The notes beneath the pieces were generated by a model. The model searched no databases. It was not told the origin of the DNA and was given only the letters and a program-made list of their open reading frames with translations. From contig JAQGMG010000013.1 of the NCBI GenBank assembly GCA_028292485.1, positions 124,001 through 188,000 on the forward strand: a DNA stretch of 64,000 bases, given 5' to 3'. Source of the stretch: Rhodocyclales bacterium. GTDB taxonomy: Bacteria; Pseudomonadota; Gammaproteobacteria; Burkholderiales; Rhodocyclaceae. Positions within the stretch are counted from its first letter, which is position 1. Each line of letters opens with the position of its first letter. Positions 1 through 64,000 of this stretch are shown in pieces. A program made the translations under genes and the position numbers.

Positions 1-151
1 GCCTGCCAAATACGGCTTTCCCATGAAGCTGCGCATGCCGACCAAGCTCGGCTACAAGAATCCCAAACACATCATGGAAATTGTCGTCGGTAACGACTAC
101 ACGGGTGGGTATTGGGAAGACCAGGGCTATAACTGGTTTGGCGGCAGCTGA
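1..151 (+). CDS. Molybdopterin-dependent oxidoreductase, C-terminal end (partial)
   Basis: Only the last 49 codons are present, read in frame from base 2 and ending at TGA 149-151. The tail contains KYGFPMKLRMPTKLGYKNPK and ends with GGYWEDQGYNWFGGS, which I recognise as the C-terminal immunoglobulin-like dimerisation end of sulfite-oxidase-family molybdoenzymes. Such proteins are usually exported periplasmic oxidoreductases. The Mo-binding cysteine and the substrate site lie upstream of the window, so substrate cannot be judged. No terminator is evident directly after the stop. Confidence 0.75.
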   Translation, partial: PAKYGFPMKLRMPTKLGYKNPKHIMEIVVGNDYTGGYWEDQGYNWFGGS

Positions 152-446
152 GCGGCACCACGCGGCCGGCGTCCCTGCTCGTTCGGATGCGCTGGGACTA
201 ATGAGCGGCATGCGCCGGATCATGGTCCCGATGTGAGGCCATGCGTCTTCAAGACCACATCAATGCAAGGAAATTAGTTTCCGTCGAGCTAGGGATTACC
301 TGCGTTGCGGGGTCTCGCAGAGCGGGGAGAATCTTGCAAGACTCGGCCGTTCGAGTCTTGGCGTGAGAGGCGGCCGCAGTGCCGTGCTCGACTGCCATCC
401 GCGCGAGATATTTTTGCGCGGCACAATAAAAAACATGGAGACACAA
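152..446. other. Intergenic region before the alginate lyase gene
   Basis: No convincing gene is seen here. A perfect 8-bp inverted repeat, CAAGACTC (337-344) and GAGTCTTG (353-360) with an 8-base loop, lies about 90 bases before the next start codon. It has no T-run, so it may be an operator or leader hairpin rather than a terminator. Confidence 0.4.
437..440 (+). promoter_or_regulatory. Ribosome binding site deciding the start at 447
   Basis: GGAG lies 6 bases before the ATG at 447. The other in-frame ATG at 435 has no comparable site, and starting at 447 gives a clean signal peptide (positively charged start, hydrophobic core, ALA-A cleavage region). Confidence 0.6.
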
Positions 447-1721
447 ATGCAAAACCTCAAGCTGTTCAGGCGCGTTCTCGTGCCTGGCGCGATCCTGGCA
501 ATGGTCGCCGGCAACGCACTCGCCGCCAACCCCATCACGATGGACAGCGTCTACCTGAGCTACTCCAAGACCCGCCTGGCCGCCCAGGATCCCGCTTTCA
601 CGCCGGCTTTGAACAAGCTGCTGCAAGATGCGAACGTACTGATCACGAAGCCTTCCGAAGCGGTCACCCTCAAGAAGATCGTGCCGCCAAGCGGCGACAA
701 GCACGACTACATGAGCCTCGCACCCTACTGGTGGCCGGACCCGAGCAAGTCCAACGGTCTGCCGTATATCCAGCGCGACGGCCAGTTCAACCCGTCGGCC
801 AAGAATGGCGATACCGATTCGGTACGCATGCAGTACATGTGTCTCGGCATCCAGAATCTGTCGCTGGCCTATTACTTCACGGGTGATGTGAAGTATGCAC
901 AGAAGGCTGGCGAAGCGATCCGCACCTGGTTCCTCAATACCGCCACGCGCATGAACCCCAATCTCAAATATGGCCAGGCCATCATGGGCCGGATCGAGGG
1001 CCGGGGTATCGGTCTTATCGACACGCGCAACCTGTGGATGGTCGCGGACGCAGTGCCGCTGATCGAGCCGTCGGGTGTCCTCACGGCAGCCGAGGTCACG
1101 GCTTTGAAGAAGTGGTTCACCGATTTCTCCAACTGGATGCTGACCAACCAGCTGGGCAAGGATGAAGCAGCCGCCACCAATAATCATGGCACCTACTATG
1201 ACATGCAGATTGCGGCCTACTCGCTCTTCACGGGCAACACTGCCAAGGCCAAGAGCACTGTGCAGTCGGCGCTCACAAAACGCATCCAGACGCAGATTGC
1301 CAAGGACGGCAAGCAACCACAGGAACTGTCACGTACAACACCGTTCCACTACAGCGCGTTCAACCTTGATGCGATGACCAATCTCGCGCGCTATGGTGAG
1401 CAGGTCGGCGTGGTTGTCTGGACTGTGAATCCGACGACCAATGGCTTGCGCCATGGCATCGATTACATTCTGCCCTTTGCGGTCAAGCCTTCTTCCTGGC
1501 CGTATGCCGAGCTGGATCGCGCGGAAACCGAAATGATGCTGCCGGTCCTGCTGCGTGCGGAACGTGCATACAAATCGGGAGCCTATGCGACGGCGGTAAG
1601 CACGATGCCGGTGACCCAGTTCAATACGCAGGAAGTCATCGGCATGGCCAGTGCGCTCGGCACGCAAAAGCCCACCACGCTGAACTATGTGGATCGTCTG
1701 ATCTGGCCGGTCAAGCCCTGA
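447..1721 (+). CDS. Secreted alginate lyase family protein
   Basis: This 424-residue protein probably cleaves a uronate-containing polysaccharide by beta-elimination in the periplasm or outside the cell. It starts with a signal peptide (about 26 residues, ending NALA-A). The motifs YMSLAPYWWPDP, NNHGTYYD and TPFHYSAFNLDAM match the alpha/alpha-toroid alginate lyase domain (PF05426); the NNH and the later HYS segment carry residues expected near the active site. Length suits a single-domain family member. A strong terminator follows. No alginate biosynthesis or uptake genes are nearby, so a degradative or wall-remodelling role is only inferred. Family assignment is solid; exact substrate is not. 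Confidence 0.82.
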   Translation: MQNLKLFRRVLVPGAILAMVAGNALAANPITMDSVYLSYSKTRLAAQDPAFTPALNKLLQDANVLITKPSEAVTLKKIVPPSGDKHDYMSLAPYWWPDPSKSNGLPYIQRDGQFNPSAKNGDTDSVRMQYMCLGIQNLSLAYYFTGDVKYAQKAGEAIRTWFLNTATRMNPNLKYGQAIMGRIEGRGIGLIDTRNLWMVADAVPLIEPSGVLTAAEVTALKKWFTDFSNWMLTNQLGKDEAAATNNHGTYYDMQIAAYSLFTGNTAKAKSTVQSALTKRIQTQIAKDGKQPQELSRTTPFHYSAFNLDAMTNLARYGEQVGVVVWTVNPTTNGLRHGIDYILPFAVKPSSWPYAELDRAETEMMLPVLLRAERAYKSGAYATAVSTMPVTQFNTQEVIGMASALGTQKPTTLNYVDRLIWPVKP

Positions 1722-1736
1722 AGCTGTTGTTTCGAT

Positions 1737-1769
1737 AAAAAACGGAGCCATGTGTGGCTCCGTTTTTTA
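1737..1769 (+). terminator. Rho-independent terminator after the alginate lyase gene
   Basis: Perfect 9-bp stem ACGGAGCCA (1742-1750) with TGGCTCCGT (1755-1763), TGTG loop, A-run before and T-run after, starting 15 bases past the stop codon. The A-run means it could also work leftward for the CLC gene. Confidence 0.85.
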
Positions 1770-1771
1770 TT

Positions 1772-1990
1772 GGGAATTACAGACTTGCTTGCTGAGCCCA
1801 AATCTTGGTCATTCCCGCGAAAGCGGGAATCCACTCGGTGGCACAGGCCTTACGTAAAAGTGGATTCCCGCTTTGCGAGCTTCCGGCTTATGCCGGAATG
1901 CCTGCTTACCCCTCTACGCGGGAATGACTCGTCTTTGACAGCAATCGATTTCCAGACGTGTTTTGCCGTTCAGCAAGTCAGGTATGTAAT
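1772..1990. repeat. MITE-like palindromic element, copy 1
   Basis: The left end GGGAATTACAGACTTGC and the right end CAGCAAGTCAGGTATGTAAT form imperfect terminal inverted repeats. The interior carries the CATTCCCGCGAAAGCGGGAA palindrome and a TCCACTC...CACAGGCC...GTGGATTCCCGC core. The sequence aligns along most of its length with the copy at 34211-34393. The right end lacks the final TCCC, and an extra internal segment (about 1870-1915) is shared with the core at 46528-46650. No coding capacity. Confidence 0.75.
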
Positions 1991-2018
1991 GGCTGGCGTT
2001 GCGCTCAAACCCGTGCAA

Positions 2019-3332
2019 TTACGGTTTCGTATCTTCGGACTCGGTCGGTTGCACTCGCGCCTGGCGATGAGCGGGAAGTTCGTCAAGACGCATGCCGTCA
2101 GGGCCCGACAGGTGTTTCGCCTGACCGACCCGCTGCGAGCGATAGATGCCGGTATGCCCGGAGAATAGATAGCTGACGACGCAGGCGATCGCAGCGTAGA
2201 TCCCCGCCTCGGCACCGAACAGTTCCATCGCCATCAACGTCGATGCCAACGGCGTATTGGCTGCCCCGGCGAACACGGCAACAAATCCGACGCCGGCAAG
2301 CAGCGGGAAGGGCATGTGCAGCAGTGGCGCCAATGCGCTGCCCAGCGTGGCGCCAATGTAGAACAGCGGGGTTACTTCACCGCCCTTGAAACCACTGCCC
2401 AGCGAGGCGATGGTGAAGGCCATCTTGGCGGCGAAGTCATACGGTGCCAGGGGCTGCTGAAAAGCCTCGACGATGGTCGGGATGCCCAGGCCAAGGTAGC
2501 GATCCGCCATCAGGAACCATGCCGCGCCAGCCACCACGATGCCACCGAGCAAAGGGCGTAGTGGCGCGTAGCTGACGCGTTTCTTCATCCACCCGCTGAG
2601 GCCGTGCGTGGCATCGGCAAAGAGCTTGCCGGTCAAACCGAAAATCGCGCCTGCGATGACCATCGAAGTGAGTCCCCACACGGAGATCGCCGGCACGCCG
2701 GACATCACGTAGTGGGTGTGATGCACGCCCCACAGCAGACCCACCTGGTCGGCGGCAATCGCTGCCACGACGCATGGCAGGATGGCGTCATAACGCAGGC
2801 GGCCGATCGCCAGCACTTCGAGCCCGAAGATGGCGCCGGCCAGGGGCGTGCCGAAAACCGATGCGAACCCCGCGCTGATGCCGGCCATCAGGATGATGCG
2901 GCGATCTTCATGCTGCAGTCTGAAGAGGCGCGTGAGCTGGTCGGCCAGTGCACCGCCCATCTGCACCGCCGTGCCTTCGCGCCCGACCGATGCGCCGAAC
3001 AGATGCGAGACGATTGTGCCGCCGAGCACCAGGGGAGCCATGCGCAGCGGGATGATTTTCTGCGGGTCGTGGATCTCGTCGATCAGCAGGTTGTTGCCGG
3101 CTTCCACATCCTTGCCGAAATGCAGGTAAAGCCAGCCGACTGCAAAGCCCGCCAGGGGCAACAGCCAGATCAGCCAGCGATGCGCGTTGCGCGTATTGGT
3201 TGCCCAGTCGAGCGCGAAGAGAAAGAAGGCGGACGCCGACCCGGCGAGGACGGCCACGGCGATGGCAAGCGCCAGCCACTTGCCCATATAGGGCAGCAGC
3301 TTGATTTGCTCAGGGAATTTGAAGTGTTTCAT
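2019..3332 (-). CDS. CLC family anion transporter, probably fluoride type
   Basis: A 437-residue integral membrane protein with about ten hydrophobic segments, as expected of the CLC fold. The selectivity-filter regions read GREGTAVQMG in place of the usual GREGP, VEAGNNLLIDEI where chloride-type CLCs have GSGIP, and GGEVTPLF. From memory, GREGT plus GNNL(L/I) marks the fluoride/proton antiporters (CLC-F), so the likely job is export of toxic fluoride; this subtype is inference. I chose ATG 3332 over an upstream TTG (3356) because GGA lies 7 bases before it. The gene diverges from arsR. A structured leader on its 5' side may be a riboswitch (see 3405-3475). Confidence 0.85.
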   Translation of the reverse strand: MKHFKFPEQIKLLPYMGKWLALAIAVAVLAGSASAFFLFALDWATNTRNAHRWLIWLLPLAGFAVGWLYLHFGKDVEAGNNLLIDEIHDPQKIIPLRMAPLVLGGTIVSHLFGASVGREGTAVQMGGALADQLTRLFRLQHEDRRIILMAGISAGFASVFGTPLAGAIFGLEVLAIGRLRYDAILPCVVAAIAADQVGLLWGVHHTHYVMSGVPAISVWGLTSMVIAGAIFGLTGKLFADATHGLSGWMKKRVSYAPLRPLLGGIVVAGAAWFLMADRYLGLGIPTIVEAFQQPLAPYDFAAKMAFTIASLGSGFKGGEVTPLFYIGATLGSALAPLLHMPFPLLAGVGFVAVFAGAANTPLASTLMAMELFGAEAGIYAAIACVVSYLFSGHTGIYRSQRVGQAKHLSGPDGMRLDELPAHRQARVQPTESEDTKP

Positions 3333-3404
3333 GCGTGTCCAGCGGTGTGTCGTCAAAGCACGAATCCGGACAAGCTGTGGCCGACCAATGCGCCCACACC
3401 CTCC

Positions 3405-3475
3405 TGCTGTAGCAGCATCAGCCCTGCGAGCGATATTAACAGGGCAGTACTGCCAGCGGAAACTGCGGCGCCGCT
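3405..3475 (-). promoter_or_regulatory. Possible fluoride-riboswitch-like leader of the CLC gene
   Basis: Read on the minus strand, a 5-bp stem AGCGG/CCGCT (3475-3471, 3459-3455) has GCAG in its loop. It is followed by a second stem GCCCTG/CAGGGC (3445-3440, 3426-3421) and then CTGATG-CTGC-TAC. The loop GCAG can pair with CTGC as a pseudoknot. This order resembles the fluoride (crcB) aptamer, and ACTGCCCTG...CAGGGCTGATG is close to known examples. The conserved GATGG of the first hairpin is missing, so the call is weak. A competing hairpin TGCTG/CAGCA overlaps the pseudoknot strand. Confidence 0.3.
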
Positions 3476-3568
3476 GTGCATATCGTCAAGCCGACACCAT
3501 CGGCTCTGCGGCGAAAGCTTTTGACTTTGTAATCCGGTAACAGGCTGGTAGCAGCTTCAAGAAAATCC

Positions 3569-3612
3569 TTGACAAGTTTGGCCGTGCAATCTAATTTACC
3601 AAAAGGTTAAAT
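3569..3612 (+). promoter_or_regulatory. arsR promoter and likely autoregulatory operator
   Basis: TTGACA (3569-3574) is a consensus -35. A weak -10 (TAATTT, 3592-3597) follows at 17 bases. The inverted repeat AATTTACC (3593-3600) - AAAA - GGTTAAAT (3605-3612) overlaps the -10, where an ArsR-family repressor would block RNA polymerase. The repressor gene starts 16 bases further on. Confidence 0.55.
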
Positions 3613-3628
3613 ACAAACAGGTTCCCGA

Positions 3629-3967
3629 ATGTCTGCTGATCGTCTCAGTGCCACTTTTGCTGCGCTTGCCGACCCGACACGTCGGGCGATCCTGGCGCGG
3701 CTGGCTTCCGGCGAGACCTCGGTCACGGAGCTTGCTGCGCCGTTCGACATGAGCTTGCCAGCGGTGACGAAACACCTCAAGGTGCTGCAGCGAGCCGGCC
3801 TGATCACGCAAGGGCGCCAGGCGCAATGGCGGCCCTGCAAGCTGGAGGCGAAACCGTTGCGCGATGTGTCCGACTGGGTCGAGCAGTACCGCCAGTTCTG
3901 GGAGCAACGCCTCGACCGGCTTGAAGAATATCTACGCGAGCTGCAGGCGCAGGAGAAGAAGGAATGA
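3629..3967 (+). CDS. ArsR family transcriptional regulator of the AHSA1 array
   Basis: A 112-residue winged-helix repressor. The pattern FAALADPTRRAILARLA, then SLPAVTKHLKVLQRAGLI (recognition helix and wing, about residues 42-59) and a C-terminal dimerisation helix (WVEQYRQFWEQRLDRLEEYL) match the metal-independent SdpR-like branch that accompanies AHSA1/SRPBCC genes. The cysteine pairs used by metal-sensing ArsR proteins are absent. It is first in a same-strand array reaching 13033, with an AHSA1 gene 49 bases downstream, so it probably represses itself and at least the proximal genes. The ligand is unknown. Confidence 0.9.
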   Translation: MSADRLSATFAALADPTRRAILARLASGETSVTELAAPFDMSLPAVTKHLKVLQRAGLITQGRQAQWRPCKLEAKPLRDVSDWVEQYRQFWEQRLDRLEEYLRELQAQEKKE

Positions 3968-4016
3968 TCAGGCGATGTGCTTTCCTTGCAGCAATGATTC
4001 ATGACGAGGAATCGAA

Positions 4017-4571
4017 ATGACACTGGCAAACACGAATCAACGGCAGCGCGCAATGCGTGGCGACAGCGAGGGCGCTTCACAGCCTGTGCCTGTCACGCAG
4101 GCTGCCACTAGCGGCGTCGTTATCAAGCGTACTTTCAATGCGGTACCCGAACTCGTTTTCAAGGCCTGGAGCGATCCGCTGCAAGTTGCACAGTGGTTCG
4201 GGCCGTGCGAAGTGAACATGGCGGTGCGCGAACTCGACGTGCGGCCCGGTGGCACCTTGCGCATGGAAGGGCATTGCGACGCAGGCAGCAATGTGCGCAT
4301 TGAAGGGCAATACCGCGAGGTCGAAGAGCCGGACTGGATTGTTTACGCCGATGCCTGTTTCGTTGGCGAGGCATTGATCTGCGAAACGCTCGCGACGGTC
4401 ACTTTTCATGAGATCGAGGGCGACGGCAAGACGCGCGTAACCATTCACTGCGAGCCCTTGCTTGGCTTCGACGCTTTCGCACAACGTCGCTGGCTCGAAG
4501 GGTGGTCCGCCAGTCTGGATCGTCTGGCAAAGCATCTGGCAGCACCGTTACCAGAACAGATCTGTACCTGA
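4017..4571 (+). CDS. SRPBCC/AHSA1 domain protein 1
   Basis: A 184-residue START-like protein with an extra N-terminal tail of about 30 residues before the domain begins at VVIKRTFNAVPELVFKAW. The helix-grip hallmarks ...DPLQVAQWFGP, VRPGGTLRMEG, and a C-terminal helix (GWSASLDRLAKHL) are present. Proteins of this family bind hydrophobic small molecules in a deep cavity; no reaction is known for most. It directly follows arsR, the standard arsR-AHSA1 pair, so its ligand probably relates to the signal sensed by the regulator. Confidence 0.85.
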   Translation: MTLANTNQRQRAMRGDSEGASQPVPVTQAATSGVVIKRTFNAVPELVFKAWSDPLQVAQWFGPCEVNMAVRELDVRPGGTLRMEGHCDAGSNVRIEGQYREVEEPDWIVYADACFVGEALICETLATVTFHEIEGDGKTRVTIHCEPLLGFDAFAQRRWLEGWSASLDRLAKHLAAPLPEQICT

Positions 4572-4610
4572 AACCGCAGTCCCGACACTATTCACGATGC
4601 AGGAGGATTT

Positions 4611-4970
4611 ATGAGCTACGTTGATGGATTCGTATTGCCCGTGCCCAGGAAAAATCTCGCCGCCTATCGCCGCATGGCAAAGAAGGCTGGTGCAGTGTGG
4701 ATGGAGTACGGTGCGCTTTCGTACGTCGAATGTGCAGGTGACGACGTGCCAATGGGCAAGCTCACGTCGTTCCCGCAGAGTGTCAAGCTCAAGGCGGACG
4801 AGGTCGTGGTGTTTTCGTGGATCGTCTACAAGTCGCGCAAGCATCGTGACAGCGTGAACAAGAAAGTCATGGCCGATCCGCGCCTGGCTTCGATGATGGA
4901 CCTTGCGTCATTGCCGTTCGACGCTAAACGCATGATTTTTGGTGGCTTCAAGAAGCTCATCGAGTTTTAA
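4611..4970 (+). CDS. DUF1428 family protein (YbaA-like)
   Basis: A 119-residue cytoplasmic protein beginning MSYVDGFVLPVP, with VFSWIVYKSRKHRDSVN and a C-terminal RMIFGGFKKLIEF typical of DUF1428. The fold is a ferredoxin-like alpha/beta barrel related to dimeric stress-response domains; no activity is established. AGGAGG sits directly upstream, and it lies 39 bases behind AHSA1 protein 1. Such genes recur in ArsR/AHSA1/VOC clusters, which supports its being part of the same unit. Confidence 0.85.
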   Translation: MSYVDGFVLPVPRKNLAAYRRMAKKAGAVWMEYGALSYVECAGDDVPMGKLTSFPQSVKLKADEVVVFSWIVYKSRKHRDSVNKKVMADPRLASMMDLASLPFDAKRMIFGGFKKLIEF

Positions 4971-5034
4971 TCATACTTTTCGCAAAAATGACAATGTCAC
5001 ATATGCCGGCCCCTGCACTACAAGCGAATCGATC

Positions 5035-5688
5035 ATGACAAAACTACGTGTAGAGAGCTTCACCCTTTCCCTCGATGGATTCGGCGCTGGTCCGGACCAG
5101 AATCTCGAAAATCCCCTCGGCGTGGGCGGCAAGGGTCTACATACCTGGGCGTGGCCGACGACGACTTTCCAGAAGATGTTTGGCAATGGCACGGGCACGA
5201 CCGGCGTCGACGAAGATTTCGCCTCACGCGGATTTCGCAACATCGGCGCATGGATCATGGGCCGCAACATGTTCGGACCCGTCCGCGGCCCTTGGCCGGA
5301 CATGAGCTGGAAAGGCTGGTGGGGCGACAACCCGCCGTATCACACGCAAGTCTTCGTGCTGACCCACCATGCACGCGAGCCCATCACGATGGAGGGCGGC
5401 ACCACCTTCCACTTTGTAACCGACGGCATCGTCAGCGCCTTGCAGCGCGCCAGGGAAGCGGCGAATGGCCAGGATGTGCGTGTTGGCGGCGGCGTGGCGA
5501 CGATCCGGGAATATCTGCGCGCTGGTTTGATCGACGAGATGCATCTGGCCATCTCCCCCATCCTGCTGGGTTCGGGCGAGCACCTGCTGTCCGGCATCGA
5601 CCTGCCATCGCTGGGTTACCAATGCGTCGAGCATGTGAGCTCGCCGAACGCAACCCATGTGCTCATCAAGAAAATTGTCCAGCAATAA
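5035..5688 (+). CDS. Dihydrofolate reductase family protein (RibD C-terminal-like)
   Basis: A 217-residue protein with the RibD_C/DHFR-like Rossmann layout: SFTLSLDGFGAGP at the N terminus, AWIMGRNMFGPV, VFVLTHHAREP, the nucleotide-loop region DVRVGGGVATIREYLRAGLIDE and LGSGEHLL. These enzymes bind NADPH and reduce pterin-like or other substrates, but many cluster members are uncharacterised and this one is unlikely to be the housekeeping FolA. The start at 5035 matches family N termini; no strong ribosome binding site precedes it. It lies between DUF1428 and an AHSA1 gene in the array. Confidence 0.85.
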   Translation: MTKLRVESFTLSLDGFGAGPDQNLENPLGVGGKGLHTWAWPTTTFQKMFGNGTGTTGVDEDFASRGFRNIGAWIMGRNMFGPVRGPWPDMSWKGWWGDNPPYHTQVFVLTHHAREPITMEGGTTFHFVTDGIVSALQRAREAANGQDVRVGGGVATIREYLRAGLIDEMHLAISPILLGSGEHLLSGIDLPSLGYQCVEHVSSPNATHVLIKKIVQQ

Positions 5689-5721
5689 TCTCGATAACAA
5701 CCATCCATCACGGAGAGAAAT

Positions 5722-6249
5722 ATGACATCAGGAAGTACGGCGAACGATGCGGCGGGCGAGCTGTTCGAAATATCGCGCGTTCTCGACGCACCGCGCGATC
5801 GCGTTTGGCAGGCCTTCGCCACGGCTGAAGCGCTGGCTCAGTGGTGGGGGCCCGTCGGTTTCACCATCGAAGTGAAGAAACTGAAATTTCGCGCTGGCGG
5901 CATTTTCCACTACTGCATGAAGTCGCCCATGGGCGACATGTGGGGCCGCTTCATCTATCGCGAGATCGCAGCGCCAGAGCGCATCGTCTTCATCAACTCC
6001 TTTTCCGATCCGCAGGGTGAGATCACGCGTGCGCCTTTCCCCGGCCTTGACCTTTGGCCGCTGGAAGTGCTCAACACGATGACTCTGGTCGAGAAGGACG
6101 GCAAGACGACGCTCGACCTGCGTGGTGGCCCGATCAACGCTACGGCCGAAGAGCTTGCGGTGTTCCGCGCGGGCTTCGACAGCATGCGTCAGGGCTTCGG
6201 CGGGACGTGGGATCAGCTAGCCGCCTACCTCTCACGGGGTACGCAATAA
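5722..6249 (+). CDS. SRPBCC/AHSA1 domain protein 2
   Basis: A 175-residue AHSA1-type protein: LFEISRVLDAPRDRVWQAF, AQWWGPVGFTIEV, FRAGGIFHYCM, YREIAAPERIVF and a C-terminal helix (GTWDQLAAYL). The WWGP motif and the PER(I/L)V turn are family signatures. GGAGAGAA precedes the ATG. It probably forms a ligand-binding cavity like the other five SRPBCC proteins here, from which it differs enough to suggest separate ligands or an old duplication. Confidence 0.88.
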   Translation: MTSGSTANDAAGELFEISRVLDAPRDRVWQAFATAEALAQWWGPVGFTIEVKKLKFRAGGIFHYCMKSPMGDMWGRFIYREIAAPERIVFINSFSDPQGEITRAPFPGLDLWPLEVLNTMTLVEKDGKTTLDLRGGPINATAEELAVFRAGFDSMRQGFGGTWDQLAAYLSRGTQ

Positions 6250-6414
6250 GAGGGCTGCACACGTGTCTGGCTGCGTTGGCTCGCTCGCCGTGCTTGAGCA
6301 CTGCTCTGCGCGAGCCGCCTTGCCAGTCACGCGCTCGCTCCTCTTCTTGCGCACCCCTCTCGGTGAGTTGATAAACGAGAAAAGCATTTTTGATTTGGCT
6401 CGCGGAGGTGACGC
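6250..6414. other. 165-base gap with no visible gene
   Basis: This is the longest internal gap in the first half of the array. I could not find the missing N-terminal half of an arsR gene here in any frame, although the next ORF encodes only an ArsR C-terminal helix. It may be the site of a deletion or insertion. Confidence 0.4.
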
Positions 6415-6579
6415 ATGAACTACATCGCCGAGTGGTTGGACAGCTATCGTCGATTCTGGGAGTTGCGCATGGAACGGCTCGAGGAGTACCTGCGCAAGCT
6501 GCAGGACAAAGACAGGGAAACATCGAGCGGAAAACCGCCGGGCACACGCAAGGTAGAGAACGATGACGGCAAGCACTGA
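6415..6579 (+). CDS. Micro-ORF: ArsR C-terminal dimerisation helix without a DNA-binding domain
   Basis: A 54-codon ORF starting ATG 6415, with GGAGGTGA (6404-6411) at ideal spacing and an in-frame TGA just before the start. Its first half, WLDSYRRFWELRMERLEEYL, closely matches the C-terminal helix of the ArsR protein at 3629 (WVEQYRQFWEQRLDRLEEYL). The winged-helix domain is absent and the last 25 residues are polar. It overlaps the next AHSA1 gene by 17 bases. Either it is a remnant of a duplicated arsR-AHSA1 pair kept for translational coupling, or it makes a small protein that could dimerise with ArsR. Confidence 0.65.
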   Translation: MNYIAEWLDSYRRFWELRMERLEEYLRKLQDKDRETSSGKPPGTRKVENDDGKH

Positions 6580-7045
6580 ACCGAGCCGAGAACTACGTAT
6601 CACACGCATATTCGATGCACCGCGCGAGATGGTATTCGAAGTGTGGACCATGCCCGAGCATCAGGTGCACTGGATGGGCCCGCAAGACTTCACGGTGCCG
6701 TCGTGCGAGATCGACTTTCGCGAAGGTGGCAGCTATCGCACCTGCATCGTCGAGCCAACCGGGGTCGAGTACTGGATGCGTGGCGTGTATCGCGAGATCG
6801 TGGTGCCGGAGAAGCTGGTGTTCAGCTTCGCCTGGGAGGAAGAGGGCGAGCGCGGCATGGAGAACATCGTCACGCTGCAGTTCTTTGATGAGGGTGGCAA
6901 GACACGCTTCGAATTCCTGCAGACACCGTTCCAGTCCGCCGCGGAACGCGATGGACATGACGGCGGCTGGACGCAGTGCTTCGATCGACTGGCCGCGTAT
7001 CTCGAGACCGGCATGATCGCCGCCCAGGCAGGCGAGAAGATCTGA
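6563..7045 (+). CDS. SRPBCC/AHSA1 domain protein 3
   Basis: A 160-residue AHSA1-type protein (RITRIFDAPREMVFEVW, HWMGPQDFTVPSCEIDFREG, YREIVVPEKLVFSF, GWTQCFDRLAAYLE). The usual WWGP is WMGP. Its start lies inside the ArsR-tail micro-ORF, so translation is probably coupled. The arrangement repeats the arsR-AHSA1 order at 3629-4571, which suggests the array grew by duplication of that pair. Confidence 0.87.
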   Translation: MTASTEPSRELRITRIFDAPREMVFEVWTMPEHQVHWMGPQDFTVPSCEIDFREGGSYRTCIVEPTGVEYWMRGVYREIVVPEKLVFSFAWEEEGERGMENIVTLQFFDEGGKTRFEFLQTPFQSAAERDGHDGGWTQCFDRLAAYLETGMIAAQAGEKI

Positions 7046-7082
7046 GTGCCGTCTTGACACTGAACAACCGAAGGGAAAGAGT

Positions 7083-7469
7083 ATGCAAATAAGATTGGCA
7101 AGCCTGTTGGTCGATGACCAGGACAAGGCCCTGAACTTCTACACCGAAGTGCTCGGCTTCGCGAAGGACAAGGACATTCCCATGGGGCAGTTTCGCTGGC
7201 TGACAGTCTCTGCGCCCGAAGGCGCGGAAGGTGTCGAGCTGGTGCTGGAACCGATGGCTTTTCCGCCGGCAAGGACTTATCAGAAAGCATTGTTCGACGC
7301 AGGTATCCCTGCGACGGCATTCATCACTACCGATATTCATGCCGAATATCTGCGCCTGAAGGACGCCGGCGTGCACTTCCGCAGCGCACCGCAAGCCATG
7401 GGGCCGATTACCACCGTGATCTTCGAAGACACCTGCGGCAATCTCATCAATCTCGTTCAGCCTGCCTGA
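7083..7469 (+). CDS. VOC (glyoxalase/bleomycin resistance fold) protein 1
   Basis: A 128-residue protein made of two beta-alpha-beta-beta-beta modules: IRLASLLVDDQDKALNFYTEVLGF at the start and ITTVIFEDTCGNLINLVQPA at the end, the latter carrying the usual glutamate-type metal ligand region. VOC proteins bind or transform small electrophiles, antibiotics or aromatic diols; the substrate here is unknown. A good ribosome binding site (AAGGGAAAG) precedes the start and the next gene follows after 12 bases. Confidence 0.88.
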   Translation: MQIRLASLLVDDQDKALNFYTEVLGFAKDKDIPMGQFRWLTVSAPEGAEGVELVLEPMAFPPARTYQKALFDAGIPATAFITTDIHAEYLRLKDAGVHFRSAPQAMGPITTVIFEDTCGNLINLVQPA

Positions 7470-7481
7470 AAGGATACTGTC

Positions 7482-7949
7482 ATGATCGACACACCGTACA
7501 TCACACATAGCGAGGCTCAGTCCGTGGCCTGCATTCCTCTCTCTGTCTCGTGCACCGAGATCAAGAGCGAGATGGGCCCGGCCATCAGCGAAGTCTATTC
7601 GGTGCTGGCGGCGCAGGGCGTCAAGCCGAGCGGCCCGTGGTTCACCCATCACAAGCACAGACCCACAGACGTCTTCAATTTCGACGCCTGCGTGCCGGTC
7701 GAAGAGCCGGTTGCAGCAAGCGGCCGCGTGACGCAAGGCGAGTTGCCGGCCCGGGCGAAAGTGGCGCGCACGGTTTATCACGGCAACTACGACAAGCTCG
7801 GTGAAGCCTGGGGTGAGTTCATCAAGTGGATCGAAGCGAACGGGCACAAGCCAGCTGTCGATCTGTGGGAGTGCTACGTCGCCGGCCCGGAGTCCAGCCC
7901 CGATCCCGCGAACTGGCACACGGAACTGAACATGCCTTTGCTCGACTGA
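7482..7949 (+). CDS. GyrI-like / AraC effector-binding domain protein
   Basis: A 155-residue stand-alone GyrI-like domain: an N-terminal strand (PYITHSEAQSVACIPLSV), PWFTHHKHRPTDVFNFDACVPV in the middle, and the LWECYVAGPESSPDPANWHTEL ending with the acidic residue that contacts cationic ligands in this fold. No DNA-binding domain is attached, so it may sequester or hydrolyse a small toxic molecule rather than regulate. It sits tightly between VOC and AHSA1 genes. Confidence 0.85.
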   Translation: MIDTPYITHSEAQSVACIPLSVSCTEIKSEMGPAISEVYSVLAAQGVKPSGPWFTHHKHRPTDVFNFDACVPVEEPVAASGRVTQGELPARAKVARTVYHGNYDKLGEAWGEFIKWIEANGHKPAVDLWECYVAGPESSPDPANWHTELNMPLLD

Positions 7950-7968
7950 TATCGGAACGGGGACCAGC

Positions 7969-8460
7969 ATGAATGCAAGAGTCGAAAGTGAAGTCAGCGC
8001 AGTGGAAGCGGACGTAGTCATCACACGCGTGCTCAAGGCACCGCGCGCATTGGTGTTCAAGCTATGGACAGACCCCGAGCATCTGCCCATGTGGTGGGGG
8101 CCTCACGGCTTCAACTGTCGGACATGCCAGATGGATGTGCGTGTCGGCGGTGCGTTCCATGTCGAAATGCTGGGGCCGGACGGTGTGACCTATCCCTGCG
8201 ATGGCATCTATCGCGAAATCGTCGAACCGGAACGCATCGTCTATGACGGCCTGGCCGAAGAGGGGCATCCGTGTGGCGCAGGACTGCCGCCATACGGACG
8301 CGTGACGATCAGCTTCACCGAACACGACGGCACGACGACGGTGAGGATTCACGCCAAGCTCAGATCGGTGGCCGATCGCGAAGCCGCTATGGAGCACGGC
8401 TTCGGCGCCGGTTGGGCGCAGGCCCTGGAGCGCCTGGACGCATACCTGTCGGAACAGTGA
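7969..8460 (+). CDS. SRPBCC/AHSA1 domain protein 4
   Basis: A 163-residue AHSA1-type protein with VVITRVLKAPRALVFKLW, MWWGPHGFNCRTCQMDVRVG, YREIVEPERIVY and GAGWAQALERLDAYL. It shows the complete family signature and is probably cytoplasmic. The gene follows the GyrI-like gene by 19 bases. AHSA1 domains share a fold with the Hsp90 activator Aha1 but bacterial stand-alone forms are best regarded as small-molecule binding proteins. Confidence 0.88.
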   Translation: MNARVESEVSAVEADVVITRVLKAPRALVFKLWTDPEHLPMWWGPHGFNCRTCQMDVRVGGAFHVEMLGPDGVTYPCDGIYREIVEPERIVYDGLAEEGHPCGAGLPPYGRVTISFTEHDGTTTVRIHAKLRSVADREAAMEHGFGAGWAQALERLDAYLSEQ

Positions 8461-8522
8461 CCGTCATTCCCCTTCGGGCCGCAGCGCGCATCGTCTTAAC
8501 TGAGACATAAAAGGAGATATCC

Positions 8523-8923
8523 GTGAGCAAACAAATATTCATCTCCCGGTTGCTGACCTGCCAAAGTCGATGGCCTTTTTCAAGGCACTCGGTTTTTCAC
8601 ACAACCCGCAGTTCAGCGACGACAAGGGCGCGTGCATTGTCGTCAGCGACACGATTCTTGTCATGTTGCTGACGCACGCCAGGTTTCGTGACTTCACGCC
8701 CAAAGCCATCTGCGATACGAGCAAGGCTGTCGAGGTCTTGCTGACGCTCAGTTGCGAGAGCCGTGAGCAGGTAGATGACCTTGTCGCGAAAGCGATCGCC
8801 GCGGGCGGTTCGACCTACGACGAGCCCGAGGATCTCGGCTTTATGTATTCGCACAGCTTCGTCGACCTCGATGGTCATGGGTGGGGGCTCGCCCACATGA
8901 GTGCCATGCCGGCACAGGAATGA
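8523..8923 (+). pseudogene. VOC family protein 2, frameshifted near its start
   Basis: GGAG (8513-8516) and GTG 8523 open a frame encoding VSKQIFI, the normal start of this VOC subfamily. The continuation LPVADLPKSMAFFKALGF lies in another frame, recoverable from 8543 on. Reading needs one added base (or equivalently a lost run of four) at about 8538-8545. The rest to 8923 is a clean VOC protein (DDKGACIVVSDTILVML, SFVDLDGHGWGLAHMS). An internal ATG at 8570 gives 117 residues but has no ribosome binding site and lacks the first beta strand. Real decay or a sequencing error are both possible. Confidence 0.7.
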
Positions 8924-9017
8924 CGCGTGTGATCCAGACACGAAGACCATGCGGTCTAACCAGTCGCTCGAGCCAGGACGGATGGACGATTGAAAGCAGA
9001 GAAAAGGGAATTTGAAA

Positions 9018-9551
9018 ATGACATGGTTAAAGATTGCAATCTTCGTTCTCATCGCGGCGATGGCCCTGGTGTTCCTGCTGGCGCTCACCAAGCCGGACCA
9101 ATTCCGCGTGCAGCGTTCGGTGCGCATCAAGGCAGCACCCGAGAAAATATTTGCTGTCGTCAATGACTTCCATAACTGGAGCGCCTGGTCGCCGTACGAG
9201 AAACTTGATCCGTCGATGCAGCGTACTTTCAGCGGTACGCCCAGCGGCGTCGGCACGGTCTACGCGTGGGCAGGAACGGCAAAGGTCGGTGCCGGTCGCA
9301 TGGAAATCATTGAATCCATTCCGTCCTCGCGGATAAGTATCAAGCTGGATTTTCTCAAACCGTTCGAAGGCCACAACACGGCGGAATACCTCTTCGTGCC
9401 TCAAGGCGATGCGACCGAAGTCACCTGGGCGATGTACGGCCCGGCACCATTCATCTCCAAGCTCATGCAGGTATTTTGCAACCTCGACAACATGATCGGT
9501 CGCGACTTTGAGGTCGGCCTCGCCAATCTGAAAGCGGTCAGCGAGAAATGA
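9018..9551 (+). CDS. Membrane-anchored SRPBCC (polyketide cyclase-like) protein
   Basis: A 177-residue protein with one N-terminal membrane segment (IAIFVLIAAMALVFLLAL) and then a polyketide-cyclase-type SRPBCC domain: VQRSVRIKAAPEKIFAVVNDF, WSAWSPYEKLDPSM, and the C-terminal helix DNMIGRDFEVGLANLK. WSPY/F and the DP(S)M turn are typical of this subfamily. The other five SRPBCC proteins of the array lack a membrane anchor. AAGGGA is 9 bases before ATG 9018; an in-frame TTG at 9012 is less likely. Confidence 0.87.
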   Translation: MTWLKIAIFVLIAAMALVFLLALTKPDQFRVQRSVRIKAAPEKIFAVVNDFHNWSAWSPYEKLDPSMQRTFSGTPSGVGTVYAWAGTAKVGAGRMEIIESIPSSRISIKLDFLKPFEGHNTAEYLFVPQGDATEVTWAMYGPAPFISKLMQVFCNLDNMIGRDFEVGLANLKAVSEK

Positions 9552-9579
9552 TCCTCGTTCCAGTGAAAATGCAGGAAGC

Positions 9580-9933
9580 ATGAAAATGAAATACAAGGGA
9601 AGCTGCCATTGCGGCAAGGTTGCCTACGAGGTGGAAGGCGAGATCAAGAGTGCGCTCGCGTGCAATTGTTCGATGTGCCAGCGCAAGGGCTCGCTGCTCT
9701 GGTTTGTGCCGCGCGAGCAACTACAGCTGCTGACACCCGATGAGAATGCGGGCACCTATCTGTTCAACAAACACCTCATCGCGCATCGCTTCTGCAAGAT
9801 CTGCGGCCTCCAGCCTTATGCCGAAGCCACGGACCCGAAAGGCAACAAGGTGGCGGCGGTGAATATTCGCTGTATCGAAGATATTGATCTGGAGGCCATC
9901 GAGGTGAAGCACTTTGATGGTCGTGCGATCTGA
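9580..9933 (+). CDS. GFA family zinc protein (glutathione-dependent formaldehyde-activating-like)
   Basis: A 117-residue protein with the GFA zinc cysteines: GSCHCGKVAYEVEG, NCSMCQRKG and FCKICG. These CxC/CxxC groups bind two zinc ions in the Mss4-like fold. Family members include glutathione-dependent formaldehyde-activating enzyme and centromere-V-like proteins; glutathione binding is plausible but not shown. A detoxification role fits the VOC and AHSA1 neighbours. Confidence 0.88.
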   Translation: MKMKYKGSCHCGKVAYEVEGEIKSALACNCSMCQRKGSLLWFVPREQLQLLTPDENAGTYLFNKHLIAHRFCKICGLQPYAEATDPKGNKVAAVNIRCIEDIDLEAIEVKHFDGRAI

Positions 9934-9964
9934 GTCCGCCTCAGCAAACAGCAGGAGCAAGACA

Positions 9965-10441
9965 ATGAACACCGGCAACACATCCGACCGCGAAATCAAT
10001 ATCACCCGCGATCTGCCTTTTCCCCGCGAGCTTGTCTTCAGGGCCTGGACCGAGCAGAAGCACATCGACGCCTGGTGGGGGCCAACGGGTTTTCGCAATG
10101 CCACGCATGAGATGGAGGTGAAACCGGGCGGTATGTGGCGTTTCATGATGCACGGGCCGGATGGCAAGGACTGGCCGAACAAGATCGTGTACATCGAAGT
10201 GGTGAAGCCCGAACGCCTGGTGTACGCCCACAGCGGAGACGATTCTGTCGAGGGTGGCGCTGACGATGTGAGCTTCCACGTCACGGTCGACTTCGATGAC
10301 ATCAACGGGAACACGCGATTGACAATGAAAATGCTGTTCGCATCCGTTGAGGTGTGCGAACAGGTCAAGACTTACGGCGCAATCGAGGGCAACAAGCAGA
10401 CGATGGATCGCCTCGAAGAGTACCTGGCCGCCATGGCCTGA
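9965..10441 (+). CDS. SRPBCC/AHSA1 domain protein 6
   Basis: A 158-residue AHSA1-type protein: INITRDLPFPRELVFRAW, DAWWGPTGFRNATHEMEV, PGGMWRFMMHG, VVKPERLVY and a C-terminal helix (QTMDRLEEYLAAM). AGGAG precedes ATG 9965. The sequence NATHEM with GGMWRFMMHGPDG is a recurrent AHSA1 subgroup. It is the last SRPBCC gene of the array. Confidence 0.88.
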   Translation: MNTGNTSDREINITRDLPFPRELVFRAWTEQKHIDAWWGPTGFRNATHEMEVKPGGMWRFMMHGPDGKDWPNKIVYIEVVKPERLVYAHSGDDSVEGGADDVSFHVTVDFDDINGNTRLTMKMLFASVEVCEQVKTYGAIEGNKQTMDRLEEYLAAMA

Positions 10442-10498
10442 TATGCCGACGCATCGTCACCCACCGTTTTGCAAGTCAACTGCTGGAAGGAGAGAATC

Positions 10499-10918
10499 AT
10501 GCTGATTCAGGCTTATTTGAATTTCGATGGTCGTTGCGAAGAAGCGATCGATTTTTACACCAAGGCCATCGGCGCCAAGCTCGAGATGCTGATGCGCTAC
10601 AACGAAGCACCCGAAGCACCACCGCCCGGAATGGTTGCGGCAAACTCGGCGGAGAAGGTCATGCACTCCAGCTTCCGCATCGGAGATTCAGTGGTGATGG
10701 CATCGGATGGCTACTGTGGTGGCAAGGCCAGCTTTCATGGCGTGACGCTGTCGTTGAGCGTGGCCAATGAAGCTGAGGCTGATCGCGCCTTTGCGGCATT
10801 GAGCGAGGGTGGCAAGGTGCAGATGCCGATCGGCAAGACTTTCTTTTCGCCACGTTTCGGCATGCTTGAAGACCGCTTCGGCCTGGGCTGGATGGTGATC
10901 GTGCCGGCGCCGATGTAA
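10499..10918 (+). CDS. VOC family protein 3, PhnB-like
   Basis: A 139-residue protein starting MLIQAYLNFDGRCEEAIDFY, with MLMRYNEAPEAPPPG, MHSSFRIGDSVVMASD and FFSPRFGMLEDRFGLGWMV. This is the PhnB-like branch of the VOC superfamily (also called 3-demethylubiquinone methyltransferase-like); no catalytic role is established. GGAAGGAGAG precedes the ATG. The gene is separated from the MFS gene by a palindromic repeat. Confidence 0.88.
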   Translation: MLIQAYLNFDGRCEEAIDFYTKAIGAKLEMLMRYNEAPEAPPPGMVAANSAEKVMHSSFRIGDSVVMASDGYCGGKASFHGVTLSLSVANEAEADRAFAALSEGGKVQMPIGKTFFSPRFGMLEDRFGLGWMVIVPAPM

Positions 10919-10950
10919 CGAGCAGAGGATCCGCTCCGCGCACGTCGATT

Positions 10951-11044
10951 CCCCTCTCCCCTTCGCGGGAGAGGGGTCAGGGGGGAAGGGGCCGCAATCA
11001 CAGATATTCCCCTCACCCCAGCCCTCTCCCGCGAGGGGAGAGGG
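10951..11044. repeat. GGGAGAGGGG-type palindromic repeat
   Basis: Two facing copies of a CCCCTCTCCC...GGGAGAGGGG motif fill the gap between the VOC and MFS genes, able to fold into a long C/G-rich hairpin. This kind of repeat is widespread in GC-rich proteobacteria. It could attenuate transcription into the MFS gene. Confidence 0.7.
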
Positions 11045-11085
11045 AGCGTTGCGTGCTTCATCCACCAATATCACAAGGAATAAGC

Positions 11086-12537
11086 ATGACAAGCAAACAG
11101 CGCTGGCTGGCGCTCATGGTTCTCTGTCTCGGCGTCCTGATGATCGTGCTCGACACGACCATCGTGAATGTCGCTTTGCCATCGATCAGGACCGACCTCG
11201 GTTTCACCGAAACCTCGCTCGTGTGGGTGGTGAACGCCTACATGCTCACCTTCGGCGGCTTCCTGCTGCTTGGCGGTCGACTTGGCGATCTGTACGGGCA
11301 TCGCAAGCTCTTCCTGCTTGGCATCGTGCTGTTTACGGTGGCTTCGCTGGCCTGCGGCGTATCGACCTCACAGGCGCTGCTTGTGGCAGCACGCGCCATA
11401 CAGGGGCTCGGCGGTGCCGTGGTGTCCGCGGTGTCGCTGTCGCTGATCATGAATCTGTTCACCGAACCGGCCGAGCGTGCCAAGGCGATGGGCATCTATG
11501 GCTTCGTGTGCGCAGGCGGTGGCAGTATCGGCGTGTTGCTCGGCGGCTTGCTGACCAGCACCTTGAGCTGGCACTGGATCTTTCTCGTCAATCTGCCTAT
11601 CGGTGTGGCTGTGTATGTCATGTGCCTGACGCTGCTGCCCGATGCGCGTGGACATGCCGAAGGCGAGAAGCTGGATGTGGCGGGTGCCGTGACCGTGACG
11701 ACGTCACTGATGCTGGCTGTTTATGCCATCGTGAATGGCAACGAAGCGGGCTGGACTTCCACGCCTACGCTCAGCCTGCTCGGTGTGGCAGCTGCGTTGA
11801 TGGCAGTGTTCATCATCATCGAAGCGCGTGTGCAGCATCCGCTGATGCCGCTGGGCCTATTTCGTCTGCGCAATGTCGCGATTTCCAACATCGTCGGCGT
11901 GCTATGGGCTGCAGCAATGTTTGCGTGGTTCTTCATCTCGGCGCTCTATATGCAACTGGTGCTGGGTTACACGCCACTGCAGGTCGGTCTCGGTTTCCTG
12001 CCGTCCAACCTGATCATGGCAGCCTTCTCGCTTGGCATATCGGCAAAGCTGGTCATGCGCTTCGGCGTGCGCTCACCGCTAGCTGTCGGCCTTCTGTTGG
12101 CGGCAGTCGGTCTGGTGCTTTTCGCGCGCGCGCCGGTAGACGGCAGGTTCCTTGTGGATGTATTGCCCGGCATGTTGCTGCTCGGCCTGGGCGCTGGCAT
12201 CGCTTTCAACCCTTTGCTGCTCGCCGCGATGAGCGATGTGCAGCCGAGCGAATCGGGCCTGGCCTCCGGTGTCGTCAATACGGCATTCATGATGGGTGGC
12301 GCCCTGGGGCTCGCAGTGCTTGCCAGCCTCGCGGTTGCCCGCACCGCGTCTTTGCAGGCTGACGGCGCCAGCGCGCTCGCTGCGCTCAATGGCGGCTATC
12401 ACCTTGCATTCGTCATGGGGGCCATTTTCGCGGCGTCTGCAGGGATATTGGGCGGCCTGCTTCTGCGCACACGCCTGCAAGCACCAACGCCTGAGATGCA
12501 GGCAACTCCAGAAGCGCTGCCTGCTCAATCCGGCTAA
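11086..12537 (+). CDS. MFS drug exporter, DHA2 (EmrB/QacA) family
   Basis: A 483-residue inner-membrane proton antiporter with about 14 hydrophobic segments. LDTTIVNVALPSI (residues about 22-34) is the DHA2 motif in the first membrane segment. GRLGDLYGHRKLF is the cytoplasmic motif A, and LSWHWIFLVNLPIG is a further DHA2 landmark. AAGGA lies before ATG 11086. No EmrA-type adaptor gene is adjacent, so it probably exports into the periplasm. Its place in the array suggests it removes the compound handled by the VOC/AHSA1 proteins. Confidence 0.9.
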   Translation: MTSKQRWLALMVLCLGVLMIVLDTTIVNVALPSIRTDLGFTETSLVWVVNAYMLTFGGFLLLGGRLGDLYGHRKLFLLGIVLFTVASLACGVSTSQALLVAARAIQGLGGAVVSAVSLSLIMNLFTEPAERAKAMGIYGFVCAGGGSIGVLLGGLLTSTLSWHWIFLVNLPIGVAVYVMCLTLLPDARGHAEGEKLDVAGAVTVTTSLMLAVYAIVNGNEAGWTSTPTLSLLGVAAALMAVFIIIEARVQHPLMPLGLFRLRNVAISNIVGVLWAAAMFAWFFISALYMQLVLGYTPLQVGLGFLPSNLIMAAFSLGISAKLVMRFGVRSPLAVGLLLAAVGLVLFARAPVDGRFLVDVLPGMLLLGLGAGIAFNPLLLAAMSDVQPSESGLASGVVNTAFMMGGALGLAVLASLAVARTASLQADGASALAALNGGYHLAFVMGAIFAASAGILGGLLLRTRLQAPTPEMQATPEALPAQSG

Positions 12538-12604
12538 TTCCAACCCTGGACAACCCCGTGTCTGCGCAACAGACACGGCCTTCACTCAAGCAAAGGAGTT
12601 CAAC

Positions 12605-13033
12605 ATGCGATTCATGATCATCGTCAAGGCCAGCAAGGATTCCGAAGCGGGCGTCATGCCCGACGAGAGCATGCTGACAGAAATGGGCAAGTACAACGAA
12701 GAGCTCGTCAAGGCCGGCATCATGCAGGCAGGCGAGGGACTGCATCCCAGCTCGAAAGGGATGCGTGTGCGCTTCGTCGACGGCGGCCAGAAAGTCATTG
12801 ACGGACCTTTCCCCGAAACCAGTCAACTGATCGCCGGTTTCTGGATCTGGAAGGTGAAGTCGAAAGAAGAAGCGCTCGCATGGGTCAAGCGCTGCCCCAA
12901 CCCGATGCCGGGCACCGAGGCAGAACTCGAGATCCGCCAGATCTTCGAAGCTGAGGACTTCGGCGCGGAATTCACGCCCGAATTGCGCGAGCAGGAAGAG
13001 CGTCTGCGCGCCGAGATCGAGTCGAGGAAGTAG
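12605..13033 (+). CDS. YciI-like (DGPF domain) protein
   Basis: A 142-residue protein, MRFMIIVKASKDSEAGVMPD at the start and VIDGPFPETSQLIAGFWIW in the middle, the DGPF motif of the YCII family (dimeric alpha/beta barrel). Conserved His/Asp pairs in YciI suggest an enzymatic site, but most members, often linked to sigma factors, are uncharacterised. AAAGGAG precedes the ATG. The charged C-terminal helix (about residues 115-142) is longer than in the minimal domain. It is the last gene of the array. Confidence 0.87.
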   Translation: MRFMIIVKASKDSEAGVMPDESMLTEMGKYNEELVKAGIMQAGEGLHPSSKGMRVRFVDGGQKVIDGPFPETSQLIAGFWIWKVKSKEEALAWVKRCPNPMPGTEAELEIRQIFEAEDFGAEFTPELREQEERLRAEIESRK

Positions 13034-13371
13034 GCTGATCCAGCGCAGCCAGTGCATGGCAACGAGTCGGTTGCCGCACTGGCGGGGTGCCGTTCTTCAA
13101 CCCGGTCAAGTCAATTGCCGCAGTCTGGCGGGCCGCTATCTTTCCTGGTCAATACGCGCTCCTTCCAGGTTGGTGGCCGGCTGTCCGCTGCTGGCCGGGA
13201 AGCGCTCCGGCGGGCATCCGGGCAGCGGATACACCGTGCAGGCCAATGTTTCCCGCCGGGGAGTCCGGGCCTGCAACCGTCCTGTAAAGAAACTTCCCCC
13301 GTAGTCCGTTAATACCCTCATACGGTGGAAGCCTACATTGTGATGGCTTGCCAGCAGATCAGAGCGCGTCA
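13034..13371. other. Intergenic region before the chemoreceptor gene
   Basis: No supportable gene. The proximal part is GC-rich without clear hairpins; the distal part carries a possible sigma-28 promoter (13285-13312). Confidence 0.5.
13285..13312 (+). promoter_or_regulatory. Possible sigma-28 (FliA) promoter of the chemoreceptor gene
   Basis: TAAAG (13285-13289) and TCCGTTAA (13305-13312) resemble the flagellar consensus TAAA - 15 bases - GCCGATAA, with 6 of 8 matches in the -10 and a spacer one base longer than ideal. Chemoreceptor genes are classic FliA targets. The start codon is 60 bases downstream. Confidence 0.35.
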
Positions 13372-15471
13372 ATGAAAACCCAAACCAGCCAGACACTTAC
13401 CGTACTTATCGTTGCTTCGTTGATCGCGCTGGGCGCCAACGCGGCACTGGCCTTCGTGGCCTTGGGAATGGGCTCGGGCGGCATGGCCGGGATGATTGCT
13501 CCGTGGGCTGCGCTGCTCTCGGGCGGGCTGGTTATTTGTGTCGCTTTGTTTCTGCGGCGCAAGATTCTCCAGCCGCTGAATCTCCTCAAAGAGAGCATCG
13601 CCCGCGCTGCAAACAACCATGATTTCTCGCCTTACCCGGTAATGGCGGGTGATGACGAAATCAGTGCGACCTCGCGCAACTACGCACAACTACTCGAATT
13701 CATTGGCACTTCCGTTGCAGATGTACGGCGCTGTGGCGAGCAATTGGCCTCGCTTTCCGAAGAGGTTGACGTCGCTACCCGCAAGATATCGCGCAACTCG
13801 CGCCTGCAGAGCGAAGCGACGTCCAACATGGCGGCCGCTGTGGAGGAGATGACCGTGAGCATCTCGATGGTCGGTGAGCAGGCCGAGCAGGCCAGCAGCC
13901 ATGCGCGGGAGTCATCCTCCATCGCCAGCAAAGGCGCCACCAATATCCTGAATACCGTTGAAGGCATCAATACCATTTCCCGCCAGGTTGGCGCGGCCAC
14001 CAAGCACATCCGCAATCTGCGCGCAGATTGCGACAGCATCACCTTGATGGCTGCCACTATCCGTGACATCGCCGACCAGACCAATCTGCTGGCGCTGAAC
14101 GCTGCCATTGAGGCGGCGCGCGCAGGAGAGCAGGGTCGCGGCTTCGCCGTCGTGGCCGATGAAGTGCGCAAGCTGGCCGAGCGCACCGCCCGCTCCACGC
14201 ATGAAATCAGCTCGCTGGTCGAGCGTATGCAGGATAGCGCTCGCGTTGCGGTCGACAGCATGTCGGAGACCGAGCAAACCGTTGGCCTCGGCGTGGGTAA
14301 CGCAGAGAAGGCGGGCGAGTCGATACAACAGATCCAGCGTGGTTCCGCTTCCGCTGCCGATGCGGTGACCGAAATCTCCTCGGCCATCCAGGAGCAACGT
14401 CAGGCCAGCACCGATGTCGCCAAGAACATCGAGCAGGTCGCCCAGATGAGCGAACAGAATTCGCATGCTGCCGAGGCCTCGGCCGAAGCAATCGGGCGGC
14501 TATCGGAAAGCAGCCGGCAGATCAGCGCCATCCTGCGCCGCTTCCGCACCGGCAACGAGAGCGAAAAGATCATCCTGCGCCTGGCCGACATCCATGCCGA
14601 GGACCACCCCGCCGTACGCGCGCTGCGCGAAATGGGCGAGGCCCTGCAATCACGCAGCAAGGGCCGCATCGAATTGAAGATATCTGCTGGCGGCTCCCTG
14701 GGCACTGCCGTGGAAGTCGCCAAGCAGGTGCGCACCGGTGGCATCGACATGATGCGCATCAACATGTCTTCGCTGAACAAGGACTGCCCGATCACCATCG
14801 TGCCGGCCCTGCCATTCCTGTTCCGGTCAGTAGACCATATGCATAAGGCCATGGATGGCAGCACCGGCGACACGATCCTCGAATCCTGCGGCCTGTCGGG
14901 CATGACCGGTCTGGCGTTCTACGACAGTGGCGCCCGCTCCATCTATGCCGATAAACCGATGCGCACACCGGCCGACACGCGCAATCTCAAACTACGTGTC
15001 ATGGACAGCGAAATGTGGCTGGCCGTTGCCAAGGCCATGGGCGCAGTGCCCACACCAACCCTGATGGACGAAATCGTCGCCAGTTTCAAGATGGGTCTGA
15101 TCGAAGCGGCTGAAAACAACATTCCAAGCTTCGACAGCTACAAGCACCACAGCGTTTTCAAATACTTCTCGTTGACCGAGCACGCCATGGTTCCGGAAGT
15201 CATCGTCTTCTCGAAACAGCGCTGGGATTCGCTGGCAGAAAGCGACCAGCAGCTCATACGCGAAGTGGCGAAGGAGTCCGTGCCGCAGATGCGCAAGTAC
15301 TGGCAGGAATACGAAGTGCTCTCACGCAAACGCGCCACCGCAGCCGGCACGATCTTCGTCTCCGATATCGACAAACGCGCCTTCCAGAGCGCCATGAAGC
15401 CGGTCTACGACCGATTCGTTACCACGTCTGAACAGAAAGCCCTGCTGCGCGCGATTCAGGACATTCAGTAA
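13372..15471 (+). CDS. Methyl-accepting chemotaxis protein fused to a cytoplasmic TRAP-type DctP solute-binding domain
   Basis: A 699-residue fusion. Residues 9-31 and 42-61 are membrane helices joined by a loop of only about ten residues, so there is no periplasmic sensor. A HAMP-like linker (about 63-115) leads to an MCP signalling domain with the canonical tip, [20 protein letters not shown] within residues 232-272. After about residue 400 the protein continues without a stop into a complete TRAP solute-binding domain: [43 protein letters not shown] (the family's ligand-binding Arg) and [19 protein letters not shown] binding proteins are normally periplasmic; here the domain has no signal peptide and should be cytoplasmic. 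It may sense an intracellular organic acid. Confidence 0.9.
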
Positions 15472-15543
15472 GCAATCACCTGGGTTCCTGAGGCCCTCGG
15501 GCCTCGGCGTGCCTGCACAAAAAGCAATGCCCCGCGCTACCGG

Positions 15544-15613
15544 GTAGGTTGGGCTGCCAAGCCCAACATTACCAATTGAACGTTGGGCTTCATTGCATTC
15601 AGCCCAACCTACG
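15544..15613. repeat. GTAGGTTGGG inverted repeat, copy 1
   Basis: GGTAGGTTGGGCT and AGCCCAACCTACG bracket an inner pair AAGCCCAAC / GTTGGGCTT. It lies between the convergent chemoreceptor and acetyltransferase genes, where it could act as a bidirectional terminator. Same family as 28693-28794 and 45079-45195. Confidence 0.75.
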
Positions 15614-15625
15614 CGCTGATCAAGC

Positions 15626-16108
15626 TCATCGTGTCTGCCGTGATGGTGGGTTCTGGCTACCGGCTCGTTTTACCATGGTGGGATTGTCGTCCATACCCAA
15701 GGAAAATTCGCTCTGCATTTCATAGCCGAGTTTTTTCCAGAACGGCACGGCATCTCGCGCAACTTGTGCAACAAATTTCTGCCGTTCATGTTCCAGAGCC
15801 ATGGTCTCGGCCCGCTCGATCAATGCACGGCCAAAACCTAGTCGCTGTTTGTCCAATACCACGGCCAAACGTCGGAAAGCCGCGGTCCGGGAGTCGTCAA
15901 GTAAATCGAGTCGTACTGTCGCCACCGCAACCTTGTCGGACAGAAGCAGCAGGGGCAGGTTCGAAGGGAGATAGTCGTCCGGGTGCGAGCTGTCATAGTC
16001 AAAACGTCCGCGCGCTTCCCACAAAACGGTACGGCGAATTTGGTGATACTCAGTCCAATGCTCCCCGTTCCGGACTATGACAAGTGATAGCGACGCGTTC
16101 AAGACCAT
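15626..16108 (-). CDS. GNAT family N-acetyltransferase
   Basis: A 160-residue acetyl-CoA-dependent N-acetyltransferase. The acetyl-CoA-binding segment is LAVVLDKQRLGFGRALIERAE (Q/R-x-x-G-x-G/A-like: QRLGFG), followed by FVAQVARDAVPFWKKLGYEM, the usual beta5-alpha4-beta6 end of the GNAT fold. The N terminus (EYHQIRRTVLWEARG) fits a subgroup acting on small molecules. GGAG lies 8 bases before the start. Substrate unknown. Confidence 0.85.
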   Translation of the reverse strand: MVLNASLSLVIVRNGEHWTEYHQIRRTVLWEARGRFDYDSSHPDDYLPSNLPLLLLSDKVAVATVRLDLLDDSRTAAFRRLAVVLDKQRLGFGRALIERAETMALEHERQKFVAQVARDAVPFWKKLGYEMQSEFSLGMDDNPTMVKRAGSQNPPSRQTR

Positions 16109-16194
16109 ATCCAGACTCCATCACTGTCCTCCACAGGGCGGAGGCAGGCGCCAGACCTGCCCGTTACTGCGTGCTGCATTGAAGTGTTGTATGC

Positions 16195-17682
16195 CTATCG
16201 GCCAAATACCTTGTCGAGATAAGCAAACGTGGGCAGCATCTGGGTCATCATGAACGCGGGATCTTCATGACCCGCGCCGGGTACGATCACTAGTGTTGAC
16301 CGTGCGCCGGCTTTGCTCAAAGCCTCATGCAGCCGCAGCGCCTGGTAGGGTGAAACCAAGGAGTCTTTATCGCCGTTGGCAATGAGAAACGGTGGCAAAT
16401 TTTTCGCGGTCGATGCATGACCACGGATGTTGTACATGCCATCGGCAAGACTGTCCAGGCCCTCCAAAGCTCCGTACCAAACAACCACTGCTTGAACCTC
16501 ACTCGACACGGCTGCGTTCCCGAGAGAAGGATCGTCAAGGGCCGTGACCTGACCGCCGGTCACGCCGAGCATTGCAGCGATGTACCCACCTGCGGAATTG
16601 CCCCAGACAGCGAACTGCTTTGCATCAAGGTGATATTTATCGGCGTTGGCGCGAAGAAAGCGCACTGCGGCTTTTGCATCCTGGAGAGCGAGCGGGGCCG
16701 CTGCCGCTGGGGGAGCACCCAGACGGTAATTCAGACTCACGACCGCATAGCCTTTGGCAGTCAATGCCGCTACATCGGGAACTTGAATTTGATAGGGCCC
16801 GCTGCGACCGGTGGGTGTGGGGGCTGGGCCGAAGCTCCGGCGAGGCATCGAGCGCTTGTCGCCGATATCGAAGCCGCCGCCATGGATCCAGATGACCAAG
16901 GGCGCTGTATTTTTGGTTGACGCGGGTAGATACAGATCGAGTTTCTGTAAAGGCGATTTGTCCGCGTAAGCCAGATCAGGAAAACTCGCTTGAATCGACT
17001 GTAGCGCGAACCTCTGCTCGGGCGAGACATCGGTGTAGACCAGATTGGCCAGTGGCAAAGCCGGAGCTGCAAGTGCTCTATTGCGAGCATCGACCCTACC
17101 CATCGTTTGAACGTCGTAGTTCTCTGGCGCCACTGCAATGGTGTCGATGTTGAAGGCGCCGTCGCCGCTACCGCCACCGAGGTTGTTCATCCGGATCGTG
17201 TGTTTGCCTTGAGTCAAGGTCACCAATGCCGGGTTGCCTTGTCGGTCCGGGACCACGATATTGGACCAGTCGTTCGTGTCCTTGGCCCAGCCGCCGGTTG
17301 GCACAAATACGATTTTTTCAAAGTCCGGACCGGGGGACTTGCCGTCGATAGTCAAATCGCGATAGACGTTCCAAGCGCGGCCAGCGGCGTAGCGGAAACC
17401 AAACTTGTAGTGCCCGGTCGCCGCAATATCCACTTCCCATTCCAGCCAGTGCCCCTTGTCATTCCATCCGATCAGAATGTCGCCGTTGGCGCCCATTCGA
17501 CCGCCTTGCGGCTTGACGGCGCCTCTGCCCTCCCTGACGAACGTGGTGGCTTGAAACACGCGGGGGCTGGCGTTCGATTGGGCCGTTATGGGTAGTGACG
17601 GTACTGAATCGGCCGCCGAAGCGACGGGCAAGGCCGTTGCGAGTCCTGCGATGATGAGAAAAATGACGAAGGCGTTTGTCAT
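16195..17682 (-). CDS. Secreted alpha/beta hydrolase with an N-terminal carbohydrate-binding-like domain
   Basis: A 495-residue exported esterase. A signal peptide (IFLIIAGLATALPVASA-A) is followed by a beta-sandwich of about 200 residues resembling CBM35/CBM6 modules (GWNDKGHWLEWEVDIAATGH, TLTQGKHTIRMNNLGGG, FNIDTIAVAP). The catalytic part has IWIHGGGFDIGD (oxyanion hole), WGNSAGGYIAA (nucleophile Ser), NGDKDSLV (acid) and GAGHED (His). This layout suits a polysaccharide or xylan-type esterase or a BD-FAE-like lipase. I chose ATG 17682 since GGGAG precedes it and a signal peptide follows; an upstream start would bury it. Confidence 0.85.
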   Translation of the reverse strand: MTNAFVIFLIIAGLATALPVASAADSVPSLPITAQSNASPRVFQATTFVREGRGAVKPQGGRMGANGDILIGWNDKGHWLEWEVDIAATGHYKFGFRYAAGRAWNVYRDLTIDGKSPGPDFEKIVFVPTGGWAKDTNDWSNIVVPDRQGNPALVTLTQGKHTIRMNNLGGGSGDGAFNIDTIAVAPENYDVQTMGRVDARNRALAAPALPLANLVYTDVSPEQRFALQSIQASFPDLAYADKSPLQKLDLYLPASTKNTAPLVIWIHGGGFDIGDKRSMPRRSFGPAPTPTGRSGPYQIQVPDVAALTAKGYAVVSLNYRLGAPPAAAAPLALQDAKAAVRFLRANADKYHLDAKQFAVWGNSAGGYIAAMLGVTGGQVTALDDPSLGNAAVSSEVQAVVVWYGALEGLDSLADGMYNIRGHASTAKNLPPFLIANGDKDSLVSPYQALRLHEALSKAGARSTLVIVPGAGHEDPAFMMTQMLPTFAYLDKVFGR

Positions 17683-17795
17683 GGTCGTCTCCCTTGTCAG
17701 TTGTCGTGACTTCGTAGTGGCGTGATGGATCGCTTGTCGTGAAAAATTGAGCTCCTGGTGTGGAGCTTTGCAAATCATGGAACCGCCATGTCTCT

Positions 17796-17866
17796 TCATC
17801 CCGGCGAAAGCCGGGATCCAGTATCACGCGTGCAAACTGGATTCCGGCCTTCGCCGGAATGACGGA
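17796..17866. repeat. Palindromic CCGGCGAAAGCCGG repeat
   Basis: TCATCCCGGCGAAAGCCGGG and a facing ATTCCGGCCTTCGCCGGAAT, joined by ATCCAGT...ACTGGAT, form a nested hairpin upstream of the esterase gene. It is a diverged relative of the cores in the MITE-like elements. Confidence 0.65.
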
Positions 17867-17999
17867 GCTTTGATGTAGCTCCGTCAATTCGGAAGAGCTA
17901 CGCTGGCGTAGAGGTTGGATCAAGAGCTGTAAGATACCCGCTTGCCATAAGACAGGCCAGAGGCTTCTCTCCGTCTAGCGTGAGGTCGACTTGATTGGC

Positions 18000-20837
18000 T
18001 CAGCTATTCCGAGCGCTAAGCCGCTTCAGCTCCGGCACGCAAGACCCGCAATTGGTCCCACATTTCAAACGTGTCTGCACCTGTTCCAGCGATTCACCAC
18101 CCGCAAGCGCGGCAGTGATCTCGTTCTCCGAAACGTCGAAGCAATTGCAGATGATCTTGCCGCGCGCGGCGTTGCCGGCTGGCGGTTCGGCGAGGGGCGC
18201 GAGCAGCCATTTGCGGGCTTCCGTTGCGGCGCCGCCATTGACCATCATGTCTTGCAGCCAGTTCGCCGCCTTGGTTTCGCCGGTGAGGCGAACGGCGGCA
18301 ATCTTGTTGTCTTCGACCCGCGCCCGTTTGGCGATGTCGCGACGTGCGTCGCGGTAGCTGAGGCACTGCGTATCGTCGGCGAGCGAAAGTGTGACGTCAA
18401 GAGCGTGTTGCGCCTCGGCTGTCAATGCCTCGGTCTGTGCCCGTAGCACGACCACGGGCGTGTCGCGGCCTGCAAGCGTCAGGGATGACTGCGGCATGTC
18501 TTTCGTTTGTTCGCGCAGCTCTTCCAGAACCTGCAGTGCGTTGGCGCCTGCACCCACCCGGCGCATTGCAACCAGTGACTTGACTGGCCCGCCGTTGGCT
18601 GCGGTCGCAGCGCTGTACTTTTCGATCTGCACTGCACTGTGCTTGAGCTCGGGCTGCTTGCTGTAGGGGTCGAAGGTCTTGATGGTCAGTGTGTTGGCAC
18701 CGCCGCCGCCCATTGCGTTGCCGCCCCAGTGCATTGGGAGAAATGCCTGCCCGGAGCGCACGCTCTTGCTGGCGACAACCTTGATGACGATCTCGCCACG
18801 CCGGCTCTTGACGCGCGCCAGTTCGCCGTCCTTGATGCCGCGTCGATCCATATCGTCGGCATGCAGATGAATCATCGGCTCGGCCTCGTGCGCGTAGAGT
18901 CGTGCCACTGTTCCGGTGCGACTCATGCCGTGCCACTGGTCGCGCAGTCTCCCGGTTGTCATGCGGATCGGGTAGCGGGCGTCGGCTTTGTCCGCAAGGT
19001 CGCGGTGTTCGGTGACGACGAAGCGGGCACGGCCTGATTCTGTCGGGAAAATGCCGTCTTCATACAGGCGCACTTTGCCGCTCTGTGCGTCCTGCGGGAA
19101 GGGCCATTGCTGCGGGCCTTTCTTCTCCAGCGTGGCATAGCTCAGACCTGTGATGTCGAGGTCGCGACCGCGTGTGCTTTCGCGGTGTTCGTTCCAGATT
19201 TCCTCTTCGTTGGCGTAGGGGAACAGGGCGCCGGTGTGGGCGTTGCCGATCTTCTCGCCGAGGCGTCGCGCGAAGTCCATGGCTGCGTCCCAGTCGTGAC
19301 GCGCTTCGCCCGGCGCGGGCACAGCCTGGATGACGCGACTGATGCGGCGTTCGGAGTTGGTGACGGTGCCGGTCTTCTCGCCCCAACTGGTGGCGGGCAG
19401 AAGCAGGTCGGCGAAGCGGGCTGTTTCGGTGTTGCGGTAAGCCTCCTGCAAGACGACGAAATCGCAGGTCTGCAAGGCCTTGTGCACGAGATTCTGGTCT
19501 GGCATGGATTGCGCCGGATTGGTACAGGAAATCCAGACGGCCTTGACTGTACCGGCGGCCATGGCGTCGAACAATTCAACCGCAGACAGACCGGGTTTTT
19601 CCGGCACGTCGGCAATACCCCAGAACTTTGCCACCTCGGCGCGGTGCGCGGGATTGGCCAGATCGCGGTGGGCCGACAACAAGTTGGCAAGTCCGCCGAC
19701 CTCGCGCCCGCCCATAGCATTGGGCTGGCCGGTCAGCGAGAACGGGCCGGCACCGGGCTTGCCGATCTGTGCTGTCGCCAGATGCATGTTGATGATGGCG
19801 GCATTATTGTGTGTGCCATGACTCGACTGGTTGGTGCCCATGCAGTACATCGACATGGTGGCGCCACCAGGCTTGCCGTTGGGCTGGCCACCATTGGCGA
19901 ACCATTCCGCTGCGGTCTCGATGTCTTTCTTTGGCACGCCACAGATCTCTGCCGCCATTGCCGGCGTGTATTCGCGCACCGCTTTGCGTAGTGCCTCGAA
20001 GCCTTCGGTGTGGGCGGTGATGTACTCGGGCTTGATCCAGTCTTCCCACAGCATCACGTGCAGCATCGCGTTGTAGAGGGCGATGTCGGTGCCGGGCAGT
20101 AGCGCCAGATGCAGATCGGCCTGCTCGGCGGTGTCGGTGCGGCGCGGGTCGACGACGATCATCTTCATCGCCGGATTGGCGGCGCGTGCATCTTCGATGC
20201 GGCGGAACAGGATGGGATGGGCAAAGGCGGTATTGCTACCGGTGATGAACAGGCAACCCGCATCTTTGACATCGTCATAACATGCTGGAGGTGAATCGGC
20301 GCCCAGCGTCTGCTTGTAGCCAGCCACGGCGCTGCTCATGCACAGACGCGAGTTGGTATCGACGTTGTTCGTGCCGATGAGCCCTTTGGCGAGTTTGTTG
20401 AAGACGTAATAGTCCTCAGTCAGCAACTGGCCGGAGATGTAGAAGGCAACCGCGTCCGGACCGTGTTCGCGAATGACAGCGGCGAATTTGTCGGCGGCAT
20501 GATCAAGCGCCGTGTTCCAGTCGGTGCGGGTTCTCTGCTCGCCGCGTGAGGTACGCAATTCCGGGTAGAGCGCTCTGACGGCGAGCGAGTCGGGTGTCAT
20601 CGTCAAGTGCAGCGTCGAGCCCTTGGTACACAGCCTGCCGAAGTTGGCGGGGTGGTCCGGATCGCCGCGCACGCCGGTTACTTGCCCGCCCTGGTGTTCG
20701 ATGATGACGCCGCAGCCTACGCCGCAGTAACAGCAGGTCGAGCGCGTTTCGAGCGCGGCGCCGCCTGCGGTTTGCAATGCCGGGTTCTGTAGTATCTGCG
20801 AAGGGAAAGTCTGGGGGCCTGCCTGAGTGTTTGCCAT
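18000..20837 (-). CDS. nasA: Assimilatory nitrate reductase catalytic subunit
   Basis: A 945-residue cytoplasmic molybdoenzyme that reduces nitrate to nitrite for nitrogen assimilation. An N-terminal [4Fe-4S] site is formed by C35-x2-C38-x3-C42 and C70. NSRLCMSSAVAGYK contains the cysteine expected to bind molybdenum in NasA/NapA enzymes. A C-terminal BFD-like [2Fe-2S] domain (IICNCFDVSENEI ... CGTNCGSCVPEL) is typical of NasA and absent from NapA. No twin-arginine signal is present, agreeing with a cytoplasmic enzyme. Nitrite reductase, transporter and MoCo genes are not adjacent, so this is a stand-alone nasA here. Confidence 0.93.
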   Translation of the reverse strand: MANTQAGPQTFPSQILQNPALQTAGGAALETRSTCCYCGVGCGVIIEHQGGQVTGVRGDPDHPANFGRLCTKGSTLHLTMTPDSLAVRALYPELRTSRGEQRTRTDWNTALDHAADKFAAVIREHGPDAVAFYISGQLLTEDYYVFNKLAKGLIGTNNVDTNSRLCMSSAVAGYKQTLGADSPPACYDDVKDAGCLFITGSNTAFAHPILFRRIEDARAANPAMKMIVVDPRRTDTAEQADLHLALLPGTDIALYNAMLHVMLWEDWIKPEYITAHTEGFEALRKAVREYTPAMAAEICGVPKKDIETAAEWFANGGQPNGKPGGATMSMYCMGTNQSSHGTHNNAAIINMHLATAQIGKPGAGPFSLTGQPNAMGGREVGGLANLLSAHRDLANPAHRAEVAKFWGIADVPEKPGLSAVELFDAMAAGTVKAVWISCTNPAQSMPDQNLVHKALQTCDFVVLQEAYRNTETARFADLLLPATSWGEKTGTVTNSERRISRVIQAVPAPGEARHDWDAAMDFARRLGEKIGNAHTGALFPYANEEEIWNEHRESTRGRDLDITGLSYATLEKKGPQQWPFPQDAQSGKVRLYEDGIFPTESGRARFVVTEHRDLADKADARYPIRMTTGRLRDQWHGMSRTGTVARLYAHEAEPMIHLHADDMDRRGIKDGELARVKSRRGEIVIKVVASKSVRSGQAFLPMHWGGNAMGGGGANTLTIKTFDPYSKQPELKHSAVQIEKYSAATAANGGPVKSLVAMRRVGAGANALQVLEELREQTKDMPQSSLTLAGRDTPVVVLRAQTEALTAEAQHALDVTLSLADDTQCLSYRDARRDIAKRARVEDNKIAAVRLTGETKAANWLQDMMVNGGAATEARKWLLAPLAEPPAGNAARGKIICNCFDVSENEITAALAGGESLEQVQTRLKCGTNCGSCVPELKRLSARNS

Positions 20838-21196
20838 TTCTCTCGTCCGGTGCCGTTGCGGCTACCTGAGAGGGCGCGAACGGCGTGGTGTGATTTTGGT
20901 GAGCTTTGCCCACTACTGCGGAGGACGCCGTTGCCCGGCCGCAGTCTGATTGCGGTGTATCAAGCAAAACCTGTGCCGTCGGGGCTATACAGGCAGGTCC
21001 AGGCAGGCCCGTGTTGCGTATTCAATATCATGCCTGGCGCTGTGCCGGGCCGGTTCCGTGTATCGAGTCCAGCTTTGGTGCGTGACATGCACTGGCATGA
21101 CGCCGCAGCTATCCCCCGGATAGGCAAAAGCAACTTCCTGAATCCTGGCGTTGCCGTTAGATTAGTCACACTCATCAATCAGCATTGGAGAAAACC
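20838..21196. other. Divergent nasA-dps intergenic region
   Basis: About 360 bases separate the two divergent start codons and must hold both promoters. I see no clear NtrC or sigma-54 site and no gene; TGGAG at 21185-21189 is the dps ribosome binding site. Confidence 0.4.
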
Positions 21197-21667
21197 ATGG
21201 ACATCGATATCGGTATCAAGAAAGCAGACAGGGCAAAGATCGCGAGCGGCCTTTCGCATTTGCTCGCGGATACCTACACGCTCTACTTGAAGACGCACTA
21301 TTTCCACTGGAACGTCACGGGGCCGATGTTCAATACGCTGCATCTCATGTTCGAGGCCCAGTACACCGAGTTGGCACTGGCCGTTGACCTGATTGCCGAG
21401 CGCATTCGCGCACTCGGCCATTTCGCGCCGGGCTCATATGCCGAGTATTCGAAACTGTCCTCGATCAAGGAAGCTGAAGGCGTGCCCAAAGCCACCGACA
21501 TGATCAAGCAGTTGGTCGAAGGGCAGGAGGCTGTGGTGCGTACCGCCCGTTCAATTTTTCCCGCAGCGGAGAAGGCAACGGATGAAGCGACTGCAGATTT
21601 GCTGACGCAGCGCATCACCCTGCACGAGAAAACTGCCTGGATGTTGCGCAGCATGCTGGAGGCATAG
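21197..21667 (+). CDS. dps: Dps family ferritin-like DNA-protection protein
   Basis: A 156-residue protein that forms dodecamers, oxidises Fe(II) with peroxide and stores the iron. The ferroxidase motif [21 protein letters not shown], with the following acidic residues ([18 protein letters not shown]), is intact. The N terminus is short, without the lysine-rich tail that binds DNA in E. coli Dps, so iron and peroxide protection may dominate. TTG 21185 is also in frame but overlaps the ribosome binding site; ATG 21197 is preferred. Confidence 0.92.
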
Positions 21668-21672
21668 AAGTG

Positions 21673-21768
21673 GCAGGGTGGGTTTGGAGCGTCGCGACAA
21701 CCCACCATCGCCAAAGTGAAACGGGGGGTGATGGTGGGTCATGAGGCAATGCTCTGAACCCACCTACG
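21673..21768. repeat. GGTGGGTT palindromic repeat
   Basis: GGGTGGGTTTGGAGC...CAACCCACCATCGCC faces GGTGATGGTGGGTC...GAACCCACC in inverted order, an imperfect palindrome between convergent dps and tetR. Probably a distant member of the GTAGGTTGGG class. Confidence 0.6.
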
Positions 21769-21840
21769 AACTCGCCAACCGTCACCCTGATGATGAATTT
21801 GCGCAGCGTTTGCGCTGTATGACAAACAAGAGGCGGACGC

Positions 21841-22506
21841 TCAGGCCTCTTTTGGGGACTTCTTCGGTTTCGACGCACTCGCCGTCCTGGCGCATGACTT
21901 GAGTCCTTCCAGATAAGCACTGAAGGTCTGCTCGGCCAGTTGCATCAGGTCGAAGCGTTCGGGTGCCATCAGCCAGTGAAAGCATGCGCCGTCGAAGATG
22001 GCGAACATGCCGAGCGCTGCAGTATGCGGATCAACTGCCGCGGGTAATTGCCCTGCATCGATAGCCGCCTGGAACTCCGCTGCCGATTTGGCCATGCAGT
22101 GTTCACGGGCTTCTACCAGATGCAGACGTACCGCTTCGGTTTCGAGCACGTATTCGCATTTGAGCAGAATGATGCTCATCAGCGCGCGTGCCTGTTCCTC
22201 GGTCGCGATACGGCGGATGACCGTAATCGTCTTGTGATAAATGCGCGCCAGCGGGTCCGCAGCGTACTTCTGATCGAGTTCTTCGAGCGTCGCATCGATG
22301 GGTAGTGAGGCACGCTCCCACAGGGCCGCCAGCAAATCGGCCTTGTTCTCGAAATGCCAATACACGGCGCCGCGTGTTAGGCCGGCGGCAGTGGCTACCT
22401 CGTGCAGCGAAGTGTGGGATACGCCGCGTTCACAGAACACGCTCTGTGCTGCATCGAGCAGCTGGCAGCGCGTGGCGAGTGCTTCTTCCTTGGTCTTGCG
22501 AGCCAT
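21841..22506 (-). CDS. TetR family regulator of the RND efflux operon (AcrR/TtgR-like)
   Basis: A 221-residue repressor. The N-terminal helix-turn-helix reads LLDAAQSVFCERGVSHTSLH followed by AAGLTRGAVYWHFENKADLL, a near-perfect AcrR/TtgR type. The C-terminal ligand domain (about 60-200) ends in a lysine-rich tail. It is divergent from the efflux genes, with an AcrR-like operator in the intergenic region (22610-22631). Likely releases DNA on binding hydrophobic drugs. Confidence 0.92.
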   Translation of the reverse strand: MARKTKEEALATRCQLLDAAQSVFCERGVSHTSLHEVATAAGLTRGAVYWHFENKADLLAALWERASLPIDATLEELDQKYAADPLARIYHKTITVIRRIATEEQARALMSIILLKCEYVLETEAVRLHLVEAREHCMAKSAAEFQAAIDAGQLPAAVDPHTAALGMFAIFDGACFHWLMAPERFDLMQLAEQTFSAYLEGLKSCARTASASKPKKSPKEA

Positions 22507-22841
22507 AGTTCCTGGTACGTCTCCAATTGCATTTCAAGACAATGTCATTTTCGTGGCTTGTGTGCCGCCACAGATCCCCCGTCTTTCAAAAAAGTTTAGC
22601 TGATTCTTGACATACATACAAGAATGTATGTTTAATGTTGGAAAGCAACGCATCGACAATAAGCATCACTGACGTCGCTTGCAGCGCAGTCTCCGTAGTG
22701 TGTCCCTTATGCGCGAAGCAGCATTTGCGTTGAGGTAACTGCTGTCTGTAAGCTGCATTGTTGCAGTGCGCCACGTTAGCGTTGGAGCGTCCGGTCCGTA
22801 TTCGTATCACCTGAATTTGCCTTGAGTGGGAGAAAGAGAAA
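22507..22841. other. Divergent tetR-efflux regulatory region
   Basis: 335 bases without a gene. The promoter and operator for the efflux operon lie at 22607-22636, leaving a leader of about 200 bases before the adaptor gene in which I see no further strong signal. Confidence 0.6.
22607..22636 (+). promoter_or_regulatory. Efflux promoter with embedded AcrR-type operator
   Basis: TTGACA (22607-22612) and TTTAAT (22631-22636) are spaced by 18 bases. A perfect palindrome, ACATACAT (22610-22617) - 6 bases - ATGTATGT (22624-22631), fills the spacer. The E. coli AcrR operator is TACATACATT...AATGTATGTA from established knowledge, so this is very likely the repressor site. Confidence 0.8.
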
Positions 22842-24092
22842 ATGCGAGTAATCATGCGCAGGGACTTCAAGTTGGCCGCAGCTGCAGCACTGGTCATGTC
22901 GGCCTTGATGGTCATTACAGGTTGCTCCAAGGGGTCGGGAGACCAGGGGCATGGCGGTATGGGCAATATGCCGCCGCCGCAGGTGGGTGTCGTTGCCGTG
23001 CAGCCGCAGAACGTGCCTGTCACGTTCGAGTACACCGGCCAGACGTTCGGCTCGAAAGAAGTTGAAGTGCGCGCCCGGGTTGGCGGCATCATCGAGAGGC
23101 GCCTCTATACGGAAGGGGCTGCGGTCCAGGCCGGGCAAGTAATGTTCGAGCTCGACCCCAAGCCATTGCAGGCACAGGCCGCCGCCGCTGAAGCGGAAGT
23201 CGCAACGGCCGAAGCGCGCGCAGCGCAGGCAACGCGCGAGGCTGCCCGCCTCAAGCCACTGCTCGCTGACCGCGCGGTCAGTCAGCAGGAATATGACAAT
23301 ACAGTATCGAACCAGCAGATCGCCGCTGCGGGCCTGTTGTCGGCCAAGGCACAACTGCAGGAGCTGCGCCTGAACCTGGGTTACACCAAGGTCATTGCGC
23401 CTGTTTCCGGTATGTCGGGCCGTGCGCTGAAGTCAGAAGGTAGCCTGGTGACGACCGCCGATAGTTTGCTGACGACGCTGGTGCAGCTGAACCCGCTCTA
23501 CGTCGGTTTTGGCCCGTCCGAAAACGAGCAGAACGCGATTGACCGCGATGTCGCCAACGGCACCTTGCAATTGCCCAAGGCTGGCGCGTTCGAGGTCGAG
23601 ATTCGTGGCACTGAGGGTGGTGTTCTCGCGAAGGGCGGCCGCCTCAACTTCACCGATAGCCGCGTGAGCAGCCAGACTGGCACCGTAGAGATGCGCGCCG
23701 AGTTGCCCAATCCGGGCGGCAGGCTCAAGGCTGGTCAGTTCGTTCGCGTAGCCCTGCACGGTGCAGTGCGCCCCAATGCCATCGTTGTGCCGCAAGGTGC
23801 TGTGCTGGAAGGTCCGCAAAGCAAGATCGTGATGACTGTGGGCAAGGACAAGGACGGCAAGGCTGTGGTCGCGCCGCGTCCGGTAGAAGTTGGCGAATGG
23901 GCAACGCTGGACGGTGTTGGCGGCAAGCCTGCGACCAAGGTATGGGTCATTACCAAGGGTCTTGCTGCAGGTGATCAGGTGATTCTCGACAACTTCGTCA
24001 AGCTGCGTCCCGGTGCGCCGGTCACTCCCGTCTCGCCCGAAGTTTCTGCTGCGGCGCAATCTGCGCCCGCTGCACAAGCCGATCACAAATAA
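22842..24092 (+). CDS. RND efflux periplasmic adaptor (AcrA/MexA-like lipoprotein)
   Basis: A 416-residue membrane-fusion protein joining the inner-membrane pump to the outer-membrane channel. A lipoprotein signal ends VITGC. The barrel-sandwich (VEVRARVGGIIERRLYTEGA), coiled-coil hairpin (AAEAEVATAEARAAQATREA through LKAQLQ region, about 100-170) and NLGYTKVIAPVSG are standard HlyD_D23 features. The C terminus is Ala/Pro-rich. GGGAGAAAGAG precedes ATG 22842. First gene of the efflux operon. Confidence 0.92.
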   Translation: MRVIMRRDFKLAAAAALVMSALMVITGCSKGSGDQGHGGMGNMPPPQVGVVAVQPQNVPVTFEYTGQTFGSKEVEVRARVGGIIERRLYTEGAAVQAGQVMFELDPKPLQAQAAAAEAEVATAEARAAQATREAARLKPLLADRAVSQQEYDNTVSNQQIAAAGLLSAKAQLQELRLNLGYTKVIAPVSGMSGRALKSEGSLVTTADSLLTTLVQLNPLYVGFGPSENEQNAIDRDVANGTLQLPKAGAFEVEIRGTEGGVLAKGGRLNFTDSRVSSQTGTVEMRAELPNPGGRLKAGQFVRVALHGAVRPNAIVVPQGAVLEGPQSKIVMTVGKDKDGKAVVAPRPVEVGEWATLDGVGGKPATKVWVITKGLAAGDQVILDNFVKLRPGAPVTPVSPEVSAAAQSAPAAQADHK

Positions 24093-24113
24093 GAAAGCGC
24101 GAGGCTACCCAGA

Positions 24114-27100
24114 ATGTTTTCCCGCTTCTTCATAGACCGTCCGATCTTCGCGATGGTCATATCGATCTTCGTTGTGCTCGCCGGGCTGGCGGCCATCCGC
24201 GTGCTGCCGATTGCGCAGTACCCGGAAATCGCGCCGCCTACCGTGCAGATTACCGCCATCTATCCAGGCGCTTCCGCCGAAGTGCTGGAACAGACCGTGG
24301 CGGCGCCCATCGAGAGCCAGGTCAACGGCGTCGAGCACATGATGTACCTGAACTCGACTTCGGCTTCGAACGGCATGGTGACCATCACCGTGACCTTCGA
24401 TATCGGTACCGATATCGACCAGGCCGCGCTCAACGTCAACAACCGCGTCAAGCAGGTCGAGAATCGTCTGCCGCAGGAGGTGCGCCGTCAGGGCGTGACC
24501 GTGCAGAAGGGCTCATCGAGCTTCCTGCAGGTGATCGCGTTCTACTCGCCGGACAGTCGTTTCGACAATCTGTACATCAGCAATTACGTGACGTTGAACG
24601 TGCTCGATCGCATCAAGCGCGTACCAGGCACGACCAATGTGCAGGTTTTTGGCGCCAAGGATTATGCAATGCGCATCTGGCTGAAGCCGGACCGCATGGC
24701 ACAGCTCGGCGTCACGGTCGGTGAGATCACCGCGGCCGTGAATGCGCAGAACGCGCAGTTCGCACCGGGCAAGATTGGTCAGATGCCGGCTGCCGAAGGA
24801 CAGGAGCTGGTCTACACGATTACCACGCAGGGACGTCTGCCGGATGCGAAGGCTTTCGAGGAGATCATCGTCCGTTCGAGCGGCGTCGGCAGCAAGCTGC
24901 GCCTGAAGGATGTGGCGCGCGTCGAACTCGGCGCCAAGGACAACGACTTCGTGGGTCGCATCAACGGTAAGCCTGCCACCCTGTTGGGTATCTTTCTGCA
25001 GCCTGGCGCCAATGCGCTGGGCGTGGCGGAAGAAGTCAATGCGACGATGGCCGAGCTCGCGCAGAAATTCCCGGAAGGTCTGACGCACAAGGTCGCGTAT
25101 GACACCACGCGCTTCGTGAAAGTCTCGATCCACGAAGTGGTCAAGACGCTCGCTGAAGCCATGATTCTGGTGTTCCTCGTCGTGTTCCTGTTCCTGCAGA
25201 ACTGGCGCGCCACACTGATCCCGATCATCGCCGTACCGGTGTCCCTGTTGGGTACCTTCGCCGGCATGGTGATGCTCGGTTACTCCATCAATACGCTGAC
25301 CCTGTTCGGTATGGTGCTGGCCATCGGTATCGTCGTCGATGATGCTATTGTCGTACTCGAGAACGTCGAGCGCATCATGCACGAAGAGCATCTCGGCGCG
25401 CGTCATGCTGCCATCAAGGCCATGCAGGAGGTTACCGGACCGGTGATCGCCATCGTGCTGGTGCTGGTGTCAGTGTTCGTGCCGATCGCTTTCCTCGGCG
25501 GCCTGACGGGCGAGTTGTTCCGCCAGTTCGCGGTGACGATTGCGATTGCCGTGAGCATTTCGGGCATGGTTGCGCTGACGCTCACGCCAGCACTATGCGT
25601 ACTCATCTTGCGTAGCGAGCACAAGGCGAACAATTTCTTCTTCCGTGGCTTCAATCGCTTTTTCGAGCGCCTGACCAAGCGCTACACCTGGCTGGTCGCC
25701 GGGCTGTCGCGTCGTGCCCTGTTGGGGGTCTTGTTATTTCTTGGCATGATCGCCATTACCGCGCAACTGTGGCGCGGCACGCCGGGCTCGCTGGTGCCCG
25801 AAGAAGACCAGGGCTGGTTCATCTCCGCCGTATTCCTGCCGGATGGTGCTTCGCTGCAACGTACCGACAAGATCGTGCAGCAGGTGACCGAGATCATCAA
25901 GTCGAACGACGCAAATGAGGATGTCATTGCCTTCACCGGTTTCGACTTCCTCGGTGGAAGTTACAAAAATTCGGCCGCGACGCTCTTCGTGACGCAAAAG
26001 CCCTGGGATGAGCGCAAGCTGCCTTCGCAAGCGCTGGTGGGCGAGGTCTATGGCAAGACCGGAGGCATACGCGACGCGCTCGTGTTGGCCTTTAATCCGC
26101 CTGCGATCTTCGGTCTCGGTCAGGCAGGCGGTTTCGAGTTCTACATCCAGAATCGTGGCGATAGCGGCCCGAAGCGTACGGCTGAAGTCGTGCAGGCCTT
26201 CATGGCGCGTGCTTCACAGAGCAAGCAGCTTGCGTATGTGCAGACCCTGTGGCGTGCTACCTCACCGCAGCTCTACGTCGATGTCGACCGCGAACGCGCG
26301 GCCGCACTGGGGGTATCGCTCGATGACGCCTTCAACACACTGTCGGCGACGCTGGGTACGTACTACGTGAATGACTTCAACAAGTTTGGCCGCACCTGGC
26401 AGGTGTTGATGTCGGCCGACACCAAGTACCGCATGAAACCAGATGACATCGGCCGTATTTACGTCAAGTCGAATACAGGCAAGATGTTGCCCATGTCGTC
26501 CTTCACCACGGTGAAGTACAGCTCGGGTCCGGATACGCTGGACCGCTTCAACAATCTGCCCGCTGTGAAGATGCTCGGCTCCGGTGCGCCGGGTGTCAGT
26601 TCGGGGCAGGCAATTGCCGAAGTCGAGAAGCTCGCGGCTGAAGTGCTGCCACCTGACTTCTCGCTCGACTGGAGTGGCGCCTCGTACCAGGAGAAGCGTG
26701 CTTCGGGCGCGTCCGGCCTGGCACTGGCCATGGCGGCGGTAATGGTGTTCCTGATCCTTGCCGCGCAATACGAGAAGTGGTCGTTGCCGCTCTCCGTGCT
26801 GCTGGCTGTGCCATTCGGCATATTCGGTGCGCTGGCAGGTGTGTGGTTTCATAACATCTTGTTTGGCTGGCTGTCCGGGGGCATGGCACCGCCGCTGACC
26901 AATGACGTGTACTTCCAGATCGGTCTGGTCACGCTGATCGGCCTGGCAGCCAAGAATGCCATTCTGATCGTCGAGTTTGCGGTCATGAAGAAGCACGAAG
27001 GCATGTCGACCATCGCTGCGGCAGCCGAGGCAGCCCGTCTGCGCTTCCGCCCGATCGTGATGACATCGCTGGCATTCATTCTGGGCGTTGTGCCATTGGC

Positions 27101-27284
27101 ATTCTCGTCCGGTGCCGGTGCCGGTGCGCGCCAGTCCGTCGGCACGGGCGTCATGTTCGGCATGATGGCAGCGACTTTCCTGGCCATTTTCTTCGTGCCC
27201 TTGTTCTTCCGGTTACTTAATGGCGACAAGGATGAAAAATCGCCTGCGCCCGTCGATCTCGATGTGGAGAAACATGATGCGTGA
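24114..27284 (+). CDS. RND multidrug efflux permease (AcrB/MexB, HAE1 family)
   Basis: A 1056-residue inner-membrane proton/drug antiporter of normal length. It starts MFSRFFIDRPIFAMVISIFV, carries the paired aspartates of the proton relay in GIVVDDAIVVLENVERIMHE and the lysine of that relay in LAAKNAILIVEFAV. Two large periplasmic loops (about 40-330 and 560-870) form the porter and docking domains. It follows the adaptor by 21 bases and its stop overlaps the channel gene start. Confidence 0.95.
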   Translation: MFSRFFIDRPIFAMVISIFVVLAGLAAIRVLPIAQYPEIAPPTVQITAIYPGASAEVLEQTVAAPIESQVNGVEHMMYLNSTSASNGMVTITVTFDIGTDIDQAALNVNNRVKQVENRLPQEVRRQGVTVQKGSSSFLQVIAFYSPDSRFDNLYISNYVTLNVLDRIKRVPGTTNVQVFGAKDYAMRIWLKPDRMAQLGVTVGEITAAVNAQNAQFAPGKIGQMPAAEGQELVYTITTQGRLPDAKAFEEIIVRSSGVGSKLRLKDVARVELGAKDNDFVGRINGKPATLLGIFLQPGANALGVAEEVNATMAELAQKFPEGLTHKVAYDTTRFVKVSIHEVVKTLAEAMILVFLVVFLFLQNWRATLIPIIAVPVSLLGTFAGMVMLGYSINTLTLFGMVLAIGIVVDDAIVVLENVERIMHEEHLGARHAAIKAMQEVTGPVIAIVLVLVSVFVPIAFLGGLTGELFRQFAVTIAIAVSISGMVALTLTPALCVLILRSEHKANNFFFRGFNRFFERLTKRYTWLVAGLSRRALLGVLLFLGMIAITAQLWRGTPGSLVPEEDQGWFISAVFLPDGASLQRTDKIVQQVTEIIKSNDANEDVIAFTGFDFLGGSYKNSAATLFVTQKPWDERKLPSQALVGEVYGKTGGIRDALVLAFNPPAIFGLGQAGGFEFYIQNRGDSGPKRTAEVVQAFMARASQSKQLAYVQTLWRATSPQLYVDVDRERAAALGVSLDDAFNTLSATLGTYYVNDFNKFGRTWQVLMSADTKYRMKPDDIGRIYVKSNTGKMLPMSSFTTVKYSSGPDTLDRFNNLPAVKMLGSGAPGVSSGQAIAEVEKLAAEVLPPDFSLDWSGASYQEKRASGASGLALAMAAVMVFLILAAQYEKWSLPLSVLLAVPFGIFGALAGVWFHNILFGWLSGGMAPPLTNDVYFQIGLVTLIGLAAKNAILIVEFAVMKKHEGMSTIAAAAEAARLRFRPIVMTSLAFILGVVPLAFSSGAGAGARQSVGTGVMFGMMAATFLAIFFVPLFFRLLNGDKDEKSPAPVDLDVEKHDA

Positions 27285-28689
27285 TGACAAAAGATTAATC
27301 CGCAGTGTTGCACTGGGCTTGCTGACGGCCGTCGTTCTGGCCGCTTGCGCCAGCACGCCGGAAGCCAGGAAGCCTGTGCTCGAGTTGCCCGATGCGACCG
27401 GCGCTGTGGTTGCCGAGGATCTGAGCCAGTGGTGGTTGCGCTACAACGATCCGGCGCTGACCGCGCTCATCGAGCGTGCATTGGTGCACAACGCCGATCT
27501 CAAGGTCGCCGTGGCGCGGGTTGACGAAGCTGCTGCCCTGCTTGTCGTGGCAAACAGCGACCGCTTCCCGTCCGTTGACCTCAATGTGGGCGCGAACCGC
27601 AGCAAGGCGACCGAGAAGGGCGTCATTCCGCGTCCGGCGGGCACCTTCATCTCCAATGATTTCCAGGCGGGCATTTCCATCGCCTATGAAGTCGATTTTT
27701 GGGGACGTGTGCGCAATGCCGACAAAGCGGCCATGGCGCAATTGGTCGCCAGCCGCGAATCCATGCTGGCCTTCCGTTCCTCGCTCGCCGCAGAAGTGGC
27801 ACGCAGCTATTTCAGCTTGCTGGCGACAGACCGCAAGGTAGCGCTGACGCGTCAGACGCTGACGACGCGCGAGGAAGCTTTCCAGCTGGCACAGAAGCGC
27901 CTGACAGGTGGCACCGCCAACAGTCTGCAGGTACAGCAAGCACAGAGCGAGCGCGATGCCATTGCGGCCGCGCTGCCGCGACTGGTTGCAGCGCAAGCGC
28001 AGAGCACGCGTGCCCTGGCCTTGCTGGCTGGCGACTCGCCACGCGCCATCGTCGAAGGCGCGATCGGACGCAGCAATGCGGAAGTCTTGCCACCAGCGCC
28101 GGTCGTGCCGGAAGGCCTGCCGTCGGATCTGCTGGCGCGTCGTCCCGACATCCGCGAAGCCGAAGCCAATCTCGCCGCCTCACAAGCACGCGTCAGCGTG
28201 GCCCGTGCGCTGTACTTTCCGCAGATCGTCCTGACCGGCAGTGGCGGGCAGGAGAGCGCCAAGCTGTCAGACCTGTTCTCGGGCCCTGCGCTGGTGTGGC
28301 GGATTGCTGCGTCGCTGACACAGCCGATCTTCGGCTTGCGTCAGATCGACGCCCAGGTGAACGCGGCCAAGGCACGTGAGCAACAGTCCGAAGCGGCCTA
28401 TGTGAAATCGGTACAGACGGCCTTCAAGGAAGTCTACGATGCACTGGGCAACCTGCACGCGGCCAACGACACCCTCGTCGCTCAGGAACAACGCAGCGCT
28501 TCACTGCGCGAGTCCCTGCGCATCTCTCAAAGGCGTTATGACGCTGGCGTTTCAGCCTACCTGGACCTGCTCGACGCACAGCGCAACCTGTATGCCGTCG
28601 ATGCAGACCGCATCGATGCACAGGCCGATCGTTTGAACGCCAGCGTGGATTTGTTCAGGGCCTTGGGCGGCGGCTGGTCGCAGCAATAG
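27274..28689 (+). CDS. Outer-membrane efflux lipoprotein (NodT/OprM family)
   Basis: A 471-residue TolC-like channel. The signal peptide ends LAACAST (lipobox LAAC). NADLKVAVARVDEAAALL, SYFSLLATDRKVAL and RRYDAGVSAYLDLLDAQRNL are repeated OEP-family helices. Two adjacent ATG codons (27274 and 27277) follow GGAG; either overlaps the permease gene by about 10 bases, so translation is coupled. It completes a three-gene drug efflux operon. Confidence 0.92.
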   Translation: MMRDDKRLIRSVALGLLTAVVLAACASTPEARKPVLELPDATGAVVAEDLSQWWLRYNDPALTALIERALVHNADLKVAVARVDEAAALLVVANSDRFPSVDLNVGANRSKATEKGVIPRPAGTFISNDFQAGISIAYEVDFWGRVRNADKAAMAQLVASRESMLAFRSSLAAEVARSYFSLLATDRKVALTRQTLTTREEAFQLAQKRLTGGTANSLQVQQAQSERDAIAAALPRLVAAQAQSTRALALLAGDSPRAIVEGAIGRSNAEVLPPAPVVPEGLPSDLLARRPDIREAEANLAASQARVSVARALYFPQIVLTGSGGQESAKLSDLFSGPALVWRIAASLTQPIFGLRQIDAQVNAAKAREQQSEAAYVKSVQTAFKEVYDALGNLHAANDTLVAQEQRSASLRESLRISQRRYDAGVSAYLDLLDAQRNLYAVDADRIDAQADRLNASVDLFRALGGGWSQQ

Positions 28690-28692
28690 GTG

Positions 28693-28794
28693 GTAGGTTG
28701 GGGTGAGCGGAGCGATGCCCAACATCGGTCTCTAAAGTCGTATGGCCTGGATCCACGTTTCGCGTTGGGCATCGCTCCGCTCACCCCAACCTAC
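28693..28794. repeat. GTAGGTTGGG inverted repeat, copy 2 (perfect 31-bp arms)
   Basis: Arms 28693-28723 and 28764-28794 (starting GTAGGTTGGGGTGAGCGGAG) are exact reverse complements over 31 bases, with a 40-base loop. It sits between the convergent efflux operon and tfoX-like gene. An arm of the same sequence recurs at 45079-45195. Confidence 0.85.
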
Positions 28795-28795
28795 A

Positions 28796-29123
28796 TCAAC
28801 GCTTGCCACGTAACGCTGCACCCAAAGCGCTGCGCGCCCACGGCAACATGATCGCCGGCGAGTCCATCGCTTCGTCTGGCGCGCGGAAATAGCTGAGGCT
28901 GACCCGCTGCTTGCCCTTTGCGGCGTAACTGAAGGCTTCCAGACTCTCCGCTTCGAACAGTGGGCGGTTTCCGCATCGGCTTTCAGATACAGCACATCGT
29001 CCGCTACCAGCGCGAACATGATGTCATCGACATAAATGCCGGCGCCGCCGAACATGCGTTTGATGCGTATCGTACCGACGGTGCAAACAGTTCGTGCAGG
29101 TGATCGGCAAAGTCGGGGCTCAT
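28796..29123 (-). pseudogene. TfoX N-terminal domain protein, two frameshifts
   Basis: ATG 29123 begins MSPDFADHLHELFAP, the normal start of a TfoX-N (competence-related) protein of about 109 residues. The next segment, IRIKRMFGGAGIYVDDIMFA...LKADAETA, is one frame away (break about 29076-29082). The last segment, FEAESLEAFSYAAKGKQRVS to the C terminus at 28796, is shifted again (break about 28962-28967, in a GGGCGG run). Both breaks are explained by loss of one base. With these repairs the protein is complete. It lies 18 bases after dadA on the same strand. Pseudogene or sequencing error. Confidence 0.75.
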
Positions 29124-29141
29124 GGTCGAGGCGTTGGGGTG

Positions 29142-30404
29142 CTAGCTGCGGCCTTTCCAGAACGGGAATTTTACGTCTGGCGGTTGCCTGTCGATGATGT
29201 CGGTCAGAGCCTGCGCAGAGCCACAGGCCAGCGTCCAGCCCAGGGTGCCGTGCCCGGTGTTGTAGAACAGGTTGTCCAGCCGGGAGCGGCCGATGATCGG
29301 CACATTGTTCGGTGTAGCGGGGCGCAGCCCGGCCCAGTAGGTCGGCTTGCCGAGGTCTGCCGCGCCGGGGAACAGGTCTTCCATCCAGTCGAGCAGGGCC
29401 TGGCAACGCGCAGGATCGAGTTCGAGGTTGAAGCCGTTGAGCTCGGCCGTGCCCGCAATGCGCAATTGGTCGCCGATACGCGCGCACACCATGCGACGTG
29501 ACTCATCGGTGATGCTGACACTCGGCGCGCGCTTCTCGTCACGCAGTGGCACCGTTGCCGAATAGCCCTTGACCGGGTAGATGGGCAGCCGTTCACCGGC
29601 ACGGCGCGCCAGCGATTTGCTGAAGCTGCCTGCCGCAATGACGTATGCATCGCCGGTGACGGCGCCGCGTCGCCCGAATCCGTCGACCATGTGCAGCGAG
29701 GTGATGCGCTTGCCCTCGAACATCAGGCGTTCGATGTCGCAGCCGTACTGGAAATTCACGCCAGCCTGTTGTGCCGCTTCGGCAAGCCTGACGGTGAACA
29801 AGTGCGCATCGCCGCTTTCGTCATCGCGCCCCAGCATGCCACCGGCGATACGTGGCTGAACATGGCTGAGGGCTGCATCGTAGTCGACGCATTGATCAGG
29901 ATTGAGGATGCTGGCGTTGATGCCGAGTTCTTGCAGGATGCGCGCTTGCCGCCCGCCGTGCTGCAAATCCGACTTGTTGAAATAGAGATGCAGCACACCG
30001 CGCTGCAGCTGCTGGTATTCGATATGGGTTTCGCTGCGCAATTCCTTCAGCAGGTGACCGCTATAGGCGGCCAGTCTGCCAATGGCAAGCGTGTTGCGGT
30101 GCGCGCGATAGGGTGTGCATTCACGCAGGAACTCCATGCCCCAGCGCCAGCGTGCCGGTTCGGCAGGCAAGCGGAAGAGCAGGGGAGCATCGCGCCGGCC
30201 CAGCCAGCGCAGGATGGTGCGGGGCGCCTGTGGATTGGCCCATGGTTCGGGATGGCTCAGCGAGACCTGGCCGCCGTTGGCGAAGCTGGTTTCCATGGCG
30301 GCGGCTTCGCGTCGTTCGACGACGGTAACCTGGTGGCCGGCGCGTCGCAGATACCAGGCTGTAGTCACGCCGGTCAGCCCGGCGCCGATGATCACAATGT
30401 GCAT
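29142..30404 (-). CDS. dadA: D-amino acid dehydrogenase small subunit
   Basis: A 420-residue FAD enzyme of the inner-membrane face that oxidises D-amino acids (chiefly D-alanine) to 2-oxo acids, passing electrons to the respiratory chain. MHIVIIGAGLTGVTTAWYL is the dinucleotide-binding fold; ETSFANGGQVSLSHPEPWANP and NTGHGTLGWTLACGSA are DadA signatures. Length is typical. No alanine racemase gene is next to it. Confidence 0.92.
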   Translation of the reverse strand: MHIVIIGAGLTGVTTAWYLRRAGHQVTVVERREAAAMETSFANGGQVSLSHPEPWANPQAPRTILRWLGRRDAPLLFRLPAEPARWRWGMEFLRECTPYRAHRNTLAIGRLAAYSGHLLKELRSETHIEYQQLQRGVLHLYFNKSDLQHGGRQARILQELGINASILNPDQCVDYDAALSHVQPRIAGGMLGRDDESGDAHLFTVRLAEAAQQAGVNFQYGCDIERLMFEGKRITSLHMVDGFGRRGAVTGDAYVIAAGSFSKSLARRAGERLPIYPVKGYSATVPLRDEKRAPSVSITDESRRMVCARIGDQLRIAGTAELNGFNLELDPARCQALLDWMEDLFPGAADLGKPTYWAGLRPATPNNVPIIGRSRLDNLFYNTGHGTLGWTLACGSAQALTDIIDRQPPDVKFPFWKGRS

Positions 30405-30730
30405 GCTGGGAGTGGGTGCAGACTCGTCAGTGGAAATTCATGATCAGTTCAGAGGAGGCGCGAAACTTGCGCTTGCGGGGCGGAGGGCAGCGAAGCTCGC
30501 CGTCTGTATCACGAGTGATTACCTGTGGAGGAAACGCGGGTTGGAGCGGTTTTGCCGCCCAGAGTTTCCTTTAAACACGCATATCTTACAAACATTTGAG
30601 GGATAAATCGGGACGCCATTACGAGACATGAAAAGAGAAGGTTTGCCGAAACCCAAATAAAGCGCGCGATAATTCGCATTCATCGACGTATTCCTCAACG
30701 CATTCATCAAAACCCCCCGCTGGAAAAAAC
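30405..30730. other. Divergent dadA-fbp intergenic region
   Basis: 326 bases, AT-richer towards fbp, with CAAACATTTGAG and TTTAAACACGC segments but no promoter I can call firmly. No gene seen. Confidence 0.4.
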
Positions 30731-31729
30731 ATGAGCCGTGTGACCCTGACCCAATTCCTCATCGAACAACAACGCAATCAGAAAATGATTCCTGCAGACC
30801 TGCGTCTGCTCATCGAAGTCGTCGCGCGTGCGGTCAAGACCATCAGCGTTCACGTTGGCAAGGGCGCCGTCGCGGGGCTGTTGGGCAATGCGGGCACCGA
30901 CAATGTGCAGGGCGAGGCGCAGAAAAAGCTCGATGTGGTCGCCAACGAAGTGCTGTTGCATGCCAACGAATGGGGCGGACACCTTGCGGCGATGGCTTCC
31001 GAAGAGCTCGACGATCCCTCGTACATTCCAAAGCGCTATCCGAAAGGCGAATACCTGCTGGTGTTCGATCCGTTGGATGGCTCATCGAACATCGATGTGA
31101 ATATTTCCGTTGGTACGATTTTCTCCGTATTGCGTTGCCCGCCAAACATGGAGCCCACAGAAGAAGCTTTCCTGCAGACAGGTCGTAGGCAAGTCGCTGC
31201 GGGCTATGCGGTCTATGGCCCTTCGACGATGCTGGTGTTGACCGTGGGCACAGGCACGCATGGCTTCACGCTGGATCGTGAGTTTGGTTCATGGGTGCTC
31301 ACGCATGGTGACATTCGCATACCCGAAGACACCAAGGAATTTGCCATCAACGCGTCGCGGGCACGCTTCTGGGAGCCCGCCGTGAAGCGTTACATCGCTG
31401 AACTGGAGGAGGGCGCAGAAGGGCCGCGCAAGCAGGATTTCAACATGCGCTGGGTTGCTTCGATGGTCGCCGATGTACATCGCATCCTGGCGCGTGGCGG
31501 TATCTTCCTGTATCCACTCGATGACAAGAATCGCCCCAAGGGCGGCCATCTGCGTCTGCTCTACGAAGCCAATCCGATGGCCATGGTTGTCGAGCAGGCC
31601 GGCGGTGCGGCGTCGACCGGGCGTGAGCCGATTCTCGATCTGGTGCCACAGGGCCTGCATCAACGTGTGCCGGTGATCCTCGGCTCGCGTCACGAGGTGG
31701 AACGCGTCGTGGCTTACCACGCGGAGTAG
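30731..31729 (+). CDS. fbp: Fructose-1,6-bisphosphatase class 1
   Basis: A 332-residue metal-dependent phosphatase removing the C1 phosphate of fructose 1,6-bisphosphate in gluconeogenesis or the Calvin cycle. [20 protein letters not shown] is the metal- and substrate-binding signature, and [18 protein letters not shown] with GGIFLYPLD are typical of class 1. Full length. It stands alone, without Calvin-cycle genes, so the gluconeogenic role is likely. Confidence 0.95.
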
Positions 31730-31831
31730 CCCGATCCGGCCGTCTCTCTGTCTGCGGCCCGGCGCTTGGGCCGTGCTTGCCGTTGCGCTCTCCGCAGACA
31801 TCTGCCGTTTCCGCAGAGTCATTGATCTGAA

Positions 31832-33568
31832 ATGAAACAGGCAAAGATAAAGCGTGCGTTGGGCGTATTGATGCTGGCCTTGTTGGCAGCATCGTCGCTG
31901 CACGCGGCCGAACTATGGCGTCTGGATGCGCCGCAGGTGCTCAAGGATCAGCTCCTGCCCTGGTTACCACCAATGAGCAGTGGCGATGTCGTCGACGCGG
32001 AAGAAGCCGATATCGCAAAACTGGGACTGGTGCGTCGGCTACGCGAGCGCATTCCCGCGCTCCTCTCCACTGAGGGCTATTTCTCACCGGACATCAAGAT
32101 CGATGCTGCTGTTGATCCGGTGGTGGTGACACTGGTGCCGGGTTCGCGCGCGCGCGTGGTGGCCGTGAACCTGTCTTTCCTCGGATCCCTTGGAGAGCCT
32201 GCCGAGGTGTCGCGCGTCGAGGAGCTACGCAACGCGTGGAATATGCCGATCGGGAATTCCTTCCGGCAGCAGGACTGGTCGCTGGCCAAAACTGCCTTGC
32301 TGATCGCCGTGACGAATCGCGATTTTCCTGCAGCGAAAATTGTGGAGAGCGTGGCCGACGTCGATCCGGCAAGCGCTGAAGTGCATCTTTCGGTAGTCGT
32401 CGACAGCGGCCCCGTCTTTTACTTCGGTCCGCTGGAAGTGACTGGCCTGTCGCAATACAAGCCGGAGTTGCTTGAACGCTACAAGCGCTTCGAACAGGGC
32501 CAGCCTTATAGCCAGAACCGGCTGTTGCAGTTTCAGTCGGCCTTGCAGGCAACGCCCTATTTTTCGGCTGTGGAAGTGACGATGGATACCGACCCTGCGC
32601 ATGCGTCGGCCGCGCCGGTGCACGTCGTCGTCACTGAAGCCAAACCTCGCCGTGCAGGGGCAGGTGTCGGTTTCAGCACCAACACCGGCGCCCGCACGGA
32701 TTTCAGCTATCGCGACGCCAACCTGTTCGGCAATGCCTGGCAGCTTTCAAGCGGCGTGCGCCTGGAATCGGTTCGCCAGACTGCCTTCGCCGATGTTTTT
32801 CTGCCGCCGACGCCAGACGACCACCGTTATAGCGTGGGCGGCGTGGTCGAACGCAGCGATATCGAACATCTGGCAATCACCCGCCAGGCAATCGGCGTGG
32901 CACGGTCGCGCGAGCGTGGTCGTTTCGAGACGCGCATCGGGCTGTCGTTCCAGCACGAAGCGCGTCAGGCGGAAGGCTCCGAGCGCAATGTCAATCAGGC
33001 CCTGGCGCTGACCGGTGGCTGGATCTATCGCCGCGTGGACAGCATGCTCGATCCGCGTTCCGGCTATGTGCTCAACCTGCAGCTCGGCGGGGCATCGCAA
33101 TGGGTACTGTCCGATGCCAACTTCGTGCGCACCTACGGGCGCCTTGTCACCTATTTTCCGATCACGGCGCGTGACGTATTGTCGGCGCGTATCGAGGCGG
33201 GTCGCACCGCTGCGGCGAGTCGTACCGGCGTACCCGAGGATTTCCTGTTCCGCACCGGCGGCGCGCAGACCGTACGCGGCTACAGCTATCTATCGCTGGG
33301 TGAAAGCGAAGGCAATGCAGTGGTTGGCGGCCGCTATATGGCGGCGGGCTCCATTGAACATACGCATTGGTTCGGTGACAAATGGGGCATGGCCACTTTC
33401 ATTGATGCGGGCAACGCCACTGACCACATTGATACCTGGCGAGCCAAGGTCGGGGTAGGTGTCGGCGCCCGCTGGCGCAGCCCGGCAGGACCTCTTGCTG
33501 CGGACCTGGCGTGGGGTGTGGACTCGCGCCACCTGCATCTGCATATCGCGATTGCCGTGGCGTTCTAG
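31832..33568 (+). CDS. tamA: Outer-membrane assembly protein TamA (BamA/Omp85 family)
   Basis: A 578-residue Omp85 protein: signal peptide (ASSLHA-A), POTRA-like domains (about 30-270) and a C-terminal 16-strand barrel. TGGAQTVRGYSYLSLG contains the VRGY motif that lines the barrel interior. The barrel ends in a terminal aromatic (IAVAF). TamA helps insert autotransporters and supports phospholipid traffic with its partner TamB. The expected tamB gene is not downstream: a gene-poor stretch follows. Confidence 0.9.
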   Translation: MKQAKIKRALGVLMLALLAASSLHAAELWRLDAPQVLKDQLLPWLPPMSSGDVVDAEEADIAKLGLVRRLRERIPALLSTEGYFSPDIKIDAAVDPVVVTLVPGSRARVVAVNLSFLGSLGEPAEVSRVEELRNAWNMPIGNSFRQQDWSLAKTALLIAVTNRDFPAAKIVESVADVDPASAEVHLSVVVDSGPVFYFGPLEVTGLSQYKPELLERYKRFEQGQPYSQNRLLQFQSALQATPYFSAVEVTMDTDPAHASAAPVHVVVTEAKPRRAGAGVGFSTNTGARTDFSYRDANLFGNAWQLSSGVRLESVRQTAFADVFLPPTPDDHRYSVGGVVERSDIEHLAITRQAIGVARSRERGRFETRIGLSFQHEARQAEGSERNVNQALALTGGWIYRRVDSMLDPRSGYVLNLQLGGASQWVLSDANFVRTYGRLVTYFPITARDVLSARIEAGRTAAASRTGVPEDFLFRTGGAQTVRGYSYLSLGESEGNAVVGGRYMAAGSIEHTHWFGDKWGMATFIDAGNATDHIDTWRAKVGVGVGARWRSPAGPLAADLAWGVDSRHLHLHIAIAVAF

Positions 33569-33596
33569 GGCGGCTACTGTCCAGAAAACAGCTGGA

Positions 33597-33628
33597 AAAA
33601 TGGGGTCATCGATTTGGCGATGACCCCA
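33597..33628 (-). terminator. Hairpin with a minus-strand T-run after tamA
   Basis: Perfect 11-bp stem TGGGGTCATCG (33601-33611) with CGATGACCCCA (33618-33628). A-run on the plus strand side (33597-33600) gives TTTTT after the stem when read leftward. As a terminator it therefore serves transcription coming from the right, although no minus-strand gene is visible there. Confidence 0.6.
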
Positions 33629-34056
33629 AACAGGACATTGGAGACAATCTGCAACGAACAACATGCCTGCCGATCCGGCGCGTGCTTGGCCTGCAAGACA
33701 CGCGGCGACTCCGCAAACGCTTTTTCGTCAGGCTGAAAGCAGGGTTACATCGATCCCTGCGTTCTGGCCGACGTAAATGTGACTGACAAGACCCAAGGAT
33801 CTAGAGCAAGTGCCGGTGCGTGGCATTTGCCTGTCATGCAGCACAATAGTCAAGGCTGCATGACATGCGCAACTAGGCATATGTCCGATTGCGCAAACTG
33901 ACTATTTGTGGTTTCGTCAAACTTATTGTTTTAGGCAAATTTTTGCAAGGTATACGTATCTCCGAATACACCGCAGAGCATGCCCTTATCGAAGGTGGAA
34001 ACCCTGCAATCCTTGCAGTCTGCGAAAATCGGTGGCATAGACAATCAGGCTTTTTC

Positions 34057-34203
34057 ACCGCGAAGGCGCGGAGAACGCAGGGGCCACGGAGACAAGCGGA
34101 CTGGTCGTGAGTCGGCGGCAGGGGCCGTGAGCGATAGGCGCGAGCGGGCGCTGGCAGCTTTGGGTTTCTCTGCGGGCCTCTGCGTTCTCCGTGCCTCTGA
34201 GGT
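34057..34203. repeat. Inverted repeat of the GGAGAACGCAG type
   Basis: Arms 34057-34085 (ACCGCGAAGGCGCGGAGAAC...) and 34175-34203 are imperfect reverse complements (about 24 of 29 positions). A diverged single arm (GCGGTTCTCCGCGCCTCTGC) appears at 60972-60991. It abuts the MITE-like element at 34211. Confidence 0.6.
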
Positions 34204-34210
34204 AAGTTTT

Positions 34211-34393
34211 GGGAATTACATACTTGACTTGCAGAGTTCCGGTTTTCGTCATTCCCACGAAAGCGGGAATCCACTCGATAGCACAGGCCTCACGTAGAAG
34301 TGGATTCCCGCTTTCGCGGGAATGACTTGTCTTTTGGCAGAAATCGAATTTCCAACGTGATTTGCCGTTCTGCAAGTCAAGTATGTAATTCCC
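34211..34393. repeat. MITE-like palindromic element, copy 2 (intact)
   Basis: A 183-bp element with perfect 25-bp terminal inverted repeats: left begins GGGAATTACATACTTGACTT (34211-34235), right ends AAGTCAAGTATGTAATTCCC (34369-34393). The interior carries CATTCCCACGAAAGCGGGAA and ATTCCCGCTTTCGCGGGAAT as a nested palindrome. No target-site duplication is clear. It ends 25 bases before tcdA. Confidence 0.85.
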
Positions 34394-34418
34394 TAGGTTT
34401 TCCCGGGTATTTCGTAAC

Positions 34419-35234
34419 ATGGATTCTATTGATCATGAACGCCGCTTCGGCGGTGTGGCGCGCATGCATGGCGAAGCGGGCTTGCACGCATTTTCCGCCG
34501 CGCGGGTTTGCATTGTGGGTGTCGGCGGCGTGGGTTCGTGGGCTGCAGAAGCGCTGGCGCGCAACGCTGTTGGCGCGATCACGCTGATCGATCCCGACAG
34601 CATTGCCGAGTCCAATACCAATCGGCAGCTGCATGCGCTGGGTGATGCTTATGGTCGGGCCAAAGTCGATGCGATGCGTGAACGCGTCGCGGCCATCAAC
34701 CCGTTGTGCAAGCTGCGCGTCATCGAGGACCATCTGACCGTCGAAAACATGGCGGCGTTGTTCGAAGGTCATGACATCGTGCTGGACGCCATCGACGATG
34801 TGCCAGCCAAGATTGCCATGGCTGTCTATTGCCAGGATCACAAACTGCCGCTGGTGGTGTGCGGTGGTGCAGGCGGCAAGAGCGATCCGACGAGCATTCG
34901 CGTCAGCGATCTTTCACGTACCGAGCAGGACCCGATGCTGGCCAAGGTGCGTTCGCGTTTGCGCAAGGAGTACGGTTCGATCCGTGGCTTCCCGCGCGAC
35001 CCGCGTCGCAAGTTCGGCATCGAAGCGGTGTATTCGCTCGAGCCGCTGCAACAGCCGGTTTATTGCGGGAGCGATGGCGAGGCCGACAGCACCGCGCCGC
35101 AGCGTCTCTCCTGCGCAGGTTACGGCTCCGACGTGTGCGTCACAGCCAGTTTCGGATTGTTTGCTGCGTCGCGAGTGCTGGCTTATCTGCGTGACGTGCG
35201 TGCAACGCAGCAAGCAGCAGAGCTCGTCACATGA
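34419..35234 (+). CDS. tcdA: tRNA threonylcarbamoyladenosine dehydratase
   Basis: A 271-residue E1-like ATP-dependent enzyme (also CsdL) that cyclises t6A37 of ANN-decoding tRNAs. VGVGGVGSWAAEALARNAVG is the nucleotide-binding loop, DPDSIAESNTNRQLHAL the E1-type ATP site, and LVVCGGAGGKSDPT a family marker. No CsdA/CsdE genes are nearby. Its stop overlaps the cbiX start by 4 bases (ATGA), so the two are co-translated although their functions are unrelated. Confidence 0.93.
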   Translation: MDSIDHERRFGGVARMHGEAGLHAFSAARVCIVGVGGVGSWAAEALARNAVGAITLIDPDSIAESNTNRQLHALGDAYGRAKVDAMRERVAAINPLCKLRVIEDHLTVENMAALFEGHDIVLDAIDDVPAKIAMAVYCQDHKLPLVVCGGAGGKSDPTSIRVSDLSRTEQDPMLAKVRSRLRKEYGSIRGFPRDPRRKFGIEAVYSLEPLQQPVYCGSDGEADSTAPQRLSCAGYGSDVCVTASFGLFAASRVLAYLRDVRATQQAAELVT

Positions 35235-35596
35235 GTCACGCCATCATTCTCTTTGCTCATGGCGCACGCGATCCGGAATGGGCACGTCCGCTGCAACGGC
35301 TTGCCGAGGCCGTGCGCGCCATGGAGCCGGGCACGCCAGTGCTGACGGCTTTTCTCGAACTCATGGAGCCCGATCTCGTCGAAGCGGCCAGTCAGGCTGT
35401 GCAGGCCGGAGCGGACAAGCTTGTCGTGGTGCCGGTTTTCCTGGCCCAGGGCGGACATGTGCGTCGCGATGTCCCCATGATGCTCGACAAGATCCGTGCG
35501 CAACATGCCGGTCTGCAGATCGAGCTACGCCCGGCGCTGGGCGAGGCCCAGGCCGTGATCGATGCCATGGCGCGCCAGGTCGTGCAGGGCAGCTGA
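35231..35596 (+). CDS. CbiX family sirohydrochlorin chelatase-like protein
   Basis: A 121-residue short CbiX: IILFAHGARDPEWARPLQRL with the first metal-binding His, and VVPVFLAQGGHVRRDVPMML with the second. Short CbiX proteins form dimers resembling full-length chelatases and insert Co2+ or Fe2+ into sirohydrochlorin. No siroheme or cobalamin genes are near. A siroheme role would support assimilatory nitrite and sulfite reduction, but that is inference. Confidence 0.88.
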   Translation: MSHAIILFAHGARDPEWARPLQRLAEAVRAMEPGTPVLTAFLELMEPDLVEAASQAVQAGADKLVVVPVFLAQGGHVRRDVPMMLDKIRAQHAGLQIELRPALGEAQAVIDAMARQVVQGS

Positions 35597-35752
35597 TCGG
35601 TTCGTGGAGTAAGGCCATCCCGGGCCGGCCGATACGGCACTCTGCTGCTGGTCTATAGTGAATCGTGTGCGGCGTTGTTCCGCTTGTCTGCGGGCGTTCG
35701 AGCTGATCGTGCCACGACAAACCCGCGCGCCTCATCGGCAAGGGAGACTTCC

Positions 35753-36130
35753 ATGATTACCACCAATGTGTTCGTTGACCGGGTCGAACTGCACGCCTAT
35801 GGCCGTCTGACTTTCGACGAATGTCGCGAGTTCGAGCAGTTGTCCGATTACCGTATTCGCTTCGGTGCGCCGCTTGATCTCTTGCTCGATCTGCGCGAAC
35901 TCGAATCCTGCTCGCTGGATGCCCTGATCGAGCAGATGCGCTATGGACGTACCCATGCGCATGACTTCGGGCGCATTGCAATTGTCAGCGATAGCCCGCT
36001 GGTAGCGTGGCTCGCGCTGCTTTCACTGGCGATCATGGATGCCGAAGTTTGCGTATTTGATGACGCAGATATGGCAATTGAATGGCTGGGGGCGGCCACC
36101 GAAATGCCAGGCGAGCAGGTCGTTCACTAG
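35753..36130 (+). CDS. SpoIIAA-like STAS domain protein
   Basis: A 125-residue single-domain protein. VELHAYGRLTFDECREFEQL, PLDLLLDLRELESCSLDALI, RIAIVSDSPLVAWL and CVFDDADMAIEWLG follow the SpoIIAA-like (PF11964) strand/helix order. AGGGAGA precedes ATG 35753. Conserved serines in the region ELESCSLDA could be phosphorylation sites, as in anti-anti-sigma factors, but the position is not certain. It is convergent with receiver-linked phosphatase and kinase genes, suggesting it is their switch partner. Confidence 0.7.
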   Translation: MITTNVFVDRVELHAYGRLTFDECREFEQLSDYRIRFGAPLDLLLDLRELESCSLDALIEQMRYGRTHAHDFGRIAIVSDSPLVAWLALLSLAIMDAEVCVFDDADMAIEWLGAATEMPGEQVVH

Positions 36131-36196
36131 AAGTCCGAACGCTTCTCGTAATAAGGCCGCAAGGGCGGGCATTCGCCCGACCCCGGCGCATACCTT

Positions 36197-37744
36197 TCAA
36201 TGCATATCGAGTAGCAGGAACGATACGTCGTCGTGGGCGCTCTGGCCCTGCAGGTGGGCACTCAGGGCGCTGGTCAGTGCGTCCAGTGGCGAAGCCGCAT
36301 CCGCCCCGCGCAGCGCGGCAAGCACACCGTCATAGCCGAACTCTTCGCCATCGAAGGTTGTGGCTTCGAGCGCGCCGTCGGAGCACAGCAGAAGACGCCC
36401 CGGCCCGTGCCAGGAAAGGAATGACGTCTCGCAATCTTCGCTGCTCATGTCGATGATGCCCAGCGGCAAATGTGATGAGGTGAAGCGAGCGAGCAGTTCG
36501 CCATTTTCGTTCAGATGAAGTGCGTCTGGCACGCCACCCAGCCACAATTCTCCCCGGCGCGCTTCATCGTTGATGCGTACCAGCGCGGCTGAAACGAAGC
36601 GCCCGGCAGGCAGAAGCTCACGCAGCGAATTGTTGATCGCAGCGACCATCGCGGGCAGCGGCGTGTCGTCGGCCACTGCCTGATAGAAATAATTCACCAC
36701 CGACAAACCGCTCATCGCAGCAGCCAGACCATGACCGGTCGCGTCTGCCAGCAAGGCATACAGATGGTTTGAAGGCGAGCGCGCGGCCAGCACGATATCG
36801 CCCGAGAAACGGGCCGTGGGCAGCACACACAGCTGTGCGCCACGCGCGTCGATGCCTTCGCGATTGATGTGGCGCTCCATGATCTCCTTGGCCAGTTCCG
36901 CCTCGGACTCCGCTTCTTCGTGATACTGCCGCAAGCGTTCGGCATCTTCGGCGAGCTGTTGCTCAAAGCGTTTGCGGGCACTGATATCGCGCACGACGCC
37001 GATGAAGAGACGCCTCTCCACCGCAGGCAGTTCGCTGATCGACAGTTCCATGACGAAGCGTCTGCCACCAGGCGTACACGCACCGACTTCAGCGACACGG
37101 CCCATCAGGTTGCCCGCGCCATCGTCGATACAGCGCGCAAGTTCGAGTGCAAAAGCCGGCCGCTCGTCTTCGGCAACCAGCGAAGCAAAATGTCGACCTG
37201 TGAGCTCTTTGGGATCAACGGAAAAAATCAGATTTGCCGCGCGGTTGAGGCTTACGATGGAGCCCGCAACGTCGAACGTCACGATACCGTCGATGACCGC
37301 GTCGGATACGGTGATCTCGCGCTCGATGGCCTCTTCACGTGCGCGCTGGAAGGTCAGCGCACGTGCCATGTTGCGCATCTTCGCGGCGAATACCTGGTAT
37401 GACAACGGCTTGGTCAGGTAATCGTCGGCACCGCTTTCCAGACCGCGCACCACGTCCTGTTCGGCGTCCATTGCTGACACCACGAAAATCGGCACCCAGT
37501 GCCGGGTATGCATTTCGCGGATACGCCGGATCGCCTCGAAGCCGTCCATGATCGGCATCATGAGATCCATCAGCACCATGTCCGGCGCCATCGATTCAAA
37601 TGCCGAAACGGCTTCCAGTCCGTTCTCGGCCATGATGGTCTCAAAACCGAGACGCCCCAGGTACGCGCGTAGCAAGGTGCGATTTGCTTGAGTGTCGTCT
37701 GCAACCAGGACTTTGAAAGGTCGGTTGATCACGCTATTGATCAC
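36197..37744 (-). CDS. Receiver-PAS-PP2C phosphatase (SpoIIE/RsbU type)
   Basis: A 515-residue cytoplasmic regulator. Residues about 10-125 are a receiver domain (VLVADDTQANRTLLRAYLGR; phosphoacceptor in MVLMDLMMPIMDGFEA; KPL lysine). A PAS domain (about 140-270) and a coiled linker lead to a PP2C-like phosphatase: FSGDIVLAA, ALLADATGHGLAAAMSG, LLLCSDGALEAT and SAHDDVSFLLL carry the metal-binding aspartates. Phosphorylation of the receiver probably tunes the phosphatase, whose target would be a phosphorylated STAS protein such as the one at 35753. Third gene of the histidine kinase operon. Confidence 0.9.
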   Translation of the reverse strand: MINSVINRPFKVLVADDTQANRTLLRAYLGRLGFETIMAENGLEAVSAFESMAPDMVLMDLMMPIMDGFEAIRRIREMHTRHWVPIFVVSAMDAEQDVVRGLESGADDYLTKPLSYQVFAAKMRNMARALTFQRAREEAIEREITVSDAVIDGIVTFDVAGSIVSLNRAANLIFSVDPKELTGRHFASLVAEDERPAFALELARCIDDGAGNLMGRVAEVGACTPGGRRFVMELSISELPAVERRLFIGVVRDISARKRFEQQLAEDAERLRQYHEEAESEAELAKEIMERHINREGIDARGAQLCVLPTARFSGDIVLAARSPSNHLYALLADATGHGLAAAMSGLSVVNYFYQAVADDTPLPAMVAAINNSLRELLPAGRFVSAALVRINDEARRGELWLGGVPDALHLNENGELLARFTSSHLPLGIIDMSSEDCETSFLSWHGPGRLLLCSDGALEATTFDGEEFGYDGVLAALRGADAASPLDALTSALSAHLQGQSAHDDVSFLLLDMH

Positions 37745-37854
37745 GTAAGGTCGCTCTGCATGAATGGGATGAAATTCTGCATGGATGTTACGTCAATAAG
37801 TAACGTCAATATTATTGTGGAAGCGTAAAACCTGGTGTCATCGCCATCTTCATT

Positions 37855-38751
37855 TCAACGGCGTGCAGCAGGCATGAGCAACTCTACACAGTTGCCATTA
37901 CCCTTGTAGGTCATTTGAGTGAAAGCCAGTTTGCGCGCCAGCACAATGCCACGCCCATTCGGCGCGAAAGCGCGCTCGGGCGCAACCTCGAGGAACGACT
38001 GCCAGTCGAAGCCGACGCCATCATCGCTGATGGTGATCTTCCAGCCTTCATCATCAGGCTGCAGGTGCAGTCGCACCCGCTTGTCCTGGTTTTCGGGCAA
38101 GGCCAGACGGTGTTCCACTTCACGGCCCCAGGCTTCTTCATGTTTGAGGCGCGACTTGGTCGAAAAGTCGATGCCGAGATTGCCGTGCTCGACGCCGTTG
38201 ACGAGCAGTTCTGCAAGACCCATGACCGCCGTCTCCGGCTCGGCCGCCACTTGTGCAACCAGGCCTGCAACGGCCTGGGCTTCTTCCAGCGTGCGTACCG
38301 AAAAGTTCGCCTCGCTCATCAGGCTGAGTGCCAGCACATTGTGTGACATGCGCTGGGTGAGATCGTCCCAGCGTGTCAGGTCTTCCAGTGCTGCATTGAT
38401 GATCGACAGCAGCGTGGTGCGCTCGTACGGCTTGATGAGGTAGTAGTACGCACCGGCAGCCAGGCCCTCTGCGACCTGCTCGGGCGCCGCAGCTGCAGTC
38501 TGCATGATGACCGGCAGGCGTTCCATGCGCGGATCGGATTTCATCCTGCGCAGCAGCTGGATGCCGCTCATGCCAGGCATCATCCGATCGAGAACAACGG
38601 CGTCATATTTGTCCGGACCCGCATCGAGCAGCGTCCACGCCTGTTCGCCGCTGCTTGCCAGCGTCAGCTCGAAAGGTTCGTCTTCAAGGTATTCACCGAT
38701 GATCTCCAGATTGATGGGTTCGTCATCAATGACCAGTAGTGAGGCGCTCAT
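37855..38751 (-). CDS. Receiver domain fused to an RsbW-like ATPase (anti-sigma-type kinase)
   Basis: A 298-residue protein. The N-terminal receiver has LLVIDDEPINLEIIGEYL, the phosphoacceptor in AVVLDRMMPGMSG, and LIKPYE. The C-terminal half is a HATPase_c_2 domain: MGLAELLVNGVEHGNLGI (N box), ISDDGVGFDW (G1) and PNGRGIVLARKL (G2), as in RsbW-like serine kinases. No dimerisation-phosphotransfer histidine domain is present, so it is not a classical sensor kinase. AAGGAT precedes the start. It probably phosphorylates or binds a STAS partner opposite the phosphatase next door. Confidence 0.85.
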   Translation of the reverse strand: MSASLLVIDDEPINLEIIGEYLEDEPFELTLASSGEQAWTLLDAGPDKYDAVVLDRMMPGMSGIQLLRRMKSDPRMERLPVIMQTAAAAPEQVAEGLAAGAYYYLIKPYERTTLLSIINAALEDLTRWDDLTQRMSHNVLALSLMSEANFSVRTLEEAQAVAGLVAQVAAEPETAVMGLAELLVNGVEHGNLGIDFSTKSRLKHEEAWGREVEHRLALPENQDKRVRLHLQPDDEGWKITISDDGVGFDWQSFLEVAPERAFAPNGRGIVLARKLAFTQMTYKGNGNCVELLMPAARR

Positions 38752-38791
38752 GGCTTTATCCTTACGTCATCCTGCGCGTGAGTTTTCACTT

Positions 38792-41700
38792 TCAGTTTTC
38801 TCCTGCGCCTTGCGTCTCGGGCTCGTCCTCACGAGTGCGGGAGGCTCTGCGATCAACGCGCAGATGTACGACAAACTCGGCGCCGCCTTCCTTGCGATTG
38901 CGTGCAAAGATGTGGCCACCGTGGGCAACGACAATCTCGCGGGAAATTGCCAGACCGAGGCCGGTGCCGCCGGACTCGCGCGGATTGCTGCTGCTTTGAA
39001 CGAATTTCTCGAAAACGGTTTCAAGCTCTTCTTCGGGAATGCCTGTTCCTTCGTCGGCCACGCAGAGTTCGACCGCCGGTACCGCATCGCCGCGCGTAAC
39101 CAGTGTGCAGTTGCGCAGTGTCAGGGTGATGCGCCCGTTTTCGGGTGAGAACTTGATCGCGTTCGATAGCAGGTTGCGCAAGACCTGACCGATCTTGGCG
39201 GCATCCACCATGATGCGCGGCAGCTCCGGCTCAATGTTGATGGTCAGTTCGAGACGGCGCGCCGTCAACCATGCCTCGAATTCGCGGGCACTTTCCTGCG
39301 CCGTATTTTCGATGTAGGTGGCGTGCATGTCCAATGCGATGCGGCCGGCCTCCAGCTTCGACAGGTCGAGCAGGTCATTGAGCATGATGAGCAGCCGGTC
39401 GCCACTGATCCGGATGCGGTTGAAATAGCCCTGTAGTTTCTCGACGTCAAGCCTGTCGACGCGCGATTCGCCCAGACGTGCAAAGCTGAGAATGGCATGC
39501 AATGGCGTGCGCAATTCATGTGACATGTTTGCCAGAAAAGCCGATTTCGTTTCGTTGGCGCGTTCGGCGACTTCCTTGGCGTGAACCAGATCGATGGTCT
39601 GTTCGCGCACGAGCTCCGACAGCTGGTCACGATGACGTCGCAGGCCTTCTTCCGCTTCGCGCAATTGCGTGATGTCGGTATTCACGCCAACCAGTACCGA
39701 GTGGCCATCGGCGCCGGTACATATGGCCTTGCGGATGATGGTGTGACGCGTCTCGCCGCTGTGATGCGGCAAGACGTACTCGGCTTCGGCCGAGGCGGAG
39801 GACGCGCCGGTGAATAGCGCTTCCTCGGCTTGCTCGATGACATCCGCAACGCTGCCGCTGACAAAGTCGGCAGAGCGCTTGCCGATGATCTCCTGCATGC
39901 TGGCCCCGACCGACTCTGAATGAGCCCGGTTGGTCATGATGTAGCGGCACTGTCTGTCCTTGACGAACAGCGGGTGCGGTACGGCATCGAAGACGTCCTG
40001 CAGGAAATTGCGCAGACGCGATTGCTGCTCGGCCTGCTGGCGCAAATCCTCTTCCGCTTCGCGCAGCGAAGTCACGTCCGACGAGATTCCCAGCAGCACG
40101 GGCTTGCCTGCCGGGTCGGTGATGCGAACCTTGCGGATGACCGTGTTGCGGGGTTTGCCGCCGTAATTCAGCGAGTATTCCTTCTCGTGAATCTCTTCGC
40201 TCGCCGCCGACAGCAGATGACGCTCGGCCGCTTCGATCTCTTCGGCCTCGTCGGGCGAAAAGTCGGCAGAGCGCTTGCCGATCATGGTCTCTTTCGTCGT
40301 GCCGTTGGCGCGGGCGTGTGCCTGGTTGGTGAGGATGTACCGATGATCGGCATCCTTGATGTAAGTAGGGCTGGGCAAGGAGTCGAAGACTCGCTCGAAG
40401 TACTCGCGCAATGCAGATTGCTGCTGCGCCTGGCGCTGCAACTCGGTGAGGTCTTCGTAAGTGCCGAGTACGATCGGCTCGCCGTTCAGGCCATCGCAAA
40501 GCACCCGCGTGATGCGCAGATACAGCTCTTCGCCGTCGCTGGTTTTCAGCCACTCGTGGGCTACCTGCGGCTCGCCGGTGGCGATTGCCATCTGGTCGAG
40601 TTCTTCCATGCGCGCGGCGAAGGCGACATCGGCGCCCGTGCCATCGTCGAAGCGCCGCATCACCTCTTCGAGCGGCTCCATGAGTTGTGTCGCGTAACGC
40701 TCATTGAGCATCACCGCCTTGTGATCGGCCGTCTTGACTGCGACCGGTATCGGCATGGCATCGAGCACGCGCATGAGCAAGGCGCGATAGCGATCCTGCG
40801 CGCTGGCATGCGAGATCTCCTCGCTGATGTCCGCCACGCTGCCGGTGATCAACCACGGGTTGCCGGCAGCATCGCAAGTTCCGCGTACGCGCAGCCGCAT
40901 CCAGCGCGAGGACAACATGGCGTCGCTGACCGGGAATTTCAGCTCGCGCGTTGCCGTCTTGCCCGCTGCGTCGATAATCGTTCGCAGTACTTCACGGCGC
41001 CACTGGCGCGGCAGCGCTCGCAGCACCGCGCCCCGCGAGGGCTGCTTCGACGCGGCGTGCTGCTGGTGTTGCCAGCCGATCAGCGCCAGCGCCTGACCGG
41101 AAAGATAGAGTGTGCGGCGTGTGAGATCGTATTCCCAGATGCCATCCTGCGTGAGTTGCAGCGCGCGCTGCAGACGCTCGTCACTTTCGGTAAGCGCGCG
41201 CCCCACCAGATTCGCCGCCGCAGCGGCCTGATTGCCGCGCGTGCCAAGCAACAGAATGAGTCCCGAAATCATCACGCCGAACAGCGCAATGCCGGCCGCG
41301 CCGACAATCGTCGGCGGTTGCGCCTGTTCCAGTGGCAGCGGTGTGACGAGCAATTGCACCTGCGGCCCCAGATCCTCAAAACTGAAGCGCACCTTTTCGC
41401 CATCATCGGTGTGCGCGGCACTTTTCTCCTGTGCCGGTTTGTCGTTGATCACCTCAAGTGAGGCATGTATCCATGCTGCATGCTGGCTTTGCTCTGCCTC
41501 AAGCCATTTGTCGACATCGATCAGCGCAATATTGACCGTGCCTTCACGGTTGGCGCGCGCAATCGCCAGCACCTGGATATTGCCGGCAGCGAGCGGTCCG
41601 GTGAGTGTGAGCCGGCCACTGCTGCGCGCATCACGGGCGGCCGTGCCAGCGAGCCGTGTCAGGGCCTCAGGCGTTGCTGCCATGTGCGCTGTGGTTTCGC

Positions 41701-42160
41701 GCGGCATGCCCGAAGCTTGAGCGGCCTGTTTGTCGAGCGTGTCGCCGAGAGAAAACAGCCTGACCTGTTGCGTGTCATCGCTGGCGCTTACGACCTGGGC
41801 CAATGCGACGGTCTGCATCCTGCGAAAACCCGGCCCCAGCGTCTTGGCAAGGCGTGCAAAGGCATTGATGTCGCCTGCATCCTGCAGGGGCGCGGCAAGG
41901 TCCAGCGCATGCAGTAGCCGGTCGGCAAGCTGAAATTCATCCTGCATGTGGGCGAAGAGTGCGCGCGAGTGCGCAGCGACCTCTGCTTCATGCTGGCGTT
42001 GTGGCTCAGCCCGCTGGTCTTGCCAGAATGCCAATGCCAGCGCAAGGCTGAAAAGGAGCATGAGCGCTGCCACGACCTTGATACCCGTGTCACGCGATGA
42101 CGGCCTGCGGAGGCTTGTTGTGGCGGGTTGCAAAGCGGTCAGGGCAGACGCTACGGGCAC
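38792..42160 (-). CDS. Membrane PAS histidine kinase
   Basis: A sensor kinase of about 1122 residues. One membrane helix near the N terminus and a second near residue 300 enclose an extracytoplasmic sensor domain. Four PAS-type modules follow, two of them very similar (IKDADHRYILTNQAHARANG and VKDRQCRYIMTNRAHSESVG, both with GKRSADF). The kinase core has SHELRTPLHAI (phosphorylated His), the N box LLSNAIKFSPE, G1 ADEGTGIP and G2 GTGLGLAIS. No receiver is attached; the receivers are supplied by the next two genes. The start is uncertain: GTG 42160 has GGA upstream, TTG 42175 does not. Confidence 0.88.
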   Translation of the reverse strand: MPVASALTALQPATTSLRRPSSRDTGIKVVAALMLLFSLALALAFWQDQRAEPQRQHEAEVAAHSRALFAHMQDEFQLADRLLHALDLAAPLQDAGDINAFARLAKTLGPGFRRMQTVALAQVVSASDDTQQVRLFSLGDTLDKQAAQASGMPRETTAHMAATPEALTRLAGTAARDARSSGRLTLTGPLAAGNIQVLAIARANREGTVNIALIDVDKWLEAEQSQHAAWIHASLEVINDKPAQEKSAAHTDDGEKVRFSFEDLGPQVQLLVTPLPLEQAQPPTIVGAAGIALFGVMISGLILLLGTRGNQAAAAANLVGRALTESDERLQRALQLTQDGIWEYDLTRRTLYLSGQALALIGWQHQQHAASKQPSRGAVLRALPRQWRREVLRTIIDAAGKTATRELKFPVSDAMLSSRWMRLRVRGTCDAAGNPWLITGSVADISEEISHASAQDRYRALLMRVLDAMPIPVAVKTADHKAVMLNERYATQLMEPLEEVMRRFDDGTGADVAFAARMEELDQMAIATGEPQVAHEWLKTSDGEELYLRITRVLCDGLNGEPIVLGTYEDLTELQRQAQQQSALREYFERVFDSLPSPTYIKDADHRYILTNQAHARANGTTKETMIGKRSADFSPDEAEEIEAAERHLLSAASEEIHEKEYSLNYGGKPRNTVIRKVRITDPAGKPVLLGISSDVTSLREAEEDLRQQAEQQSRLRNFLQDVFDAVPHPLFVKDRQCRYIMTNRAHSESVGASMQEIIGKRSADFVSGSVADVIEQAEEALFTGASSASAEAEYVLPHHSGETRHTIIRKAICTGADGHSVLVGVNTDITQLREAEEGLRRHRDQLSELVREQTIDLVHAKEVAERANETKSAFLANMSHELRTPLHAILSFARLGESRVDRLDVEKLQGYFNRIRISGDRLLIMLNDLLDLSKLEAGRIALDMHATYIENTAQESAREFEAWLTARRLELTINIEPELPRIMVDAAKIGQVLRNLLSNAIKFSPENGRITLTLRNCTLVTRGDAVPAVELCVADEGTGIPEEELETVFEKFVQSSSNPRESGGTGLGLAISREIVVAHGGHIFARNRKEGGAEFVVHLRVDRRASRTREDEPETQGAGEN

Positions 42161-42261
42161 AGTGTGATTCCGCAAAAAGAGGTCGGCAAGGGAAGAAAGC
42201 TCAATCCAGCTTTACGGCCTGTAGCCGTGAGTTCTTGAGCGAATGAAGCGTGTAAATCCTG

Positions 42262-42294
42262 AAAAACAAAAGCCCCGCAAGGATACCTTGCGAG
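42262..42294 (-). terminator. Rho-independent terminator of alaS
   Basis: Read on the minus strand, AGCCTCGCAAGG - TAT - CCTTGCGGGGCT is a 12-bp stem with one G-U pair, followed by TTTGTTTTTC. It begins 27 bases after the alaS stop codon and separates alaS from the kinase operon. Confidence 0.85.
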
Positions 42295-42320
42295 GCTTGT
42301 GCCAGTCAGGCATTGCACCC

Positions 42321-44966
42321 TTATAGGCGGGCTGCGACCCAGTCCCTGACCGCAGCAAGGGCCGTTGGCAATGCTGCCGGGTTGGTGCCGCCAGCCTGTG
42401 CCATGTCGGGCCGGCCACCGCCCTTGCCGCCGACCTGCTGCGCGACCATATTTACAAGCTCGCCGGCCTTGACCTTGCCGATGAGATTGGGCGTCACGCC
42501 TGCAATCAGCACGACCTTGCCGTCATTGACCGATGCCAGCACGACGGCCGCCGTGCCGAGCTTGTCGCGCAGCTTGTCGACCGACTCGCGCAGCGCGGTG
42601 ATATCCGCACCTTCCAGCGTGGCGGCCAGCACCTTGACACCATTGAGATCGACGACCTGCTCCAGCAGCGCATCGCCCTGGTTGCTGGCGAGTTTTGACT
42701 TGAGCGCAGCGATTTCCTTCTCCAGCACACGCACGCCGTCGAGCACCTGGGCAAGCTTGTGGCCCACTTCAGGCGTCGGCACCTTGAGCGTGCTGCTGAC
42801 TTCAGCCAGTTGCGTATCGCGTGCCAGCATATAGTTCAGCGCGTTCTCGCCGGTGATGGCTTCGACACGACGCACGCCTGCGGCCACGCCGCTCTCGCTG
42901 ACGATCTTGAAGAAACCGATATCGCCGGTGCGGCCGACGTGCGTACCGCCGCACAGCTCGCGCGAGCTACCGATATCCAGGACGCGTACGCTGTCGCCAT
43001 ATTTCTCGCCGAACAGCATCATGGCGCCGGTCTTCTGCGCATCCTCGATGCCCATGACACGCGCCTGCGTCGGTGCATTGGCAATTATTTCGCGATTGAC
43101 GATCTGCTCGACCTTGCGAATCTGCTCATCCGTCATCGGCGCATTGTGGGCGAAGTCAAAGCGTGTCTTGTCGGCGTCGACCAACGAGCCTTTCTGTTGC
43201 ACATGCTCGCCGAGCACTTCGCGCAAGGCCTTGTGCATCAGGTGGGTCGCCGAGTGATTGCGGATCGTTGTAGCACGACGATTGGCATCGACGCGCGCCT
43301 GGATCGTATCGCCAACGCGAATCTCGCCTTCGACGACACGGCCGTGATGGCCGAACACATCCGCCTGGATCTTCTGCGTGTCCTCGACGACGAAGCGCGA
43401 GCTGCCGTTCTGCAGGGCGCCCGCATCGCCGACCTGACCGCCAGACTCGGCATAGAAAGGCGTGTGGTCGAGCACGATGACAGCATCATCGCCAGCACGG
43501 GCTGACGCGACAGGACTGCCATCGACATACACGCCGGTGACCTTGCTCTCTTCGACCAGCAGCTTTTCGTAACCGTGGAAGGTCGTCGCCGCGCCGCTGT
43601 AGGCCAGGCCCTGGGCAAGCTTGAACTTGCCGGCCGCGCGTGCCTGTTCGCGCTGGCGTGTCATGGCGGCGTTGAAGCCCGCTTCATCGACAGTCAGGCC
43701 GCGCTCGCGCAGCACGTCGGCCGTGAGGTCGAGAGGGAAGCCGTATGTGTCGTGCAGCTTGAAGGCAACGTCGCCGTCCAGTACCTGATTCTCGCCCAAC
43801 GACGCGAGTGCCGTTTCGAGAATATCCATGCCATTGGCAATGGTCTGGAAGAAGCGTTCTTCCTCGAGTCGCAGCACTTCAGTGATACGTGCCTGCTGCG
43901 TTTTCAGTTCCGGGTAGGCGCCACCCATTTCGGCTGCCAGAGCGTCGACCAGTTTGTAGAAAAACGGTGTGCGCGCGCCGAGCTTGTAGCCATGACGGAT
44001 GGCGCGTCGCGTGATCCGGCGCAGCACGTAGCCGCGCCCTTCATTGCTCGGGATGACACCGTCGGCAACCGTGAAGGCACAGGCGCGGATGTGGTCGGCG
44101 ATGACCTTCAGTGAAGGCGAATCCTTGTCGACGTCCTGACCCCCCGCCGCTTCGACGTTGCGTCTTGCTGCAGCGAGCAGGTTCACGAACAGATCGATCT
44201 CGTAATTCGTCGGCACGTTCTGCAGCACGCGCGTCAAACGCTCCAGGCCCATGCCGGTGTCGACGCTGGGCTTGGGCAGCAGGTCCATGACGTAGTTGCC
44301 GCTCTCGTCGATGCGCCGGTTGAATTGCATGAAAACGTTGTTCCAGACCTCGGTATAACGGTCGCCGTCTTCATCCGGGCTGCCCGGTGGACCGCCTGCG
44401 ATGCCGGGGCCAAAGTCGTAAAAGATCTCGGAGCAAGGGCCGCAAGGGCCCGTGTCACCCATCATCCAGAAGTTGTCACTGGCATAACGCGCGCCCTTGT
44501 TGTCGCCGATGCGAATCACGCGCTCGGCGGGCAGGCCGATTTCCTTGGTCCAGATGTCATAGGCCTCGTTGTCTTCGGCATAGACCGTGGCCCACAGCTT
44601 GTCCTTGGGCAGCTTGAAGACTTCGGTCAGCAACTCCCAGGCGTACTTGATCGCATCGCGCTTGAAGTAATCGCCGAAGCTGAAATTGCCGAGCATCTCG
44701 AAGAATGTGTGGTGACGCGCCGTGTAGCCGACGTTTTCGAGATCGTTGTGCTTGCCGCCCGCGCGGATGCATTTCTGGGCTGTCGCGGCGCGTGTGTAGG
44801 GCCGCTTGTCGAAGCCGAGGAACACGTCCTTGAACTGGTTCATGCCCGCATTGGTGAACAGCAATGTCGGGTCGTCACCGGGTACGACAGGGCTGGACGC
44901 GACGATCTGGTGACCCTTCGACTCGAAGTACTTGAGGAAGGCGGAACGGATTTCTGCGGCTTTCAT
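42321..44966 (-). CDS. alaS: Alanyl-tRNA synthetase
   Basis: An 881-residue class II synthetase that charges tRNA-Ala. [19 protein letters not shown] opens the catalytic domain, [11 protein letters not shown] is motif-2 region, [12 protein letters not shown] and [13 protein letters not shown] are the zinc-binding editing-domain motifs, and the DHHA1 C-Ala domain ends the protein. Full length. ATG 44966 matches the family start; a longer upstream frame is unlikely. Confidence 0.97.
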
Positions 44967-45078
44967 GGGCGAGTGTGGCGCTGTCGGGCTGGCCGTAATT
45001 TCAGGAAGCCGCGATTTTAACCCGCCTATGCATCCAGACGCGATAAAGGTAAGCCTTGCTGTGGGCAATGGTCAGGGA

Positions 45079-45195
45079 GTATGTGGGGATGAGCGAAGCG
45101 ATGCCCAACAAGCGATGCTCAACATGACCCCCGAACTTTGCGGGACAAACTTTCACGCGCGCATGTTGGGCATCGCTTCGCTCACCCCAACCTAC
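45079..45195. repeat. GTAGGTTGGG inverted repeat, copy 3
   Basis: A left arm (GGGGATGAGCGAAGCGATGC) and a right arm (GCATCGCTTCGCTCACCCCA, then ACCTAC) are near-perfect reverse complements around a loop of about 50 bases. It shares its arms with copy 2 apart from single changes. It lies between alaS and the iron permease gene. Confidence 0.8.
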
Positions 45196-45209
45196 CCTGC
45201 AAGGGATAG

Positions 45210-46016
45210 TCAGCGCTTCGGCGCAGCCAGGCGCATGCCGACAAGCACGATCACGAAAGTGACGGCATAAAAGAGCATGTGCATGCCGGTCGGTTGCGGA
45301 TCGTAGCCGGCCAGCGCATGCAGTACGGAGCCAAGCACGGAGTTGCCCGGCAGGATGCCGGAGACATCCCACAGCGGGTCTGCCAGCGTAGGTAACACGT
45401 CTGCCTGGATGAGCAAACGGGCGGCCTGCCCGGCCATGCCGGCGGCGAGGAACAGGATCAACAAGCTGGTTGCCTGGAAAAACCACCGTAGTGGAATGCG
45501 CAGCAAGCCGAAGTAAAGCGCGACGCCGACTGCAACGCCCGCCAGGATGCCGAGGGCGCCACCTGCCAGCATTGCGCCGGCACTGGTATCGCCCTGTGCG
45601 ATGACGCCGTACAGGAACAGCACGACCTCCGAACCTTCGCGCAGCACCGCAAGACCGATGACGGTGAGCAAGACCGTCACGGACTCCGACCCTGAGCCAA
45701 CGGATTTGCCGACTGCGCCGGCTTGTGTCGCCAGTTCGCGGCCATGGCGTGCCATCCAGATGTTGTGCCAGGACAGCATCAGTACGGCCAGGCCAAGGAT
45801 GCTGGCGTTGAACAGCTCTTGGCCCATGCCTTCGGCGAGACCGGAAATGGCGCCGGCGAAGGCGGCAACCAGGCACGATCCGCCGATGCCGAGAAGAATG
45901 CCGCCAGCAATCCAGTAGCCGCGACGGACAACGTCACGCGTGGCCGCCGCAATGATGCCGATGATCAATGCAGCTTCGAGGACTTCGCGGAAAAGGATGA
46001 TGGCTGTGGACAGCAT
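45210..46016 (-). CDS. FTR1 family iron permease
   Basis: A 268-residue membrane protein with seven hydrophobic segments. FREVLEAALIIG (REVLE, residues 10-14) and LAVLREGSEVVLFLYG (REGSE) are the two iron-binding REXXE-type motifs. FTR1/EfeU proteins move Fe(III) after oxidation by a partner. The cupredoxin gene 59 bases upstream is probably that partner. The pair lies behind a likely Fur site. No EfeB peroxidase gene is present. Confidence 0.9.
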   Translation of the reverse strand: MLSTAIILFREVLEAALIIGIIAAATRDVVRRGYWIAGGILLGIGGSCLVAAFAGAISGLAEGMGQELFNASILGLAVLMLSWHNIWMARHGRELATQAGAVGKSVGSGSESVTVLLTVIGLAVLREGSEVVLFLYGVIAQGDTSAGAMLAGGALGILAGVAVGVALYFGLLRIPLRWFFQATSLLILFLAAGMAGQAARLLIQADVLPTLADPLWDVSGILPGNSVLGSVLHALAGYDPQPTGMHMLFYAVTFVIVLVGMRLAAPKR

Positions 46017-46075
46017 GTGCTCGGTACGCTCTTATTGGTGATGCTTTATCGTTGCCGGTGTGCTCCTGACGGGGC

Positions 46076-46420
46076 TCATTCGGCGATCAACACGCCTTGC
46101 GCCGTCTTGGCATTGAATTCGCCATAGAACGCGTAGCGGCCTGGCTTGAGCGGGCCGACCACGACAACGCCCTTGCTCTTGCCCGGAATGACTTTCTCGG
46201 CGCGCAGACCCTGGCTTTCGAACTCTTCAGGCGTGGCATCGCGGTTATCGATGACGATGCGAATCTTCTGATTGGCTGACACGCGTATTTCTGTGGGAAC
46301 GAACAGGTGATTCTCGATCACCAGCTTGATATCTTCGTCCGCCTGGGCGAGCGGGGCCATGAAGGTGCCGAAAAGCACGGAGAGCGTGAGGGCGGAAACG
46401 GCCAAGGGCATCTTGCGCAT
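46076..46420 (-). CDS. Periplasmic cupredoxin-domain protein (EfeO N-domain-like)
   Basis: A 114-residue exported protein: signal peptide (FMAPLAQA-D), then a single cupredoxin fold, IKLVIENHLFVPTEIRVSAN and GRYAFYGEFNAKTAQGVLIAE. Conserved acidic and histidine positions (ENHLF, ATPEEFES) suggest metal binding, though the usual type-1 copper Cys/Met set is missing, as in EfeO-like cupredoxins. AAGGA precedes the start. It is the first gene of the iron uptake pair. Confidence 0.85.
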   Translation of the reverse strand: MRKMPLAVSALTLSVLFGTFMAPLAQADEDIKLVIENHLFVPTEIRVSANQKIRIVIDNRDATPEEFESQGLRAEKVIPGKSKGVVVVGPLKPGRYAFYGEFNAKTAQGVLIAE

Positions 46421-46455
46421 CTTGCAGGTCCTTACATGAAATTGCCCCGCATAAT

Positions 46456-46474
46456 AATGCGAACTATTCTCATT
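46456..46474 (-). promoter_or_regulatory. Likely Fur box of the iron uptake pair
   Basis: On the minus strand, AATGAGAA - TAG - TTCGCATT is a 19-bp palindrome with one mismatched pair, 36 bases before the cupredoxin start. It shares the AATGA(G/T)AAT core of the Fur consensus (about 12 of 19 positions). Iron permease context supports the call. Confidence 0.6.
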
Positions 46475-46527
46475 GGCAATGATGGCGCGAAAAAAGGGAC
46501 TTGCATGCTAGTCCCTGACTTTCAAAT

Positions 46528-46650
46528 CGTCATTCCCGCGTAGCGGGGTAGGCAGGCATTTCCGCATAAGCGGAAAGCTCGCAAAGCGGGAATCCACTCA
46601 ATGGCACAGGTCCAGCGTGGAAATGGATTCCCGCTTTCGCGGGAATGACG
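46528..46650. repeat. Solo core of the MITE-like family
   Basis: CGTCATTCCCGCG...CGCGGGAATGACG bracket the same AATCCACTC...GGCACAGG...ATGGATTCCCGC core as copies 1 and 2, and the AGCGGGGTAGGCAGGCATTTCC segment of copy 1 in inverted order. The GGGAATTACATA ends are absent. Confidence 0.75.
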
Positions 46651-46735
46651 TCGTTTCTCGTAGCCTGCTGCGGACGGATCAGGAATCAAATGGAATTCCC
46701 GAAAACTCTTGTTCAAGGAACAACTGCGCCGCCGT

Positions 46736-47476
46736 TCAGACCCGGATCAGATCCGGCCGATCCGTGATGAAGCTGTCCACGCCCCAGCCACGCAACAGGC
46801 GGGCGTGCTCGGGGTCATTCTCCGTATAGACCACGAGGCGCATGCCGGTGGCCCTGACGGCTTCTGCCTGGGCCTGGGTCAGATGGGCGCAATTAGTATG
46901 AATCGATACCACGTCGAGCGCATGACAATGGGTTTTCCAGTCTTCAGGAATGGTATCCACCAGCCAGCCACGCGGTAGCTGCGGCGCTGTCTGCGCTGCG
47001 GCGAGCAGGGCTGTGGCCGAGAACGAGGACAACAGCGGCGGCAGCGCGCCGGGGTCACGCCCCTGCATGGCCAACTGAGCGACGGCAATCCCCGTGGCCC
47101 GTTCGTGGCCTGTAGCCGGCTTGATTTCGACATTGGCCGCCAGGTCGAGTGCGCGGCAACGTTCCAGAGCCTGCGTGAAGCGCGGAATCGGCTCGCCCTC
47201 GAAGGAGTCGTGATGGTAGCCCCCTGCATCGAGCGCCCACAGCGAGGTGTCGCTGAACTCGATAAGGGGACCGCTGCCGGTCGTCGTGCGATCCAGCGTT
47301 TCATCGTGGATGAGAATGGCGGTGCCGTCGCGTGTCAGCATGACGTCGAATTCGACGCCCTGACAGCCAACCGCTTTGCATACACGCAGGCCGGCCAAGG
47401 TATTTTCGGGGGCGAGAGCACCGCCGCAGCGATGTGCCATGACGGAGGGCCAGGGCCATTCAGGCAAGATGCGCAT
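46736..47476 (-). CDS. ugpQ: Glycerophosphodiester phosphodiesterase
   Basis: A 246-residue cytoplasmic GDPD that hydrolyses glycerophosphodiesters to sn-glycerol 3-phosphate plus an alcohol. MAHRCGGALAPENTLAGL and VEFDVMLTRDGTAILIHDET hold the catalytic His and metal-binding acidic residues; NVEIKPATG is the third motif. No signal peptide, so it is the UgpQ rather than the GlpQ type. GGAG precedes ATG 47476. It follows ugpB in the same orientation. Confidence 0.9.
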   Translation of the reverse strand: MRILPEWPWPSVMAHRCGGALAPENTLAGLRVCKAVGCQGVEFDVMLTRDGTAILIHDETLDRTTTGSGPLIEFSDTSLWALDAGGYHHDSFEGEPIPRFTQALERCRALDLAANVEIKPATGHERATGIAVAQLAMQGRDPGALPPLLSSFSATALLAAAQTAPQLPRGWLVDTIPEDWKTHCHALDVVSIHTNCAHLTQAQAEAVRATGMRLVVYTENDPEHARLLRGWGVDSFITDRPDLIRV

Positions 47477-47614
47477 TGATACAGCTCCATTTCGATGTGC
47501 ATTGCTCACGGCAACAGACGCGCCATCGCATCCATGCCGCATTTCATCGGTGACCTGTGGTCAGGCCTGCGCGGCTGAGCGCCCCCACTCGCCGCATCTT
47601 CAAATCGATCAGAT

Positions 47615-48892
47615 TTACATACGTCCGCTACGGATGCGTGCCACCGCATCGTCAAGTGCCTGTTTTGCCGGCTTGCGGTCCGCCCACACGGCGTCCATTT
47701 CTTCCCCCAGCACGCGGCGTACCCCGGGGGCATGCGCCACGGCGCTGGCCGAAGAAGCGTTGGTGACCGGCTTGTGGGTGAGCTCTGCCACGCCAATGCG
47801 ATTGGCGACGAGTTGCTCCTGCAGCAATGCCGAATCCGTGGCGACCAGCAAACCAGCCGGATTGAGCGGCAGATAGCCCGCATTCACCTGCCATTCGACC
47901 TGGCTTTCAGGTGTCAGCCAGAAGCTCACGAACTGCGCAACGGCCTTGTATTCTGCCGCGCTGCGGCCTGCTGCGACCCACATCGAAGGGCCGTCGGCAA
48001 GGGTGTTCTGCGGCGAGCCATAGGCACCATCGTGATAGGGAAAGGGCGACACGGCGATGTCGAACTGTGCCTGACGGCGCAAGGTCGGCAGCGCTGAGGA
48101 AGGCGCTGTCAGGGTCAGACAGTTGCCACGCGCAAACTGGTTTTCTGCCTCGGTGCCCTGGCCGAAGAGATGCAGATACTGAGCACGTACCCAGCTGTTC
48201 ATGAACGCCAGATGCTTGACCTGCATGAGGCCATTGACGGCTATTTCTTCCTTCTTGCCCGAGACGTAGGGCTGGTTATGCCAGGCGCCGACGTTCTCGA
48301 TGAAGATCGATACTGGCTCCGACGTCGTATAGGGGCAGGTATAGCCGTACTGGCGCAGCTTACCCATGATGTCCTGCCAGTCCTGCCAGGTTTTCGGCAG
48401 CTTTTCCACGTCGATACCGGCCTGGATCAGGCCCTGTTTGTTGGCGTACATGACCGGCGTGCCGAGCCCTACCGGCAAGGCTAGCGAGCGACCTTTCGCG
48501 TCGAGCGAGGCCGGGCTCATCATGCGCGGCACTGTGAGGGTCCGCACTGGCTGGTTGGCCGCTGCCATGATGTCCGCGATGGGCTTGATGCTGTTGTGCC
48601 GCGCCAGCAGTTGCGCCTCCGAATCGCTGCCGAGGATCATCAGGTCAGGCTTGCCCTGGTCCCAGGGCTTATCGCTGACCGTGATGTGAATGCCCTTGTT
48701 CGTGCTGTTGAAACGATCGACCAGCTTGCCGAGTTGTTCGCCTTTGTCAGCGCCCAGTTCGTGGACCAGCTCCAGCTCGACGGGGCCTGTCGACGCCGCT
48801 GCAGCGGGTAGCAAGGGCATTGCGGCGGCAAGCGTCAGCGAACAAAGGAGAGCGAAATAACGGGGAAAACAACGGCGCAAGACAGGACGCAT
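47615..48892 (-). CDS. ugpB: Glycerol-3-phosphate ABC transporter substrate-binding protein
   Basis: A 425-residue periplasmic binding protein. A signal peptide (LPAAAA-STG) is followed by LELVHELGADKGEQLGKLVD and GTPVMYANKQGLIQAGID, and TSEPVSIFIENVGAWHNQPY, which match UgpB. UgpB delivers glycerol 3-phosphate or glycerophosphodiesters to UgpAEC. Those permease and ATPase genes are not between ugpB and ugpQ nor elsewhere in the window, so they must lie elsewhere or be missing. Confidence 0.85.
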   Translation of the reverse strand: MRPVLRRCFPRYFALLCSLTLAAAMPLLPAAAASTGPVELELVHELGADKGEQLGKLVDRFNSTNKGIHITVSDKPWDQGKPDLMILGSDSEAQLLARHNSIKPIADIMAAANQPVRTLTVPRMMSPASLDAKGRSLALPVGLGTPVMYANKQGLIQAGIDVEKLPKTWQDWQDIMGKLRQYGYTCPYTTSEPVSIFIENVGAWHNQPYVSGKKEEIAVNGLMQVKHLAFMNSWVRAQYLHLFGQGTEAENQFARGNCLTLTAPSSALPTLRRQAQFDIAVSPFPYHDGAYGSPQNTLADGPSMWVAAGRSAAEYKAVAQFVSFWLTPESQVEWQVNAGYLPLNPAGLLVATDSALLQEQLVANRIGVAELTHKPVTNASSASAVAHAPGVRRVLGEEMDAVWADRKPAKQALDDAVARIRSGRM

Positions 48893-49096
48893 GGAGAGCC
48901 TCGGAACAGTGATGAGCTGAAATTATAGGTGGCACCCCGCGCGCAATCATGCTGCGCCACGACAGGCGGAAAACGATTTGCACGACCGGCCGTTGGACTT
49001 GCAGCCAAGTGCTGCATGGCGGATGCCTCAAGTTGGCCGCGACAGGTGACGTAATACTGACAGGTACTTCATCCCTGCAAGGCAGGCCATTCCTTC

Positions 49097-49513
49097 ATGC
49101 GCGCATTGCTGCTACTGACCGTTCTGCTTCTTCCGCTGGCCGCTTGCGAGCGTCTGGGCATCGCCGATCCGGCCAAGGAGCAGGCTATTCGTGACGAAGA
49201 AGGCAAAGCCATCGGCGGTGCCTGCCGTCAGTCGGGTCGTGCCCTGGAAGACTGCTTCACGCTCAATCCCAATGCCAACAAGGCCTCGGTCTTCAATGGC
49301 TGGAAGGATATGAACGACTACATGATGCAGAACAAGATCGAGACCGTGAAGCCGGAATTCCCCGTTCCGGGCATGCTCAATCCCAAACGGCGAGTGAGTG
49401 CTGGCGGCGAGTCCGACCCGGCCGCCGAGCAATCGACTTCTGCGGAAGACGAAGCCGACAAGCGTGCAGCCGCGCGGGCCGCGCGCAAGCGGCGCGCTCT
49501 TTCGAACCGGTAA
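49097..49513 (+). CDS. Small lipoprotein of unknown function
   Basis: A 138-residue predicted lipoprotein: signal LLLLTVLLLPLAAC with lipobox LAAC. The body has GGACRQSGRALEDCFTLNPN, with two cysteines that could pair, FNGWKDMNDYMMQNKIET, and a C terminus rich in Ala, Arg and Glu. I do not recognise a named family. It lies 97 bases before rlmM on the same strand, so they might be co-transcribed. Confidence 0.75.
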   Translation: MRALLLLTVLLLPLAACERLGIADPAKEQAIRDEEGKAIGGACRQSGRALEDCFTLNPNANKASVFNGWKDMNDYMMQNKIETVKPEFPVPGMLNPKRRVSAGGESDPAAEQSTSAEDEADKRAAARAARKRRALSNR

Positions 49514-49572
49514 ATACGCGTAAAGCGTAGCTGCCCCGGCAGCGCTGCGTCGCGGCGATATCGGGTGCCGAG

Positions 49573-49582
49573 CGGCTATACT
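49573..49582 (+). promoter_or_regulatory. Possible -10 element before rlmM
   Basis: GCGGCTATACTCGCGCC contains TATACT about 30 bases before the rlmM start. Nearly the same string, GCGGTTATACTCGCGCG, occurs before the RhlE gene (50768-50784). No clear -35 accompanies either. Confidence 0.35.
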
Positions 49583-49610
49583 CGCGCCTCCGCAGGACGT
49601 GAGCTCCCCA

Positions 49611-50693
49611 ATGAATCTACAGGCCACCGGCCTCATCATGCATTGCCGTGCCGGCTTCGAAAGTGAGGTCGGCGCGGAAGTGCTGGCCCTGTGCGGGCGC
49701 CATGACATCACCGGCGTCGTGCATGGCAAACCGGACTCGGCGCTGGTGCGTTTCGCCCTTGCCAAGCCTTGCGACTGGGCTCACCTGCTCGAGGCGGTGC
49801 CCTTCAACGACTGTGTGTTCGCACGGGAACGGTTTGCGTGGATGGGCAGCATTAGCGATCTGCCCGAACAGGACCGTGCCGGCGTCATCGTCAATCACCT
49901 TGTCGCGCTGTACGCCAAGACGCCCTTGCGCTTTGGTCGTATGAGCTGCGAGTTTGCGGACACCAACGAGGCCAAGGAAATGTCCGGTTTCCTGCGCCGT
50001 TTCGCACCGCATCTCGAAAAGGCCTTGGCAAAGAAGGGCATGCTGGCCATGAAGGCCGAGGCGCCTACCCTGCACCTGTTTTTCGAAACATCCAGCGCCT
50101 GCGATTTCGGCCTGTCGATGCCGGACGATGCTTCGCCCTGGCCGATGGGTATTGCACATTTGCGTATGCCGATCGGCGCACCAAGCCGGTCCACCCTGAA
50201 AATGTCCGAAGCCTTCTTTGCCCTGATGAGCGAGACGGAGCGTGCATCGACCTTGCGCGCAGGTTTGAAGGCAGTGGATCTGGGAGCGGCTCCCGGTGGC
50301 TGGACGCTGCAATTTGCGCAACGCGGTGTGCGCGTCACCGCAATCGACAACGGGCCACTTGCGCAAAGCGTGCTCGACACCGGGCTGGTTGAACATGTGC
50401 GTGCCGATGGGTTCACCTGGAGGCCCAAACAGCGTGTGGACTGGATGGTCTGCGACATGGTCGAGCAGCCTGCACGCGTCGCCGCGCTGATTGCCGACTG
50501 GTTCGTCACAGGCCGTTGCCGTCGCAGCATCTTCAATCTCAAGTTGCCGATGAAGAAGCGCTATGCGGAAGTCGAAAAGTGCCGTGCCCTGATCAGCGCA
50601 CGCCTTGACGACGAAGGCCTCAGCCATGTGATGCGCATGCGCCATCTGTATCACGACCGCGAAGAGATCACTGTTTACCTGGCGCTCGTCTGA
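49611..50693 (+). CDS. rlmM: 23S rRNA (cytidine-2498-2'-O)-methyltransferase
   Basis: A 360-residue SAM-dependent enzyme methylating C2498 of 23S rRNA. An N-terminal THUMP-like region (LIMHCRAGFESEVGAEVLAL) precedes a Rossmann domain: VDLGAAPGGWTLQFAQRGV is the SAM site, DWMVCDMVEQP holds the catalytic Asp and FNLKLPMKKRY the catalytic Lys of the RrmJ-like K-D-K set. ATG 49611 fits the family; GTG 49599 is in frame but crowds the AGGA site. Confidence 0.93.
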   Translation: MNLQATGLIMHCRAGFESEVGAEVLALCGRHDITGVVHGKPDSALVRFALAKPCDWAHLLEAVPFNDCVFARERFAWMGSISDLPEQDRAGVIVNHLVALYAKTPLRFGRMSCEFADTNEAKEMSGFLRRFAPHLEKALAKKGMLAMKAEAPTLHLFFETSSACDFGLSMPDDASPWPMGIAHLRMPIGAPSRSTLKMSEAFFALMSETERASTLRAGLKAVDLGAAPGGWTLQFAQRGVRVTAIDNGPLAQSVLDTGLVEHVRADGFTWRPKQRVDWMVCDMVEQPARVAALIADWFVTGRCRRSIFNLKLPMKKRYAEVEKCRALISARLDDEGLSHVMRMRHLYHDREEITVYLALV

Positions 50694-50771
50694 CGTTCGC
50701 CGCGTCGCTTCCGGGCCACCAAACCCCCGTCGTTGTGAAGGATTAAACTACTGCCAATCCCGTCCAGCGGT

Positions 50772-50777
50772 TATACT
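50772..50777 (+). promoter_or_regulatory. Possible -10 element before the RhlE-like gene
   Basis: TATACT within GCGGTTATACTCGCG, 47 bases before the start codon; the same context precedes rlmM. The -35 region is weak. Confidence 0.35.
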
Positions 50778-50823
50778 CGCGCGTTAAATATTTGATAGCT
50801 GCCGGATTGAAACCGGATTGACG

Positions 50824-52278
50824 ATGAGTTTTGCTGAACTTGGATTGATTCCCGAACTATTGCGCGCTGTTGAAGAGGCAGGCTATACCGAGCCCACGCC
50901 GATTCAGCGTCAGGCCATTCCTGTCGTGTTGGCCGGCGGGGATGTCATGGGCGGCGCCCAGACTGGTACCGGCAAGACCGCAAGTTTCACGCTGCCTCTC
51001 CTGCATCGCCTGTCGCGCCATGCCAGCACCAGCACTTCACCCGCGCGCCATCCCGTGCGCGCCCTGATCCTTACCCCGACACGCGAACTGGCCATGCAGG
51101 TGTTCGAGTCGGTACGCACCTACAGCAAGTACGTGCCGCTGCGCAGCACCTGCATTTATGGTGGGGTCGACATGCGTGCGCAGGTTGCCGAGATGCGCAC
51201 CGGTATCGAGATCGTCGTCGCTACGCCGGGTCGCCTGCTCGATCACGTCGAGCAACGCACCATCCAGCTTGGCCAGGTCGAATTCCTCGTGCTCGATGAA
51301 GCCGACCGCATGCTCGACATGGGCTTCATTCCCGATATCCGCCGCATCATCGGCCTGTTGCCGCAGCAACGTCAAAGCCTGCTGTTCTCCGCAACTTTCT
51401 CCGAAGAAATCAAGAAGCTCGCCGACAGCATGCTGCGCGAGCCGCAACTGATTGAAGTCGCGCGTCGCAACATGGTCAGCGAGACGATCAGTCATATCGT
51501 GCATCCGGTCGCGACCAGCGTGAAACGCGAGCTGCTCGCCAAGTTGCTCAACGATGGCACGGCGGATCAGATGCTGGTCTTCGTCAGCACCAAATTCGGT
51601 TGCAGTCGTCTGGCGCGCCACCTTGAGAAAGAAGGCATTTCCGTCGACGCCATCCATGGTGACAAAGGTCAGCAGCAGCGCACCGAAGCGCTGGAAAAAT
51701 TCAAGGCCGGTGAAACGCGTGTGCTGGTTGCAACGGATGTCGCTGCGCGCGGCCTCGATGTAGACGACCTGCCATGCGTCGTGAATTTCGAATTGCCGCC
51801 GAATCCGGAAGACTACATTCACCGCATCGGCCGTACTGGCCGCGCTGGCAAGTCGGGTAGGGCGATCTCGCTGGTGGCACCGGAAGAGTCGGGACGCCTG
51901 AGCGCCATCGAGAGGATGATCAAGATCAAGGTCATCCAGGAGCTTGTTCCCGGCTTTGGCCCTGACACAAGACCGGAAGAGCTGCCACGGTCGCGGCGGC
52001 CGCGGGCGGGTGCTGAGGGTGGATCGAGCGAGCGCAGCGCGGGCGAACGCCATCCCGATCGCAGCTCCGAACGTAGCGCCACCGAGCGCCCGCCACGCCC
52101 GCCACGCGCCCGTCATACGCCGGGTACTGTGGCGCCGGATGGTTTCGATTTCTCGCGGCCCTACGCTGAGAGCTCGACGGAGGGTGAGAGCGGTGCGACG
52201 CCGATTGATCCAGCGATGTCGCCCCCTGCCAAGAGCCGCTCCGTGGCATTCCTGCTGGGCGGTTCGGGCAAGCAATAG
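50824..52278 (+). CDS. rhlE: DEAD-box RNA helicase, RhlE type
   Basis: A 484-residue ATP-dependent RNA helicase. Motifs in order: TPIQRQAIPVVLAGGD (Q), AQTGTGKT (I), PTRELAMQ (Ia), VLDEADRMLDMGF (II, DEAD), LLFSATF (III), and HRIGRTGRAG (VI). The helicase core ends near residue 380, followed by about 100 residues rich in Arg, Ser and Pro, a low-complexity RNA-binding tail. RhlE-type proteins act in ribosome assembly and RNA decay. A terminator follows. Confidence 0.9.
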   Translation: MSFAELGLIPELLRAVEEAGYTEPTPIQRQAIPVVLAGGDVMGGAQTGTGKTASFTLPLLHRLSRHASTSTSPARHPVRALILTPTRELAMQVFESVRTYSKYVPLRSTCIYGGVDMRAQVAEMRTGIEIVVATPGRLLDHVEQRTIQLGQVEFLVLDEADRMLDMGFIPDIRRIIGLLPQQRQSLLFSATFSEEIKKLADSMLREPQLIEVARRNMVSETISHIVHPVATSVKRELLAKLLNDGTADQMLVFVSTKFGCSRLARHLEKEGISVDAIHGDKGQQQRTEALEKFKAGETRVLVATDVAARGLDVDDLPCVVNFELPPNPEDYIHRIGRTGRAGKSGRAISLVAPEESGRLSAIERMIKIKVIQELVPGFGPDTRPEELPRSRRPRAGAEGGSSERSAGERHPDRSSERSATERPPRPPRARHTPGTVAPDGFDFSRPYAESSTEGESGATPIDPAMSPPAKSRSVAFLLGGSGKQ

Positions 52279-52303
52279 CGCCTGTTGATCTTGCTCCGCC
52301 ATG

Positions 52304-52332
52304 AAAAACGCCGTCTGATGACGGCGTTTTCT
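52304..52332 (+). terminator. Rho-independent terminator of the RhlE-like gene
   Basis: AACGCCGTC (52307-52315) - TGAT - GACGGCGTT (52320-52328), with an A-run before and TTTTCTTT after. It directly abuts a MITE-like element. Confidence 0.88.
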
Positions 52333-52334
52333 TT

Positions 52335-52445
52335 GGGAGTTACATACCTGCGAATCCGATGACGTGACTCACGCCCAAATCTGTCATTTCCGCTTTCGCG
52401 GGAATGACGAAAATTGGTGCTCAGTAAGTCAGGTATGTAGTTCCC
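52335..52445. repeat. MITE-like palindromic element, copy 3 (short)
   Basis: A 111-bp element with ends GGGAGTTACATACCTG (52335-52350) and CAGGTATGTAGTTCCC (52430-52445), reverse complements with one mismatch. Only half of the internal palindrome remains (CCGCTTTCGCGGGAATGACG). TTT flanks both ends, a possible 3-bp target duplication. Confidence 0.8.
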
Positions 52446-52465
52446 TTTCCCTGCCTCACGTTTGA

Positions 52466-52927
52466 TTACTTCGCCGCCACGCCAAAACGCTCCAGGCCGA
52501 CTATTTTCGTTCCCGCCTTGAAGTTCTTGTCCTTGAACCAGCCCTTGTTCATTTCCAGCGCAAAGCGCGCGGGGCGCTGCGCGCAATGGGATGTCTCGGT
52601 TTGCGGCTGCATGTCTTCGATGTTGATGATCTTGCCGGCATCGTCGATGAATGCCACCGACAGTGGCAACAGTGTGTTCTTCATCCACATGCAGTGCAGC
52701 TGCGGCGAATCGAAGATGAACACCATGCCGGTGTTGCTGGCCATGTTCTTGCGGAACATCAACCCGTATTCGCGCAAGCTTTCCGTATAGGCAACTTCCG
52801 TATCGATACGGAACATGCCAATGGAAAGCTCGGTATGCGGGAAGGCCGGGCCGGTATTCTGGGCGGATGCCTGTACGGAAAAGGCGAGCAACAGGAGAAA
52901 GGCAAAGCGGGCTGCGAGACGCGACAT
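52466..52927 (-). CDS. DUF192 family exported protein
   Basis: A 153-residue protein with a signal peptide (LAFSVQASA-QN) and a DUF192 domain: TELSIGMFRIDTEVAYTESL, REYGLMFRKNM, GMVFIFDSPQLHCMWMKNTL, PLSVAFID and ALEMNKGWFKDKNFKAG. The fold is a small beta barrel of unknown role, common in exported form. AAGGA precedes the start. It may be the last gene of the DUF1854-ABC unit (24-base gap). Confidence 0.88.
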   Translation of the reverse strand: MSRLAARFAFLLLLAFSVQASAQNTGPAFPHTELSIGMFRIDTEVAYTESLREYGLMFRKNMASNTGMVFIFDSPQLHCMWMKNTLLPLSVAFIDDAGKIINIEDMQPQTETSHCAQRPARFALEMNKGWFKDKNFKAGTKIVGLERFGVAAK

Positions 52928-52951
52928 GACGGGTCCTTGGAGCGAGTAGTG

Positions 52952-53425
52952 TTAGAGAAAGCGATCAAGAATACGACGACTGGTGCGATCCAGCGCGTAC
53001 TGGTCGCGGATCAGGAACTGCACGCCGTGACTATCGGCGATCAGCAGGGTGCCGCCGACGATGCGGCGAATATCTTCTTCGCCCTTGAGGACGAAGCTGG
53101 CGTCGCCACGGTCCGTTTCGACGGTCCAGTTGCTCGGCGTAGCGAAAGTCGAAACTTTGCGGATACTGCGAATCTCGGGCATGAATTCGCGCGTGCCGAG
53201 TTCCTCTTCAACGAGCGCCCGCATGGCGACAGGTAGCGTATCGAGCCGCTCGATCCAGGCCAGTTCGCGGCCATCGGCGCTGACCAGCGAAATGCCTTCA
53301 TGCGGATTGGAAACAGGAAAAGCGCGCACGGGAACGACATTGTCATGGACGTTGCCGTCTTCGGCTGTCAGTTCGAGACGACCAGACGCGTTGCGCACGA
53401 GACTCTTCAAAACGACCTCACTCAT
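52952..53425 (-). CDS. Cyanophycin metabolism-associated DUF1854 protein
   Basis: A 157-residue cytoplasmic protein: LVRNASGRLELTAEDGNVHD, VPVRAFPVSNPHEGISLVSA, GRELAWIERLDTLP and REFMPEIRSIRKVSTFATPS are DUF1854 features. Its start overlaps the ABC gene stop by 8 bases (ATGAGTGA), so the two are translationally coupled. DUF1854 genes are consistently found beside cphA and this ABC type in betaproteobacteria; the molecular role is unknown. Confidence 0.88.
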   Translation of the reverse strand: MSEVVLKSLVRNASGRLELTAEDGNVHDNVVPVRAFPVSNPHEGISLVSADGRELAWIERLDTLPVAMRALVEEELGTREFMPEIRSIRKVSTFATPSNWTVETDRGDASFVLKGEEDIRRIVGGTLLIADSHGVQFLIRDQYALDRTSRRILDRFL

Positions 53426-55667
53426 CGTCAGCTCCTGCGCTGCTGCCCTCAAGCGTTTCGGTGTTGCGTGCCTGTGCCTGGTAGAGGCGGTAATAGGCGC
53501 CTTGTGCGGCCATCAATTCATCGTGATTGCCGATCTCGATGATCTGGCCGCGATCCATCACCACCAGTCGATCTGCCTTGCGCAAGGTAGATAAGCGGTG
53601 CGCAATGGCAATCGTGGTGCGGCCCTGCACGAGGTTATCCAGGGCACGCTGGATCTCCTTTTCTGTCTCGGTATCGACCGAGGATGTCGCTTCGTCGAGG
53701 ATCAGCAGGCGCGGATTGATGAGCAGGGCACGCGCGATCGAAATGCGCTGGCGCTCGCCGCCCGACAGCCCCTGGCCGCGTTCGCCCACCAGCGAATCAT
53801 AGCCTTGCGGCAATCGCAGGATGAACTCGTGCGCATGGGCTGCCCGCGCTGCGGCGACGATCTCGTCGCGCGTGGCTTCGGGTTTGCCGTAGGCGATGTT
53901 CTCGGCAATGGTGCCGAAAAACAGGAACGGCTCCTGCAGCACCAGCCCGATATGCCGACGGTATTCGGCCACCGGCAGTGAACGGATATCCACACCGTCG
54001 ATGCGGATCGAGCCTTGGGTGACGTCGTAGAAGCGGCAGATGAGATTCACCATGGTGCTCTTGCCCGAGCCGCTGTGGCCGACCAGCCCGATCATTTCGC
54101 CGGGCCTGATTTCCAGATTCACATCGCGCAGTACCGCGCGATTGCCGTAACGGAAGCCCACGTTGCTGACGGTGATCTGACCGCTGACTGTCTCCAGGTG
54201 CACCGGATTGCTTGGCTCCGGCACGCTGGAAACATGATCGAGAATATCGAAGATCCGCTTGGCGCCTGCTGCCGCCTTTTGCGTCACCGACACGATGCGG
54301 CTCATCGAATCGAGTCGCGAATAGAAACGACCGATGTAGGCGAGGAAGGCAGTCAGCACACCGACGGTGATGTCATGGCGCGACACCTGCCAGATGCCGA
54401 AGGCCCACACCACCAGCAGGCCGATTTCAGTGAGCAGGGAGACGGTCGGCGTGAACAGCGACCAGGTCTTGTTGAGGCGGTCGTTGATTGTCAGATTATG
54501 ACGATTGGCTTCACGGAAGCGCTTCGTTTCGCGCCGCTCCTGCGCAAAGGCCTTGACCACGCGAATGCCCGGAATGGTGTCGGCCAGTACATTGGTGACT
54601 TCACCCCACACGCGGTCGATCTTCTCGAAGCCGGTGCGCAAGCGGTCGCGCACGATGTGGATCATCCAGGCGATGAAGGGCAATGGCAGCAACGTCACCA
54701 GCGCCAGCCACGGGTTGATGCTGAAGAGGATGACCGAGGTCATCACGATCATCAGCACGTCGGTGATGAAGTCCAGCGCGTGCAGCGACAGGAAGACGCT
54801 GATGCGGTCCGACTCCGAGCCGATGCGCGAAATCAGGTCGCCCGTGCGTTTGCCGCCGAAGTATTCGAGCGAGAGATCGAGCAGGTGCTCATAGGTCGTC
54901 GTGCGCAGATCGGCGCTGATGCGCTCCGACACCAGTGCCAGGATGTAGGTGCGCGCCCAGCCCAGCGACCAGGCGAGCAGGGCGGAGCCGAGCAGGCCAC
55001 CGAGGCACCAGCCGACCAGCATGGTGTCGATCTTGTGGCCGTTCTGGAAGGGAATCAGCACCTTGTCCATCAGCGGCATGGTGAGATACGGCGGCACCAG
55101 TGTCGCGGCCGTTCCGGCAAGCATCAACAGGAAACCGGCGAGCAACTGCATGTTGTACGGCTTGGCAAAGCGCCACAGGCGCAGCAGCGTCCAGGTCGAT
55201 GGTGGCGTATGGATTTCCTTGGCGCACACCGGACATTCATCCTGCTCCGGTTCGAGCGGAGCCCTGCACTGCGGACAGAACTCGACGACATCCGTCATAT
55301 CGGGTGCAGCGTCGTCGACACGCTCGTCGAGCCTTGCACGCAGCTTCGAAAACTCGGCGCTCAGGCGTAACGCAGCGAGATTCTGACCTAGCGTGTAGCG
55401 CCAATGGATGAGGCGCCGGTTGCCGTCAAACAATTCCAGCGTGCCGACACCGGCATGGTCGAAATGCTGCAGCGTGATGCCGGGCGTCAAGCCCCATTGA
55501 TGCCACGTGCTATCTGTCGAATTGCGGGCCAGCAACCGCTGATTGGTCAGTATGACGATGCCATTGACGAAGTGCAGGCGTACATCGAGATCGGTGTCGA
55601 GTGTGGCGAGAACTTTTTCGTCGTTACCGAGGCTTGCCGCAAGCGTATTGCGCCAGCTCTCCGGCAT
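53418..55667 (-). CDS. Cyanophycin metabolism-associated ABC exporter with zinc-ribbon domain
   Basis: A 749-residue half-transporter (membrane domain plus ATPase). An unusual N-terminal cytoplasmic part of about 165 residues ends with a zinc ribbon, FCPQCRAPLEPEQDECPVCA. Six membrane helices follow (about 175-460), then an ATPase with GLVGHSGSGKSTMVNL (Walker A), QGLSGGERQRISIARALL (signature) and LLILDEATSSVD (Walker B). ATG 55667 has AGGGAAG upstream; ATG 55721 would add 18 residues. It is divergent from the cyanophycin synthetases. Its cargo is unknown. Confidence 0.88.
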   Translation of the reverse strand: MPESWRNTLAASLGNDEKVLATLDTDLDVRLHFVNGIVILTNQRLLARNSTDSTWHQWGLTPGITLQHFDHAGVGTLELFDGNRRLIHWRYTLGQNLAALRLSAEFSKLRARLDERVDDAAPDMTDVVEFCPQCRAPLEPEQDECPVCAKEIHTPPSTWTLLRLWRFAKPYNMQLLAGFLLMLAGTAATLVPPYLTMPLMDKVLIPFQNGHKIDTMLVGWCLGGLLGSALLAWSLGWARTYILALVSERISADLRTTTYEHLLDLSLEYFGGKRTGDLISRIGSESDRISVFLSLHALDFITDVLMIVMTSVILFSINPWLALVTLLPLPFIAWMIHIVRDRLRTGFEKIDRVWGEVTNVLADTIPGIRVVKAFAQERRETKRFREANRHNLTINDRLNKTWSLFTPTVSLLTEIGLLVVWAFGIWQVSRHDITVGVLTAFLAYIGRFYSRLDSMSRIVSVTQKAAAGAKRIFDILDHVSSVPEPSNPVHLETVSGQITVSNVGFRYGNRAVLRDVNLEIRPGEMIGLVGHSGSGKSTMVNLICRFYDVTQGSIRIDGVDIRSLPVAEYRRHIGLVLQEPFLFFGTIAENIAYGKPEATRDEIVAAARAAHAHEFILRLPQGYDSLVGERGQGLSGGERQRISIARALLINPRLLILDEATSSVDTETEKEIQRALDNLVQGRTTIAIAHRLSTLRKADRLVVMDRGQIIEIGNHDELMAAQGAYYRLYQAQARNTETLEGSSAGADDE

Positions 55668-56151
55668 GGCGTCTTCCCTTGCAAGATTCGGTGATGTGAG
55701 GAGATTCGATTGGCGATTCATGGGTGCCCGGCTTATGGGGTCTCTATTTTCTTGAGCTCTGCTGCCTGCGAACAGCGTCCAGTATCAACGCGCGGCCGCC
55801 GCCCGAAGTTGTCCGGGCTTGTGCGGCAAGCAGCAGAAATTTTTACACTGGCGCCCTGCTTGGTCTAAGGCATTGAAATCACTGTTTTTTCTGGCAACAC
55901 CGCGCTGCGGACGTTAACGACAGGGCCCACAGTGTGCCATCCCGTCCACCGCAAGGCGACTGGTCGGACGATAATCTCGCCTGTAAACGAAAGCCTCCAC
56001 GCGGCGTTAAGCACTGCACGGCGCAATTCTGCCGTGTGCTGACCGAGGTGCTGACCGATGTGTCGACCGAAGTGTCGACCGATGTGTCGACGTAAGCGCC
56101 CCGAAGTTTTCACGCAGCTCTACCACCGAGTTCCCCCGAAGCAAGCGATAG
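55668..56151. other. Divergent ABC-cphA' regulatory region
   Basis: About 480 bases with no convincing gene. It must hold the promoters of both cyanophycin units. The only striking structure is the 12-base tandem repeat at 56036-56095. Confidence 0.5.
56036..56095. repeat. Tandem repeat, five 12-base units
   Basis: Units GTGCTGACCGAG, GTGCTGACCGAT, GTGTCGACCGAA, GTGTCGACCGAT and GTGTCGACGTAA follow one another exactly, 57 bases before the cphA' start. The 12-base period keeps one helix face roughly in phase and also preserves a reading frame (V-S/L-T-E/D). It could be an operator array, or the end of a small repetitive ORF stopping at TAA 56093. Confidence 0.8.
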
Positions 56152-58332
56152 ATGAGCAAACGAGACATTCAAATAATCGATGTACGTCCGCTGCGCGGCC
56201 CGAACATCTGGACCTACCGCCCGGCACTCGAAGCGCTGATCGATATCGGCGAGCTGGAAGACTTTCCTTCCAACACCCTCCCTGGGTTTTACGAGCGCCT
56301 GTCGGCCTGGCTGCCGGGGCTGGCCGAGCACCGTTGCAGCTACGGCGAACCGGGCGGTTTCCTGCGCCGCGTCGAAGAAGGCACCTGGCCTGCACATATC
56401 CTCGAGCACGTGACGCTTGAGCTGCAAAACATGGCGGGACAACGCACCGGATTCGGCAAGGCGCGCAGCACCTCGAAGCGCGGCGTCTACAAGGTTGTCG
56501 TGCGTTCGCGCCAGGAAGAAGTGACGCGAGCCTGCCTGCAGGCAGGGCGCGATCTGGTCATGGCCGCGATTGAAGATGCAGCCTTCGATGTCGCAGCAAC
56601 GGTGGAGCGTCTGCGCGATATTGCCGACTCCCTGTGTCTCGGGCCGAGCACCGCGTGCATTGTCGACGCGGCAACCGAGCGACGTATTCCTTCGATCCGT
56701 CTTACCGGTGGCAATCTCGTGCAGCTTGGCTATGGCGCACGCCAACGGCGCGTATGGACGGCCGAAACGGACCGCACCAGCGCCATTGCCGAGAGCATTG
56801 CCGGCGACAAGGATCTGACCAAGAGCTTGCTTGCTGCCTGCGGAGTGCCCGTACCGGAAGGACGCGTTGTCGATAACGCGGAAGACGCGTGGGATGCTGC
56901 CGAAAGTATCGGCCTGCCAGTGGTGGTCAAGCCCAGCGATGCCAACCACGGCCGCGGTGTATCGCTCAATCTGAATACGCGCGCAGAAGTGGAGGCCGCC
57001 TTTGCGCTGGCACAGTCGGAAGGCAGCGAGGTCATCGTCGAGCGTTTCGTGCTGGGTGACGAGCATCGCCTGCTCGTGGTCGGCAAACGCGTGGTGGCTG
57101 CAGCGCGCGGCGAGGCCGCCTGGGTGACGGGTGATGGCAAGCTGAACATCGTCGAGCTTGTCGATCTGCAGATCAATACCGATTCTCGCCGCGGCGAGAC
57201 GGAGGATTTCCCGCTCAACAAGATTACGGTGGAGACGGATGCGGCCATCGTGCTGGAACTGGTACGCCAGGGCTTGACGCCCCGGTCCACGCCCGCCGCC
57301 GGGCAGCGCGTGCTGATCCAGCGCAACGGCAATGTGTCGATCGACGTCACCGACAAAGTGCATCCCGAGGTTGCGGCTGCCGTCTCGCTCGCAGCGCGCA
57401 TCGTCGGGCTCGACATCGCTGGCGTTGATCTGGTCGCAGAGGATATTTCGCGTCCGCTGGAAGAGCAGCGCGGTGCCATCGTCGAAGTGAATGCCGGGCC
57501 TGGTCTGCTGATGCACCTGCGGCCTGCCGAGGGCGAGGCGCGCCCGGTTGGGCAACCCATCGTCGACCATCTTTTCCCCGAAGACAACAACGGGCGCATT
57601 CCCATCGTTGGCGTGACCGGCAGCGACGACACGACGCGCGTCGCGCGCCTGATTGCCTGGTTGTTGCATATCGACGGCCGCCACGCTGGCGTTGCCTGTC
57701 GTGACGGTTTGTATTTCGACCAGCGCCAGGTCGAGAGCGGCGATTGCGCCAACTGGCACGCGGGGCAACGGCTGCTCATCAACCGCAACATGCAGGCGGC
57801 TGTATTCGAGACGCCTGCCGTCGGTATTCTCGGCGAAGGCCTGCCGTATGACAGATGCAATGTCGGCGTCGTGACTTCGCTGCGGCATACCGATGACGTC
57901 GTGCGCTTCGATATTCTCGATGATGAACAGATGGCGGGCGTGCTACGTACCCAGGTCGACGTCGTGCTCGACGAAGGCGCCGCGGTGCTCAACGCCGACG
58001 ATGCGGGCGTTGCCGCGATGGCCGATTTCAGCGATGGCGAAGTGATTTTCTACGGGCTTGACGAAAAATCGACAGTCATTGCCGCGCATCTCGCGCGCGA
58101 CGGTCGCGCCGTGGTGCTGCGTGACGATGCCATCGTGTTACTCAAGGGTAGCCACGCACAGCGACTCACCGCGCGGCCGATGACCCCGCCAAGTGCCACG
58201 CTGGCCGCCGTTGCCGCCGCCTGGGCACTCGGCCTGGCTGCGGACCTGATGAGCACGGGCATCGGCAGTTTCGAATCGAGTTTCGATGTGACGGCCAATG
58301 CCGGCGTCACACGCAAGCGCACACGCCGCTGA
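56152..58332 (+). CDS. Cyanophycin synthetase-like protein CphA' with degenerate ligase P-loop
   Basis: A 726-residue homologue of cyanophycin synthetase. The N-terminal domain (IQIIDVRPLRGPNIWTYRPA) and ATP-grasp domain (PVVVKPSDANHGRGVSLNL, EVNAGPGLLMHL) look intact. In the Mur-ligase-like part, near residue 488, the P-loop reads VTGSDDTT where CphA has VTGTNGKTTT, so the catalytic Lys is lost. The C-terminal Mur ligase domain is also missing (protein about 130 residues shorter). It may add only one residue type or act as a partner of CphA; betaproteobacterial cphA' genes of this kind are known. Confidence 0.88.
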   Translation: MSKRDIQIIDVRPLRGPNIWTYRPALEALIDIGELEDFPSNTLPGFYERLSAWLPGLAEHRCSYGEPGGFLRRVEEGTWPAHILEHVTLELQNMAGQRTGFGKARSTSKRGVYKVVVRSRQEEVTRACLQAGRDLVMAAIEDAAFDVAATVERLRDIADSLCLGPSTACIVDAATERRIPSIRLTGGNLVQLGYGARQRRVWTAETDRTSAIAESIAGDKDLTKSLLAACGVPVPEGRVVDNAEDAWDAAESIGLPVVVKPSDANHGRGVSLNLNTRAEVEAAFALAQSEGSEVIVERFVLGDEHRLLVVGKRVVAAARGEAAWVTGDGKLNIVELVDLQINTDSRRGETEDFPLNKITVETDAAIVLELVRQGLTPRSTPAAGQRVLIQRNGNVSIDVTDKVHPEVAAAVSLAARIVGLDIAGVDLVAEDISRPLEEQRGAIVEVNAGPGLLMHLRPAEGEARPVGQPIVDHLFPEDNNGRIPIVGVTGSDDTTRVARLIAWLLHIDGRHAGVACRDGLYFDQRQVESGDCANWHAGQRLLINRNMQAAVFETPAVGILGEGLPYDRCNVGVVTSLRHTDDVVRFDILDDEQMAGVLRTQVDVVLDEGAAVLNADDAGVAAMADFSDGEVIFYGLDEKSTVIAAHLARDGRAVVLRDDAIVLLKGSHAQRLTARPMTPPSATLAAVAAAWALGLAADLMSTGIGSFESSFDVTANAGVTRKRTRR

Positions 58333-58381
58333 ACCAGAGAGAACGGCACAAAAGAGCTGCATCACGACAGGAAAAAGTTTG

Positions 58382-60955
58382 ATGGAAGTTTCACGTATTC
58401 GCGCCTTGCGCGGCCCCAATCTGTGGAGTCGCCACTACTCGATCGAGAGTGTCGCCGTCTGTTCCGAGGCAGAGTCCTCATTGGCTCTGCTGCCCGGTTT
58501 CGATGTTCGACTGCGTGCGCTGTTTCCGCAGATCGGCGCGATCCGCCCGACCAAGCACGACGAAGAGCCGTCGATGGCGCACGTACTCGAATACGCCGCA
58601 TTGGGATTGCAGGCGCAGGCGGGTTGCCCGGTCACTTTCAGTCGCACTACCTCGACCGATGAGGTGGGCGTCTATCAGGTTGTCGTCGAATACAGCGAGG
58701 AGGCTGTCGGCAAGCTCGCAATGGATCTGGCGCAAGACCTGATCCGCGCTGCTGCCACAGATGGCAGCGGATTCGATCTGGATGATGCCCTGAAGCGGCT
58801 GCGCGAACTCGATGAAGACGTGCGACTCGGGCCGTCAACCGGCGCCATCGTGCAGGCCGCCGTGTCGCGTGGCATTCCGTTTCGTCGTCTGACTTCAGGC
58901 AGCATGGTGCAGTTCGGCTGGGGCAGCAAACAGCGCCGTATCCAGGCCGCCGAGATCGACCGCACCAGCGCGATTTCGGAAACCATCGCGCAAGACAAGG
59001 AACTCACCAAGAAGCTGCTCGAAGCGGCGGGTGTGCCAGTGCCAAAGGGTCGGCCCGCCAGCGACGCCGACGATGCCTGGAAAGCTGCCGAAGAAATCGG
59101 TTTGCCAGTCGTCGTAAAGCCGCAGGATGGCAACCAGGGCAAGGGCGTCACTGTCAACATCACCAGCCGCGAGCAGATCAACGAGGCTTACAAGGCGGCG
59201 GCAGAGATCAGTGACGAAGTGTTGGTCGAACGCTTCTTGCCGGGCAACGATTTTCGTTTGCTGGTGGTGGGCAGCCGGCTCATCGCCGCCGCGCGCCGCG
59301 AGCCACCCTTGGTAGTGGGCGACGGTACGCATACCGTGCGCGAACTGGTCGACACGGTCAATCGTGACCCGCGGCGCGGCGACGGGCATGCAACCTCACT
59401 CACCAAGATCCGCTTTGATGACATTGCCATAGCACGGCTGGCGATGCAGGGCCTGGCCCCGGACTCGGTGCCGCCAAAGGGTCTGCGCGTGATTCTGCGC
59501 AACAACGCCAATCTGTCGACCGGCGGCACTGCCACCGATGTGACCGACGATGTGCATCCCGACCTTGCTGCGCGTGCTGTCGCCGCCGCGCACATGGTGG
59601 GTCTGGACGTTTGTGGTGTTGATGTGGTGTGCGATTCCGTATTAAGGCCGCTGGAAGAACAGGCTGGCGGCATTGTCGAAGTGAATGCCGCGCCGGGCCT
59701 GCGTATGCATCTGTCACCGTCTTACGGCAAGGGGCGCGACGTGGGCTCCGCGATCATCGGCGAGATCTATGCGCCAGGTGACGACGGCCGCATTCCGGTC
59801 GTAGCCGTCACCGGCACCAACGGCAAGACGACCACGGTGCGCCTGACCGCGCACATTCTTGGCAAGAGCGGCCTGCGTGTCGGCATGACCAATACGGACG
59901 GCGTCTATATCCAGGGCAAGCGTGTCGACACTGGCGACTGCAGCGGCCCGCGCAGCGCGCGTAATGTGCTGATGCACCCCGATGTCGATGCCGCTGTATT
60001 CGAGACAGCGCGTGGCGGCATGCTGCGCGAAGGTCTGGGTTTTGATCGTTGCAAGGTCGCGGTCGTGACCAACGTCGGTCTCGGCGATCACCTCGGGCTC
60101 AACTACATCACCACCGTCGAAGACCTCGCCGTGCTCAAGCGCGTCATCGTGCACAACGTCTCCACCGATGGTTACGCCGTGCTCAATGCCGCCGATGCTA
60201 TTGTCGCGGGCATGGCAGCCAGCTGCCCCGGGCAAGTGATCTACTTCGCTGCCGATCACCATCATCCTGTCATCGTCACGCATCGCGCACAGGGCAAGCG
60301 CGTGGTCTTCGTGGAGGGCGGCCATGTCGTCGCTGTGGAGGGACGCTTCAATGTGCGTATCCCGCTGGCGCAAGTGCCTCTGACGCGCAATGGCACGATC
60401 GGATTCCAGGTCGAGAACGTCATGGCTTCGGTTGCTGCTGCTTGGGGCGCCGGCGTCGACTGGAACGCAATTGCCGAAGGTCTCGCCAGCTTCGTCAGCG
60501 ATAGCGACAACGCGCCGGGCCGCTTCAATGTATTCGACTATCGCGGCGCCACTGTCATCGCCGACTATGGTCATAACCCGGATGCGATTGCCGCGCTGGT
60601 GCGCGCGGTGGAGGCGATGCCTGCAAAACGGCGTTCGGTCGTCATCAGCGGTGCGGGCGACCGGCGCGATGAAGACATTCGTCAGCAAACCGAGATACTC
60701 GGCGACGCCTTCGACGACGTGATTCTTTACCAGGATGCCTGTCAGCGTGGCCGTGCTGATGGTGAAGTGCTGTCGCTATTGCGGCAAGGCCTGGAGAGCG
60801 CGCAGCGGACCAGCAACGTGCAGGAAATCCATGGCGAGTTTGTTGCCATCGATACCGCGCTGGCGTTGCTCAAGGAAGGCGATCTGAGCTTGATCCTGAT
60901 TGACCAGATCGAAGAAGCCCTGGCGCATATTGCCACGCGAGTCGCCGAGGGTTAA
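58382..60955 (+). CDS. cphA: Cyanophycin synthetase
   Basis: An 857-residue enzyme polymerising Asp and Arg into cyanophycin (a poly-Asp backbone with Arg side chains), an intracellular N/C/energy store. IRALRGPNLWSRHYSIE opens the N domain; PVVVKPQDGNQGKGVTVNIT and EVNAAPGLRMHLSPS belong to the ATP-grasp domain that adds Asp; VAVTGTNGKTTTVRLTAHIL (about residue 474 on) is the Mur-ligase P-loop for adding Arg; VIADYGHNPDAIAAL and the C-terminal domain are complete. AGGAAAAAG precedes ATG 58382. No cyanophycinase gene is in the window. Confidence 0.95.
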   Translation: MEVSRIRALRGPNLWSRHYSIESVAVCSEAESSLALLPGFDVRLRALFPQIGAIRPTKHDEEPSMAHVLEYAALGLQAQAGCPVTFSRTTSTDEVGVYQVVVEYSEEAVGKLAMDLAQDLIRAAATDGSGFDLDDALKRLRELDEDVRLGPSTGAIVQAAVSRGIPFRRLTSGSMVQFGWGSKQRRIQAAEIDRTSAISETIAQDKELTKKLLEAAGVPVPKGRPASDADDAWKAAEEIGLPVVVKPQDGNQGKGVTVNITSREQINEAYKAAAEISDEVLVERFLPGNDFRLLVVGSRLIAAARREPPLVVGDGTHTVRELVDTVNRDPRRGDGHATSLTKIRFDDIAIARLAMQGLAPDSVPPKGLRVILRNNANLSTGGTATDVTDDVHPDLAARAVAAAHMVGLDVCGVDVVCDSVLRPLEEQAGGIVEVNAAPGLRMHLSPSYGKGRDVGSAIIGEIYAPGDDGRIPVVAVTGTNGKTTTVRLTAHILGKSGLRVGMTNTDGVYIQGKRVDTGDCSGPRSARNVLMHPDVDAAVFETARGGMLREGLGFDRCKVAVVTNVGLGDHLGLNYITTVEDLAVLKRVIVHNVSTDGYAVLNAADAIVAGMAASCPGQVIYFAADHHHPVIVTHRAQGKRVVFVEGGHVVAVEGRFNVRIPLAQVPLTRNGTIGFQVENVMASVAAAWGAGVDWNAIAEGLASFVSDSDNAPGRFNVFDYRGATVIADYGHNPDAIAALVRAVEAMPAKRRSVVISGAGDRRDEDIRQQTEILGDAFDDVILYQDACQRGRADGEVLSLLRQGLESAQRTSNVQEIHGEFVAIDTALALLKEGDLSLILIDQIEEALAHIATRVAEG

Positions 60956-61007
60956 GTGAGAATGGCCCTGCGGGCGGTTCTCCGCGCCTCTGCGGTAAAG
61001 GGTTGCT

Positions 61008-61589
61008 TTACGCTCTCGTGCTCCAAGCCCTGCGCACAGTGGGCGGTGGCAGACCGTCGCGCCATTCGCCGGGCGCCAGGCCATCCAGTGTCCACGTGCC
61101 GATTGCAGCGCGGATCAGGCGCAGCGTCGGCAAACCGACAGCTGCCGTCATGCGGCGCACCTGCCGGTTACGTCCTTCCGTCAGGGTGATCTCGAGCCAC
61201 GCGGTGGGAATGCTCTTGCGAAAGCGCACAGGCGGTGTGCGTGGCCAGAGCCATTCGGGTTCAGCGATCTCTCGTGCTTCACAAGGGCGCGTGCGGCCGT
61301 CCTTCAGATCCACGCCGTCGCGAAGTTGCGCCAGCGCGTCTTCAGCGGGCGAGCCTTCCACTTGCACGACATAGGTTTTCGGTTGCTTGTGGCGCGGGTC
61401 GGCCAATTCATTCTGCATATGCCCGTCATCGGTCAGCAGCAATAGTCCTTCGCTGTCGGCGTCGAGCCGTCCTGCAGCGTACACATGCGGCACCTTGACC
61501 AGTTCGGCCAGGGTGCGCTGCCCCGGCTCACCCGTAAATTGGCTCAGCACGCCAAACGGTTTGTTCAGCAGAATCACGCGTGTCGCCAT
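61008..61589 (-). CDS. rluE: 23S rRNA pseudouridine synthase, RluE-like
   Basis: A 193-residue RsuA/RluB/E/F-family enzyme without an S4 domain. [20 protein letters not shown] and [19 protein letters not shown] (catalytic Asp) are followed by [20 protein letters not shown]. RluE modifies U2457 in E. coli 23S rRNA. ATG 61589 is chosen; GTG 61607 would add six residues. Convergent with cphA. Confidence 0.9.
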
Positions 61590-61671
61590 TTGAACTGCAA
61601 TCCCCACATCAAATCTTCCGGCACTTCTTGAACTTGCTTTTTTCGCCCGTATTTAACATCTACGCACGATG

Positions 61672-61699
61672 AAAAAGGCCCGCATCAGCGGGCCTTTCA
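61672..61699 (-). terminator. Rho-independent terminator of cspA
   Basis: AAAGGCCCGC (61674-61683) - ATCA - GCGGGCCTTT (61688-61697) is a perfect 10-bp stem. Read leftward it is followed by a T-run (TTTTTC), fitting the cold-shock gene on the minus strand. Confidence 0.85.
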
Positions 61700-61735
61700 G
61701 TGTGCCATCGACAGCTTGCGCTGTCGTCGGCTGGC

Positions 61736-61942
61736 TTACGAGGCGCGTTGTATGTTTGAAGCCTGTTTGCCCTTCGGGCCCTGCAGTACATCGAAGGAGA
61801 CCTTTTCGCCCTCCTTCAGTGACTTGAAGCCGTTCATCGTGATGGCGGAGAAATGCGCGAACAAATCTTCGCTGCCATCATCTGGTGTGATAAAGCCAAA
61901 GCCTTTTGCGTCGTTAAACCACTTAACTGTTCCGATTGCCAT
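61736..61942 (-). CDS. Cold-shock protein, CspA family
   Basis: A 68-residue single-domain nucleic-acid chaperone: [20 protein letters not shown] (RNP1 KGFGFI) and [10 protein letters not shown] (RNP2, where many have DVFVHFS). AGAGGAAG precedes ATG 61942. The long upstream region could encode the structured 5' leader common to such genes. Its place beside clpS-clpA, divergently, is conserved in beta- and gammaproteobacteria. Confidence 0.95.
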
Positions 61943-62439
61943 CTTGTCTTCCTCTGACTCTCTTTTGATGTCCTGGTTACAAGCGTCTTGTTTAGCCGCC
62001 CTTTGGGGAATCTGGCGAACTGCCAGAGCGCCCCAATTGCGTGCCTGCAGGCAGCCGTTCGGGCACAGCGCGCTTTTACGCCATGCAGGAAATGTCGTCA
62101 AGAGTCAGGAATATGAGTGAAATGGTGCGTCGCACAAGGAATTATCAAATTTGAAAAGAGTCTGAGTCAGAGTCGGCACATGAGTTGCTAGTTCTTTTTT
62201 GGCAACCGCGCGGCGAGCCTCGTACTTGCTGAGTTTGTGTGAAATTTGAAACGGCCCTGGATGCTTCGGCCGAAACGGGTGGCGTATGTTGCGCTGCGGT
62301 CAGTAACGTACGAAGAAAATTTGGGTGCCAACAAGCTTTGCAGCATTGGCGACGAGTTTGAGCTTACGATGACATCACTGAAAAGGCCGGCTTTTTTGCC
62401 CGGAAACTTGGCCTTGAAGTCTGGATCGAAGCGATTAGA
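61943..62439. other. Divergent cspA-clpS intergenic region
   Basis: About 500 bases with no gene I can support. It probably holds the cspA leader and both promoters. ORF-like stretches here lack ribosome binding sites and family matches. Confidence 0.5.
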
Positions 62440-62757
62440 ATGGGTCGCATGGCAAGTCGCAAGCAATCGAATTCGATACTGGAGGCGGAACGCACGAAGT
62501 TGCAACCGCCACGTCTTTTCAAGGTGATGTTGCTTAACGACGACTTCACACCGATGGACTTCGTAGTTGTCGTGTTGCAGAGGTTTTTCGCGATGGATCG
62601 CGAACAGGCAACACGCGTGATGCTCGATGTACATCGTAACGGGCAAGGTATTTGTGGAGTATTTCCACGTGATGTAGCAGCAACGAAGGTTGAGCAGGTC
62701 AGCAGTTTTGCAAGGCAGCACCAACATCCTTTGGCCTGTGTGATGGAGGAAGAGTAA
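62440..62757 (+). CDS. clpS: ATP-dependent Clp protease adaptor ClpS
   Basis: A 105-residue adaptor that delivers N-end-rule substrates to Clp[22 protein letters not shown] and [20 protein letters not shown] are hallmark segments; the NDD and the later His line the N-degron pocket. GAAG lies 8 bases before ATG 62440; ATG 62449 is a possible alternative. The TAA stop is followed directly by the clpA start. Confidence 0.95.
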
Positions 62758-64000
62758 ATGATTGCGCAAGAGCTGGAAGTCAGTCTCCACATGGCCTTCG
62801 TCGAAGCACGGCAGAAGCGGCACGAGTTCATTACAGTCGAGCATCTCCTGCTGGCATTGCTCGACAATCCCTCTGCAGCAGAGGTATTGCGCGCATGCGC
62901 AGTGAATATTGACGAGCTGCGTCGCGAGCTCACCAACTTCATCAGCGAACACACACCGACCGTTTCCGGTTCGGACGAAATCGACACGCAACCGACGCTG
63001 GGGTTCCAGCGCGTGATCCAGCGCGCAATCCTTCACGTCCAGTCATCGGGCAAGAAGGAAGTGACCGGCGCCAATGTGCTGGTTGCCATTTTCGGCGAGA
63101 AGGATTCACACGCTGTGTACTTCCTGCAGCGTCAGGGCGTGACGCGCCTCGATGTGGTCAACTTCATCTCGCATGGCATCGCCAAGGCACCAACACAGAG
63201 CCAGCCTTCTCACGCGCCGGGCAAGTCGGGCGAAGAGTCGGGTGATAGCAGCGAGGGCGAAGCCGCCGGTGCGGGCGGCGCACTGGAAAGCTACACGCAG
63301 AATCTGAACCAGCAAGCTCTGGTCGGCAAGATTGACCCATTGATTGGCCGCGACAAGGAACTCGAGCGCGTCATCCAGACCTTGTGCCGTCGTCGCAAGA
63401 ACAATCCGCTGCTGGTCGGTGAGGCCGGCGTGGGCAAGACGGCCATTGCCGAGGGACTCGCGCGCCGCATCATCGAAGGCCGTGTGCCCGATGTACTGGA
63501 GAACGCACAGGTCTATTCACTTGACATGGGCGCATTGCTGGCCGGCACCAAGTATCGCGGCGATTTCGAGCAACGGCTGAAGGCCGTGCTCAAGCAACTC
63601 GTCGAGAATCACAACGCCATCCTGTTCATTGACGAGATCCACACGCTCATCGGTGCGGGTGCCGCTTCGGGCGGTACGCTGGACGCCAGCAATCTGCTCA
63701 AGCCGGCACTGTCTTCGGGCCAGCTCAAATGCATCGGCGCGACCACCTACAACGAATACCGTTCGATCTTCGAGAAGGATCATGCCCTGTCGCGTCGCTT
63801 CCAGAAGGTGGAAGTGAACGAGCCGACCGTGCCCGAGACCATCGAGATTCTCAAGGGACTCAAGTCGCGCTTCGAGGAGCATCACGGCATCAAGTATTCG
63901 GCAGCGGCGATTACCAGCGCAGCCGAGCTGTCGGCGCGCTTCATCAACGATCGTCATCTGCCCGACAAGGCCATCGATGTGATCGATGAAGCCGGTGCCG
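62758..64000 (+). CDS. clpA: ATP-dependent Clp protease ATP-binding subunit ClpA (partial, 3' end beyond window)
   Basis: The first 414 codons of the ClpA unfoldase that feeds proteins to ClpP. The N domain (two ClpN repeats, [20 protein letters not shown] to about residue 145) and a Ser/Gly/Glu-rich linker (about 145-175) lead into AAA+ module D1: [20 protein letters not shown] (Walker A), [15 protein letters not shown] (Walker B) and RRFQKVEV (arginine finger). The start directly abuts the clpS stop, so the genes are co-translated. D2 lies beyond the window. Confidence 0.95.

Follow-up and report, generated by a model that had tools for sequence, protein, structure and literature searches.

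The window analysed here, a stretch of 64,000 nucleotides from a Rhodocyclales bacterium, encodes what is on balance probably a chemoreceptor that is anchored in the membrane, senses with a TRAP solute-binding domain of the hexuronate type on the cytoplasmic side, and signals to CheA. This explanation is based on the domain order, the topology as read from the sequence, the clades formed by the fused domains, the absence of a periplasmic domain, the ligand residues and purifying selection, while we infer which ligand is bound, that the sensor is cytoplasmic, and how and in which direction the signal acts. The initial annotation had described one uninterrupted frame that joins two membrane helices, a HAMP-like linker, an MCP domain with the canonical tip and a full DctP domain, and the gene (P0001) is indeed open over 699 codons with the following layout:

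13372..15471, + strand: chemoreceptor gene P0001, MCP with a C-terminal DctP domain, 699 aa (open frame, Pfam domains)
13402..13458, + strand: transmembrane helix 1, about residues 11-29 (hydropathy; helix 3-32 in the full-length AlphaFold2 model)
13495..13551, + strand: transmembrane helix 2, about residues 42-60 (hydropathy), followed by LRRK
13552..13710, + strand: HAMP-like linker, about residues 61-113 (region of the HAMP match in P0002 and L011)
13657..14535, + strand: MCP signalling hairpin, helices 96-251 and 259-388 (Pfam, full-length AlphaFold2 model)
14536..14568, + strand: short linker between MCP helix and DctP domain, residues 389-399 (full-length AlphaFold2 model)
14569..15468, + strand: DctP (TRAP solute-binding) domain, residues 400-699 (Pfam, structure model, best match 4MHF/4MIJ)
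14935..14937, + strand: Arg522, equivalent by spacing of the ligand-binding Arg150 of STM3169, kept in 16 of 16 fusions
14995..14997, + strand: Arg542, equivalent by spacing of the carboxylate-binding Arg170 of STM3169, kept in 16 of 16 fusions
15115..15117, + strand: Asn582, equivalent by spacing of the ligand-binding Asn210 of STM3169, present in 15 of 16 fusions and replaced by Gly in L029

A Pfam scan at E 0.001 gives two families, MCPsignal (PF00015, residues 176-359, E 1.3e-43) and, C-terminal to it, DctP (PF03480, residues 405-682, E 2.2e-65), and no PAS domain was found at the same threshold. The 12-residue MCP tip is present, as are the two DctP motifs that had been pointed out, LKLRV with its Arg and NNIPSFDSY. 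The HAMP part is degenerate in P0001, where it scores above E 0.001, and clear in the paralogue P0002 (E 6.8e-9), with a weak match under the Pfam cut-off in the sister-species copy L011 (E 6.5e-5), which makes "HAMP-like" a fair description. L011 is the orthologue of P0001 and starts at the equivalent Met.

A sequencing error joining two genes around 14540-14590 had been named as what would undo the finding. The fusion is not an assembly error, because the same junction is shared by the paralogue P0002 (contig C31 of the same assembly, DctP part 57% identical to that of P0001), by the orthologue in the sister species (G001, DctP part 89% identical), which also has a second copy ending at a contig end, and by other species. 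The GC content by codon position shows no frame change across the MCP-DctP junction. An artefact or a decaying fusion has next to no chance of being the explanation, and we reject it: one copy in an insect-symbiont relative (L052) is interrupted and the copy in G543 has two in-frame TAG, but 16 copies are open, two of which run off a contig end, and dN/dS is about 0.1 over the whole frame. In L052 (about 4400-7400), from Candidatus Dactylopiibacterium carminicum END1, one stop lies at the MCP-DctP linker and another, together with a short repeat, within the DctP part, and this, like the TAG codons of the G543 copy on contig C23, looks like decay in a host-restricted lineage. A mobile or viral origin was also considered and rejected, as a scan of viral contigs gave no relative and a plasmid search no record covering 80% of the query in one place.

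The fused DctP domain is under purifying selection. Between P0001 and its sister-species orthologue dN/dS is 0.097 for the whole gene, 0.067 for the MCP part and 0.092 for the DctP part; it is 0.211 for residues 1-75, a weaker constraint on the membrane part, and 0.445 for the 16-codon linker, with few changes. For the second copy the ratio is 0.007 for the compared MCP portion and 0.038 for the DctP part, and a pair of free solute-binding proteins gives 0.043. With dS at 0.67-1.23 outside the linker, these ratios are rough.

The fusion is a conserved and duplicated receptor family and not an isolated oddity. The set comprises 16 open copies, 14 of full length; nine of the genomes that contain them belong to the window's family and three to a gammaproteobacterial one. 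A full-length profile (E <= 1e-130) matched 15 of 395 family genomes, and nine of these hold open fusions (G000, G001, G012, G121, G140, G594, G620, G630 and G675), with two copies each in G000, G001, G121 and G594, one being cut by a contig end in G001 and in G594; the first two candidates per genome were scored, so that copy numbers are lower bounds. The remaining matched genomes are G543, with its interrupted copy, and five with MCP or SBP alone, and within these 395 genomes the fusions occur in three of 68 genera. Open full-length copies are found in Rhodocyclaceae bacterium UBA1310, Uliginosibacterium sp. 31-16, U. aquaticum and Propionivibrio limicola, in Proteobacteria bacterium CTSoil_126, where the last residues are divergent, and in Alteromonadaceae bacterium Bs31, which NCBI taxonomy places in the gammaproteobacteria. 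Some of the copies from named genomes are by identical translation the same genes as other loci (for example L053 = L031, L058 = L029). The fusion is present in three of 144 genomes of Bs31's family, Bs31 included. With the DctP domain alone as query (E <= 1e-80), 17 of 399 genomes of an order sample matched, with fusions in the window's own genome only, and no MCP motif was found in the 1.5 kb flanks of the 16 DctP loci from the other genomes of that sample. A seven-row full-length profile (E <= 1e-130) matched the own genome only in samples of the class (369 genomes) and the phylum (299). The order, class and phylum samples share genomes and are each a selection from a larger group, and the latter two missed Bs31's family; two candidates per genome were scored in the family, three in the class and phylum, five in the order and seven in Bs31's family, so absences are not strict, and the searches would miss any fusion in which the partner is another DctP subfamily or a different solute-binding fold.

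The full fusion with the lowest score against the profile (895.7 bits) is L143 of G675, the same place as G1410, the genome of L060, Propionivibrio dicarboxylicus, and in its genome ordinary MCPs are numerous and several free DctP proteins occur as well. Directly 3' of one fusion gene in Uliginosibacterium sp. 31-16, a gene of its own encodes a binding protein of the DctP family whose N-terminus looks like an export signal (L053:7081-8085), and the same arrangement is seen by eye in L052; a functional pairing of the fusion with the adjacent free protein is possible.

The phylogenetic analyses point to a common origin of the fusions. In a tree of 64 DctP domains, for which the 48 free rows were a hand-picked selection of loci, taking in part of the 80 from one search, and L163 (identical to L154) was left out, 16 of 16 fused domains form one clade with support 1.0. 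The clade sits among free binding proteins of the same lineage, but the parent node has support 0.0 and the exact sister is not fixed. Midpoint rooting of a tree of the MCP part likewise places 12 of 12 full-length fusions in one clade (support 0.86, and 0.98 once trimmed); this tree excludes L013 and L151, which are cut by contig ends, and the later-found L196 and L197. The three copies from Bs31's family are nested within the other fusions, with support 0.848 and 0.843 for the surrounding clades and 0.153 for one inner node, and such a nesting fits horizontal transfer, so that the fusion family has probably moved between lineages.

The two membrane helices are separated by 5-43 residues in 14 of 14 full-length fusions, as compared to 125-192 in 28 of 29 non-fused MCP rows, the exception being L190, an Aer-like PAS receptor. 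The 43 residues of L137 include a helix before the start codon and the 192 of L146 a helix probably before the start; the 29 rows are 31 loci minus L156 and L183, which have short frames, and L157 and L175 are one gene. The distance from helix 2 to the tip is equal in fused and non-fused MCPs, 183-190 residues, and of four non-fused MCPs that were domain-tested three have a periplasmic 4HB_MCP_1 domain and the fourth a PAS domain. The short gap in the fusions against the four-helix domain of three of the four non-fused receptors suggests that a periplasmic sensor was lost and a cytoplasmic one gained. The simplest account, judged by the sequences, is that in one lineage the periplasmic sensor apparently disappeared and a DctP domain was added after the signalling hairpin, and either step may have come first.

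TRAP solute-binding proteins normally work in the periplasm, and their usual location is the argument for a C-terminal domain that has been placed there by an inverted topology or a third helix and senses an external acid. We find this very improbable. Hydropathy gives two helices spaced by 12 residues, in line with the roughly ten that had been estimated, and no third membrane helix past residue 70, where the highest 19-residue mean is 1.02; a third helix was thus rejected. There is no hydrophobic segment or signal peptide before the DctP domain, which comes after the MCP helix, and helix 2 is followed by Arg/Lys residues. Contact with CheA and CheW requires the MCP hairpin to be in the cytoplasm, and as no further helix follows it, the DctP domain should be cytoplasmic as well.

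The model of the DctP domain (residues 397-699) has a pLDDT of 94.5 and matches 4MHF/4MIJ best (TM 0.94-0.95, Z 42.5-42.9, 48% identity), and a sequence search with the domain also has 4MHF/4MIJ as its best match (E 1.4e-90). The matched solved entries besides 4MHF and 4N91 are presumably of the hexuronate type too. In PMC7660916, Bpro_3107 (4MHF) is a binder of D-glucuronate and D-galacturonate, and Arg150, Arg170 and Asn210 are the ligand contacts in STM3169, with Arg170 binding the carboxylate. The own genome has a free DctP relative (contig C28, 54% identical), which is closest to 4MHF (E 3.8e-120) and is accompanied by a uronate-dehydrogenase-like gene (3RFT, E 5.9e-65), an SMP-30 family gene and DctM; an IlvD/EDD-type dehydratase, also nearby but on the other strand, scores above the cut-off of an L-arabinonate dehydratase model. 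The predicted ligand, which the initial annotation gave as an intracellular carboxylate, can by sequence and fold be narrowed to hexuronates, e.g. D-glucuronate or D-galacturonate. It is plausible that these lineages respond to uronates derived from plant polymers.

Eleven DctP positions are typical of 14 fusions and rare in 43 free relatives (among them 412 Y to H, 414 T to A, 470-471 and 566 G to D), and the ligand specificity may therefore have shifted. The stretch GEVYT of the free proteins has become DEI[IV]A-like in most fusions and NEL in the gammaproteobacterial ones, and P0001 has Asp at position 545, which in most aligned relatives is occupied by Gln or Pro. In the three copies from Bs31's family (L057, L196 and L197) KMGMNEL replaces TPMxMDEI after the second ligand Arg, which perhaps means another ligand preference. 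No uronate genes were recognised beside the fusion genes, mostly by eye from lists of open reading frames. It is these differences, fixed between fused and free domains, together with such neighbourhoods, that speak for a cytoplasmic C-terminal sensor of some other small acid, either a downstream intermediate (an aldarate or a keto-deoxy sugar acid) or another carboxylate. We hold this to be rather unlikely, although it deserves consideration, since the Arg/Arg/Asn triad is intact in 15 of 16 fusions, the nearest solved and the nearest free relatives are of the hexuronate type, and some of the altered positions may be surface sites that were freed from docking to the TRAP permease. Sensor folds can lose their ligands, and the Asn is lost in L029, so the domain might also be ligand-free, a structural or protein-interaction module of the receptor array; a pocket triad that is invariant or nearly so, and purifying selection like that on the free solute-binding protein, make this improbable.

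The surroundings of the fusion gene agree with what had been said about the transporter, as neither the window nor the 20 kb upstream contains a match at E <= 1 when the DctM of contig C28 is the tblastn query. Downstream of the fusion gene and on the opposite strand there is a GNAT acetyltransferase gene (window 15626-16108, - strand). A further gene, at 16195-17799 on the - strand, encodes a protein that combines a CBM6 module with a BD-FAE esterase domain, whose N-terminus by eye resembles a signal peptide, and which hints at the use of plant cell walls.

The own genome has a single CheA, as found by PF02895, which adjoins a CheY-type receiver, CheZ and a CheW-receiver protein, and the CheY- and CheZ-type genes beside it point to flagellar chemotaxis. 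Six MCPs were found with PF00015, and two of the six are of the DctP fusion type. A stand-alone response regulator gene (L131:6479-7024) lies about 1.2 kb upstream of the second fusion, with another open reading frame in between. The full-length AlphaFold2 model is of modest confidence (pLDDT 67, pTM 0.52), carries little information on coupling and served for helix boundaries only. We hypothesize that the receptor would work as follows. The two short-looped helices would be an anchor only, and cytosolic D-glucuronate, D-galacturonate or a close sugar acid would close the two-lobed DctP domain; the closure would pull, through the short linker, on the C-terminal helix of the MCP hairpin and so change the activity of CheA, and the cell would track the amount of uronate that it has already taken up. 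The proposal that a former periplasmic module now is cytoplasmic and feeds CheA is supported at the level of sequence, and fits the topology, the clades, the absence of the periplasmic domain, the ligand residues and the selection.

In comparison with known systems, the receptors resemble those of the Aer type, of which L190 looks like one, in having a membrane hairpin nearly without a periplasmic part and a cytoplasmic sensor. Aer senses redox through an N-terminal PAS-FAD, that is, its PAS domain lies before the helix hairpin, whereas no PAS domain was found in P0001. The DctP domain is like Bpro_3107 (4MHF/4MIJ) in fold, with 48% identity and the same Arg/Arg/Asn triad, but proteins of that type are exported and serve a permease, while the domain in P0001 is part of an MCP, comes without its own signal peptide and has no permease found nearby. 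The 4HB_MCP receptors L145, L176 and L177 have related MCP parts (L177 52% and L176 48% identical) and the same distance from helix 2 to the tip (184-190), but unlike the fusions they carry a periplasmic four-helix domain and nothing past the signalling part. Periplasmic solute-binding proteins can stimulate chemoreceptors in trans, according to PMC9602780, and here too a solute-binding protein feeds chemotaxis, although there it docks from the outside and here it is in cis and predicted to be cytoplasmic. Chemoreceptors with a C-terminal ligand-binding domain are described by Ortega and Krell 2020 (PMC7390727) as a poorly characterised subfamily with at least 17 types of such domains in Pfam, CZB being the most populated. 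The sensor follows the MCP signalling domain in that class as it does here, where it is a full TRAP solute-binding fold, and DctP may be among the 17 types. Cytosolic and metabolism-linked chemoreceptors are already known, as PMC10613068 and PMC10579534 make clear. A literature search, which covered few subscription papers, gave no description of an MCP with a C-terminal DctP domain, nor of a TRAP fold on the cytoplasmic end of an MCP or a swap from a periplasmic sensor. C-terminal sensors on chemoreceptors are thus known before, and what would be new, as far as this search goes, is the TRAP solute-binding fold in that place and its exchange for a periplasmic sensor.

The usual explanation of metabolism-dependent taxis is redox or PAS sensing, and to our knowledge the ligands of chemoreceptors that sense intracellularly are poorly known. 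In this receptor family a small-molecule ligand can be predicted, the pocket is defined, and the evolutionary path, with one sensor apparently lost and another gained, can be read; together these make it directly testable whether a cell steers by its internal pool of one particular nutrient. It is conceivable, and to us almost an even question, that a binding protein of nutrient uptake was transferred to the other side of the membrane and joined in cis to a chemoreceptor which had given up its own periplasmic sensor, and that a uronate-binding fold is used in one cell on both faces of the inner membrane, importing on the outside and reporting the pool to CheA on the inside, in which case taxis would follow uptake and not the outside concentration. 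Swimming in these bacteria may then be steered by a plant-derived sugar acid that has already been imported.
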